The notes below the pieces were generated by a model. The model was not told where the DNA came from. It was given only the letters and a program-made list of their open reading frames with translations, and ran no database searches. Shown here one piece after another: positions 1 through 64,000 of a stretch of 64,000 nt of DNA; position 1 is the stretch's first letter, and every line of letters begins with the position of its first letter. Origin of the DNA: Gordius sp. MW1 (lineage: Eukaryota > Nematomorpha > Gordioida > Gordea > Gordiidae); the NCBI GenBank assembly GCA_964036665.1, contig OZ038531.1, positions 14,756,168-14,820,167 on the forward strand. The letters run 5' to 3'. The translations under genes and the position numbers were made by a program.

Positions 1-3000
1 AAACCTCTTTTCGGAAGTCAATCAAGGATAATGGGATTCTCAAATTGGCTTACTTTTATTGTTTTTTTATGCTCTTTCACATAGAATCGAAACCGTATTC
101 ATCAGATGAAAGTTGTCGTTTTCAGACGTGGTTTCTTAGATCCCAAGTAAAAATTTATCAGAATCTAAAAACTATTACTTTGAAATCATGATCGCATAGA
201 GCAGTTTTCAAAAATTAAGCACTCAGGTTGCGATACAACAAACTAATCGCGACAATAAAACGTTGTCTTTTGTCAAAATGATAGTTCTCGCAGCTTAAAA
301 CCTCTTTTCGGAGGTCAATCGAGGATAATAGGATTCTCAAATTGGCTTACTTATATATATTTTTTTATGCTCTTTCACATAGAATCGAAAAAAATAAATA
401 TTTTTACCTCAAAATTTTTCACATATTTTTCTTTGAACCGTATTCATCCGATGAAAGTTGTCGTTTTCAGACGTGGTTTCCCCAAGTAAAAATTTATCAG
501 AATCTAAAAACTATTACTTTGAAATCATGATCGCATAGAGCAGTTTTCAAAAATTAAGCACTCACGTTGCGATACAACAAACTAATCGCAACAATAAAAC
601 GTTGTCTTTTGTCAAAATGATAGTTCTCGCAGCTTAAAACCTCTTTTCGGAAGTCAATCGAGGATAATAGGATTCTCAAAGTGGCTTACTTTTGTATATT
701 TTTTTATGCTCTTTCACATAGAATCGAAAAATATAAATATTTTTACCTCATAATTTTTCACATATTTTTCTTTGAACCGTATTCATCCGATGAAAGTTGT
801 CGTTTTCAGACGTGGTTTCTATGATCCCAAGTAAAAATTTATCAGAATCTAAAAACTATTAATTTGAAATCATGATCGCATAGAGCAGTTTTCAAAAATT
901 AAGCACTCACGTTGCGATACAACAAACTAATAGCAACAATAAAACGTTGTCTTTTGTCAAAATGATAGTTCTCGCAGCTTAAAACCTCTTTTCGGAAGTC
1001 AATCGAGGATAATAGGATTCTCAAATTGGCTTACTTTTATATATTTTTTTATGCTCTTTCACATAGAATCGAAAAAAATAAATATTTTTGCCTCAAAATT
1101 TTTCACATATTTTTCTTTGAACCGTATTCATCCGATGAAAGTTGTCGTTTTCAGACGTGGTTTCTATGATCCCAAGTAAAAACTTATAAGAATCTAAAAA
1201 CTATTACTTTGAAATCATGATCGCATAGAGCAGTTTTCAAAAATTAAGCACTCACGTTGCGATACAACAAACTAATCGCGACAATAAAACGTTGTCTTTT
1301 GTCAAAATGATAGTTCTCGCAGCTATAAACTTCTTTTCGGAAGTCAATCGAGGATAATAGGATTCTCAAATTGGCTTACTTTTGTATATTTTTTATGCTC
1401 TTTCACATAGAATCGAAAAATATAAATATTTTTACCTCAAAATTTTTCACAAATTTTTCTTTGAACCGTATTCATCCGATGAAAGTTGTCGTTTTCAGAC
1501 GTGGTTTCTATGATCCCAAGTAAAAATTTATCAGAATTTAAAAACTATTATTTTGAAATCATGATCGCATAGAGCAGTTTTCAAAAATTAAGCACTCACG
1601 TTGCGAATCAACAAACTAATCGCAACAATAAAACGTTGTCTTTTGTCAAAATGATAGTTCTCGCAGCTTAAAACCTCTTTTCGGAAGTCAATCAAGGATA
1701 ATGGGATTCTCAAATTGGCTTACTTTTATATGTTTTTTCATGCTCTTTCACATAGAATCAAAACCGTATTCATCAGATGAAAGTTGTCGTTTTCAGACGT
1801 GGTTTCTTAGATCCCAAGTAAAAATTTATCAGAATCTAAAAACTATTACTTTGAAATCATGATCGCATAGAGCAGTTTTCAAAAATTAAGCACTCACGTT
1901 GCGATACAACAAACTAATCGCGACAATAAAACGTTGTCTTTTGTCAAAATGATAGTTCTCGCAACTTAAAACCTCTTTTCGGAGGTCATTCGAGGATAAT
2001 AGGATTCTCAAATTGGCTTACTTATATATATTTTTTCATGCTCTTTCACATAGAATCGAAAAAAATAAATATTTTTACCTCAAAATTTTTCACATATTTT
2101 TCTTTGAACCGTATTCATCCGATGAAAGTTGTCGTTTTCAGACGTGGTTTCCCCAAGTAAAAATTTATCAGAATCTAAAAACTATTACTTTGAAATCATG
2201 ATCGCATAGAGCAGTTTTCAAAAATTAAGCACTCACGTTGCGATACAACAAACTAATCGCAACAATAAAACGTTGTCTTTTGTCAAAATGATAGTTCTCG
2301 CAGCTTAAAACCTCTTTTCGGAAGTCAATCGAGGATAATAGGATTCTCAAATTGGCTTACTTTTGTATATTTTTTTATGCTCTTTCACATAGAATCGAAA
2401 AATATAAATATTTTTACCTCAAAATTTTTCACATATTTTTCTTTGAACCGTATTCATCCGATGAAAGTTGTCGTTTTCAGACGTGGTTTCTATGATCCCA
2501 AGTAAAAATTTATCAGAATCTAAAAACTATTAATTTGAAATCATGATCGCATAGAGCAGTTTTCAAAAATTAAGCACTCACGTTGCGATACAACAAACTA
2601 ATAGCAACAATAAAACGTTGTCTTTTGTCAAAATGATAGTTCTCGCAGCTTAAAACCTCTTTTCGGAAGTCAATCGAGGATAATAGGATTCTCAAATTGG
2701 CTTACTTTTATATATTTTTTTATGCTCTTTCACATAGAATCGAAAAAAATAAATATTTTTGCCTCAAAATTTTTCACATATTTTTCTTTGAACCGTATTC
2801 ATCGGATGAAAGTTGTCGTTTTCAGACGTGGTTTCTATGATCCCAAGTAAAAACTTATCAGAATCTAAAAACTATTACTTTGAAATCATGATCGCATAGA
2901 GCAGTTTTCAAAAATTAAGCACTCACGTTGCGATACAACAAACTAATCGCAACAATAAAACGTTGTCTTTTGTCAAAATGATAGTTCTCGCAGCTTAAAA

Positions 3001-6000
3001 CCTCTTTTCGGAAGTCAATCAAGGATAATGGGATTCTCAAATTGGCTTACTTTTATATGTTTTTTCATGCTCTTTCACATAGAATCGAAACCGTATTCAT
3101 CAGATGAAAGTTGTCGTTTTCAGACGTGGTTTCTTAGATCCCAAGTAAAAATTTATCAGAATCTAAAAACTATTACTTTGAAATCATGATCGCATAGAGC
3201 AGTTTTCAAAAATTAAGCACTCACGTTGCGATACAACAAACTAATCGCAACAATAAAACGTTGTCTTTTGTCAAAATGATAGTTCTCGCAGCTTAAAACC
3301 TCTTTTCGGAAGTCAATCGAGGATAATAGGATTCTCAAATTGGCTTACTTTTGTATATTTTTTCATGCTCTTTCACATAGAATTGAAAAAAATAAATATT
3401 TTTTCCTCAAAATTTTTCACATAGTTTTCTTTGAACCGTATTCATCCGATGAAAGTTGTCGTTTTCAGACATGGTTTCTTAGATCCCAAGTAAAAATTTA
3501 TCAGAATCTAAAAACTATTACTTTGAAATCATGATCGCATAGAGCAGTTTTCAAAAATTAAGCACTCACGTTGCGATACAACAAACTAATCGCAACAATA
3601 AAACGTTGTCTTTTGTCAAAATGATAGTTCTCGCAGCTTAAAACCTCTTTTCGGAAGTCAATCGAGGATAATAGGATTCTCAAATTGGCTTACTTTTATA
3701 TATTTTTTTATGCTCATTCACATAGAATCGAAAAAAATAAATATTTTTGCCTCAAAATTTTTCACATACTTTGAACCGTATTCATCCGATGAAAGTTGTC
3801 GTTTTCAGACGTGGTTTCTATGATCCCAAGTAAAAACTTATCAGAATCTAAAAACTATTACTTTGAAATCATGATCGCATAGAGCAGTTTTCAAAAATTA
3901 AGCACTCACGTTGCGATACAACAATCTAATCGCAACAATAAAACGTTGTCATTTGTCAAAATGATAGTTCTCGCAGCTTAAAACCTCTTTTCGGAAGTCA
4001 ATCGAGGATAATAGGATTCTCAAATTGGCTTACTTTTATATATTTTTTCATGCTCTTTCACATAGGATTGAAAAAAATAAATATTTTTACCTCAAAATTT
4101 TTCACATAGTTTTCTTTGAACCGTATTCATCCGATGAAAGTTGTCGTTTTCAGACATGGTTTCTTAGATCCCAAGTAAAAATTTATCAGAATCTAAAAAC
4201 TATTACTTTGAAATCATGATCGCATAGAGCAGTTTTCAAAAATTAAGCACTCACGTTGCGATACAACAAACTAATCGCGACAATAAAACGTTGTCTTTTG
4301 TCAAAATGATAGTTCTCGCAGCTTTAAACTTCTTTTCGGAAGTCAATCGAGGATAATAGGATTCTCAAATTGGCTTACTTTTATATATTTTTTCATGCTC
4401 ATTCACATAGAATCGAAAAAAATAAATACTTTTAGCTCAAAATTTTTCACATATTTTTCTTTGAACCCTATTCATCCGATGAAAGTTGTCGTTTTCAGAG
4501 TGGTTTCTATGATCCCAAGTAAAAATTTATCAGAATCTAAAAACTATTACTTTGAAATCATGATCGCATAGAGCAGTTTTCAAAAATTAAGCACTCACGT
4601 TGCGATACAACAAACTAATCGCGACAATAAAACGTTGTCTTTTGTCAAAATGATAGTTCTCGCAGCTTTAAACTTCTTTTCGGAAGTCAATCGAGGATAA
4701 TAGTATTCTCAAATTGGCTTACTTATATATATTTTTTTATGCTCTTTCACATAGAATCGAAAAAAATAAATATTTTTACCTCAAAATTTTTCACATATTT
4801 TTCTTTGAACCGTATTCATCCGATGAAAGTTGTCGTTTTCAGACGTGGTTTCCCCAAGTAAAAATTTATCAGAATCTAAAAACTATTACTTTGAAATCAT
4901 GATCGCATAGAGCAGTTTTCAAAAATTAAGCACTCACGTTGCGATACAACAAACTAATCGCGACAATAAAACGTTGTCTTTTGTCAAAATGATAGTTCTC
5001 GCAGCTTAAAACCTCTTTTCGGAAGTCAATCAAGGATAATGGGATTCTCAAATTGGCTTACTTTTATTGTTTTTTTATGCTCTTTCACATAGAATCGAAA
5101 CCGTATTCATCAGATGAAAGTTGTCGTTTTCAGACGTGGTTTCTTAGATCCCAAGTAAAAATTTATCAGAATCTAAAAACTATTACTTTGAAATCATGAT
5201 CGCATAGAGCAGTTTTCAAAAATTAAGCACTCACGTTGCGATACAACAAACTAATCGCGACAATAAAACGTTGTCTTTTGTCAAAATGATAGTTCTCGCA
5301 GCTTAAAACCTCTTTTCGGAGGTCAATCGAGGATAATAGGATTCTCAAATTGGCTTACTTATATATATTTTTTTATGCTCTTTCACATAGAATCGAAAAA
5401 AATAAATATTTTTACCTCAAAATTTTTCACATATTTTTCTTTGAACCGTATTCATCCGATGAAAGTTGTCGTTTTCAGACGTGGTTTCCCCAAGTAAAAA
5501 TTTATCAGAATCTAAAAACTATTACTTTGAAATCATGATCGCATAGAGCAGTTTTCAAAAATTAAGCACTCACGTTGCGATACAACAAACTAATCGCAAC
5601 AATAAAACGTTGTCTTTTGTCAAAATGATAGTTCTCGCAGCTTAAAACCTCTTTTCGGAAGTCAATCGAGGATAATAGGATTCTCAAAGTGGCTTACTTT
5701 TGTATATTTTTTTATGCTCTTTCACATAGAATCGAAAAATATAAATATTTTTACCTCATAATTTTTCACATATTTTTCTTTGAACCGTATTCATCCGATG
5801 AAAGTTGTCGTTTTCAGACGTGGTTTCTATGATCCCAAGTAAAAATTTATCAGAATCTAAAAACTATTAATTTGAAATCATGATCGCATAGAGCAGTTTT
5901 CAAAAATTAAGCACTCACGTTGCGATACAACAAAATAATAGCAACAATAAAACGTTGTCTTTTGTCAAAATGATAGTTCTCGCAGCTTAAAACCTCTTTT

Positions 6001-8340
6001 CGGAAGTCAATCGAGGATAATAGGATTCTCAAATTGGCTTACTTTTATATATTTTTTTATGCTCTTTCACATAGAATCGAAAAAAATAAATATTTTTGCC
6101 TCAAAATTTTTCACATATTTTTCTTTGAACCGTATTCATCCGATGAAAGTTGTCGTTTTCAGACGTGGTTTCTATGATCCCAAGTAAAAACTTATAAGAA
6201 TCTAAAAACTATTACTTTGAAATCATGATCGCATAGAGCAGTTTTCAAAAATTAAGCACTCACGTTGCGATACAACAAACTAATCGCGACAATAAAACGT
6301 TGTCTTTTGTCAAAATGATAGTTCTCGCAGCTATAAACTTCTTTTCGGAAGTCAATCGAGGATAATAGGATTCTCAAATTGGCTTACTTTTGTATATTTT
6401 TTATGCTCTTTCACATAGAATCGAAAAATATAAATATTTTTACCTCAAAATTTTTCACAAATTTTTCTTTGAACCGTATTCATCCGATGAAAGTTGTCGT
6501 TTTCAGACGTGGTTTCTATGATCCCAAGTAAAAATTTATCAGAATTTAAAAACTATTATTTTGAAATCATGATCGCATAGAGCAGTTTTCAAAAATTAAG
6601 CACTCACGTTGCGAATCAACAAACTAATCGCAACAATAAAACGTTGTCTTTTGTCAAAATGATAGTTCTCGCAGCTTAAAACCTCTTTTCGGAAGTCAAT
6701 CAAGGATAATGGGATTCTCAAATTGGCTTACTTTTATATGTTTTTTCATGCTCTTTCACATAGAATCAAAACCGTATTCATCAGATGAAAGTTGTCGTTT
6801 TCAGACGTGGTTTCTTAGATCCCAAGTAAAAATTTATCAGAATCTAAAAACTATTACTTTGAAATCATGATCGCATAGAGCAGTTTTCAAAAATTAAGCA
6901 CTCACGTTGCGATACAACAAACTAATCGCAACAATAAAACGTTGTCTTTTGTCAAAATGATAGTTCTCGCAGCTTAAAACCTCTTTTCGGAAGTCAATCG
7001 AGGATAATAGGATTCTCAAATTGGCTTACTTTTGTATATTTTTTTATGCTCTTTCACATAGAATCGAAAAATATAAATATTTTTACCTCAAAATTTTTCA
7101 CATATTTTTCTTTGAACCGTATTCATCCGATGAAAGTTGTCGTTTTCAGACGTGGTTTCTATGATCCCAAGTAAAAATTTATCAGAATCTAAAAACTATT
7201 AATTTGAAATCATGATCGCATAGAGCAGTTTTCAAAAATTAAGCACTCACGTTGCGATACAACAAACTAATAGCAACAATAAAACGTTGTCTTTTGTCAA
7301 AATGATAGTTCTCGCAGCTTAAAACCTCTTTTCGGAAGTCAATCGAGGATAATAGGATTCTCAAATTGGCTTACTTTTATATATTTTTTTATGCTCTTTC
7401 ACATAGAATCGAAAAAAATAAATATTTTTGCCTCAAAATTTTTCACATATTTTTCTTTGAACCGTATTCATCGGATGAAAGTTGTCGTTTTCAGACGTGG
7501 TTTCTATGATCCCAAGTAAAAACTTATCAGAATCTAAAAACTATTACTTTGAAATCATGATCGCATAGAGCAGTTTTCAAAAATTAAGCACTCACGTTGC
7601 GATACAACAAACTAATCGCGACAATAAAACGTTGTCTTTTGTCAAAATGATAGTTCTCGCAGCTTTAAACTTCTTTTCGGAAGTCAATCGAGGATAATAG
7701 GATTCTCAAATTGGCTTACTTTTGTATATTTTTTATGCTCTTTCACATAGAATCGAAAAATATAAATATTTTTACCTCAAAATTTTTCACATATTTTTCT
7801 TTGAACCGTATTCATCCGATGAAAGTTGTCGTTTTCAGACGTGGTTTCTATGATCCCAAGTAAAAATTTATCAGAATTAAAAACTATTATTTTGAAATCA
7901 TGATCGCATAGAGCAGTTTTCAAAAATTAAGCACTCACGTTGCGAATCAACAAACTAATCGCAACAATAAAACGTTGTCTTTTGTCAAAATGATAGTTCT
8001 CGCAGCTTTAAACTTCTTTTCGGAAGTCAATCGAGGATAATAGGATTCTCAAATTGGCTTACTTTTATATATTTTTTTATGCTCTTTCACATAGAATCGA
8101 AAAAAACAAATATTTTTACCTCAAAAGTTTTCACATATTTTTCTTTGAACCGTATTCATCCGATGAAAGTTGTCGTTTTCAGACGTGGTTTCTATGATCC
8201 CAAGTAAAAATTTATCAGAATCTAAAAACTATTACTTTGAAATCATGATGGCATAGAGCAGTTTTCAAAAATTAAGCACTCACGTTGCGATACAACAAAC
8301 TAATCGCAACAATAAAACGTTGTCTTTTGTCAAAATGATA
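1..8340. repeat. Satellite HOR domain A (~5,008 bp period)
   Basis: The block beginning at position 1 recurs from about 5,009. For example, the monomer variant with a TATATATATTTTTTTATG stretch at 342 is repeated at 5350, and the short monomer with a TTTTATTG variant at about 50 recurs at about 5,060. Some monomers present in the first copy (for example the one at about 1,975-2,310) are missing in the second, so the copies differ by whole-unit deletions. That is the expected trace of unequal exchange. Confidence 0.8.
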
Positions 8341-11300
8341 GTTCTCGCAGCTTAAAACCTCTTTTCGGAAGTCAATCAAGGATAATGGGATTCTCAAATT
8401 GGCTTACTTTTATATGTTTTTTCATGCTCTTTCACATAGAATCGAAACCGTATTCATCAGATGAAAGTTGTCGTTTTCAGACGTGGTTTCTTAGATCCCA
8501 AGTAAAAATTTATCAGAATCTAAAAACTATTACTTTGAAATCATGATCGCATAGAGCAGTTTTCAAAAATTAAGCACTCACGTTGCGATACAACAAACTA
8601 ATCGCGACAATAAAACGTTGTCTTTTGTCAAAATGATAGTTCTCGCAGCTTAAAACCTCTTTTCGGAGGTCAATCGAGGATAATAGGATTCTCAAATTGG
8701 CTTACTTATATATATTTTTTCATGCTCTTTCACATAGAATCGAAAAAAATAAATATTTTTACCTCAAAATTTTTCACATATTTTTCTTTGAACCGTATTC
8801 ATCCGATGAAAGTTATCGTTTTCAGACGTGGTTTCCCCAAGTAAAAATTTATCAGAATCTAAAAACTATTACTTTGAAATCATGATCGCATAGAGCAGTT
8901 TTCAAAAATTAAGCACTCACGTTGCGATACAACAAACTAATCGCAACAATAAAACGTTGTCTTTTGTCAAAATGATAGTTCTCGCAGCTTAAAACCTCTT
9001 TTCGGAAGTCAATCGAGGATAACAGAATTCTCAAATTGGCTTACTTTTATATATTTTTTCATGCTCTTTCACATAGATCGAAAAAAATAAATTTTTTTAC
9101 CTCAAAGTTTTTCACATATTTTTCTTTGAACCGTAATCATCCGATGAAAGTTGTCGTTTTCAGACGTGGTTTGTATGATCCCAAGTAAAAACTTATCAGA
9201 ATCTAAAAACTATTACTTTGAAATCATGATCGCATAGAGCAGTTTTCAAAAATTAAGCACTCACGTTGCGATACAACAAACTAATCGCAACAATAAAACG
9301 TTGTCTTTTGTCAAAATGATAGTTCTCGCAGCTTAAAACCTCTTTTCGGAAGTCAATCGAGGATAATAGGATTCTCAAATTGGCTTACTTTAATATATTT
9401 TTTCATGCTCTTTCACATAGAATCGAAAAAAATAAATATTTTTACCTCAAAATTTTTCACATATTTTTCTTTGAACCGTATTCATCCGATGAAAGTTGTC
9501 GTTTTCAGACGTGGTTTCTATGATCCCAAGTAAAAATTTATCAGAATTTAAAAACTATTACTTTGAAATCATGATCGCATAGAGCAGTTTTCAAAAATTA
9601 AGCACTCACGTTGCGATACAACAAACTAATCGCAACAATAAAACGTTGTCTTTTGTCAAAATCATAGTTCTCGCAGCTTAAAACCTCTTTTCGGAAGTCA
9701 ATCGAGGATAATAGGATTCTCAAATTGGCTTACTTTTATATATTTTTCATGCTCTTTCACATAGAATCGAAAAAAATAAATATTTTTACCTCAAAAGTTT
9801 TCACATATTTTTCTTTAAACCGTATTCATCCGATGAAAGTTGTCGTTTTCAGACGTGGTTTCTTAGATCCCAAGTAAAAATTTATCAGAATCTAAAAACT
9901 ATTACTTTGAAATCATGATCGCATAGAGCAGTTTTCAAAAATTAAGCACTCACGTTGCGAATCAACAAACTAATCGCAACAATAAAACGTTGTCTTTTGT
10001 CAAAATGATAGTTCTCGCAGCTTAAAACCTCTTTTCGGAAGTCAATCAAGGATAATGGGATTCTCAAATTGGCTTACTTTTATATGTTTTTTCATGCTCT
10101 TTCACATAGAATCGAAACCGTATTCATCAGATGAAAGTTGTCGTTTTCAGACGTGGTTTCTTAGATCCCAAGTAAAAATTTATCAGAATCTAAAAACTAT
10201 TACTTTGAAATCATGATCGCATAGAGCAGTTTTCAAAAATTAAGCACTCACGTTGCGATACAACAAACTAATCGCGACAATAAAACGTTGTCTTTTGTCA
10301 AAATGATAGTTCTCGCAGCTTAAAACCTTTTTTCGGAGGTCAATCGAGGATAATAGGATTCTCAAATTGGCTTACTTATATATATTTTTTCATGCTCTTT
10401 CACATAGAATCGAAAAAAAAATATTTTTACCTCAAAATTTTTCACATATTTTTCTTTGAACCGTATTCATCCGATGAAAGTTGTCGTTTTCAGACGTGGT
10501 TTCTATGATCCCAAGTAAAAATTTATCAGAATCTAAAAACTATTACTTTGAAATCATGATCGCATAGAGCAGTTTTCAAAAATTAAGCACTCACGTTGCG
10601 AATCAACAAACTAATCGCAACAATAAAACGTTGTCTTTTGTCAAAATGATAGTTCTCGCAGCTTAAAACCTCTTTTCGGAAGTCAATCAAGGATAATGGG
10701 ATTCTCAAATTGGCCCACTTTTATATGTTTTTTCATGCTCTTTCACATAGAATCGAAACCGTATTCATCAGATGAAAGTTGTCGTTTTCAGACGTGGTTT
10801 CTTAGATCCCAAGTAAAAATTTATCAGAATCTAAAAACTATTACTTTGAAATCATGATCGCATAGAGCAGTTTTCAAAAATTAAGCACTCACGTTGCGAT
10901 ACAACAAACTAATCGCAACAATAAAACGTTGTCTTTTGTCAAAATGATAGTTCTCGCAGCTTAAAACCTCTTTTCGGAAGTCAATCGAGGATAATAGGAT
11001 TCTCAAATTGGCTTACTTTTATATATTTTTTTATGCTCTTTCACATAGAATCGAAAAAAATAAATATTTTTGCCTCAAAATTTTTCACATATTTTTCTTT
11101 GAACCGTATTCATCGGATGAAAGTTGTCGTTTTCAGACGTGGTTTCTATGATCCCAAGTAAAAACTTATCAGAATCTAAAAACTATTACTTTGAAATCAT
11201 GATCGCATAGAGCAGTTTTCAAAAATTAAGCACTCACGTTGCGATACAACAAACTAATCGCGACAATAAAACGTTGTCTTTTGTCAAAATGATAGTTCTC

Positions 11301-14300
11301 GCAGCTTTAAACTTCTTTTCGGAAGTCAATCGAGGATAATAGGATTCTCAAATTGGCTTACTTTTGTATATTTTTTATGCTCTTTCACATAGAATCGAAA
11401 AATATAAATATTTTTACCTCAAAATTTTTCACATATTTTTCTTTGAACCGTATTCATCCGATGAAAGTTGTCGTTTTCAGACGTGGTTTCTATGATCCCA
11501 AGTAAAAATTTATCAGAATTAAAAACTATTATTTTGAAATCATGATCGCATAGAGCAGTTTTCAAAAATTAAGCACTCACGTTGCGAATCAACAAACTAA
11601 TCGCAACAATAAAACGTTGTCTTTTGTCAAAATGATAGTTCTCGCAGCTTTAAACTTCTTTTCGGAAGTCAATCGAGGATAATAGGATTCTCAAATTGGC
11701 TTACTTTTATATATTTTTTTATGCTCTTTCACATAGAATCGAAAAAAACAAATATTTTTACCTCAAAAGTTTTCACATATTTTTCTTTGAACCGTATTCA
11801 TCCGATGAAAGTTGTCGTTTTCAGACGTGGTTTCTATGATCCCAAGTAAAAATTTATCAGAATCTAAAAACTATTACTTTGAAATCATGATGGCATAGAG
11901 CAGTTTTCAAAAATTAAGCACTCACGTTGCGATACAACAAACTAATCGCAACAATAAAACGTTGTCTTTTGTCAAAATGATAGTTCTCGCAGCTTAAAAC
12001 CTCTTTTCGGAAGTCAATCAAGGATAATGGGATTCTCAAATTGGCTTACTTTTATATGTTTTTTCATGCTCTTTCACATAGAATCGAAACCGTATTCATC
12101 AGATGAAAGTTGTCGTTTTCAGACGTGGTTTCTTAGATCCCAAGTAAAAATTTATCAGAATCTAAAAACTATTACTTTGAAATCATGATCGCATAGAGCA
12201 GTTTTCAAAAATTAAGCACTCACGTTGCGATACAACAAACTAATCGCGACAATAAAACGTTGTCTTTTGTCAAAATGATAGTTCTCGCAGCTTAAAACCT
12301 CTTTTCGGAGGTCAATCGAGGATAATAGGATTCTCAAATTGGCTTACTTATATATATTTTTTCATGCTCTTTCACATAGAATCGAAAAAAATAAATATTT
12401 TTACCTCAAAATTTTTCACATATTTTTCTTTGAACCGTATTCATCCGATGAAAGTTATCGTTTTCAGACGTGGTTTCCCCAAGTAAAAATTTATCAGAAT
12501 CTAAAAACTATTACTTTGAAATCATGATCGCATAGAGCAGTTTTCAAAAATTAAGCACTCACGTTGCGATACAACAAACTAATCGCAACAATAAAACGTT
12601 GTCTTTTGTCAAAATGATAGTTCTCGCAGCTTAAAACCTCTTTTCGGAAGTCAATCGAGGATAACAGAATTCTCAAATTGGCTTACTTTTATATATTTTT
12701 TCATGCTCTTTCACATAGATCGAAAAAAATAAATTTTTTTACCTCAAAGTTTTTCACATATTTTTCTTTGAACCGTAATCATCCGATGAAAGTTGTCGTT
12801 TTCAGACGTGGTTTGTATGATCCCAAGTAAAAACTTATCAGAATCTAAAAACTATTACTTTGAAATCATGATCGCATAGAGCAGTTTTCAAAAATTAAGC
12901 ACTCACGTTGCGATACAACAAACTAATCGCAACAATAAAACGTTGTCTTTTGTCAAAATGATAGTTCTCGCAGCTTAAAACCTCTTTTCGGAAGTCAATC
13001 GAGGATAATAGGATTCTCAAATTGGCTTACTTTAATATATTTTTTCATGCTCTTTCACATAGAATCGAAAAAAATAAATATTTTTACCTCAAAATTTTTC
13101 ACATATTTTTCTTTGAACCGTATTCATCCGATGAAAGTTGTCGTTTTCAGACGTGGTTTCTATGATCCCAAGTAAAAATTTATCAGAATTTAAAAACTAT
13201 TACTTTGAAATCATGATCGCATAGAGCAGTTTTCAAAAATTAAGCACTCACGTTGCGATACAACAAACTAATCGCAACAATAAAACGTTGTCTTTTGTCA
13301 AAATCATAGTTCTCGCAGCTTAAAACCTCTTTTCGGAAGTCAATCGAGGATAATAGGATTCTCAAATTGGCTTACTTTTATATATTTTTCATGCTCTTTC
13401 ACATAGAATCGAAAAAAATAAATATTTTTACCTCAAAAGTTTTCACATATTTTTCTTTAAACCGTATTCATCCGATGAAAGTTGTCGTTTTCAGACGTGG
13501 TTTCTTAGATCCCAAGTAAAAATTTATCAGAATCTAAAAACTATTACTTTGAAATCATGATCGCATAGAGCAGTTTTCAAAAATTAAGCACTCACGTTGC
13601 GAATCAACAAACTAATCGCAACAATAAAACGTTGTCTTTTGTCAAAATGATAGTTCTCGCAGCTTAAAACCTCTTTTCGGAAGTCAATCAAGGATAATGG
13701 GATTCTCAAATTGGCTTACTTTTATATGTTTTTTCATGCTCTTTCACATAGAATCGAAACCGTATTCATCAGATGAAAGTTGTCGTTTTCAGACGTGGTT
13801 TCTTAGATCCCAAGTAAAAATTTATCAGAATCTAAAAACTATTACTTTGAAATCATGATCGCATAGAGCAGTTTTCAAAAATTAAGCACTCACGTTGCGA
13901 TACAACAAACTAATCGCGACAATAAAACGTTGTCTTTTGTCAAAATGATAGTTCTCGCAGCTTAAAACCTTTTTTCGGAGGTCAATCGAGGATAATAGGA
14001 TTCTCAAATTGGCTTACTTATATATATTTTTTCATGCTCTTTCACATAGAATCGAAAAAAAAATATTTTTACCTCAAAATTTTTCACATATTTTTCTTTG
14101 AACCGTATTCATCCGATGAAAGTTGTCGTTTTCAGACGTGGTTTCTATGATCCCAAGTAAAAATTTATCAGAATCTAAAAACTATTACTTTGAAATCATG
14201 ATCGCATAGAGCAGTTTTCAAAAATTAAGCACTCACGTTGCGAATCAACAAACTAATCGCAACAATAAAACGTTGTCTTTTGTCAAAATGATAGTTCTCG

Positions 14301-15600
14301 CAGCTTAAAACCTCTTTTCGGAAGTCAATCAAGGATAATGGGATTCTCAAATTGGCCCACTTTTATATGTTTTTTCATGCTCTTTCACATAGAATCGAAA
14401 CCGTATTCATCAGATGAAAGTTGTCGTTTTCAGACGTGGTTTCTTAGATCCCAAGTAAAAATTTATCAGAATCTAAAAACTATTACTTTGAAATCATGAT
14501 CGCATAGAGCAGTTTTCAAAAATTAAGCACTCACGTTGCGATACAACAAACTAATCGCAACAATAAAACGTTGTCTTTTGTCAAAATGATAGTTCTCGCA
14601 GCTTAAAACCTCTTTTCGGAAGTCAATCGAGGATAACAGAATTCTCAAATTGGCTTACTTTTATATATTTTTTTATGCTCTTTCACATAGAATCGAAAAA
14701 AATAAATATTTTTACCTCAAAATTTTTCACATATTTTTCTTTGAACCGTATTCATCCGATGAAAGTTGTCGTTTTCAGACGTGGTTTCTATGATCCCAAG
14801 TAAAAATTTATCAGAATCTAAAAACTATTACTTTGAAATCATGATCGCATAGAGCAGTTTTCAAAAATTAAGCACTCACGTTGCGATACAACATACTAAT
14901 CGCACAATAAAACGTTGTCTTTTGTCAAAATGATAGTTCTCGCAGCTTAAAACCTCTTTTCGGAAGTCAATCGAGGATAATAGGATTCTCAAATTGGCTT
15001 ACTTATATATTTTTTTTCATGCTCTTTCACATAGATCGAAAAAAATAAATTTTTTTACCTCAAAATTTTTCACATATTTTTCTTTGAACCGTATTCATCC
15101 GATGAAAGTTGTCGTTTTCAGACGTGGTTTCTATGATCCCAAGTAAAAACTTATCAGAATCTAAATATTATTACATTGAAATCATGATCGCATAGAGCAG
15201 TTTTCAAAAATTAAGCACTCACGTTGCGATACAACAAACTAATCGCAACAATAAAACGTTGTCTTTTGTCAAAATGATAGTTCTCGCAGCTTAAAACCTC
15301 TTTTCGGAAGTCAATCGAGGATAATAGGATTTTCAAATTGGCTTACTTTTATATATTTTTTCATGCTCTTTCACATAGAATCGAAAAAAATAAATATTTT
15401 TACCTCAAAAGTTTTCACATATTTTTCTTTGAACCGTATTCATCCGATGAAAGTTGTCGTTTTCAGACGTAGTTTCTATGATCCCAAGTAAAAATTTATC
15501 AGAATCTAAAAACTATTACTTTGAAATCATGATCGCATAGAGCAGTTTTTAAAAATTAAGCACTCACGTTGCGATACAACAAACTAATCGCAACAATAAA
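8340..15600. repeat. Satellite HOR domain B (3,642 bp period)
   Basis: Private variants recur exactly 3,642 bp apart: the monomer with GAAAGTTATCG at about 8,810 and 12,452; the GATAACAGAATTC variant at about 9,020 and 12,662; the TTTTTTCGGAGG variant at about 10,330 and 13,970; and the TTGGCCCAC variant at about 10,712 and 14,354. The block is therefore an 11-monomer HOR present about twice. Confidence 0.85.
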
Positions 15601-18600
15601 ACGTTGTCTTTTGTCAAAATGATAGTTCTCGCAGCTTAAAACCTCTTTTCGGAAGTCAATCGAGGATAACAGAATTCTCAAATTGGCTTACTTTTATATA
15701 TTTTTTCATGCTCTTTCACATAGATCGAAAAAAATAAATTTTTTTACCTCAAAGTTTTTCACATATTTTTCTTTGAACCGTAATCATCCGATGAAAGTTG
15801 TCGTTTTCAGACGTGGTTTGTATGATCCCAAGTAAAAACTTATCAGAATCTAAAAACTATTACTTTGAAATCATGATCGCATAGAGCAGTTTTCAAAAAT
15901 TAAGCACTCACGTTGCGATACAACAAACTAATCGCAACAATAAAACGTTGTCTTTTGTCAAAATGATAGTTCTCGCAGCTTAAAACCTCTTTTCGGAAGT
16001 CAATCGAGGATAATAGGATTCTCAAATTGGCTTACTTTAATATATTTTTTCATGCTCTTTCACATAGAATCGAAAAAAATAAATATTTTTACCTCAAAAT
16101 TTTTCACATATTTTTCTTTGAACCGTATTCATCCGATGAAAGTTGTCGTTTTCAGACGTGGTTTCTATGATCCCAAGTAAAAATTTATCAGAATTTAAAA
16201 ACTATTACTTTGAAATCATGATCGCATAGAGCAGTTTTCAAAAATTAAGCACTCACGTTGCGATACAACAAACTAATCGCAACAATAAAACGTTGTCTTT
16301 TGTCAAAATCATAGTTCTCGCAGCTTAAAACCTCTTTTCGGAAGTCAATCGAGGATAATAGGATTCTCAAATTGGCTTACTTTTATATATTTCTCATGCT
16401 CTTTCACATAGAATCGAAAAAAATAAATATTTTTACCTCAAAAGTTTTCACATATTTTTCTTTAAACCGTATTCATCCGATGAAAGTTGTCGTTTTCAGA
16501 CGTGGTTTCTTAGATCCCAAGTAAAAATTTATCAGAATCTAAAAACTATTACTTTGAAATCATGATCGCATAGAGCAGTTTTCAAAAATTAAGCACTCAC
16601 GTTGCGAATCAACAAACTAATCGCAACAATAAAACGTTGTCTTTTGTCAAAATGATAGTTCTCGCAGCTTAAAACCTCTTTTCGGAAGTCAATCAAGGAT
16701 AATGGGATTCTCAAATTGGCTTACTTTTATATGTTTTTTCATGCTCTTTCACATAGAATCGAAACCGTATTCATCAGATGAAAGTTGTCGTTTTCAGACG
16801 TGGTTTCTTAGATCCCAAGTAAAAATTTATCAGAATCTAAAAACTATTACTTTGAAATCATGATCGCATAGAGCAGTTTTCAAAAATTAAGCACTCACGT
16901 TGCGATACAACAAACTAATCGCGACAATAAAACGTTGTCTTTTGTCAAAATGATAGTTCTCGCAGCTTAAAACCTCTTTTCGGAGGTCAATCGAGGATAA
17001 TAGGATTCTCAAATTGGCTTACTTATATATATTTTTTCATGCTCTTTCACATAGAATCGAAAAAAAAATATTTTTACCTCAAAATTTTTCACATATTTTT
17101 CTTTGAACCGTATTCATCCGATGAAAGTTGTCGTTTTCAGACGTGGTTTCTATGATCCCAAGTAAAAATTTATCAGAATCTAAAAACTATTACTTTGAAA
17201 TCATGATCGCATAGAGCAGTTTTCAAAAATTAAGCACTCACGTTGCGAATCAACAAACTAATCGCAACAATAAAACGTTGTCTTTTGTCAAAATGATAGT
17301 TCTCGCAGCTTAAAACCTCTTTTCGGAAGTCAATCAAGGATAATGGGATTCTCAAATTGGCCCACTTTTATATGTTTTTTCATGCTCTTTCACATAGAAT
17401 CGAAACCGTATTCATCAGATGAAAGTTGTCGTTTTCAGACGTGGTTTCTTAGATCCCAAGTAAAAATTTATCAGAATCTAAAAACTATTACTTTGAAATC
17501 ATGATCGCATAGAGCAGTTTTCAAAAATTAAGCACTCACGTTGCGATACAACAAACTAATCGCAACAATAAAACGTTGTCTTTTGTCAAAATGATAGTTC
17601 TCGCAGCTTAAAACCTCTTTTCGGAAGTCAATCGAGGATAACAGAATTCTCAAATTGGCTTACTTTTATATATTTTTTTATGCTCTTTCACATAGAATCG
17701 AAAAAAATAAATATTTTTACCTCAAAATTTTTCACATATTTTTCTTTGAACCGTATTCATCCGATGAAAGTTGTCGTTTTCAGACGTGGTTTCTATGATC
17801 CCAAGTAAAAATTTATCAGAATCTAAAAACTATTACTTTGAAATCATGATCGCATAGAGCAGTTTTCAAAAATTAAGCACTCACGTTGCGATACAACATA
17901 CTAATCGCACAATAAAACGTTGTCTTTTGTCAAAATGATAGTTCTCGCAGCTTAAAACCTCTTTTCGGAAGTCAATCGAGGATAATAGGATTCTCAAATT
18001 GGCTTACTTATATATTTTTTTTCATGCTCTTTCACATAGATCGAAAAAAATAAATTTTTTTACCTCAAAATTTTTCACATATTTTTCTTTGAACCGTATT
18101 CATCCGATGAAAGTTGTCGTTTTCAGACGTGGTTTCTATGATCCCAAGTAAAAACTTATCAGAATCTAAATATTATTACATTGAAATCATGATCGCATAG
18201 AGCAGTTTTCAAAAATTAAGCACTCACGTTGCGATACAACAAACTAATCGCAACAATAAAACGTTGTCTTTTGTCAAAATGATAGTTCTCGCAGCTTAAA
18301 ACCTCTTTTCGGAAGTCAATCGAGGATAATAGGATTTTCAAATTGGCTTACTTTTATATATTTTTTCATGCTCTTTCACATAGAATCGAAAAAAATAAAT
18401 ATTTTTACCTCAAAAGTTTTCACATATTTTTCTTTGAACCGTATTCATCCGATGAAAGTTGTCGTTTTCAGACGTAGTTTCTATGATCCCAAGTAAAAAT
18501 TTATCAGAATCTAAAAACTATTACTTTGAAATCATGATCGCATAGAGCAGTTTTTAAAAATTAAGCACTCACGTTGCGATACAACAAACTAATCGCAACA

Positions 18601-21600
18601 ATAAAACGTTGTCTTTTGTCAAAATGATAGTTCTCGCAGCTTAAAACCTCTTTTCGGAAGTCAATCGAGGATAACAGAATTCTCAAATTGGCTTACTTTT
18701 ATATATTTTTTCATGCTCTTTCACATAGATCGAAAAAAATAAATTTTTTTACCTCAAAGTTTTTCACATATTTTTCTTTGAACCGTAATCATCCGATGAA
18801 AGTTGTCGTTTTCAGACGTGGTTTGTATGATCCCAAGTAAAAACTTATCAGAATCTAAAAACTATTACTTTGAAATCATGATCGCATAGAGCAGTTTTCA
18901 AAAATTAAGCACTCACGTTGCGATACAACAAACTAATCGCAACAATAAAACGTTGTCTTTTGTCAAAATGATAGTTCTCGCAGCTTAAAACCTCTTTTCG
19001 GAAGTCAATCGAGGATAATAGGATTCTCAAATTGGCTTACTTTAATATATTTTTTCATGCTCTTTCACATAGAATCGAAAAAAATAAATATTTTTACCTC
19101 AAAATTTTTCACATATTTTTCTTTGAACCGTATTCATCCGATGAAAGTTGTCGTTTTCAGACGTGGTTTCTATGATCCCAAGTAAAAATTTATCAGAATT
19201 TAAAAACTATTACTTTGAAATCATGATCGCATAGAGCAGTTTTCAAAAATTAAGCACTCACGTTGCGATACAACAAACTAATCGCAACAATAAAACGTTG
19301 TCTTTTGTCAAAATCATAGTTCTCGCAGCTTAAAACCTCTTTTCGGAAGTCAATCGAGGATAATAGGATTCTCAAATTGGCTTACTTTTATATATTTTTC
19401 ATGCTCTTTCACATAGAATCGAAAAAAATAAATATTTTTACCTCAAAAGTTTTCACATATTTTTCTTTAAACCGTATTCATCCGATGAAAGTTGTCGTTT
19501 TCAGACGTGGTTTCTTAGATCCCAAGTAAAAATTTATCAGAATCTAAAAACTATTACTTTGAAATCATGATCGCATAGAGCAGTTTTCAAAAATTAAGCA
19601 CTCACGTTGCGAATCAACAAACTAATCGCAACAATAAAACGTTGTCTTTTGTCAAAATGATAGTTCTCGCAGCTTAAAACCTCTTTTCGGAAGTCAATCA
19701 AGGATAATGGGATTCTCAAATTGGCTTACTTTTATATGTTTTTTCATGCTCTTTCACATAGAATCGAAACCGTATTCATCAGATGAAAGTTGTCGTTTTC
19801 AGACGTGGTTTCTTAGATCCCAAGTAAAAATTTATCAGAATCTAAAAACTATTACTTTGAAATCATGATCGCATAGAGCAGTTTTCAAAAATTAAGCACT
19901 CACGTTGCGATACAACAAACTAATCGCGACAATAAAACGTTGTCTTTTGTCAAAATGATAGTTCTCGCAGCTTAAAACCTCTTTTCGGAGGTCAATCGAG
20001 GATAATAGGATTCTCAAATTGGCTTACTTATATATATTTTTTCCTGCTCTTTCACATAGAATCGAAAAAAAAATATTTTTACCTCTAAATTTTTCACATA
20101 TTTTTCTTTGAACCGTATTCATACGATGAAAGTTGTCGTTTTCAGACGTGGTTTCCCCAAGTAAAAATTTATCAGAATCTAAAAACTATTACTTTGAAAT
20201 CATGATCGCATAGAGCAGTTTTCAAAGATTAAGCACTCACGTTGCGATACAACAAACTAATCGCAACAATAAAACGTTGTCTTTTGTCAAAATGATAGTT
20301 CTCGCAGCTTAAAACCTCTTTTCGGAAGTCAATCGAGGATAATAGGATTCTCAAATTGGCTTACTTTTGTATATTTTTTTATGCTCTTTCACATAGAATC
20401 GAAAAATATAAATATTTTTACCTCAAAATTTTTCACATATTTTTCTTTGAACCGTTTTCATCCGATGAAAGTTGTCGTTTTCAGACGTGGTTTCTATGAT
20501 CCCAAGTAAAAATTTATCAGAATCTAAAAACTATTAATTTGAAATCATGATCGCATAGAGCAGTTTTCAAAAATTAAGCACTCACGTTGCGATACAACAA
20601 ACTAATAGCAACAATAAAACGTTGTCTTTTGTCAAAATGATAGTTCTCGCAGCTTAAAACCTCTTTTCGGAAGTCAATCGAGGATAATAGGATTCTCAAA
20701 TTGGCTTACTTTTATATATTTTTTTATGCTCTTTCACATAGAATCGAAAAAAATAAATATTTTACCCTCAAAATTTTTCACATATTTTTCTTTGAACCGT
20801 ATTCATCCGATGAAAGTTGTCGTTTTCAGACGTGGTTTCTATGATCCCAAGTAAAAATTTATCAGAATCTAAAAACTATTACTTTGAAATCATGATCGCA
20901 TAGAGCAGTTTTCAAAAATTAAGCACTCACGTTGCGATACAACATACTAATCGCACAATAAAACGTTGTCTTTTGTCAAAATGATAGTTCTCGCAGCTTA
21001 AAACCTCTTTTCGGAAGTCAATCGAGGATAATAGGATTCTCAAATTGGCTTACTTATATATATTTTTTCATGCTCTTTCACATAGATCGAAAAAAATAAA
21101 TTTTTTTACCTCAAAATTTTTCACATATTTTTCTTTGAACCGTATTCATCCGATGAAAGTTGTCGTTTTCAGACGTGGTTTCTATGATCCCAAGTAAAAA
21201 CTTATCAGAATCTAAAAATTATTACATTGAAATATGATCGCATAGAGCAGTTTTCAAAAATTAAGCACTCACGTTGCGATCAACAAACTAATCGCAACAA
21301 TAAAACGTTGTCTTTTGTCAAAATGATAGTTCTCGCAGCTTAAAACCTCTTTTCGGAAGTCAATCGAGGATAATAGGATTCTCAAATTGGCTTACTTTTA
21401 TATATTTTTTCATGCTCTTTCACATAGAATCGAAAAAAATAAATATTTTTACCTCAAAAGTTTTCACATATTTTTCTATGAACCGTATTCATCCGATGAA
21501 AGTTGTCGTTTTCAGACGTAGTTTCTATGATCCCAAGTAAAAATTTATCAGAATCTAAAAACTATTACTTTGAAATCATGATCGCATAGAGCAGTTTTTA

Positions 21601-22400
21601 AAAATTAAGCACTCACGTTGCGATACAACAAACTAATCGCAACAATAAAACGTTGTCTTTTGTCAAAATGATAGTTCTCGCAGCTTAAAACCTCTTTTCG
21701 GAAGTCAATCGAGGATAACAGAATTCTCAAATTGGCTTACTTTTATATATTTTTTCATGCTCTTTCACATAGATCGAAAAAAATAAATTTTTTTACCTCA
21801 AAGTTTTTCACATATTTTTCTTTGAACCGTAATCATCCGATGAAAGTTGTCGTTTTCAGACGTGGTTTGTATGATCCCAAGTAAAAACTTATCAGAATCT
21901 AAAAACTATTACTTTGAAATCATGATCGCATAGAGCAGTTTTCAAAAATTAAGCACTCACGTTGCGATACAACAAACTAATCGCAACAATAAAACGTTGT
22001 CTTTTGTCAAAATGATAGTTCTCGCAGCTTAAAACCTCTTTTCGGAAGTCAATCGAGGATAATAGGATTCTCAAATTGGCTTACTTTAATATATTTTTTC
22101 ATGCTCTTTCACATAGAATCGAAAAAAATAAATATTTTTACCTCAAAATTTTTCACATATTTTTCTTTGAACCGTATTCATCCGATGAAAGTTGTCGTTT
22201 TCAGACGTGGTTTCTATGATCCCAAGTAAAAATTTATCAGAATTTAAAAACTATTACTTTGAAATCATGATCGCATAGAGCAGTTTTCAAAAATTAAGCA
22301 CTCACGTTGCGATACAACAAACTAATCGCAACAATAAAACGTTGTCTTTTGTCAAAATGATAGTTCTCGCAGCTTAAAACCTCTTTTCGGAAGTCAATCG
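14600..22400. repeat. Satellite HOR domain C (~3,005 bp period)
   Basis: The variant GATACAACATACTAATCGCAC occurs at 14,885, 17,890 and 20,936, giving spacings of 3,005 and 3,046 bp. TTGGCCCAC at about 14,354 recurs at about 17,359. The period is about 637 bp shorter than domain B, which equals one short plus one long monomer, so C is probably a deletion derivative of B. Confidence 0.82.
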
Positions 22401-25400
22401 AGGATAATAGGATTCTCAAATTGGCTTACTTTTATATATTTTTTCATGCTCTTTCACATAGAATCGAAAAAAATAAATATTTTTACCTCAAAAGTTTTCA
22501 CATATTTTTCTTTAAACCGTATTCATCCGATGAAAGTTGTCGTTTTCAGACGTGGTTTCTTAGATCCCAAGTAAAAATTTATCAGAATCTAAAAACTATT
22601 ACTTTGAAATCATGATCGCATAGAGCAGTTTTCAAAAATTAAGCACTCGCGTTGCGATACAACAAACTAATCGCAACAATAAAACGTTGTCTTTTGTCAA
22701 AATGATAGTTCTCGCAGCTTAAACCTCTTTTCGGAAGTCAATCGAGGATAATAGGATTTTCAAATTGGCTTACTTTTATATATTTTTTTATGCTCTTTCA
22801 CAGAGATTCGAAAAAAATAAATATTTTTGCCTCAAAATTTTTCACATATTTTTCTTTGAACCGTATTCATCCGATGAAAGTTGTCGTTTTCAGACGTAGT
22901 TTCTATGATCCCAAGTAAAAATTTATCAGAATCTAAAAACTATTACTTAGAAATCATGATCGCATAGAGCAGTTTTCAAAAATTAAGCACTACGTTGCGA
23001 TACAACAAACTAATCGCAACAATAACGTTGTCTTTTGTCAAAATGATAGTTCTCGCAGCTTAAAACCTCTTTTCGGAAGTCAATCGAAGATAATAGGATT
23101 CTCAAATTGGCTTACATTTATATATTTTTTCATGCTCTTTCACATAGAATCGAAAAAAATAAATTTTTTTACCTCAAAATTTTTCACATATTTATCTTTG
23201 AACCGTATTCATCCGATGAAAGTTGTCGTTTTCAGACGTGGTTTCTATGATCCCAAGTAAAAATTTATCAGAATTTAAAAACTATTACTTTGAAATCATG
23301 ATCGCATAGAGCAGTTTTCAAAAATTAAGCACTCACGTTGCGATACAACAAACTAATCGCAACAATAAAACGTTGTCTTTTGTCAAAATGATAGTTCTCG
23401 CAGCTTAAAACCTCTATTCGGAAGTCAATCGAGGATAATAGGATTCTCCAATTGGCTTACTTTTATATATTTTTTCATGCTCTTTCACATAGAATCGAAA
23501 AAAAAATATTTTTACCTCAAAATCTTTCACATATTTTTCTTTGAACCGTATTCATCCGATGAAAGTTGTCGTTTTCAGACGTGGTTTCTATGATCCCAAG
23601 TAAAAATTTATCAGAATCTAAAAACTATTACTTTGAAATCATGATCGCATAGAGCAGTTTTCAAAAATTAAGCACTACGTTGCGATACAACAAACTAATC
23701 GCAACAATAAAACGTTGTCTTTTGTCAAAATGATAGTTCTCGCAGCTTAAAACCTCTTTTCGGAAGTCAATCGAGGATAATAGGATTCTCAAATTGGCTT
23801 ACTTTTATATATTTTTTCATGCTCTTTCACATAGAATCGAAAAAAATAAATTTTTTTACCTCAAAATTTTTCACATATTTATCTTTGAACCGTATTCATC
23901 CGATGAAAGTTGTCGTTTTCAGACGTGGTTTCTATGATCCCAAGTAAAAATTTATCAGAATCTAAAAACTATTACTTTGAAATCATGATCGCATAGAGCA
24001 GTTTTCAAAAATTAAGCACTACGTTGCGATACAACAAACTAATCGCAACAATAAAACGTTGTCTTTTGTCAAAATGATAGTTCTCGCAGCTTAAAACCTC
24101 TTTTCGGAAGTCAATCGAGGATAATAGGATTCTCAAATTGGCTTACTTTTATATATTTTTTCATGCTCTTTCACATAGAATCGAAAAAAATAAATATTTT
24201 TACCTCAAAATTTTTCACATATTTTTCTTTGAACCGTATTCGTCCGATGAAAGTTGTCGTTTTCAGACGTGGTTTCTATGATCCCAAGTAAAAATTTATC
24301 AGAATTTAAAAACTATTACTTTGAAATCATGATCGCATAGAGCAGTTTTCAAAAATTAAGCACTCACGTTGCGATACAACAAACTAATCGCAACAATAAA
24401 ACGTTGTCTTTTGTCAAAATGATAGTTCTCGCAGCTTAAAACCTCTTTTCGGAAGTCAATCGAGGATAATAGGATTCTCAAATTGGCTTACTTTTATATA
24501 TTTTTTCATGCTCTTTCACATAGAATCGAAAAAAATAAATATTTTTACCTCAAAAGTTTTCACATATTTTTCTTTAAACCGTATTCATCCGATGAAAGTT
24601 GTCGTTTTCAGACGTGGTTTCTTAGATCCCAAGTAAAAATTTATCAGAATCTAAAAACTATTACTTTGAAATCATGATCGCATAGAGCAGTTTTCAAAAA
24701 TTAAGCACTCGCGTTGCGATACAACAAACTAATCGCAACAATAAAACGTTGTCTTTTGTCAAAATGATAGTTCTCGCAGCTTAAACCTCTTTTCGGAAGT
24801 CAATCGAGGATAATAGGATTTTCAAATTGGCTTACTTTTATATATTTTTTTATGCTCTTTCACATAGATTCGAAAAAAATAAATATTTTTGCCTCAAAAT
24901 TTTTCACATATTTTTCTTTGAACCGTATTCATCCGATGAAAGTTGTCGTTTTCAGACGTAGTTTCTATGATCCCAAGTAAAAATTTATCAGAATCTAAAA
25001 ACTATTACTTAGAAATCATGATCGCATAGAGCAGTTTTCAAAAATTAAGCACTACGTTGCGATACAACAAACTAATCGCAACAATAACGTTGTCTTTTGT
25101 CAAAATGATAGTTCTCGCAGCTTAAAACCTCTTTTCGGAAGTCAATCGAGGATAATAGGATTCTCAAATTGGCTTACTTTTATATATTTTTTCATGCTCT
25201 TTCACATAGAATCGAAAAAAATAAATTTTTTTACCTCAAAATTTTTCACATATTTATCTTTGAACCGTATTCATCCGATGAAAGTTGTCGTTTTCAGACG
25301 TGGTTTCTATGATCCCAAGTAAAAATTTATCAGAATTTAAAAACTATTACTTTGAAATCATGATCGCATAGAGCAGTTTTCAAAAATTAAGCACTCACGT

Positions 25401-28400
25401 TGCGATACAACAAACTAATCGCAACAATAAAACGTTGTCTTTTGTCAAAATGATAGTTCTCGCAGCTTAAAACCTCTATTCGGGAGTCAATCGAGGATAA
25501 TAGGATTCTCCAATTGGCTTACTTTTATATATTTTTTCATGCTCTTTCACATAGAATCGAAAAAAAAATATTTTTACCTCAAAATCTTTCACATATTTTT
25601 CTTTGAACCGTATTCATCCGATGAAAGTTGTCGTTTTCAGACGTGGTTTCTATGATCCCAAGTAAAATTTTATCAGAATCTAAAAACTATTACTTTGAAA
25701 TCATGATCGCATAGAGCAGTTTTCAAAAATTAAGCACTACGTTGCGATACAACAAACTAATCGCAACAATAAAACGTTGTCTTTTGTCAAAATGATAGTT
25801 CTCGCAGCTTAAAACCTCTTTTCGGAAGTCAATCGAGGATAATAGGATTCTCAAATTGGCTTACTTTTATATATTTTTTCATGCTCTTTCACATAGAATC
25901 GAAAAAAATAAATTTTTTTACCTCAAAATTTTTCACATATTTATCTTTGAACCGTATTCATCCGATGAAAGTTGTCGTTTTCAGACGTGGTTTCTATGAT
26001 CCCAAGTAAAAATTTATCAGAATCTAAAAACTATTACTTTGAAATCATGATCGCATAGAGCAGTTTTCAAAAATTAAGCAGTTGCGATACAACAACCTAA
26101 TCGCAACAATAAAACGTTGTCTTTTGTCAAAATGATAGTTCTCGCAGCTTAAAACCTCTTTTCGGAAGTCAATCGAGGATAATAGGATTCTCAAATTGGC
26201 TTACTTTTATTTATTTTTTCATGCTCTTTCACATAGAATCGAAAAAAATAAAAATTTTTACCTCAAAATTTTTCACATATTTATCTTTGAACCGTATTCA
26301 TCCGATGAAAGTTGTCGTTTTCAGACGTGGTTTCTATGATCCCAAGTAAAAATTTCTCAGAATCTAAAAACTATTACTTTGAAATCATGATCGCATAGAG
26401 CAGTTTTCAAAAATTAAGCACTACGTTGCGATACAACAAACTAATCGCAACAATAAAACGTTGTCTTTTGTCAAAATGATAGTTCTCGCAGCTTAAAACC
26501 TCTTTTCGGAAGTCAATCGAGGATAATAGGATTCTCAAATTGGCTTACTTTATTTTTTCATGCTCTTTCACATAGAATCGAAAAAAATAAATATTTTTAC
26601 CTCAAAATTTTTCACATATTTTTCTTTGAACCGTATTCATCCGATGAAAGTTGTCGTTTTCAGACGTGGTTTCTATGATCCCAAGTAAAAATTTATCAGA
26701 ATTTAAAAACTATTACTTTGAAATCATGATCGCATAGAGCAGTTTTCAAAAATTAAGCACTCACGTTGCGATACAACAAACTAATCGCAACAATAAAACG
26801 TTGTCTTTTGTCAAAATGATAGTTCTCGCAGCTTAAAACCTCTTTTCGGAAGTCAATCGAGGATAATAGGATTCTCAAATTGGCTTACTTTTATATATTT
26901 TTTCATGCTCTTTCACATAGAATCGAAAAAAATAAATATTTTTACCTCAAAAGTTTTCACATATTTTTCTTTAAACCGTATTCATCCGATGAAAGTTGTC
27001 GTTTTCAGACGTGGTTTCTTAGATCCCAAGTAAAAATTTATCAGAATCTAAAAACTATTACTTTGAAATCATGATCGCATAGAGCAGTTTTCAAAAATTA
27101 AGCACTCGCGTTGCGATACAACAAACTAATCGCAACAATAAAACGTTGTCTTTTGTCAAAATGATAGTTCTCGCAGCTTAAACCTCTTTTCGGAAGTCAA
27201 TCGAGGATAATAGGATTTTCAAATTGGCTTACTTTTATATATTTTTTTATGCTCTTTCACATAGATTCGAAAAAAATAAATATTTTTGCCTCAAAATTTT
27301 TCACATATTTTTCTTTGAACCGTATTCATCCGATGAAAGTTGTCGCTTTCAGACGTAGTTTCTATGATCCCAAGTAAAAATTTATCAGAATCTAAAAACT
27401 ATTACTTAGAAATCATGATCGCATAGAGCAGTTTTCAAAAATTAAGCACTACGTTGCGATACAACAAACTAATCGCAACAATAACGTTGTCTTTTGTCAA
27501 AATGATAGTTCTCGCAGCTTAAAACCTCTTTTCGGAAGTCAATCGAGGATAATAGGATTCTCAAATTGGCTTACTTTTATATATTTTTTCATGCTCTTTC
27601 ACATAGAATCGAAAAAAATAAATTTTTTTACCTCAAAATTTTTCACATATTTATCTTTGAACCGTATTCATCCGATGAAAGTTGTCGTTTTCAGACGTGG
27701 TTTCTATGATCCCAAGTAAAAATTTATCAGAATTTAAAAACTATTACTTTGAAATCATGATCGCATAGAGCAGTTTTCAAAAATTAAGCACTCACGTTGC
27801 GATACAACAAACTAATCGCAACAATAAAACGTTGTCTTTTGTCAAAATGATAGTTCTCGCAGCTTAAAACCTCTATTCGGGAGTCAATCGAGGATAATAG
27901 GATTCTCCAATTGGCTTACTTTTATATATTTTTTCATGCTCTTTCACATAGAATCGAAAAAAAAATATTTTTACCTCAAAATCTTTCACATATTTTTCTT
28001 TGAACCGTATTCATCCGATGAAAGTTGTCGTTTTCAGACGTGGTTTCTATGATCCCAAGTAAAAATTTATCAGAATCTAAAAACTATTACTTTGAAATCA
28101 TGATCGCATAGAGCAGTTTTCAAAAATTAAGCACTACGTTGCGATACAACAAACTAATCGCAACAATAAAACGTTGTCTTTTGTCAAAATGATAGTTCTC
28201 GCAGCTTAAAACCTCTTTTCGGAAGTCAATCGATGATAATAGGATTCTCAAATTGGCTTACTTTTATATATTTTTTCATGCTCTTTCACATAGAATCGAA
28301 AAAAATAAATTTTTTTACCTCAAAATTTTTCACATATTTATCTTGGAACCGTATTCATCCGATGAAAGTTGTCGTTTTCAGACGTGGTTTCTATGATCCC

Positions 28401-31043
28401 AAGTAAAAATTTATCAGAATCTAAAAACTATTACTTTGAAATCATGATCGCATAGAGCAGTTTTCAAAAATTAAGCAGTTGCGATACAACAACCTAATCG
28501 CAACAATAAAACGTTGTCTTTTGTCAAAATGATAGTTCTCGCAGCTTAAAACCTCTTTTCGGAAGTCAATCGAGGATAATAGGATTCTCAAATTGGCTTA
28601 CTTTTATTTATTTTTTCATGCTCTTTCACATAGAATCGAAAAAAATAAAAATTTTTACCTCAAAATTTTTCACATATTTATCTTTGAACCGTATTCATCC
28701 GATGAAAGTTGTCGTTTTCAGACGTGGTTTCTATGATCCCAAGTAAAAATTTCTCAGAATCTAAAAACTATTACTTTGAAATCATGATCGCATAGAGCAG
28801 TTTTCAAAAATTAAGCACTACGTTGCGATACAACAAACTAATCGCAACAATAAAACGTTGTCTTTTGTCAAAATGATAGTTCTCGCAGCTTAAAACCTCT
28901 TTTCGGAAGTCAATCGAGGATAATAGGATTCTCAAATTGGCTTACTTTATTTTTTCATGCTCTTTCACATAGAATCGAAAAAAATAAATATTTTTACCTC
29001 AAAATTTTTCACATATTTTTCTTTGAACCGTATTCATCCGATGAAAGTTGTCGTTTTCAGACGTGGTTTCTATGATCCCAAGTAAAAATTTATCAGAATT
29101 TAAAAACTATTACTTTGAAATCATGATCGCATAGAGCAGTTTTCAAAAATTAAGCACTCACGTTGCGATACAACAAACTAATCGCAACAATAAAACGTTG
29201 TCTTTTGTCAAAATGATAGTTCTCGCAGCTTAAAACCTCTTTTCGGAAGTCAATCGAGGATAATAGGATTCTCAAATTGGCTTACTTTTATATATTTTTT
29301 CATGCTCTTTCACATAGAATCGAAAAAAATAAATATTTTTACCTCAAAAGTTTTCACATATTTTTCTTTAAACCGTATTCATCCGATGAAAGTTGTCGTT
29401 TTCAGACGTGGTTTCTTAGATCCCAAGTAAAAATTTATCAGAATCTAAAAACTATTACTTTGAAATCATGATCGCATAGAGCAGTTTTCAAAAATTAAGC
29501 ACTCGCGTTGCGATACAACAAACTAATCGCAACAATAAAACGTTGTCTTTTGTCAAAATGATAGTTCTCGCAGCTTAAACCTCTTTTCGGAAGTCAATCG
29601 AGGATAATAGGATTTTCAAATTGGCTTACTTTTATATATTTTTTTATGCTCTTTCACATAGATTCGAAAAAAATAAATATTTTTGCCTCAAAATTTTTCA
29701 CATATTTTTCTTTGAACCGTATTCATCCGATGAAAGTTGTCGCTTTCAGACGTAGTTTCTATGATCCCAAGTAAAAATTTATCAGAATCTAAAAACTATT
29801 ACTTAGAAATCATGATCGCATAGAGCAGTTTTCAAAAATTAAGCACTACGTTGCGATACAACAAACTAATCGCAACAATAACGTTGTCTTTTGTCAAAAT
29901 GATAGTTCTCGCAGCTTAAAACCTCTTTTCGGAAGTCAATCGAGGATAATAGGATTCTCAAATTGGCTTACTTTTATATATTTTTTCATGCTCTTTCACA
30001 TAGAATCGAAAAAAATAAATTTTTTTACCTCAAAATTTTTCACATATTTATCTTTGAACCGTATTCATCCGATGAAAGTTGTCGTTTTCAGACGTGGTTT
30101 CTATGATCCCAAGTAAAAATTTATCAGAATTTAAAAACTATTACTTTGAAATCATGATCGCATAGAGCAGTTTTCAAAAATTAAGCACTCACGTTGCGAT
30201 ACAACAAACTAATCGCAACAATAAAACGTTGTCTTTTGTCAAAATGATAGTTCTCGCAGCTTAAAACCTCTATTCGGGAGTCAATCGAGGATAATAGGAT
30301 TCTCCAATTGGCTTACTTTTATATATTTTTTCATGCTCTTTCACATAGAATCGAAAAAAAAATATTTTTACCTCAAAATCTTTCACATATTTTTCTTTGA
30401 ACCGTATTCATCCGATGAAAGTTGTCGTTTTCAGACGTGGTTTCTATGATCCCAAGTAAAAATTTATCAGAATCTAAAAACTATTACTTTGAAATCATGA
30501 TCGCATAGAGCAGTTTTCAAAAATTAAGCACTACGTTGCGATACAACAAACTAATCGCAACAATAAAACGTTGTCTTTTGTCAAAATGATAGTTCTCGCA
30601 GCTTAAAACCTCTTTTCGGAAGTCAATCGATGATAATAGGATTCTCAAATTGGCTTACTTTTATATATTTTTTCATGCTCTTTCACATAGAATCGAAAAA
30701 AATAAATTTTTTTACCTCAAAATTTTTCACATATTTATCTTGGAACCGTATTCATCCGATGAAAGTTGTCGTTTTCAGACGTGGTTTCTATGATCCCAAG
30801 TAAAAATTTATCAGAATCTAAAAACTATTACTTTGAAATCATGATCGCATAGAGCAGTTTTCAAAAATTAAGCAGTTGCGATACAACAAACTAATCGTAA
30901 CAATAAAACGTTGTCTTTTGTCAAAATGATAGTTCTCGCAGCTTAAAACCTCTTTTCGGAAGTCAATCGAGAATAATAGGATTCTCAAATTGGCTTACTT
31001 TTATATATTTTTTCATGCTCTTTCACATAGAATCGAAAAAAAA
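22400..31043. repeat. Satellite HOR domain D (2,397 bp period)
   Basis: The same monomer variant starts at 24483, 26880 and 29277, exactly 2,397 bp apart. The copy before it, at 22421, is 2,062 bp away, which is one monomer (335 bp) less. This 7-monomer HOR is the most homogeneous part of the array; private marks such as AATAACGTTGTC, CTCTATTCGGGAG and AAGCAGTTGCG recur in order. Short monomers are absent here. Confidence 0.88.
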
Positions 31044-31114
31044 AGTTTACCAAAAAATAAAAGAACGCCGTTCCGTGAACGCGTTCAAATTGAACGCGTT
31101 CATTTACAGCACTA
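31044..31114. mobile_element. hAT-like terminus abutting the satellite edge
   Basis: The last satellite unit is cut after CACATAGAATCGAAAAA. It is followed by unrelated sequence with the palindromic motif GAACGCGTTC twice and an end reading TTTACAGCACTAG. On the other strand this gives CTAGTGCTGTAAATG, which resembles a hAT-type terminus. No matching left end is present, so it is probably a fragment. Confidence 0.4.
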
Positions 31115-31479
31115 GTTAAAAATGTTAATAATTGTAAAAATAATAAATTGATAATTCCCGATAAGACGAGATCTTCTATCTTTTAAGAGGCGGCAAAAAA
31201 TTCTTTTAAAAGTAGCACTTCGAGACACCTAAAACTATATATGCCAAATCGACATTTAGAACCCTTATATAAGGCTATAATGTTTTTAATATACTTGGCT
31301 TCTTTGCTTTTCCATCATTTTAAATTTTTAGGTTATTGATAAAACTGGAAAAACAGTGATATTTTGCAAAAGTAACTTGAAGAAATAAATTTTAAAATTT
31401 GTTTCTAAATTTGCGAATGATTATATATAGTTACATTTGTTTATTTTTAAGCAGAAGCCCGGGGCCGTTCAGGTCTCTA
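31115..31479. mobile_element. Truncated copy of the TAGAGACC hAT family
   Basis: This segment aligns by eye with about 61,980-62,740 of the full-length element at 61735-62737. Shared stretches include CTTTTAAGAGGCGGC, ACTATATATGCCAAAT and TTGGCTTCTTTGCTTTTCCA. It ends in AGAAGCCC...CAGGTCTCTA, the right terminus of that family. The left half is missing, and no duplicate of the following TGCCACAT is seen on the left. Confidence 0.7.
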
Positions 31480-32400
31480 TGCCACATCATGCAGGATAAA
31501 AAATAACGAAATTTATAAATGCTTTAGTTATATTTACTGTTCCATCAGAACTCATTTTAAGCCTAAAATTTCGTAATATACTCAAAGTACAAATATGTGA
31601 TATATATATATCAAACTATTCACATACCATAAGGGTTACTAAGTAAATGAACTGAAATTAACAAAATTTGGATTTTGCAAAATTATATAAGATTTACTAC
31701 ACTCGGCGTTTTTTAAATCATTCAAATCATATTGATTTCATTTTATACCTTAAATCCGAATCATACAAAATAAAAATACACAATTAAATTTACTAAAATT
31801 CTATGATTAATAAGAAAATTTTAGCCGAGATCTCGCAGAAAAAAGCTCGTATCGTCTCGACATCAAAATCCTCGTCTCGATCTCGAGTCAGTTTTTCAGA
31901 AACTCGTTTCAATTTTTCGAGACAAGACCGAGATTTTTCTCGGTTTATCCGCATCACTATTGGTTTTTTCAAATTTAACTTTGAACCTACATTCTCAGGT
32001 TATCAGATTCTTGAACCTCATGAATCAGATAGTAAAAAAGTTGTTAAGGACAAAATACCAAATCAATCAAGCGTAGCTGTACTAGTATCATTTGGGGAAA
32101 ATTTTGTTAATTAACTTATGATATAGGTTATACTAGCTGATAAATTATACCATAAAGAAATTTTAAATTATATAAATACATTACAGCTGTCTTAAATCAC
32201 TAAGGTCTTTTAAAAGCCTCCAATTTATTCATGGAAAAACGGTCATCTAAGCTAGTGTTTTAATCATGTCTCGGTCTCAAAAGCAAGGTCTCGTCTCGGG
32301 AGCGATTATGAAAATCTCGATTTCGTTTCGTGTTAGAAAAGTTTCTACGAGAATTCTCGACTTTTAAAAAATTAAATAAAAATTTCTCCTCTTATATTAA
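31480..32400. repeat. Dispersed TCTCG-rich repeat, copy 1
   Basis: Positions 31,490-31,965 align with 36,690-37,145 over nearly their whole length. Both share a GCTTTAGT-ATATTTACT-TTCCAT stretch, an ATTTACTACACT stretch, and then CGAGATCTCGC, CTCGTATCGTCTCG and CTCGGTTT-TCCGCAT. A second TCTCG-rich piece, 32,230-32,400, resembles 35,100-35,230. The 103-codon open frame at 31,803-32,114 lies in this repeat and shows no recognisable protein feature. Confidence 0.7.
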
Positions 32401-33967
32401 AAATAGAAAATAAGTTTTAAAAAAATCCAAATGGTAAACCTTATTTTTTACAGAAACCTTAATACCCACACTTTTTAAGATTTAGCGCGACACGAAATCT
32501 CATTACCAATATATGAACTACATAAAGATGATATTTCTATGGAAAGTACAAGTTAAAAAACTTTAAATAATTTTAAAGCATAGATAATTGAATTCATTTG
32601 TTTCATATTCACTATATATGTCAAATATAATTAGACTTAGAAATTTATAAGTCTCCTATTGACTTATATGCGTCTGAAAGTAGACCTTACATATTAAAGG
32701 CAAACGTTTTAGTCCATTTATATTACCATCATCAATTATAGCCCCTAGAGTGTATTAGTGGTTGCTAACTAACTTCTAGAGCTGTTAAAAGTTCCTTTTA
32801 AAAAAGAACTGGTCAAGTTCCAGTTCCTTTGCCTAAAATGGAACTAGTTCCAGTTCCTTTGCCTAAAATAGAATTAGTTCCAGTTCCTAGTTCCTCATTT
32901 TAAAAAGGAACTAGTTCCAGTTCCTTTTGAAGTTCCTTTTTTAAATTTTTTTAAAATGCAAACATCTTTTATTAAATTATAAAACCAATATATTATATAT
33001 TACAATTTATAAAAATCATCAGGTAATAAATGTTTATTTGATTTTAACAAAATATTATTTTCAAAGTTGTCATCTAAAAGACATGTTCGCTTGACTCCAA
33101 ATAAAATTTTGCCCAAGCTAAATAATCTTCCCACAGGGGCACTTGATGGTAATGGCGTATTATATTTAATAAATAGTTTTTTAAATGGGGAAAACTGTCT
33201 AAAAGACTTAAATTTCGGTTATTAGAAAGCAAAAAACGTTCAATTGATTCATTCTTTTCATCATTTTTTAATTCAAAAAAATCCATTTCTTATAAACTAG
33301 GTCCAGCCTTTAGGAACAAACAAATTGATACCCTCTAAAATATTTGCTTTCATGTTCGCAGCGCATTCTTTGCGAATCCAATTCCAATCTGTTTTAAAAG
33401 CAGGATGGAGAATAGCCGCCGACAGATTTTCTTTGCTAAAAAGATCCAAAAATCTATTAATTAGCTAGACTAGACGTTATAAATAATATTAAACCTGTTA
33501 TTAATGCCTTGAGTAATAGCATCTTTTAATGGCTTTCACCATTTCAAGGAGCCCATAGATTCAATTTTCATCAATATTTGAGTGATTGTCGGGGTATAAT
33601 ATGCAAGATACATATAGTTTTGCCCTCCTAAAAACTTAATTGCCTTTGCAATTGGTTCCATGACCTTTAAAAACCATTTAAAATAATGCTAATGTTTAAA
33701 TTAAAATAAAATTTTACATCGCAATATTCTGCATTAAAATCACATTCATCTGATGTGAACTTTTGAAGATTCAGCTTGTCACATACACTTTGTAACCCAT
33801 CAAATTGTCCCTTTATAATGGAAGTTATGTGCCTCATAGAATTATATAAGAAATTCCATCTTGTAATTACAGGACATATAAAATAACAACCAAATTTTTT
33901 TTACAACTCAGCAGCATGAGTTGATCTACCTTGCAAGTTCCACAACTGTTGGCATTTTTGCACTACC

Positions 33968-34214
33968 CGTATCGGTGCATTCGACCAAAGTTTAACTGAC
34001 CAAATATCTATGAATGTCTATGAATGTCTATGAATATTTAACTAAAATGCTCTTTGAGAGGGGTTTATAGAGACGAAAACGTTAGGGTTAGTGTTTTAGG
34101 TCGGGGTTTTAGGTTAGGGTTTGGGTTAGGATTAGATGCACACATTTTAATCGACAAATGCATTTTTGTAGACATTTATTTGTTATTTGCTCTTTGGTCA
34201 ATTGCAACTGAATC
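33968..34214. mobile_element. Nested MITE, 247 bp, TSD GCACTACC, telomere-like core
   Basis: Identical 8-bp copies of GCACTACC flank it at 33,960-33,967 and 34,215-34,222. Its ends are imperfect inverted repeats (CGTATCGGTGCATTCGACCA versus GATTCAGTTGCAATTGACCA). It lies inside the transposase pseudogene. The interior holds a tandem GAATGTCTAT repeat near 34,010-34,045 and a run of TTAGGG-like units at about 34,080-34,136. Confidence 0.85.
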
Positions 34215-34259
34215 GCACTACCAATGAGCATATTTTTTATACTTTTCATTGGTATTTAT

Positions 34260-34678
34260 TAGAGATGCACCGATACCAAGTATCGGCATGGTATCGGCGC
34301 CGATACCTTGCCAAAAGAATCGGCCCGATACTTTGCTAGTATCGGCAATTACCAAGCCGATACCTTTTTCAATATGAAACTCAAAAAATAATATTTATAG
34401 TATCTCCTACCATTACAAAATAGAGGACTTTTTAAATTTTTTGAAAATTGTTTCATTTGATTGGCTATAAATATTTCTTTACAATTGTTTTATCGTCAAA
34501 ATTCTGATCTACCAAAATTTGGATGTGACTTAATTTATAATATTTAATTTGCATATATTTTTTAGTATAAAAATTTTTTTTATTATAAGTGTCGGCATGG
34601 TATCGGTATCGGCAAAAAAATCTTAAGTATCGGCTGGTATCGGTATCGGCATAAAATAGTGGTATCGGTGCATCTCTA
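34260..34678. mobile_element. Nested hAT MITE, 419 bp, TSD GTATTTAT
   Basis: The perfect terminal inverted repeat TAGAGATGCACCGATACC lies between identical 8-bp duplications GTATTTAT at 34,252-34,259 and 34,679-34,686. Subterminal sequence is full of GGTATCGGTATCGGC-type units in both orientations. There is no coding capacity. It interrupts the hAT transposase reading frame just after the HTLNL block, so it is younger than the 2.3-kb host element. Confidence 0.95.
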
Positions 34679-35085
34679 GTATTTATGTATTTCGTCACAT
34701 CAGTTGTAGCAGTCAAATTCAACGTGTGGCAAGCACACCTTCTATGTCTAGGAAGAAAGTCATAATCCAAGGGATTATGACTAACCACACAACAAACACT
34801 ACCATGAATAAAATACTAAATAAAATAACATTTAAATTATAAATTAATTAAAATGGTAATGCAAATTAAAATTGGGGAAAGAAACTTAAAAGGAACTTGT
34901 AAGTAGTTCCTTTTGCGTTAAATTGAGAAAAAAGGAACTAGTTCCAGTTCCTCATTTTAAAAAGAAACTTATTAGTTCTAATTCCTTCTAGTTCCAGGAA
35001 CTAGTTCCTTGGAACTAATTCCTTGGAACTAGTTCCTTGGAACTAATTCCTTGGAACTAGTTCCTTTAACAGCTCTACTAACTTC

Positions 35086-35240
35086 AAATACAAATGCGAA
35101 CACGCTCGTCTCGGTGTAGAAAAATCTCGGTCCCGACGAGAATTCTCGTCTTGTATCGACTTTTTTTAAAAATATATGTACGGAATAAAAATTTCTCCTG
35201 TTTTATTAACAATATTAGCATATGACAAAACTATGTATTC
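35086..35240. repeat. TCTCG-rich repeat fragment
   Basis: Sequence directly right of the 2.3-kb hAT element has CTCGTCTCGG, CGAGAATTCTCG and AATAAAAATTTCTCCT, and aligns in direct orientation with 32,230-32,400. It is probably part of the repeat that the hAT element entered. Confidence 0.55.
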
Positions 35241-35345
35241 ACATAATACAAAACTTTGGATGTTATACTATTAGTTGAAGCATATAAACTTCTAGAAAAC
35301 TCATGATTTAAGATTTAATCTATTACGGTGTAATATTGGAGTCAG

Positions 35346-36561
35346 CGAACGTTGTAAAATAGCGAAGTCAAATGTCAATCAAGCGTCATATATTATTTTC
35401 TATCATTAAAATTGTTTAAATAGTTCTTATTGGCCGATAAAAACGTCAATCATCAATAATATTATGCTATTTAACATTACAATTTTAATCATATTCTATA
35501 TCATAAATAAATTAAGATCCTTGCCCCCCCCCCTATTTTTTACCCTCTTTCTCACCAGAGGAGAGGGGGGTTCTGCCACCCACCCCCTATTTTTTATCCT
35601 ATTTATTACCAGAGAGGGGGGGGTCTTTTGCCCCTTATTTTTTATTTCTCTTTTTCACTGGTGCCCCCCCCCTGGTAAAAAAAAGGGTAAAATATAAGGG
35701 GGGGGGCAAAACACCCCCCCCCCCCCCCCATCTCCCCTCTGGTGAGAAAGAGGGTAAAAAATAAGGGGGGGGCAAATCACTCCCCTCCCCCCTGGGGAGA
35801 AAGAGGGTAAAAAAATAAGAGGGGGGGCAAATTCCCCCCCCTTCCCCCTGGTGAGAAAGAGGGTAAAAAAATAAGGGGGGGGGGCAAAACACCCCCCCCC
35901 CCCCCCCATCTTCCCTCTGGTGAGAAAGAGGGTAAAAAATAAGGTGGGGGGGGGGCAAATCACCCCCCTCCCCTCTGGTGAGAAAAGGGTAAAAAAAATG
36001 GGGGGGGGGGGAAGCACCCCCCCCCCCCTGGTAAGAAAGAGGGTAAAAAATAATGGGGGGGGCAAATCACCCCCCTCCGCCCTGGTGAGAAAGAGGGTAA
36101 AAAATAAGGAGGGGGGGGGCAAATCCCCCCTCCCCCTGGTGAGAAAGAGAGTAAAAAATAAGGTGGGGGGCAAATCACCCCCCTCCCCTCTGGTGAGAAA
36201 AAGGGTAAAATATAATGGGGGGGGGGGCAAATCATCCCCTTCCCCTGGTGAGAAAGAGGATAAATTAATATTTAATACAACACAATTAGCATCTACCTTA
36301 CAAAATGTTATTAAGTTCAATATAATTATATCAATTTAAATGTATTAGTTATCTATCTCTAATTCAAATATGGGATAATTGACGTTCAAATTTAAAAACG
36401 CTATGGTATAACAATGGGATCGTCAAAAGTAACAATGCATTTTCCCAATCCCCACCCAATCCCCTGCTAGTAAAAAAAACGTGATAAACGTCAAAACTCA
36501 TTATTTCGTCTTTTTAACCAATAGCAATTCGTATAAGACGTTCGCTATTTTACAATCTTCG
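35346..36561. mobile_element. Inverted-repeat element with internal minisatellite
   Basis: The sequence TTGTAAAATAGCGAA at about 35,352-35,366 has its complement TTCGCTATTTTACAA at 36,541-36,555, and similarity continues inward (TTATTGGCCGAT...AACGTCAAT versus complement ATTGGTTAAAAAGACG...TTTTGACGTT). The body between the arms is the G/C-tract minisatellite. I could not fix exact ends or a target duplication, so the superfamily is open. Confidence 0.6.
35520..36265. repeat. Minisatellite of C/G homopolymers with an orientation switch
   Basis: About a dozen 50-80 bp units carry CCCCC, then CTGGTGAGAAAGAGGGTAAA, AATAAGGGGGGG and CAAATCACCCC. Left of about 35,660 the unit is on one strand (TTTACCCTCTTTCTCACCAG); to the right it is on the other, so the array contains an inversion point. 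G and C runs of 7-17 alternate, which suits hairpin and G-quadruplex formation. Long open frames here (up to about 220 codons) come from repetition and encode only Pro/Phe/Gly-rich strings. Confidence 0.93.
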
Positions 36562-36659
36562 TCATTTCTGTACGCTACAACGGTGTCATTAAATACTCTA
36601 TTGTACTTTTGAAATTGGGCGGGTGCTCAAAAATCTCGAGATTCAAACTAATTGACCAC

Positions 36660-37150
36660 CAATTTATAATTACCGCATTATGAGGATGGGTAAGTGCAAA
36701 ATTCAAATATGCTTTAGTAATATTTACTATTCCATAAAAACTCATTATAAGCCAAAAATTTTGTAATATGTATAATGCTATGGATACAAATATGTGATAA
36801 ATATTTCATAAAATTAGTCACTTACCTTAAGGGTCAACCATACTTAGATAAATAATTGCCAAACTTTAAATTTTTTGCAAAAATATATAATATTTACTAC
36901 ACTTATGATTTTTTTTTAATATCAAATATATTCCATACATATTGATTTACACTTAATCATTAAATGTAAATCATCCAAAATATAATACATATTAATTTAC
37001 TAAAATCTAACGATCAATAAAAAGTCGAGATCTCGCCGAAAAAACTCGTATCGTCTCGTCTCGACATCAAAATTATCGTCTTGATCTCTAGTCAGTTTTC
37101 CAAATTCTCGTCACGTCTCGTTTCTCGGTTTTTCCGCATTACTAGTAAGT
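36660..37150. repeat. Dispersed TCTCG-rich repeat, copy 2
   Basis: This aligns with 31,490-31,965 over about 450 bp with many small indels. Both copies end in CTCGGTTT-TCCGCAT-ACTA. No coding region or clear terminal structure was found. Confidence 0.7.
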
Positions 37151-37384
37151 AGACAGGTTTGAGATTTTAATCCTGAAATTTTTTTAAGTCCAAAGGTGAA
37201 AGCTCCCCCTTCTTCCCCGATTGCGACCTTTTCGCCCACCCTTCACATCTACACAAAGTATGCCACCTATTGAGCTTTAATGCAAGCCCTGTCTTTTTTG
37301 ATAGATTCGATGTCAATGTGTGTCGCCGGAAAAATTAGTTATTTCTTCAATCAGTTCAGTTCTCAATTGGCTTAATTAAGCCTC

Positions 37385-38962
37385 TGGATTTCGAATCGAA
37401 TATGTTTGGTATTCGATTCGAATTCTAAAATTTTATTAGGAAAATATTCTATTCTAGATATGTCGAATTTAAAATAAGGATTCGAATATTCAAAAAAAAC
37501 TTAAGATTTGTATTCGATTCAACATTTTTCAAGTTTCTTTAATTACTAAATTGTTAATACATTTCAAAGATTTATTTATAAAAATGCAAAGATAGAATAT
37601 TAAAATATTAAAGGCGAAAAGGATAAAATACCTATATCTCTGAAGCAATGAAGAATTTTTTTAGTCAGTTTTTGATTTATATAAAAAAGACTTTTACAAT
37701 GATAGCAGGTAGTATTTTAAGGGAAATGGTCCCAAGCCATTAACTTATTTTTCTTCTTCAGTAAAGTTGTCTAAATTGGACATAGTCTCTAATTAAAATT
37801 TTTGGTTAGATGGCATTAATTAAAGTTTACTTTGTTAAATTATAAATTTGTAATGTTATGTATATAGCATAAGATCTCGTTGCATATAGAAACATATTAA
37901 GACTTTATAAACAAGGTTCAACAAGAGAAATTGACCAGCAAACTGTTTGCCTTGGAGAGTTTTTCGTCGTGAACACGAGTATATTTTTAATTTTTTCCCT
38001 ATACGTCAAGTTTTGGAAATATTTGCTGTTAAAGTTGCGAAAAGCAGCAATAAACGTTAATAACTTGCAAATTAATGGGTAAAATTTTATTTTAATAAAT
38101 TTGATTTATAAATAAAGGGGAGAGGAATCCATTAAATTCTTGTTAATTTAATAAACATCAGATAGTTATAATTTGGAAAATTATAAAAACAGCCTTTATT
38201 TATAATTTAAACACAAATAAAAATTTAATTGATTATGTAACGGACTTTTAGAGGGCCTTACGTATATCTTGGCCCTGAGTCCGTTAAGTTATATTACTGA
38301 CCGCCCAAACCCAGCCATAAACTAATGGAGCTAGGGTTTTTAATGGATCTCTCTCCTTTATTTATAAATTAAATTTATTAAACTAAAATTCTACCGATTA
38401 ATTGATATTTATTGGCGAAGCAATTTTGTCAGCAGATATTTAAAAAAACTTTACTTATAGGAAAAGACTAAAAATATATTTGTGTTCACCGTAAAAACTC
38501 TACAAGAATCGGCAAACAATTTGCCAGTTGAATATAAGTCCATTATTGCTGAAAAGTTTATTTACGTTAAAGTATAATGTAATAATAAAAGTTCAAAAAT
38601 AATATTAAAATTAAATAAAGATTGACCTAAAATGTAGCAATTGGAAAATTTTTGTAATCTAATGTCTATATTATATGTAGAAAACAATTTTTAATACATT
38701 TTGTGTATGCTTATAAAATCTAAATTCAATGAAGGAAAATAACTGATTTGCGTATAGAAAATACAGCTTAATTAGATTCGTCGCGTCTTTTAAAAAACAA
38801 TTTAAAGTAAATAATTTTTTTAAATCCTTTGTAAAGATTCGATTCAAATTTTCAAGTCTCAATAAATATTCGATTCGAAATTTAGACATAAGGATTCTTA
38901 TTCAATCTCAAATCAAATCACGAATATAAAATCGAATTGAATCTCGAAAATTTCCCAGAGAC
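37385..38962. mobile_element. Foldback-type (hAT-like) element with long inverted arms
   Basis: The outer ends carry CTCTGGATTTCGAATCGAAT (left) and the complement of a CTCTGGGAAA...ATTCAATTCGAT run (right). Deeper inverted segments pair as well: 37,933-37,996 (AAACTGTTTGCC...GAGAGTTTTTCG...GTGAACAC) with 38,462-38,530 (GTGTTCACCG...AAAACTCT...GGCAAACAATTTG). The core, about 38,150-38,330, resembles part of the hAT element at 61735-62737. No 8-bp duplication was found, so the exact ends are uncertain. Confidence 0.6.
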
Positions 38963-39320
38963 GTGCTTACTGATCTAGCGGCTTATGTATATTGTAAAAG
39001 ACCTAAATCTATACTACAAATGAAAAAAAAATTTCATGTAGCGAATCAATGGTAAGAAGATGGTGCGAGTGCTAAATAGTTTTAATACGTGGATAGTGGC
39101 GCTGATTGTAAATCTAATAATGAAGGAGGATCTACTGTGCAATAGATATGATTTTAGTTGCTTGCTAATGTGTTGTGGAGAGGGAAAATTTTTGTTTTAA
39201 TTTGGTTCAAATACTAGCAGTTTTCTTTTAATTACATTAGACAGAAAATAACTTTAGGTCTCGGATAGACCCTTGTTGAGATATCATATGTTTACGGTTG
39301 AATTAATCTTTGATGCCATT

Positions 39321-39486
39321 CATGGGAGTAGCCAGGATTAGATTTAAAAGGGGGAAATAATGATTTAAGGAAGGGAAAAATAACAATTTTTGGTAATTTT
39401 AGCAATAATATATTAAAATTGGATAATTTTTTGGATTTAGAAGGGGGCAGTCCCGCCCTCCCTGCCACCCCTTAGCTATGCTCATG
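39321..39486. mobile_element. CATGGGCGTAGCCAGG-family MITE, copy 1
   Basis: The left end CATGGGAGTAGCCAGG and right end CCTTAGCTATGCTCATG are inverted. They are flanked by near-identical 8-mers ATGCCATT (39,313-39,320) and ATGTCATT (39,487-39,494). The length is 166 bp, close to the 170-bp copy at 53630-53799. Confidence 0.75.
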
Positions 39487-39975
39487 ATGTCATTCTAAGA
39501 TATCTCAATTATAGATAATAAACTAACTCTAAGTAAAGAGGGGTTGGGGGGGGGGGGGGGGTAATACAACTTTGTAGTATGTGTAAAGCTATTATGCGCA
39601 GTGCACTCCATTTATCATGCTGGAGCGAGGATTATGACAGTACTTCTGTATTTTAGGGAATAGTGTGCGGTAAATGAATTCCATATTTATATTCGTAAAT
39701 TATTTGTATTTGATATTGGAGTGGATTCCTAGAATAAGCGTCTATTTTTAGATAATGACATGGTGAGATAAATTTTTTAATTACTTTCAATCCATGCCAA
39801 TCGTTTGAATTGGGTATGAGATTAGAGTGTCTTAGTTTTATAGCTTTAAAAGTAGTAGAAACGACACTTCGTTTTTCTTGATCCAGTGGAGTCTGCAAAA
39901 GCTTTGAGCCTGTTAATTTTAGATAAATACCTGCACGCCCATACGTCATCTGTTTGTTTAAATTATCTTGATCTC
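39487..39975. other. 5' flank of PGM3
   Basis: This stretch between the MITE and the first coding exon holds a run of about 18 G near 39,543-39,562 and otherwise unremarkable AT-rich DNA. The transcription start is presumably here, but no clear TATA or initiator could be assigned. The open frame upstream of exon 1 begins with GTG, not ATG. A 98-codon frame on the opposite strand (39,653-39,949) shows no recognisable protein. Confidence 0.5.
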
Positions 39976-40076
39976 ATGGACCTCAGTACCCAAGAAAATA
40001 TATTGACCATATCAAAATCTTATTTAAGCGCAGGGAAACCGCATATTCAATATGGCACTGCAGGATTTAGAACTAA
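39976..40076 (+). CDS. PGM3: PGM3 exon 1
   Basis: Starts at the first in-frame ATG ([10 protein letters not shown]) and ends with [11 protein letters not shown] plus two bases of a Lys codon, before donor GTGAAA. The GTAGFRTK segment is the conserved N-terminal substrate-binding stretch of this family. The open frame continues upstream to a GTG but without another ATG. Confidence 0.9.
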
Positions 40077-43000
40077 GTGAAATTAAATTTTAAATATAAG
40101 TTTTACAGTTATTTTTTCCCCAAAATACCATAAAAATATTTGTTTTCATGTATATAAGGGCAGCAGACCTTGACCATATCATGTTTAGGATGGGAATTTT
40201 ATCTGTTTTGTATTCTAAATTTACTAAAGGTATATAATTGTTTCATCACATGATAATGTTCTATGAGGTCAAATAAAAATATTTTGTTATATATAGAAGT
40301 TTCTGGAGTAATGGTTACTGCATCACATAACTCCGAATGTGATAATGGAATTAAAATATTTGGCAGATTAGGTGAAATGATGGATGGATCTTGGGAGAGT
40401 TTAGCCACAAGTTTGGCAAATGCAAAGTATTCTGGACTATTTCAAAACATTGATTTCCTTGTTTTATTTTTTATTTATTCTTATAGAGATGAATCTGTTG
40501 TAAACATAACTCAGACAATTATTGAAACAAACAATATAGACATTAATGGACAAAGTAAAGTGTTTATAGCACATGATACAAGGTAAGTATGTAACATTTA
40601 ATTTTCTGGACACCTGATCATATTTATAACTTTAAATTATGATTAAAATTTATGTTTATCTTAATATAATTAAATGTAGTCACTCTTTTTTTTGGGGGGG
40701 GGGGGGAGGGTGGTGGGTGAGGGTAATATTAATATAAACTAGTTTAAAAATAAATATTATATAAATTTAGTGTATTACTATACAAAAAATTTATAACTTG
40801 TTTACACAATAAGGCCTGCAAAAATTGATATGTTACTTATTATTTTCTATCTTTTAGAAAAAGTTGTAGAGAACTCGTGAAGGCCTGCTTAGAAGGGATA
40901 ATTGCCATCAAGGGTGAATACACAAACTATGGTAAATATCATTAAATTAAATAAAGTAAGCTGAATTATGTAAGTTATGCATAAATAGTTCGCCAATTAA
41001 ATTAAACAATAACAAACGCTGATTTTTAATTTAAGGCATGTTTTTGATTTCTATTGTCTACTTTTAAATACGTATTAAAGTAAGTTTAATGCATTTCTAA
41101 GCTTTATAATAATGAATGATACAGCAACTAAGTGCCAAAGATTACCATGCCTATATAATTGGTTAAATAGTTACAAACATTTCAAGATTATTTATATAAA
41201 CGGGCTTAACACCATTAGTCGAGCTAGTTAATCATGATCGTTACTTACTCATACAGACAAAAATACTAATTTAGGCCTCCCCCCTCATGAACAAAATGCT
41301 GACCTATTTTTTCACTATACCATTGAAAATTTATATCATTAAAACACAATAATTTATATTCTTAGTTAAGGGTTATTTTTGGACATTGAACCTGATAATA
41401 TTATAAAAAAATACTAGAGAGCATGGGCGTAGCCAGGGGGGGGGGGCTGCCCCCCTTAATTTACGAGAAAAAATGTGGGTCCCAATATTTATTTCCTTGT
41501 AAACATTAGCGGTAATTCAAATGAATGACAAATCGTCAGGACGAAGTGTCAAATTGTTTAGCAAGTTGCTTATATTATCATTCATCTCTATTTTTTGTTT
41601 AATTTCGAACTGGTAAATTATCAAATTATAGTTTGGGTTACTAAATGTTTAGAATCAATGAATTAAACTATATGATTTTATATTATTTCATACAAAAAAA
41701 CGTATTATACTTAGCTTTTATTTTCCCTATCCTATAATTTACCAGCAAATCTAGGTTGACATTCAAAACTGAGATTTACACTAATTGGCGACATGTTTAT
41801 ATTAATTGAAAAAAGAAAAAACTATAAAAAATCATTTTTTTTAGTCTGAGAGCATTTTTAATTAATAACAATAAGGGCGTATCTCACGAATGAGGGGAGA
41901 CTTTTTGCACCCTAAATCCATCAAACTATTTTTAAATGCGAATTTTCTAAAATTATTTTACGTTTAGCTTACTTGCTATTATAACATATATTTACATTAG
42001 TGTTTTGTAAAAAGGGCTGGGTTTAGTTTGGTTGACCTTTGGTTTTAGTCGATTAAACATATGCAGACGTTTTTGGTGTGTTTTTCTTAGTCGCATAAAC
42101 AGACCAAAGATTTTTTGGTCAAACCCTGGTCTGTTAATGTTTAGTCGTCTGAAACCAAAGGTCGACCAAACAAAACCCAGCCCTTTTTACAACACTAATC
42201 CACCCACACGAAACTAAAAGGGCTTTTGACTACACCACAAATCCATTACATGGTAATGTGCGAAAATACGGGACACAGTTATGGGTTTCCATCGGAAGAG
42301 GGCTACTTTCAAAAGCTTACACGAGCTTTCTCCCGTCTTTGTAAAGTATGACTAACAATATTGTAAATATCACATAATAAGATAGTCAGTCTTCTACTTA
42401 GCTTTCAATTATATAATTCAATTCAAATATTCTCGTCGGGGTCAATTGAAAATTCAACAATGTTTCGAATTATATAATACTTAAATAAAACGGTTTTATT
42501 TAGGGTGTAAAGTTTATATATTTATTCATGATAAAATTGATGAAATTAGAGCTTAATTAATTCAAAATATATTATTCATTGCTTAAATTTAAATCAATTT
42601 ACCTAATATGAATGGGATTGGCAATAAAGTTTGTTGCTACATTGTTTATAACAACCAATTTTTACTTATGGTAGGTAGCTCAACTCCAATTTTTATAGCT
42701 CTAACATTATTTTCATCATGGATGGTTTACTAAAGTATTTTTAAATAAATTAAAAAATAAACAACTTATCAGCTTCTCACTTTAAAAAATTAGTTTTATA
42801 ACTGATATAAAAACATTTGAAGGCAATTATGAGTTGAGCCTTAATCTACATTCCGAGCATATACCTATTGCACTTGTAACTCGAGTGAAAATTAAGTTTG
42901 CGCAAAATCTTAGCTTCATCAATATTATGGGAGAATTAATAGAAATAGTCAATTATTGCCAATTAAAACAAATATTAACAATGCTTTAAGTCTAATTTTC

Positions 43001-46000
43001 ACTCAAGAATTCAAATTTAATCAAAAATTTCAAATTGTAAACTGCAATAATGTGACTTTGGTTATTGTCTAATCATGTCATAATAAACAGGTTATTTTAT
43101 GATGTTCGTTTTATAAAATAAATTCAACAACATTTTTAACTTACTGACGTTATCATAAAATTTGATTCCATTCTAGATAAGATCTTTAGAGGAAGGGAGC
43201 GAGAATAGTGAACCACATGACAAGCCCATCAAAGTGATTGTCGATGCCGCAAATGGTGTAGGTGGCAAAAAATTAAAACGCTTATACGATCACTTGCCTA
43301 CTGGCTCGTTGGAAATTGGTGTTATAAACGATAATACTAAGCCAGACGATGAAAATAATTTTGATGGGCAAATAACTCACAACACCCCCCAACAATCGTG
43401 TGGTTCGGGTCTCAACGAAAACGTTAGTAATAATTTGTTTATCTATGTTTAAATTTAAATTCAGCCAAATTACAATGACGTTTTTATAATGTCAAAAACT
43501 CTGTCGTTAAACTTAAGCATGGTAAAAATCATTTCTTAGTAGCTAATAAATCGCGGCCTTTTCGTTAGAAACGCGGCTTAAATCAGCCTGATTAATTAGT
43601 TGTGTTCTATAAAGTATTTGCAATTTTTTTAAAGATATTTTATAGCTAAAAATTTTCTCTTGGATTGGATATTATTTTTGTTAAATTGAACAATCCTTTT
43701 AGGTTTATTGCAAAAATTAATATATTAATTTATTTTACTATAAATTTTCATACTTATTTACATAATTTTTTTAAATATACAAAAAAAAATTCAATGATCT
43801 GTATTTGCACCTCTACATAATATTTTGTTTTTTATTTAAAATTGGTCATTTATTTGAGTCATCAGTAATTTAATAGTTTAAAAAATTAGCTCTCACAGGA
43901 TTCATTTGGGGGGAGGGGTTAAATTTCTTTTGAAATATTTTGTAAATTTCATATTTGATGAAACTAACATTTACATTTTTTTACATAAGAATTATTACGT
44001 CGTCGTGAGTTTGTTAACCTAAATTCAGCTAGTTTTACATTCTATTGACGGTGGTATAACGGAAAGTTATAGAAGATAATCTTAAAGCATTGTCTTAATA
44101 TCGGATTCAGAATCAAAGGGCGCGAATACATCTTTATCAAATATCTGATTTAATTTCATGTGTCAAACTCGGTTGTAACTATTAATATTTTGTTTTTTGA
44201 TAGTTAAAAACGTTTTTATGTTTATTTCAACTCCTAAATTAAATTGCTGTTATGTTAGCCGTCTTAAATGTAAATCTGCTGTGAATTCGAAGTTAAGACA
44301 CGGCTATATTATAACTCTTACAACGATTTTTGCTGCGCAGCAAAATCCGATATTAAAACAAGCCCTAAGAGTTTTGGTAAAACCTTATCCTCTTTTCTAA
44401 AAATATAATTTAAGAACACTAACATAACATAACATATTATTATTTTAACGTGGTCTCACTTTTAGATTGTCATGCATTTGTTTAAGAAATTATCAAGGAT
44501 TAACCACTTTCGTAACTAACATGATTTCCTTTAAATAATTGTTTTTCTCTTGTTTTACCTTTGCAACTCGATACCACTTAATGCTTGCGATAGGTCTAGG
44601 CTGACATAGGTTCTAAGGTTGTTATTAATAACATCTCCCTAAACATATATAGATCCCTAAAAATTTCATGTCATTGGGCTCAGCTCGGCCCAAACCTGGT
44701 GCTTTTATTTTGTTTGCGCGCCCTCAAAGGCTATGTATTCTAAAATTAATTAACTAGAAAAATATCATAGCAAATAATCTTGCAGCGATTAAATCAAAAT
44801 ATTTTCAGTTTTATATTTAAGCTTGCGGTTTAAAAGGAATTAGCTTTGAATTATTTAGTAATGTTTTAAAATTGTATAAAATTTATAATTTAACGCATAA
44901 TGATCATTAATAGCGAAATGTTTTTTAGGGTAAAAAGGCATATGATGTAGGCCCAAATTAATTATTTTAAATATAATATGGAAAGTTTTTAATTGTTTTT
45001 AAAACCCTATTATTTTAGTAGAATTGGTCCAAGCCAATGCCGGAAACTTTTCAATCCCGATTGGGCCTCATAAAATTGATTTTTTATTCTTTGTATATAC
45101 AATATTTAATATATGATATTGTTTTTTCGGACAAAAAGTTTTTATTATTAATATCACTGGAAGTTAAATTTATTAGCTTTTCTTCGTTAATTTGAATGAA
45201 CAGTGCGTATTTATCATCAACAAAAAAATTTTCACAAAATTTATTTATTTAGAAAATATATAAAATTTTATATTTGCGGCAATCTACTTATTTAATTTTC
45301 TAGTAGTTTACATTGATTATTTAAATAGGGGTACCCCTCCCCCTTGTGTACTCCATTGTTATACTTACTATACATTAAGATTAAAATTTACTTGTGATTA
45401 AATCGCACTTAAAAATAATTTTAACTAATGTTGCTTTCCTTCTATACAGCTACAATTACTGTAGTAATAATTTTTTTCATTTAATATACTGACATAACAT
45501 GCAATTTATATTATATAAGGTTGTCTTTTAAATTTATAGTGTGGTGCTGATTATGTCAAGGTTAATCAAAAACCTCCTTCAGGTAATATTAAAGACTTTT
45601 AAAAATTTATTTAATTTATTTTTTCTAACTACGTATTATCTTTTAAACTTATACATTTTTTAAATACGTTAACTTAATAGAATCATTTAAATCATTAATT
45701 GCGAATTTATAAAAATATTCATGTCCATAAAAATTATTTTGAAATAATAAAAATAGTTATTACGTTAAATATTTTCTTATTATTTAAACAAAATTTTTAA
45801 GCCTGAAGATATCCCTATATTAGAATATTTAGTTTACGATTGTATCTCTCTTTGACATATATGATATGAATAACGTTTAAGCGGTATGCTAAACTTTCGA
45901 AGGTAACAATTTATTTATATAAGTACAAAGCTTTTGGGTACAAAAGAAAAAAACATACAATTAAACTACATATATGTAGATATGAAATTCCACGACAAGA

Positions 46001-49000
46001 TTTAACCATACAAAAAAAATTGTTTTGCAAAATGGAATTTCTACGGCCCGAGCCCGGCCCGACACTTTTTGTATAATTTTGCCCGAGCCATTTTTTTTAC
46101 TCAGGCCCGACCCGAGCCCGAGGCCAGATTAAAATTTAGTTTTTCGGTCGGGCTTTGAACGGCCCGTGAAGGCCTCTATTTGCAAGACATTTTAGCAGAT
46201 TAATTGTTAATTTTACATCAATTTTTAGGGGTCAATTGGGAGATGGGGGATTACAAGCCATACCAGCAATATGCTTCATTAGATGGGGATGGAGATAGAA
46301 TCGTTTTTTATTACCTAGACTCAGGTGCTGAATTTATTTGCTACAGTACAGGTCATCGTGTTATACGATCTACTGCTAAAAATGTTGTTTTTTGTAGTAT
46401 GTAATTTTAGGTATAACATTAAAAAAAGTATTATCGAATTTTAATTATTTGAGTTTAAGTTAACGTAAATTTACGGCTTAAAATTCTTTTTTTCAATGAT
46501 TTTTATTAAAACTTTAGAGCGAAAGTTTCATCTACTCGATGGTGATAAAATAGCCATTTTGGTAAGGACATCAATTTATGCTTGCATCTTATTAATATTT
46601 TAACTCTTTCACACGCATGTTTACACAATTCTATATACCTTATTACTATATTGAAGATTGCCAAGTTTATAAAAGAAACACTTATGGCGGCGAATTTAGG
46701 TAAAAAGCTCAAAATGAGTGTGGTACAGACAGCCTATGCGAATGGGAGTTCAACTGAGTATCTTGCCCAAAATTTAGTAAAATTTTTAAAAAGCATTAAA
46801 ATAATATATTCACTAGACAATTTTCTGTTGTTTTTCGTTACAAATTTATAAAAGTTTATGCCATCTATATAAAAAATAGTTTAATAATTTTTTTAAATGA
46901 AGCACTAAAATAAGTTTAATAGATGTAGCCATAAGCGGGCAACGCCCTCCCCCCTCCCACCCGTGACAAATTCTTTGTATTAGAGCATTGCTTATATATG
47001 TATTATTCGATCAAATTACTATACGTATAGAATTTGTCGACACATTAGAATAAACCCAATCCTCTGAGTCCTCAAAAAAATAAATAAATTTAAATTTATA
47101 AAATTTAATAACAATAGTTTCTACATTCTTACTAAATTTGAAGGGAACGACCGAAAATGGGGTTTTATGATCCATTTGACCTGAACCGCCCCTATATTAT
47201 CTTTTGTATTCTCTAACCTTTTCTTAGTTAGATCTAAGTTCATTTATTCAAACTTCAGCATTAATTTTTTAAAATTATAATTGGGAACTATCATACACTA
47301 GGATCACATTATCCTCGGTCTCCTTCACGTTTAAAAGTTTAAAAGTGCTTCTCGTAGACCTTTTTCCGACAATTATTGTATATTGATCATTATTAAATAA
47401 CGTATTATTTTGTTATTCCTATTTTACGTCAATAATTTTAAAAAAGCTAATTTGATTTTTTGTATGAGTGTAGGTTTGTTATTTTTTAATAAGCTTTATT
47501 TTAGGAAATCGATGTTTATTGCACACCTACCGGAGTTAAGCATTTACATAAAAAAGCTCAAGAATTAGATGTGGGAATTTATTTTGAAGCCAATGGCCAT
47601 GGAACCGTAAATATTTGAATTTGCACCTTAAATTATTATTTAAGGTTTTGTACAGTGCCAAATTTTTAGAGGAAATAAAAGACATTTTAAAAGATCCAAA
47701 TCAGGAGTTAACTAATATTTGACAATATTTTGAGCAATGTTTTTAATATAAACTATGTATTTTACCACAATCATGGTTGCAATTGTTAACAAATTTTGTG
47801 TTCATTAGAGAAACTGTAATACAAGCAGCATACAAATTGCTAAATTTTAGCGATTTAACGAATCAAGTAATCAAACAGAGAAAAGATTATTACTTTTAAA
47901 TTTTTATTTTACAATGACATGTTTGGCTAATAGTTGTTTTAGGCGGTTGGGGATGCATTATCAGATTTACTATTGGTCGAAACTATCTTATTGTTCTACC
48001 AATGGAGCATCGTTCAATGGGATAATTTGTATAGTGATCTGCCTAATCGACAAATGAAAATAAAGGTTCTTCATAATAATACTCATTTGTGTTAGTGATA
48101 TACTTAATATTTTTGAATATTTCATATACGTGTGAACCATTAAACTTTATTAAGGTGAAAGACAGGAATATAGTTAAAACGACTTTTGATGAAAAACGAT
48201 GTATTTCGCCCTCTGGATTGCAATTGGAAATAGATCAACTTGTAGCTAAAATTAGGCGCGGTAGAGCTTTTATCAGGTTTAGTTTTTTATTGACTTGCCT
48301 CCCGTTTGCTTTTATAATAATATTTTTTAAATACATATTAGCAATTTTACGAGCATTATTGATTATTACGTGAGAAGCCTTTAATATTTTTTCCGTCATT
48401 TGAGCAGATCATAACAATGTTCTTAAGCAGGGACATTATATATATTTATATATTATATAATAACATAATTTTCCATAGTGTAATTATCTATCTATAATAA
48501 ATTTTATAAGAATACGCGATAGTTATTTTATAAAAAAAATTGAAGGGTTTTTATCACATTCATTCAATATTTGAAGCATTTCCCCCCTTTCAAACGTCTT
48601 TTTTGTTTTAATAAAGTCAGACACTCCTGATTATAACTATTGTAAGGATCCCAACATCATGATTCTGTTTGTCCTTTATTTTAACCAAGTCTGTCCCCCT
48701 TTATCATCCGGTTTGGTAGCCATCTCTGTATACTCACCGTACTTTACTATATAATGACGTTTTTGCAGCTCTTGTTTTTTGATATATTACTTATTTCGAT
48801 GAACTTTCTACTATTCCACCTTCCCTCTTTGGTAAATTCTATTTATATATAGAATATGATTATGCCTGGTGTTTTGACCTAGCCATGGTTTATAGAAATT
48901 TTTTCGTGTTGTTTTCACAAAATATATCAATTAGTCTTTTAAAAAAATTATTATACTTAGCAATTGTCCTGTCTAGTCCGCGAGACAGTTTGTCCCTATT

Positions 49001-52000
49001 ATGCCATATGTAATTCTTAGCACATTACTCAACTAATACTATAAGATATCGTAGAATAATTTACCAAAATTACAATATTAGGGTAAGAGAGGGTTTAAAA
49101 TGTAACACAAACGACAGACGGGGTCAGTTTACAGACCTTTAGTATTTAAATATAAAAATAAACACCACATATTTTATTAACCCTGTTTCCCCCCTCCTTT
49201 GAAAAACTGTCTTTACTGTAGATAAAAAATAAAATTTTAGCCTGACCCCAAAGTTTCGATTTATAATTTGCATGACCCGAACCCGAAATTTTTTTTTTAC
49301 CATTGACCCAACCCGAGCCCACTTTATACAGATAAATTTGTTAGCGGTTAAGCCTTTTTAAATATTTACTTAATTTATTTTTTATACTGTAATAGTTAAT
49401 ATGGAATAAAATTTGCAATTTTAATTTTAAAATTAATAGAGATAGGGGGGATGAGCTGGAGTTTGAATATTTATAGGCTGTACGAAGATTTGTATTTTAC
49501 GAGTTGGGTATATTTAAATCATATTTTTATGGGCGTAGCCAGGTTTTGGATTAGGGGAGGGGGGCAAAGCGTTTAAAAGTTCAATTAGGGGGGAGGGCAA
49601 AACATGAAATTTTTAATTTTAAAGGTTTTTGCATTGAAATTTTTTTTCTCGTCATTTAGGGAGGGGCGGCCTCCCCGCCTGGCTACCCCCATGTATTTTA
49701 AAAATGATTAGATAATTTGGGTATCAATCGGGCCCGAGTCGGGCTGCCTTAGAGAACTGCAAAGTCACTTTTTTTCAACCCGAACCCGACCCGACCCGAA
49801 ATCATTTTCAAATTTTCTACCCGGACCCGACCCGACTCGAAATCATTTTCAAATTTTCTACCCGGACCCGACCCGAAATCATTTTCAAATTTTCTACCCG
49901 AACCCGACCCGACCCGAAAGCATTTTAAAAACTTCAACCCGAACCCGACCCGACCCGAAAAATTATAAAAAAAATTACTTTTGAGCGCGAAAATTGCTGT
50001 GTGTAAAATTAAATCGACTTAAAAGCCATGATGATTTGTATTCTTTAAAGGGGATGGTTAAAAAAAACTCATAATTATTTATCTATATTTAGTTTTCTAA
50101 TATAAAGTAAACTGCTCATATGTTATAGACTTGAGACAACTATTTAACATCCATTTATTGTTATTATGAAACCATTAATATATAGCTGATTATAATCAAT
50201 ATAGTAAATAAGATGAAATTTATAGTGACTGTCCAAATGTTTTAAGTTTGAAGTGCAATTTAAGATAAATTCATTTGACATGAAACTTTAAAATAATTAT
50301 AAGTTATTATTGAAAAAAATTGCACATGAAACATTTATAAAATTATAACTTACTTTTAAGTTGGCTATGTATTAAATGTAATTTAAATTAACGATGAGGA
50401 TTAGCTAAAACTTCACTGTTAACACTAAAAAAATTTAAAATATAACTTTATTGAAATACTTTACCTTTTCATAGTCAAATTAAAAACAGTAGTAATTAAA
50501 GTTTGAATTAGTGATGAGAATTAGCTAGCACTTCAGAGATTGGAGTTTTAAAATTTAAAAAAGAGGAAGAGAATTAAATAAATGAATGATCCAAATTAAT
50601 TGTGCATTTCGATATTTAAAAACACTCTTTGCTTAGCAATTAACATTAATTAAAACAATAGGTCTCGCGTGTTTTTTACAATGTATAAACCTTGGACCCG
50701 ACTCTATAAATTTGACCCGACCCGACCCGAAAGCATTTTCAAATTTTTTACCCGGACCCGACCCGACCCAAAATCATTTTCAAATTTTCTACCCGGACCC
50801 GACCCGACCCGAAATCATTTTCAAATTTTCTACGGTCGGGTCGGGTCTCGGGTCCCGTGCAGTTCTCTAGGCTGCCTTATCAAGTTCGACCCGAGGCCAG
50901 TTCAAGGCTCTACAGGCGTGCCATACCCAAAGAATTTGATAGCCAATTAAATTACTACATTTTAACACTAAAAAACATATGCAATTGAATGTATTTAAAT
51001 TATAATATAAATAATAGATTTTTAAAGTAAAACTACGAATTATCTTTAACCACTCGGCGTGTCTATTTAATATCTTATGTATTTTAATCAAATTAAATAT
51101 TAATTTCAATAGTTTTTTTGTAATGGTTCTTGACACATAAAGGACGACGACATCTCGATTTTTCTTATCTTGCTTGTCGCCTATTTTATGATACTGTTTG
51201 TTCGCTATCTCTGTGTAAGCAGCATTATTTGCTATACGCGGCTCTCTTTGCCACCTAAATCTTTTGACTTATTAGTCTATTTGACCGTCTTTATAGAATT
51301 TTTTTCTGTAGATGAAATCCCTAACCAAGTGCATTAATTCCTTATTCAAAGCTTTGCCTTCCTTACTCTGTTCCATAACCCCGAATCACCATTTTCTTTC
51401 GCATTTAGCGTCTCCAAATTGTCGTCGACGTTTCGTTTCAACTTCCTGCAATCGCTTGTCAACGTACACTTTGACATTTTGTATCTAATACTAAGTTTAT
51501 AAACCTTTCTCCTTTTCAAAGTAAACTCTTGTAATGTCATTAACAAGTGGACGACGTTGCCTAGCCTATTCTTCTCCCTGTATTACTTTGCAATCTTAAA
51601 TCCTCCATAAATCAATTCGTCGCATAAGCAAATAGTCAATTTGATTAAAATTCTATCCACTTTAATACGTCACAATGTTAGTTTTATAAAGTTCGCCTTA
51701 ATAATTTGCTTTTCTTCCTGTCGTATTCTTTGTATCTCCTTTTCTAATCAATCCTATCTATCTCTGTTTCCATACGCCCAATTTGAAAGGCATGCGCTCA
51801 CATTACACATAGGAGGCCTCTTTGTTCTACAATCTTCACCCACATCAACCTGTTTGAACAACGTTTGCCTCCCACTACTTTGTATCAGAACGATTTGCTG
51901 GGCCCTATACCGACCCATTTCTACGATTTAATGACATGTCAATTATAATGCCAACAGAGATATAACCTAATACTTCAAAAATACTCTATTAATTTGTTTC

Positions 52001-55000
52001 GACCAACGAAGTTTTACCTATAATTTGCAACTTATGCAAATCAGAGGTTAGATTTGTTTGGAATTTTCTGCCCAAACACTGCCCGATTCAATTTTTTTAC
52101 TTCATTGCCCGCCCGAGCCCTTCTTGTCCCCCGGGCTCGCCCGAATCATTAGAGCTGCCCGGCCCGAAATATTAAATTTGCCCATTAGGCTCGAATGCGA
52201 TCTCAGATTCTTTCAACCAAAAATAAGCATTAATATAATTTCATATTGATTAAAACAAATATAGCAATATTTTATAAATAAAATTTTCTATATTAGTTTA
52301 AAGTCGAATGAGAAAGGTGAAAAAATGGTAGTATTTGGTCTTTCTAACAAATTTGGCAAGAGTTTCTCAATAATATTATCCGCTCATAGGTCACAAGAAT
52401 TTAATAGGCTGATTGCTAATGCATTTAGGTATAAACATGTTAGAACATTTTCAAATCATATGGATGCAGCCGATGTCCATGAAAATATATATGTAATTTT
52501 TTAGTTAAGTTTAAAGTATACATATATTGTAAATAATCTTACAATAAAAATTAGACTGCCCTTTTGGGCAATACCGTTGATGTACCTACCCAATAAATAA
52601 ACTTTTTCTTCTTCTTCCTTATCAGTTATTTGGTCCCACAGTCATGGGGTTTGCTTTGATTAGTTTCTTCCATCTTGACGGCACTACTTTATCGACTTAC
52701 CCTTTCCACGTGACACGGGGTCGTCCTCTTCCTCTCTTGCCCGGTACCTCCATGTCCAGTATTTTTGGATTAACGCCATTCGTGTCCCTTCTTAGTATAT
52801 GCCCATACCACCTTAGCCGATTTTCGTTAATCATGTCCGCCATAGGTTGAATACCCATTTATCATGAGCAGGTCATTCGTCATATGGTCGAGCTTAGTAT
52901 ATATACCCCAAGCTTCACCGTATCATTCTCATCTCTGTAGCATGTAATAGCTTTCCTTCCATGGTGTTTAATGCCCATGTTTCACTTCCATAGACTAACA
53001 CTGGTCTTATGATGAATTTGTAAGCTTTGCTCTTCAACCATATTGGCATTTACTTGTCGCACATTACACAGGATATACTTCGCCATTTAAACCATCCTTT
53101 TTGGATCTGGGCATTGCGCAACCTCCCTCTTGATGTAGCATCGAGCCGAGGTATGTAAACTTGTCTACTTTTGGGTACCTTAGATGGTCATCTAGCTATG
53201 GGCTGCCTTACCGTTTTCCATATACGTTTTTCGATCGTTGACCTTAAAACCATATCCAGCTAAGCGCTTTGACCACTTTTCGGCTTCTTCGAATACTTTC
53301 TCCCTTGTTTCCTCGCATAGTACTAAATCATCGGCATATAGCATACATCATGTTTAATGAATAAAATAAGTTCAATTAATCGAATTCTCTTCTTTGTTAA
53401 TACCTATTTTTTTGATTAAAAACAATAATTTATCAATAGAATTTAAATGCAATTTATGGGGTACATTTTTTATTCAAAGCAAAAGAAAGGTATGGAAATA
53501 AGCAACAGCTTAGCGATAGCGAATAGTGATAAGAGAATAAAAAAGACGAATTGCGAAAGTATTGTTAAACCAAATTTTATTTGTTAAAAAAATTAAATGA
53601 AATTTAACACTTGCATGTGTGTGAATTTGCATGGGCGTAGCCAGATTTTGGATTAGGGGGGGGGGCGAAACGTTGAAAAGTTCAATTAGGGGGGGGGGGG
53701 GGCAAACATAAATTTTTTTAATTTTTAAGGCTTTTCGCATTAAAAACTTTTTTTCGCCGTTTAGGAGGGGAGCGGCCGCCCCCCCTGGCTACGCCCATGT
53801 GAATTTGGCTTATGTATTATGTCTAGACGGCACATGTAAATTACGAACCATTAAGGGCTACATAAATATAAATATTTCAATCCTTTCCAAGAAGGTAGCT
53901 AGGGACTTGATAGAAATAGAGGGTTCCGGTTATTAATAATAACTTGGGGACGGGTGGCAGTCAAGTTTCTTAAATTTTTAGCATTTTATTCAATCAAAAA
54001 AAAAGTAACATAATAATATATCTAAAAAATTTAATTAAGCTCGACTTAGCCAAATCTTGTCATCGTGCCCGCCCGGGCCCGTTCGAAAATAAAAATTTAC
54101 GTCGTGGGCAGGTTCTGGCAGCGGGCCGGACATTCAGGTCTCTAATGCAAATATTTAGACTGTGTCATGTTCAGCCTAAGTGTTGTTTCTATATTTCGAT
54201 TATTTTGGCCTCTCCCTTTAAATCGCTAGATAGCGTTTTAATATGATGACTTTCTAAAAATGTAAGGAGCTAGAATACGGATGAAAAATAATTTAGTTGA
54301 TAAATTGAACCTAGCCTTAGATTGTCTTACTTTGACTTGATCAAAACTATGTTTAATATAAATTCATTTTGCTCACAAACTTTTAGAAGAAACAGGATTT
54401 CTTACTTATAATATTAAACTGAATGATCATTCCCGAGTTGGCATGATTAAGCTAACACTTTTTTGTTATTATTTTTTAAAATTGTGATTTATTTTATATT
54501 ACACTGAATGATCACTAAAATATATATTGTAATGTATATGTTAATAGGCCTTCTGGAACTGAGGATATAGTGAGAATTTATGCCGAAGCAGAAACCCAAG
54601 TATTCCTTTTATTTATATATAATTATTAATAACATGAACAATAATATATAAAAACACATAGGCAATTTTTTTACGAAAAAAATAATGCATGGGGAGGTGT
54701 ATAAAGAGACTCTTTTTGTTTAACAACTAGTATTTTAACGGTTTTTATATGTTAATTTTGACGCTATAGGGAGGTAATAATGTGTGATTATGAGTCGTAA
54801 TTTACAAGTTACTTTGAAAGGGGTAATGATGATTATCAGACTTTTATATAAAAAAGGCAGTTAGTGATTGACTGGCTATGCAATTCAACGCATTGGAGTT
54901 ATAGGAAAACTTATTTAGTAAAGCAAGGTTTATTAGAAATTTAGATATTGAATCCCATAAATCATTTATGTTAGTGCAAATCAATGTCCTGCAAATTCAA

Positions 55001-55230
55001 TTTGTGGCCCAAACATCTTCCAAAATAAAAGACTTTTAATTTCAACCTAAGTGTGTTTTAACTGACTTTAAAATTAACTACCTTTTTTTTTATCTAACAT
55101 AAAATTTAATTATAGCTACTTAAGTGTTTTATAATGATCTTAGGAATTGGCAAATAATCTGGCATACAAAGTTAGCTTGATAACATACAAAACTGCTGGT
55201 GGTCAAGGAGAACTACCCACACTGCTATGA
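39976..55230 (+). CDS. PGM3: Phosphoacetylglucosamine mutase (17 exons, spliced)
   Basis: The product isomerises N-acetylglucosamine-6-phosphate to the 1-phosphate in the cytosol, a step of UDP-GlcNAc synthesis needed for chitin, N-glycans and GPI anchors. Joined exons: 39976-40076, 40159-40229, 40297-40426, 40487-40582, 40858-40931, 43177-43422, 45540-45582, 46229-46324, 46518-46561, 46657-46776, 47505-47606, 47645-47706, 47809-47866, 47943-48065, 48155-48276, 54548-54599, 55144-55230. Every intron is GT-AG and phases match, except across the 40932-43176 gap. Motifs seen: GTAGFRTK (about residue 27), catalytic loop TASHN with Ser67, metal loop [25 protein letters not shown], and RPSGTED split by the 6.3-kb intron. 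The parts found give about 541 codons, near the family length of about 540. The segment matching family motif TTPQLHY is not identified, so one exon is missing or highly diverged. No stop or frameshift was seen in the exons. Confidence 0.95.
40159..40229 (+). CDS. PGM3: PGM3 exon 2
   Basis: Encodes [20 protein letters not shown] and follows an 82-nt intron ending TATATAAG. The phase completes the Lys codon of exon 1. The donor is AAAG/GTATAT. DHxMFRMGxL is a conserved family stretch. Confidence 0.93.
40297..40426 (+). CDS. PGM3: PGM3 exon 3 (active-site Ser loop)
   Basis: Begins [20 protein letters not shown]. The Ser in TASHN is the residue phosphorylated during catalysis in this family. 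It ends LATSLANAK, with donor AA/GTATTC. The preceding intron is 67 nt. Confidence 0.95.
40487..40582 (+). CDS. PGM3: PGM3 exon 4
   Basis: Encodes [20 protein letters not shown] through KVFIAHDTR. The 60-nt intron before it (40,427-40,486) is open in frame, so unspliced sequence reads through. Removing it restores a gap-free match to the family (LANAKDESVVNI). The donor is AG/GTAAGT, a perfect consensus. Confidence 0.93.
40692..40733. repeat. G-rich tract in PGM3 intron 4
   Basis: A T run followed by about 14 G and then GAGGGTGGTGGGTGAGGG. It is a possible G-quadruplex on the coding strand of the transcript. Confidence 0.6.
40858..40931 (+). CDS. PGM3: PGM3 exon 5
   Basis: Encodes [20 protein letters not shown] and YTNYG after the acceptor CTTTTAG. 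The donor is ATG/GTAAAT, leaving one base of a Gly codon. The following part of the family, LLTTPQLHY onward, is not obvious in the next 2.2 kb. Confidence 0.9.
41422..41460. mobile_element. CATGGGCGTAGCCAGG-family MITE fragment
   Basis: The left terminus CATGGGCGTAGCCAGGGG is followed by a G run and GCTGCCCCCC. The right terminus is missing. It lies within the PGM3 intron after exon 5. Confidence 0.6.
41998..42197. mobile_element. Palindromic MITE in PGM3 intron
   Basis: The two halves are near-perfect inverted copies: TAGTGTTTTGTAAAAAGGGC at the left and GCCCTTTTTACAACACTA at the right, with GGTTTTAGTCGATTAAACAT inside matched by the complement of ATGTTTAGTCGTCTGAAACC. Total length is about 200 bp. 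The termini look hAT-like, but the flanking 8-mers (ATTTACAT, ATCCACCC) do not match. A 61-codon open frame across it is a by-product. Confidence 0.8.
42675..42724 (+). CDS. PGM3: Candidate missing PGM3 exon (tentative)
   Basis: After acceptor ATGGTAG this 50-nt stretch reads [17 protein letters not shown] to donor ATG/GTTTAC. It completes the Gly codon left by exon 5 and ends in phase 0, as the next exon requires. STP sits where the family has TTPQLHY, but the remaining similarity is weak. An alternative is a 53-nt stretch starting after GAAG near 42,818 and ending at CTT/GTAACT near 42,870, also phase-compatible ([18 protein letters not shown]). Transcript data would decide. Confidence 0.3.
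43177..43422 (+). CDS. PGM3: PGM3 exon 6
   Basis: Begins after TTCTAG with [20 protein letters not shown] and continues [16 protein letters not shown], matching the conserved DCANG-type block. It continues [14 protein letters not shown] and ends GSGLNEN with donor AAC/GTTAGT. About 20 residues between NDNTK and LNEN ([20 protein letters not shown]) are extra relative to the family. Confidence 0.93.
43423..45539. other. PGM3 intron 6, no further features
   Basis: This 2.1-kb AT-rich intron has no recognisable gene or element ends. A few short open frames, such as the 67-codon one at 44,197-44,400, have no family signature. Confidence 0.5.
45540..45582 (+). CDS. PGM3: PGM3 exon 7
   Basis: This 43-nt exon encodes [14 protein letters not shown] plus one base of Gly, after acceptor TTATAG and before GTAATA. 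CGADxVKxxQKPP is highly conserved in the family, so this short exon is secure. Confidence 0.95.
46020..46193. mobile_element. Short GGCCCG-rich hAT-family element in PGM3 intron 7
   Basis: About 170 bp of GGCCCGAGCCCGGCCC-type repeats around an AT-rich core, ending GAAGGCCTCTA. TTTGCAAA on the left and TTTGCAAG on the right are a 7/8 match and may be the target duplication. It belongs with the GGCCCG-rich elements at 52042-54144 and 61735-62737. Confidence 0.55.
46229..46324 (+). CDS. PGM3: PGM3 exon 8 (metal-binding loop)
   Basis: Encodes [20 protein letters not shown] and [18 protein letters not shown] is the metal-binding loop that holds the active-site magnesium. The donor TCAG/GTGCTG leaves one base, completed by exon 9. 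Confidence 0.95.
46518..46561 (+). CDS. PGM3: PGM3 exon 9
   Basis: This 44-nt exon encodes [15 protein letters not shown]. It follows acceptor ACTTTAG and precedes GTAAGG. FHLxDGDKIA is conserved in the family. Confidence 0.95.
46657..46776 (+). CDS. PGM3: PGM3 exon 10
   Basis: Encodes [20 protein letters not shown] and [31 protein letters not shown] is a family signature. It is preceded by a 95-nt intron; the donor is TTA/GTAAAA. Confidence 0.95.
47505..47606 (+). CDS. PGM3: PGM3 exon 11 (sugar-binding loop)
   Basis: Encodes [20 protein letters not shown] and [20 protein letters not shown] is the loop that contacts the sugar hydroxyls in this enzyme family. The donor is ACC/GTAAAT. Confidence 0.96.
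47645..47706 (+). CDS. PGM3: PGM3 exon 12
   Basis: Encodes [20 protein letters not shown]. It is separated from exon 11 by an intron of only 38 nt (47,607-47,644) that contains an in-frame stop and must therefore be removed. The donor is GA/GTTAAC. Confidence 0.9.
47809..47866 (+). CDS. PGM3: PGM3 exon 13
   Basis: Encodes [19 protein letters not shown] after acceptor CATTAG. The first base completes a Glu codon from exon 12. The donor is CAA/GTAATC. Confidence 0.92.
47943..48065 (+). CDS. PGM3: PGM3 exon 14
   Basis: Encodes [20 protein letters not shown] then [21 protein letters not shown]. GDALSDxLxVE and YxDLPNRQ are conserved family stretches. The exon is 123 nt, phase 0 at both ends. 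Confidence 0.95.
48155..48276 (+). CDS. PGM3: PGM3 exon 15
   Basis: Encodes [20 protein letters not shown] and [20 protein letters not shown], ending with two bases of the Arg codon that begins RPSGTED. The donor is AG/GTTTAG. The frame runs on past the donor, but without family similarity. Confidence 0.94.
48277..49230. other. Start of 6.3-kb PGM3 intron 15
   Basis: AT-rich sequence without recognisable coding or element ends. Intron 15 continues to 54,547 and holds the elements listed separately between 49,230 and 54,144. Confidence 0.5.
49528..49692. mobile_element. CATGGGCGTAGCCAGG-family MITE, copy 3
   Basis: The left end ATGGGCGTAGCCAGG and right end CCTGGCTACCCCCAT are inverted around an AT-rich core with GGGGGAGGG runs. 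The interior GGATTAGGG-GGGGCAAA...TTCAATTAGGGGGGAGGG matches copy 53630-53799. The flanking 8-mers ATATTTTT and GTATTTTA match at 6 of 8. Confidence 0.75.
49750..50869. mobile_element. hAT-like element, 1,120 bp, TSD GGCTGCCT
   Basis: The perfect 12-bp terminal inverted repeat TAGAGAACTGCA is flanked by identical GGCTGCCT at 49,742-49,749 and 50,870-50,877. Both ends carry several 37-38 bp units of CCCGGACCCGACCCG plus GAAATCATTTTCAAATTTTC. These subterminal units point the same way at both ends; only the last 12 bp are inverted. No transposase remnant was found, so it is non-autonomous. Confidence 0.93.
51130..51930 (-). pseudogene. RTE-type retrotransposon fragment: endonuclease and linker, decayed
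   Basis: On the minus strand this aligns with the copy at about 60,705-61,480. Both share GATGTGGGTGAAGATTG-type sequence, the segment corresponding to YAPQIGCIE-E, and the segment before RPLV-D. The 66-codon frame at 51,346-51,546 is a surviving piece. Numerous stops and frameshifts are present. It lies in PGM3 intron 15, opposite to the gene. Confidence 0.75.
52613..53345 (-). pseudogene. RTE-type retrotransposon 3' part (RT thumb and C-terminus), decayed
   Basis: This minus-strand sequence aligns with 59217-59927, including the block for NENRLRWxxxMxRR and GKRGRGRP that typifies the C-terminal end of RTE/craniofacial-development-protein-2-like elements. The 3' end carries a GAA-type tail (complement of CTTCTTCTTCC at about 52,609-52,619). 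It is 5' truncated. Confidence 0.75.
53630..53799. mobile_element. CATGGGCGTAGCCAGG-family MITE, copy 4, TSD TGAATTTG
   Basis: The termini CATGGGCGTAGCCAG and CTGGCTACGCCCATG are inverted, with identical 8-bp flanks TGAATTTG at 53,622-53,629 and 53,800-53,807. G runs of 10-16 lie inside. It is the best-preserved copy in the window and ties the family to an 8-bp-duplicating (hAT-like) transposase. Confidence 0.92.
54548..54599 (+). CDS. PGM3: PGM3 exon 16 (phosphate-binding loop)
   Basis: This 52-nt exon encodes (R)[17 protein letters not shown] after acceptor TTAATAG and before donor CAA/GTATTC. RPSGTED is the phosphate-binding motif of the enzyme, and its Arg codon is split across the intron. 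A second copy of this exon lies at 63477-63528. Confidence 0.96.
55144..55230 (+). CDS. PGM3: PGM3 exon 17 (last coding exon)
   Basis: Encodes [20 protein letters not shown] then QGELPTLL and TGA. It follows acceptor ATCTTAG. The C-terminus matches the usual family end in position. Confidence 0.93.
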   Translation, partial: ELANNLAYKVSLITYKTAGGQGELPTLL

Positions 55231-55486
55231 AAAATCAAAATTTGGAAAAGCTTTAATTTCACTAGAAAACAATCCTAGGATATGCCTAAAACACACACAA
55301 CAATTTTCTTGTTTAGGGATTTATCTTTATTTAAAATTGGTTATTCTTGCTATTTAAAAATTATATACTGTTTATTTTAAATTATTATTCGTTATTGGCA
55401 ATGGAACTTTTTCCAGTATTAAGAAATTGCTCATTTGTTAATGCATTTTAATAGTTAATATGCTTATTTTTGATGCAATAGCATTT

Positions 55487-55492
55487 AATAAA
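55487..55492 (+). terminator. PGM3: Poly(A) signal AATAAA of PGM3
   Basis: An AATAAA hexamer lies 257 nt past the stop codon, followed by T-rich DNA. It is the first AATAAA after the stop and lies before the convergent minus-strand gene. Confidence 0.6.
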
Positions 55493-55719
55493 GATACACA
55501 TGTCTTTCTATCAACTATTTTATTTTCTAAAAATCAATAGTATCAAAATATGTAAATATAAATTTAAAAAATATTGAGATTTGATGTTGTTTTGATTGTA
55601 GTTGTTTAATAATCTACAAACATTTTGAAAATGGAAAGAATCGCTCCTACAACTAGTATGATTAGACTGACTTTTTCTTTGCTTGCTCCTAGCTTAAGGG
55701 AAATTCAATATGTATTAAT

Positions 55720-55952
55720 TTAAGTCATTAAAAGTATTACCACAACATAATGGTTGCATAAATCTCCAACACAACAATCAACACATTCCCAATCATCAAA
55801 CCATTCATAGGTGCATTTTTGAACAGGCTTTCTTAATGCAAAATTATACCCATCATAATGAGCTTTATTTGCTTGTTTACAATTCTCATAGTTGTCACAT
55901 TGTTTACTAATATAATATTGTTTGTGAGTTTGAGGAGCCCAATGTGGGATAA
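55720..55952 (-). CDS. Three-finger gene, last exon
   Basis: After acceptor TTTCAG, it encodes IPHWAPQTHKQYYISKQCDN through KPVQKCTYEWFDDWEC and CCVGDLCN, ending with TAA at 55,722-55,720. The stop lies 490 bp from the stop of PGM3, so the two genes converge. Confidence 0.85.
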
Positions 55953-56160
55953 CTGAAATTAGATATTGATAGTGAGCATTTATTGACAAATTGCAAATAA
56001 AATAAATGATTTAGGCTAAAATGACACATACGTCCATATTTAATTGTTGTTCTACAGGCGTTGTGGGTGAGGTTTCTACAATTTTCTACGCTTTTTATGC
56101 ATTTATCATCGTTGCTATCTTGTTCTGAACACACATAACACTGTATAGTTGCGTTTATTT
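55720..56160 (-). CDS. Three-finger (Ly6/Quiver-like) secreted or GPI-linked protein, 5' incomplete
   Basis: Two minus-strand exons were found, 56160-56032 and 55952-55720, joined by a 79-nt GT-AG intron (GTATGT...TTTCAG) with matching phase. The translation starts INATIQCYVCSEQDSNDDKC, has eleven to twelve cysteines, and ends WECVDCCVGDLCNHYVV then ILLMT and stop. CYVC at the start and CC-GDLCN at the end are the frame of the Ly6/uPAR three-finger fold, most like the invertebrate Quiver/Sleepless type. These often sit on the cell surface by a GPI anchor and modulate channels or receptors; the actual role here is unknown. The hydrophobic tail after CN is only about 10 residues, so GPI anchoring is doubtful. 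A signal-peptide exon must lie at higher coordinates; the ATG at 56,248 gives the wrong phase with its nearest donor. Confidence 0.8.
56032..56160 (-). CDS. Three-finger gene, first identified exon
   Basis: After acceptor TTTATAG, it encodes INATIQCYVCSEQDSNDDKC then IKSVENCRNLTHNACRTTIK YG. It starts with two bases of a split codon, so an upstream exon ending in phase 1 is needed. The donor is GGAC/GTATGT. Confidence 0.8.
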
Positions 56161-56429
56161 CTATAAATTACAATTTAATCAAGATATTGTATGCCTACTC
56201 GTTACAGAGTAAAACAAAAAATTCACAATTATAACAGACACCCAACATTTTATTAGCATACCTGTAAAGGTAAATAATGATATAGGGGCTAATGATCGAA
56301 AACATGCGCTTTGAATATGTAGAATAGAATTTGTTTCCAATAATGGTTATTTTGGATTGATAAAACGAGAGGGTGGAAATGGCTTTAGATATTTCGGTCG
56401 TCCAGCAACCAGTATCAAGAATTACTACA

Positions 56430-57233
56430 GAAGTGAATTTAAAAAAAAGATCATCACAACAGTTTACCATAAACCTACTGATTCTTATCAGTATATACCA
56501 TAACACAGCCACTCCCCCTCTTCATTTAAAATAAACACCTTTAGAATGATGATTAAAAGAGCAATATCTCATTGCTCTCGAGAGTGTGATAGGATTGTTA
56601 ACTTGACAAGATAACACAAAGATTTTTATACCTCAACTACCCACTTGACCTGCTGACAAACATTAAAAATAAAGTAATATCATGACTGAATCATTCCACA
56701 ATAACAAAATCTAAAATAAACCATTATATATCCATACCTTTCCACCGAAGTCTTAATAATAGTTTCCTCAATGAATTAAATAAAATTTTAAACAAACATA
56801 ATATAGATAATTTTAAGTTTCCTCGAAAAACATCTTCCAATCTATTTGCACTCATAAAACCTATTAATAACATAACCGATAAAAATTATATCTCTAATTT
56901 AATATATAAAATCTCCTGCGCCGATTGCAACCATTTTTACGTGGGAGAAACAAAGAGAACCTTAGCTGAAAGAATTAAAGAACACAAAGCCCCGCTGACA
57001 CGATGCGCGACCCACTCCGCCGTGGCAGAACACTCTCTACAAAACCAACATACCATCGCCGGGAAAACCCGACTGTCCTCTACCGATCTCAGTATAACAA
57101 AGAAAGAAAATTCATCGTAAGCGTTCTAATCGACCGCCTCAAGCCCCAAATCAATGCCCAACCAGGACAATTCAGAAATTACAAGACCCACACCTATCTC
57201 TATAATTACCTGTCACCATTATACACACCTTAA
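56430..57233 (+). pseudogene. Penelope-like RT tail plus GIY-YIG endonuclease, frameshifted
   Basis: Near 56,435-56,500 the plus strand reads KKKIITTVYHKPTDSYQYI, the YxKPTD block of Penelope-type reverse transcriptases. A frame open from 56,686 to 57,120 encodes NLIYKISCADCNHFYVGETK then RTLAERIKEHK, a GIY-YIG nuclease core with the conserved YVGET and RxxEH residues, ending AVAEHSLQNQHTI. The frame breaks near 57,103; the remaining residues (ERKFIVSVLIDRLKPQINAQ PG) are in the next frame to a stop at 57,233. Further stops upstream show it is inactive. Confidence 0.82.
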
Positions 57234-57239
57234 TGCCTT

Positions 57240-57670
57240 TTTTCCTTTTTTCTTTCCCCTATTGTTTCTTAACCACCTTGTTTATTACTTATGTCTTATT
57301 TTGTAATTGCCATTGTTAATACTATTCTTATAATTGCTATTGCTTCATTTTTATAATCCCTTTTGTATTTTACCTTATCTTTTATCTTAAAGTTGTTTAT
57401 CCCACTATATCCTTTATCTTAAAGTTGTTTACCCCACTATTTCGATAAGTGTTAACTCTCTTGTTCTAACCAGTGTTCGCTATTATTCACCCTCCTGTTT
57501 CAACTCGTTTTTATTACTTTTGTTTATAAATTAAATCTTATCGACACCATATATATACCTTCATTTGTAATTTCCCTTCTCTATTTAATTTAACCTCGTC
57601 ATTCGTCATTTATACTTTACCTCCTTGTTTGTAATTCACCTCACTTGTAATTTAGCTTTTTTTTTAATTA
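57240..57670. repeat. Pyrimidine-rich tail with short direct repeats
   Basis: T/C-rich DNA follows the GIY-YIG frame. A TATCTTAAAGTTGTTTA-CCCACTAT unit occurs twice near 57,377-57,442. It probably belongs to the untranslated 3' part of the Penelope-like element. Confidence 0.5.
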
Positions 57671-57776
57671 TTGATAATGGTTGCTGGACGACCGAAATAT
57701 CTAAACCCATTTCCACCCTCTCATTTTATCCATCCAAAATTACCATTTGTGAAAACAAATTCTATATTATTCAAAG

Positions 57777-58410
57777 GATTGGTATTACATAATTATATAA
57801 AATGTGCTTTGAATATACAGAAAGAAATTTTAACGACCATTTGGTTCAAACCTATAAGTTTATGAGTGTCTGATTAAGCTCTATTCGCCTTTCAAGGTTG
57901 TTTATTGATTTTTAGTGTCGTCTGTTTATTAATAAAATAGATAACAAATCGAAGTCAACATTAATAAAACAAAACTTAATTTATACAAATTCATAGATAG
58001 TATTATTTTTAACATATTACTCTCCTTTAAAATGTATTGCCAGAAAATACGACGATAAAAGTTATACTAAAAGCTAAATAGGACACATGCTTAAACTTTT
58101 TTTTATGTTTGTTCCTTAATCGGAAACAAATGGTAGGCTTGAAAAATGTTCACTTGAATATCCAAGCTTGGTAAAATTAATTAGTATTTGATGTCCATTT
58201 GAGTGAGTTATATTTATACTTAAAATTTACATGTGATATTTTGTTCAATTCCAATTATTAACATTATGTAATGGAGTGTTATATATTTAATATTTAAAAT
58301 CATCCGTGTAGAGGTCAGTAATAGCACTAGACCAAAAATTCTCTAGGGTATTTAGAATTTCAGACATCAAAATATTTTAAATTTTCTCGGCATTTGCATT
58401 ATATGTTGCG
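57777..58410. other. Intergenic, nothing recognised
   Basis: AT-rich DNA with no coding, repeat or element signal that I can support. Confidence 0.5.
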
Positions 58411-58419
58411 GTATTGTTG

Positions 58420-58755
58420 TTATGCGTGGAAGTATGGGTCAGACATCAAATATTCCATGTCTAGCTTCAACCTCAAGACTATATAGTGCCATATGTTAAA
58501 TTTACCACTTATAGCCTCAAATGGCTGAAGATCCATAGGAGTTACACATCTTGAATCAATTCTATTTTTCTTGTGTAGATTGTTTAGCATTGGTAGGAGC
58601 ATTATATAAAGTAATTTTGATTGTAAAGAACATTTATGTCTTGCAAGGTATGATGTCCCCGTTTTCCTTGAATCGCCTAAAATTTCCATGCAATTGTTGC
58701 ATTGCATAAATTCCATTTTTTCATTAAGCTCATTAACTATATTGAAATTTTCCAT
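58420..58755 (-). pseudogene. hAT transposase N-terminus with BED zinc finger, remnant
   Basis: A 111-codon frame starts MENFNIVNELNEKMEFMQCN. It contains a BED-type finger: CNNC, then GTSYLARHKC (C-x2-C ... H-x-C spacing). This is followed by VTPMDLQPFEAISGKF, the stretch that in hAT transposases comes shortly after the finger (xxDLxPFxxVExxGF). The rest of the transposase is absent, so this is an isolated fragment. It is not part of the element at 32777-35077, whose N-terminus was not found. Confidence 0.72.
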
Positions 58756-59216
58756 AATAAATTTTTATTGTTATTTTCCACTATTGAGTATTTTTTGTTT
58801 TAGCATTTGAAAAATCATAATTTTATAGGTTTCTAAGAATACAGAGATCCTAAGTAATTTTCTTTTTCTATGCAGCTATAAGAAGATTCCATTAAATTGA
58901 TTTAATTAATTATAGTAGCTAATGTTAAGCGTGTTATAACATAATAATCACGAAGTTACCTTAAAAAACTATACCAGTTAGGTTTCAGAATAGTGACAGA
59001 AATATGTAATGTAACAACTAATGCGACGTTTTGTTTAAAACATAATGATTACTAAAATACAGAAAAAATAAATTGTTAATATTTAAGTTTTTAAAAAGCG
59101 AGGAAAATGTTCCAGAATTAAAGTAAAAAGCAAACACTCTTTTAGTGTATTATTTATTTAATTATGCAAAAAATATCAGAAATCATTTTCCCCTTGAATT
59201 CTTCTTATTTTTTTTA

Positions 59217-59927
59217 TCAAGTATTTGGTCCCACAGCCGTAGGGTTTGTTTTGATGAGTTTGTTCCATCTTGATCGGTTCAGTGTCATGTCTTGATCAAT
59301 TTTCTTAAGCTTCATAACTAGGCCGACTTGCCTTTTCCGCCTGACAGTAGGTCGTCCTCTTCCTCTCTTCCCCGGTAACTCCACCTTCATATATTTTCGA
59401 TTTATATCATTCGTCTCCCTTCTTAACATCTGCTTCACCCACCTTAGCCGATTTTCGTTAATCAAGTCCGCCATAGGTTGAATACCCATTTATGTCATTA
59501 GAATCCAGCGTATCATTCTCCGTGGCTTACAATAGCTTTTTCGGTGGTGTTTAATGCCTATGTTTTACTTCGATAGAGTAACACCGGTCTTACGATGGAT
59601 TTAAGATCTTTGCTCTTTAAACATATTGGAATTTTCTTGTCGCATATTACACCGGATATACTTTGCAATTTAAGCCATATTGAATCCGGGCATTGACTTC
59701 TGTTGCGCAACCTCGATCTTAATGTAACATAGAGCCGAGGTAGGTAAGCTTGTCTACTTTTGGGTACTTTAGATAATCATCTAGCAATGGGGGCTTGGAA
59801 CGTTTTTAATATATACCATTTTTAAACCGTTCACCTTTAAATATCCAGTTAAGCGCTTTGACCAATTGTTAGCTTCTTCGAATACTATATGCTTTGTCTC
59901 TTCGCATAGTACTATATAGTGATGGGA
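59217..59927 (-). pseudogene. RTE-type retrotransposon 3' part, 5' truncated
   Basis: The open piece 59,489-59,217 encodes [20 protein letters not shown] then MLRRETNDINRKYMKVELPG and KRGRGRPTVRR. This is the C-terminal end of RTE-clade reverse transcriptase proteins (often annotated as craniofacial development protein 2-like). Upstream, decayed sequence up to 59,920 includes RPVLLYRSKTWALNTTEKAI-like residues of the RT thumb. The same part occurs at 52613-53345 in the same orientation, but the 3' flanks differ, so the insertions are independent. Confidence 0.82.
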
Positions 59928-60240
59928 AAACCTCATGTTTTGACCTTACCTAACAGGTTAGATTTGGCTTTTCAAAAAACATTTGAGGTCTTTTAAAGCT
60001 TACCTTTGCCTCAAGGTTATAGGTCAATATTAACCTAAAACCTCGGGGTCAATATGTGTAGACTAACCTAAAGCTTAGGTTAGAGCGTTAAATTAACTTA
60101 AACGCTATTAGGTTAATCAATAGAGATAGCCTAAAGCTTTAGGTTAATTTAATTTACAAAAGATCAATATTTTTTATATAGTGTTAAATTTCAACTTAAT
60201 TATGCTTTTTAGCACTTTGTCTTATTAATTTTTTACATAT
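59927..60240. mobile_element. hAT-like left end with AGGTTA palindromes
   Basis: It starts TAGTGATGGGAAAACC directly at the 5' break of the RTE fragment. It contains many AACCT/AGGTTA motifs, including CCTAAAGCTTAGG and GCCTAAAGCTTTAGG. No matching right end is seen before the RTE sequence at about 60,287, so it is a fragment. Confidence 0.45.
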
Positions 60241-60286
60241 ACAATATAAAATAGAAATTTTAGGATTTATTCAAATTAAACTACCT

Positions 60287-61500
60287 ATGACGGTCCCAAG
60301 TCCGTGTGCAAAAGGTGGAGGGTTGGCGTCAGGTCGGAAACCGGCTATGAAAACCAACTCCAAAACTATGATAGTTTCAAGCAAGATTTTTCAAGAAAAG
60401 GCTAGGGGGTCCTCCACAAACGACGCGCACTGCATACCCCGCCCGTGCAATGTGAAAAATACACTAGGGTTACTACCCAACTCACAACGAAGGCGGTTAA
60501 GGAAATTAGTGTTGAAAGAACGCGAATAACGTGCTGGAATGTGGGAACGTTGACGGGGAAGAGCATCGAAGTGGCACAAATGCTGAAAAGAAGAAAGGTA
60601 CACATCGCTTGCCTACAAGAGACGAGGTGGAACGGAACGAAAGCCCGGGAATTAGGAGAAAGATACAAGCTTTATACAGTGGGTCACCAAATCGTAGAAA
60701 CGGGGTCGGTATCGTTCTAAGCGAATCGTTCAAGGACAAGGTGGTGGAAGTCAAGCGTTGTTCCGACAGGCGAATGTGGGTGAAGATTGCAAGGGGGCCT
60801 CCTAACCGTTATGTGCGCGTATGCTCCCCAAATTGGGTGTATAGAATCGGAGAAAGACATATTCTTTGATTCATTGGAAAAAGAAATACAAGGAATCCGA
60901 CAGGAAGAAAGGCTAAATAATGGGGCCGATTTCAACGCTCACGTAGGAAAAGATCGCCTCGGGTATGAACGCAATCATGGAGGCTATGAGCATGGTCTGA
61001 AGAACAAAGAAGGGGAAAAACTTCTCCAAGTATCCTTAGCATATGACATGGCGATCGTTAACACACATTTTAAAAAACGCGAAGATCATATTGTCCTATA
61101 GAAGTGGGAAGCATTTTAGTCAAATTGACTATTTGCTCATACGGCGAAAGGACTTATGGAGTATCAAGGATTGCAAAGTAATCCCGGGATAAGAAATCGC
61201 CAGGCAACATCGTCCCCTTGTTATGGATCTTGACAGAAGAGTATTTATCGAAAGAAGAAAGGTCTATGAGCCTCGAATTAGATACGAAAGTCTAAAAGAT
61301 ACGTCGACAAACGAAAAATACCATCAAAAAGCCTCCTCACTCTTGGGTGCGAGGAAGTTGCAAAGGGACGTAGACGAGGATTTGGCTATCTAAGGACATA
61401 AAGGAAACAGCGATTTGTGTTCTAGGACAGACCAAAGGAGGCAAAGCTATGAATAGGGAACGATGGTGGTGGGATCAATCGGTTGGGGATTTTATCGAAA
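60287..61500 (+). pseudogene. RTE-type retrotransposon 5' part: APE endonuclease, frameshifted
   Basis: Three plus-strand frames carry consecutive pieces of an apurinic-type endonuclease. They are ISVERTRITCWNVGTLTGKS and IACLQETRWNGTKA (60,445-60,717); RRNGVGIVLSESFKDKVVEV and MWVKIA (60,700-60,800); then AYAPQIGCIESEKDIFFDSL and GADFNAHVGKDR (60,787-61,101). SQIDYLLIRRKDLWSIKDCK follows near 61,110. WN, QETRW, YAPQ, DFNAHVG and SQIDY are the expected catalytic-core motifs; GDFN is GADFN here. Frameshifts near 60,700, 60,800 and 61,090 show it is inactive. The RT domain is missing: the copy ends at about 61,500. Confidence 0.88.
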
Positions 61501-61509
61501 GAAAAAAAA

Positions 61510-61570
61510 ATCTATATGTTTTGGGCCGGACTCGGACAGATTTTTATAATAAATCGGGCCTCGGGTCTTT
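61510..61570. mobile_element. GGGCC-rich hAT-family fragment
   Basis: TTTTGGGCCGGACTCGG and TCGGGCCTCGGGTC around a short AT core look like subterminal DNA of the GGCCCG family. They may pair with the right-hand terminus near 63,122 to form an older element split by 61735-62737. Confidence 0.35.
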
Positions 61571-61734
61571 ATAAAATAGGATTTAAATAAAACTCGATAT
61601 TAAATAATTATTTTTCTCACAGCGTACATTATATAGCTTCCAAACTTTAGCTTTTCCCCTTGTCTATTATAATATAACTCACCTGAATTGCAAATCTTAT
61701 TCTAGTATTTAAATAGATTTATTGTAGCTGTTAC

Positions 61735-62737
61735 TAGAGACCCGCAACGGGACTGTTTAGGTTACTCGGCCTGCTCGTAGTAAAACTTTTTAAGCCCGGG
61801 CCCGGCCCGGGTCCGTCAAATATTAGATTGTAGCCCCGGGCCCGGCCCGCTAATTTTGTACAAAGTCCGAGCCCGGCCCGGGCCCGTATAAATTTCTTTT
61901 TTTGATTTTGATTTTACCGAAATAGTAAACAAATATAGGTGTTAAAAAAGTTGACTATGTAAAAATAATTAATTATCACTATTTTCCGTTCTATCTTATA
62001 AGAGGCGACTAGAAAAAAAGATTTTAATAGTGGGTGGCACTGTAGTTGAAATACATAAAACCATATATGCCAAATAAACTTTTTAAAACCTTATTAATTG
62101 TTACAATATTTTTATTAAGGTTATTTGGCTTCTTTGCTTTTCCACTAATGAAAAGCAATAATATTTTATAAAGGAAACTTGAAGAAAGTATAACTTTTTA
62201 AATATTTTTTATTTTTTTAATGACTATATTCATAAAAACTTAAATGATATTAAATTAATTTACTTTTAAAGTATGGACATCTGCTCCACATCCAAAATTT
62301 CTTGATCTAAAAAACATTTTGCCCTATCTAAATCATTACTGCCCCCCTCAAATTTAAATCTTGCATATCATGGGATTACGTGACTTAAAATGCGCGTTGA
62401 GATATTGATGAATGATTTAAGTAAGATGGAAATATATTTAACTTTCCATCTTAACTTAATAAACATCGGTTAATTATACTTTAGAACATTATAAAAATGA
62501 ATCTTTGTTTATACTAAATCTAATTGATTTTGTAACGGGCTTTTAACGGGCCTTACATATATCTAGGCCCGGCCCGAGCCCGCTAGGTTATATTCCGGCC
62601 CGTTTAGGCCCAGCCCGTTGTTTTTTTTTAAAACAGAAGCCCGTCCAAGCCCGGTCCGTCCAAGCCCGGTCCGTCCAAGCCCGGCCCGAGGGCCGGGCTT
62701 TTAGGCTCGTCCGCGGGCCGGGCCGTGTAGGTCCCTA
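61735..62737. mobile_element. hAT-like element, 1,003 bp, TSD GCTGTTAC
   Basis: The ends TAGAGACCCG (left) and complement TAGGGACCTA (right) lie between identical GCTGTTAC copies at 61,727-61,734 and 62,738-62,745. Subterminal DNA is made of GGCCCGGGCCC repeats (61,795-61,890 and 62,565-62,730). The AT-rich core has no transposase. It is the full-length reference for the truncated copy at 31115-31479 and the core of 37385-38962. Confidence 0.92.
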
Positions 62738-62984
62738 GCTGTTACAACTTTAGAAATAAGATAAGTAGATATTTCAAACGTTTTTTTTTGTTTGAACCGT
62801 TAAAAATATATATTATAAAGTTAAATTTTTAGCTTTAAATGATTAACCGAATAAATTATAACGAGTGATAACTTTTTTATTTTTAAACTTATCCTAGTTG
62901 TAAATACGAGTAATAACAATCTAATGCATTTTATATAAAGATGGTGAAATAATTTTCAAAAATATATTTCTCAAAAATTTTATT

Positions 62985-63122
62985 TAAAAAATCGGGTCGG
63001 GCTTGGGTCGGGCCAAAAATTAAAAAAATTTTCGGGCTCGGGCCGGCCTCTGGCAAAATAAAAATTAAGAAGTCCGGCTTGGGCCGGGCTCGGGCAGAAA
63101 TAATTTTATTTTGCAGGACTCT
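62985..63122. mobile_element. Right end of a GGCCCG-rich hAT-family element
   Basis: GGGTCGGGCTTGGGTCGGG, GGGCTCGGGCCGGCC and GGGCCGGGCTCGGGC repeats end in TTGCAGGACTCTA. The left end is not identified. It abuts the start of the duplicated PGM3 region. Confidence 0.55.
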
Positions 63123-63123
63123 A

Positions 63124-63570
63124 GCTGTCTGTCATGCCCAGAAGTGTTGTTTCTATGTTCGACCTCCCTTTGTATCGTCAAAGAGTGTTTAAACATGATG
63201 ACTCCTTTTAATGTAAGGGGCTAGAAAACAGATAAAAATAATATATTTGATAAATTTAACCTGGTTTTACTTGATTAAAACCATTTTTGAAATAAATTTA
63301 TTTTGCTCACAAACCTTTAGAGAACACGGGTTACTTGATATAATATTAAACTTAATGACCATTCCTGAGGTGGCATGATTAAGCTAAATATATTTTGTTA
63401 TTAATTTTTATTTTGATTTATTTTAAATTACGCTGAACTATTGTTAAAATTTATATTGTAATGAATATACTAATAGGCCTTCTGGAACTGAGGATATAGT
63501 GAGAATTTATGCAGAAGCAGAAACCCAAGTATTCCTTTTATGTATATAATATATTAATAACATGAATAAT
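63124..63570 (+). repeat. Duplicate of the PGM3 exon 16 region
   Basis: This aligns with about 54,158-54,645. Shared blocks include AAGTGTTGTTTCTAT, AGTTGATAAATT-type, TTTATTTTGCTCACAAAC, TGGCATGATTAAGCTAA, and the complete exon with its splice sites. By eye the intronic parts differ at roughly a fifth to a quarter of positions with indels, while the exon differs at one base. Confidence 0.92.
63477..63528 (+). CDS. PGM3: Second copy of PGM3 exon 16
   Basis: These 52 nt encode [17 protein letters not shown], identical in protein to exon 16. The single difference (GCA for GCC, Ala) is silent. Acceptor TAATAG and donor CAAG/GTATTC are intact. It lies 8.9 kb downstream, past the gene's own last exon and poly(A) signal. 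Because 52 is not divisible by 3, using both copies in one transcript would break the frame. Whether it belongs to a second gene copy, an alternative 3' end or a relic cannot be settled here. Confidence 0.75.
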
Positions 63571-64000
63571 CTATATATATAAAGTAAAGTGTATGTATGT
63601 ATGTGTGTATGTATGTCGGGCTAAATTCTGAAATTACCGGCCCGATTCGCGCGAAAATTTAGCCATAGATGCCCAGGGCGGCCAGGGGTAAAATAGCTTT
63701 TTCAGAATCCTAAAATTCTTTTTAGTTTTAAGATTATCGGACATTTCACGGCCAGTTTCATTTATAGCATCATATACAATAATATCGTCATACATACAAA
63801 GCTAAAGTATTCTTGAATGATTATTTTTAGTATTGTTTTAAGTGTATCCTTATTTGCACAACAACTCCTAGCTTTGGGGAACGTACCTTTCCATTTACCC
63901 CGTCTCCAAGGGAAAGTACCTTTCCAACAACCTTTTGTCACCTACTGCCATCGTCTGAGGCTGTTGAAACTATGTTGTTCCCCGACATTGCAACGCACTA
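63569..64000 (+). mobile_element. Possible Helitron-like insertion, runs off the window
   Basis: Similarity to the intron after exon 16 stops at AACATGAATAA. The inserted DNA starts TCTATATATATAAAG, followed by a GTATGTATGTGTGTATGTATG tract, a start often seen in non-autonomous Helitrons that insert between A and T. Near the window end is CCCCGACATTGCAACGCACTA. No helicase sequence or full 3' hairpin is visible. Confidence 0.35.

What the first reader, a model, noticed from the sequence alone, without database searches (positions are those of the whole stretch)
63477..63528. Duplicated PGM3 exon, silent change only, in diverged surroundings
The copy 8.9 kb downstream of exon 16 has 51 of 52 bases identical, the only change silent, with both splice sites kept, while the duplicated intron on its left differs at roughly a fifth or more of positions. 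That contrast points to purifying selection on the second copy. It lies beyond the normal last exon and poly(A) signal. Exon length 52 forbids using both, so mutually exclusive 3' ends, or a second gene copy continuing past the window, are possible.
Basis: partly seen in the sequence, partly recalled or inferred. Interest (0 to 1): 0.8.

Follow-up and report, generated by a model that had tools for sequence, protein, structure and literature searches.

The report
Stray duplicated PGM3 exon fragment
A piece of the gene PGM3 carrying one short exon was copied about 9 kb downstream among repeats; the exon looks well preserved, but the evidence that it is used is weak and an ordinary leftover fragment is the likeliest reading.

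Summary
The 52-base exon at 54548-54599 recurs at 63477-63528 with 51 of 52 bases identical, one silent change and both splice sites kept. The copy is part of a block of about 460-500 bp (54155-54654 against 63122-63583); outside the exon, aligned bases are 84-86% identical with 14-22 gap events.

The case for purifying selection is weaker than it looks, because the parent exon is itself constrained. For a neutral copy, zero amino-acid changes has P = 0.02-0.05 (0.20 at the right flank's rate); adding no indels, intact splice sites and at most one silent change gives 0.002-0.005 (0.03). The exon does not differ significantly from its right flank (P = 0.11).

A second same-strand gene copy is contradicted: none of the 12 upstream coding pieces tested, nor exon 17, has a second full match. 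The 472 bases to the right hold no exon 17, and homology to the parent ends near 63583. Best reading: a non-functional gene fragment in a repeat-rich stretch, perhaps with short gene conversion. Use as an alternative 3' exon stays possible; no RNA data were available.

The parts
48161..48276 (+). 3' part of PGM3 exon 15, ends ...ATCAG before GT
   Evidence: Frame and donor read; joined 15-16-17 peptide matches phosphoacetylglucosamine mutase 1wjw at 5e-24
54136..54144 (+). motif AGGTCTCTA at the end of a GC-rich stretch just left of the parent block
54155..54654 (+). parent block: end of intron 15, exon 16, first 55 bases of intron 16
54548..54599 (+). PGM3 exon 16, encodes (R)[17 protein letters not shown] of domain IV
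   Evidence: Pfam PGM_PMM_IV 24.4 bits against cut-off 23.1 for the open frame 54519-54626
55144..55230 (+). PGM3 last coding exon (17) with stop codon
55487..55492 (+). AATAAA, probable poly(A) signal
   Evidence: role inferred
63115..63123 (+). motif AGGACTCTA at the end of a GC-rich stretch, at the left border of the copied block; 12 bases out of register with the parent's motif
63122..63583 (+). copied block, flanks 84-86% identical to parent
63477..63528 (+). exon 16 copy (16b), 51/52 identical, splice sites kept
   Evidence: Pfam PGM_PMM_IV 24.1 bits for the open frame 63448-63546

Best explanation
A segment of PGM3 of about 460-500 bp (end of intron 15, exon 16, start of intron 16) was duplicated 8.9 kb downstream into a repeat-rich stretch. 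Shown: the duplication, its limits inside the window, and repeats beside it. Inferred: that a repeat-associated event such as template switching made it, that the copy is unused and drifting, and that its exon still looks intact because the parent exon is held by selection (halving the visible divergence) and because 52 bases is a small target.
For: One partial block; none of the other 13 coding pieces tested has a second full match. Homology stops near 63583: the rest of intron 16 and exon 17 are not found in 63584-64000. Stretches left of the copy match other repeats in the window (62405-62615 to 38101-38316, 61941-62229 to 31115-31426), and a GC-rich stretch ending in the motif AGGNCYCTA lies at the left of both blocks. 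P of 0.02-0.05 for no amino-acid change in a neutral copy, 0.20 with the right flank's rate; right flank not significantly below the exon.
Against: The stricter joint counts are lower: 0.010-0.014 with no indels, 0.002-0.005 with no indels, intact splice sites and at most one silent change (0.048 and 0.033 with the right flank's rate). The 71-column quiet stretch is centred on the exon, P = 0.001 by shuffling. Frame and splice signals are intact. For the repeat mechanism: the two motifs are 12 bases out of register and the motif is only mildly enriched, 5 found against 1.17 expected, reached in 1 of 100 shuffles.
Confidence: 0.68

Rival explanations
1. Exon 16b is a used alternative 3' exon: exon 15 splices over exons 16 and 17 to 16b, then to an unseen terminal exon past 64000, or the 16b donor is read through to a short tail (VFLLCI, stop). 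Purifying selection keeps it.
For: No amino-acid change, frame and splice sites kept; more alike than the left flank, Fisher P = 0.003; joint neutral probability 0.002-0.005. Homologous 3'-terminal exons with separate poly(A) sites are described (PMC3228551, passages).
Against: Needs a 15,200-base intron past a normal last exon and poly(A) signal; no exon 17 copy and no AATAAA in the 472 bases available; P = 0.02-0.05 on amino-acid changes alone, 0.20 with the right flank's rate.
Confidence: 0.12
2. Short gene conversion between the two exons, in either direction, reset a tract of about 70 bases, so the exon looks younger than its flanks without selection on the copy.
For: 71-column tract with one difference reaching 6 bases before and 13 after the exon; a conversion tract need not stop at exon ends.
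Against: The tract follows the exon fairly closely; nothing else marks a conversion event, and none was tested directly beyond the run-length shuffle.
Confidence: 0.17
3. A second PGM3 gene copy continues past the window.
For: Only that the window ends 472 bases after the exon.
Against: None of the 12 upstream coding pieces tested has a second full match in the window; the weak extra hits are short, E 0.012 or worse. Not every exon was represented among the pieces. Homology ends near 63583.
Confidence: 0.02

Closest known systems
Tandem exon duplications and unannotated duplicate exons (PMC9013439, passages including the abstract)
   Same: A single exon duplicated near its parent; that paper cites a 2002 study with about 10% of animal genes holding tandemly duplicated exons.
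   Different: Here the copy lies beyond the last exon and poly(A) signal, among repeats, without transcript support.
Homologous 3'-terminal exons with multiple poly(A) sites (PMC3228551, passages)
   Same: Similar exons towards the 3' end that could not both be used.
   Different: There candidates for a last exon end in a stop codon; 16b is an internal-type exon with a donor site.
Transposon-associated duplication of gene fragments (Pack-TIRs, PMC8277862, abstract and outline; Helitron capture, search listing and abstract starts only)
   Same: A gene fragment copied into a place rich in mobile elements.
   Different: No terminal inverted repeats, target-site duplication or Helitron ends were shown here.

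Membership tests
Mutually exclusive exon pair | same length, splice-site type, frame and sequence similarity | tested here: met
   52 bases each, AG/GT kept, same peptide
Mutually exclusive exon pair | copies are neighbours, surrounded by further exons of the gene | tested here: not met
   Exon 17 with its stop lies between the copies; no exon 17 copy in the 472 bases to the right; sequence past 64000 not seen
Mutually exclusive exon pair | transcripts contain exactly one of the two | not testable with these tools
   No RNA-seq available
Complete tandem gene duplicate | other exons duplicated in order | tested here: not met
   13 of 14 coding pieces tested have one full match in the window
Partial gene duplication (gene fragment) | one bounded block homologous to part of a gene, introns included | tested here: met
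   Block 63122-63583. Right limit clear, 167 of 200 shuffles as high beyond it; left limit less clear, 12 of 200
Transposon-mediated fragment capture | element ends and target-site duplication enclosing the fragment | tested here: inconclusive
   Similar motif at both left borders but 12 bases out of register; no right end identified; a general repeat scan showed no obvious target-site duplication, and no dedicated search was made

The most novel reading that the evidence does not exclude
Exon 16b is a functional alternative 3' exon giving a PGM3 isoform that keeps the RPSGTED loop of domain IV but swaps the C-terminal segment encoded by exon 17.
Probability: 0.1. Interest if true: 0.5.

Novelty: new member of a known kind. 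Interest (0 to 1): 0.15.

Why it matters
Mostly as a caution: a duplicated exon can look better kept than its introns even when the copy is dead, because the parent exon is constrained. If the copy were used, it would give an enzyme of sugar-nucleotide synthesis a second C-terminus.

Tried and rejected
Naive binomial test treating exon and flank alike (P = 0.001-0.004): set aside because it ignores constraint on the parent exon. Second gene copy: contradicted. Exon 17 or more of intron 16 to the right: local score 20 against shuffle mean 21.5, 167 of 200 shuffles as high. Further homology to the left (53501-54040 against 62301-62985): score 28 against mean 22.9, 12 of 200 shuffles as high, not clear. 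RNA families at gathering threshold in 31000-64000 and tRNAs in the window: none. Relatives in viral contigs: 8 stretches matched a pattern, none confirmed. My impression that 63817-63999 is a decayed Helitron helicase found no match in Pfam or, for 63831-63998, in PDB sequences; it stays a recollection. On checking, I dropped an earlier idea that the repeat motifs at the two left borders are in register: they are 12 bases apart relative to the shared TGTCATG. Species not identified; the tools offered no eukaryotic genome collection, so the ancestral state of the silent change is unknown. In one search one line ('left100 placeholder') used input counts that were not measured; it is not used in this report. 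Paper searches: 'phosphoacetylglucosamine mutase' with 'exon duplication' gave 0 papers; a search on partial duplications gave 12, of which the 8 listed showed nothing on this case by title and abstract start.

Full report
Observation. The exon at 54548-54599 and its copy at 63477-63528 differ at one of 52 bases, a silent GCC/GCA change (54584 against 63513), and both keep AG before and GT after. The exon encodes [17 protein letters not shown] after a split arginine codon. Open frames holding either copy pass the Pfam PGM_PMM_IV cut-off (24.4 and 24.1 against 23.1 bits). The joined exon 15-16-17 peptide matches solved phosphoacetylglucosamine mutases (best 1wjw, 5e-24), and the frame at 40257-40586 does too (2dka, 3.7e-10). 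Among other frames, 40257-40583 passes PGM_PMM_I, 47505-47615 and 46549-46848 pass AMG1_III; 43177-43449 matches AMG1_II below its cut-off; 46204-46401, 48080-48370, 55144-55227 and 42199-42348 match no family of this enzyme. That the RPSGTED loop binds phosphate is recalled.

Extent. The copy is part of one block, 54155-54654 against 63122-63583. Over five gap settings, flank identity is 84-86% of aligned bases; the left side is 83-85% with 12-19 gap events, the right side 89-93% with 2-3. By bins of about 50 bases the left flank ranges from 74% to 92%, the exon is 98%, the right flank 89%. The longest run with at most one difference is 71 columns (P = 0.001 by shuffling); the longest run with none is 42 columns (P = 0.03). 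The exon is more alike than the left flank (Fisher P = 0.003), not significantly more than the right (P = 0.11).

Selection test. The parent exon is constrained, so amino-acid changes are expected only on the copy's side, at about half the pairwise neutral divergence. The exon has about 39.7 non-synonymous and 12.3 synonymous sites. Four flank counts were used: all flanks with low gap penalties, all with high, left only, right only. Expected amino-acid changes in a neutral copy: 3.0, 3.5, 3.9, 1.9. P of none: 0.052, 0.033, 0.024, 0.195. P of at most one substitution of any kind: 0.049, 0.027, 0.017, 0.257. None and no indel: 0.014, 0.013, 0.010, 0.048. With splice sites intact as well: 0.011, 0.010, 0.007, 0.042. 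With at most one silent change as well: 0.005, 0.004, 0.002, 0.033 (all). The model is Poisson with equal rates on both sides, and the exon was singled out after the fact. I read this as suggestive, not as proof; low silent divergence would fit conversion or a locally low rate as well as selection.

Possible use. Exon 15 to 16b keeps the frame; reading on past the 16b donor adds VFLLCI and a stop; exon 16 joined to 16b stops after AFWN; exon 15 to 17 breaks the frame. So 16b could serve only as a replacement for 16. It would need a 15,200-base intron running past exon 17 and the AATAAA at 55487, then a terminal exon beyond the window or a poly(A) site after 63528. The 472 bases available hold no AATAAA (variants at 63548, 63578 and 63583) and no exon 17 copy.

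Second gene copy. Fourteen coding pieces (12 upstream, exon 16, exon 17; not every exon) were searched against the whole window; only exon 16 has a second full match, and the other second hits are short, at E of 0.012 or worse. A same-strand gene copy would need its earlier exons between 55231 and 63476, where no full match lies.

Origin. To the left of both blocks lies a GC-rich stretch ending in the motif AGGNCYCTA. The motif occurs five times in the window, all on the + strand (31471, 46170, 54136, 62729, 63115), against 1.17 expected; 1 of 100 shuffles reached five. The 60 bases before it are 37-77% G+C. The two border motifs stand 27 and 15 bases before a shared TGTCATG, so they are not in register. 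The copy's neighbourhood holds repeats shared with other parts of the window, a GIY-YIG ORF at 56686-57117 and a weak endonuclease-like match at 60406-60717, below Pfam's cut-off. A repeat-associated local duplication is plausible, but the mechanism is not shown.

Verdict. An accurate observation of a partial gene duplication. The functional reading is possible but weakly supported. Papers seen: PMC9013439, PMC3228551 and PMC5740500 (passages), PMC8277862 (abstract and outline); others only as search listings with abstract starts.

Noticed in passing
1-31042: Almost half the window is a tandem satellite of 343-345 bp units, with 298 bp unit variants at intervals; it ends about 9 kb before the first PGM3 piece I searched (39985).
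   Followed up: partly
31471, 46170, 54136, 62729, 63115 (+): Motif AGGNCYCTA, mostly at the end of GC-rich stretches, five times and all in one orientation; perhaps the end of an interspersed repeat.
   Followed up: partly
35667-36264: Minisatellite of C- and G-run units, about 54-71 bp.
   Followed up: no
55720-56167 (-): Two cysteine-containing open frames just past PGM3 on the other strand; 55907-56167 matches the TOLIP (three-finger) model weakly, below its cut-off.
   Followed up: partly
56686-57117 (+): GIY-YIG domain ORF above the Pfam cut-off; perhaps a Penelope-like element (recalled).
   Followed up: partly
52603-53328 and 59199-59917: Another direct repeat pair, 72% identical; the minus-strand ORF at 59217-59489 looks like a retrotransposon end (recalled; no Pfam match).
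   Followed up: no
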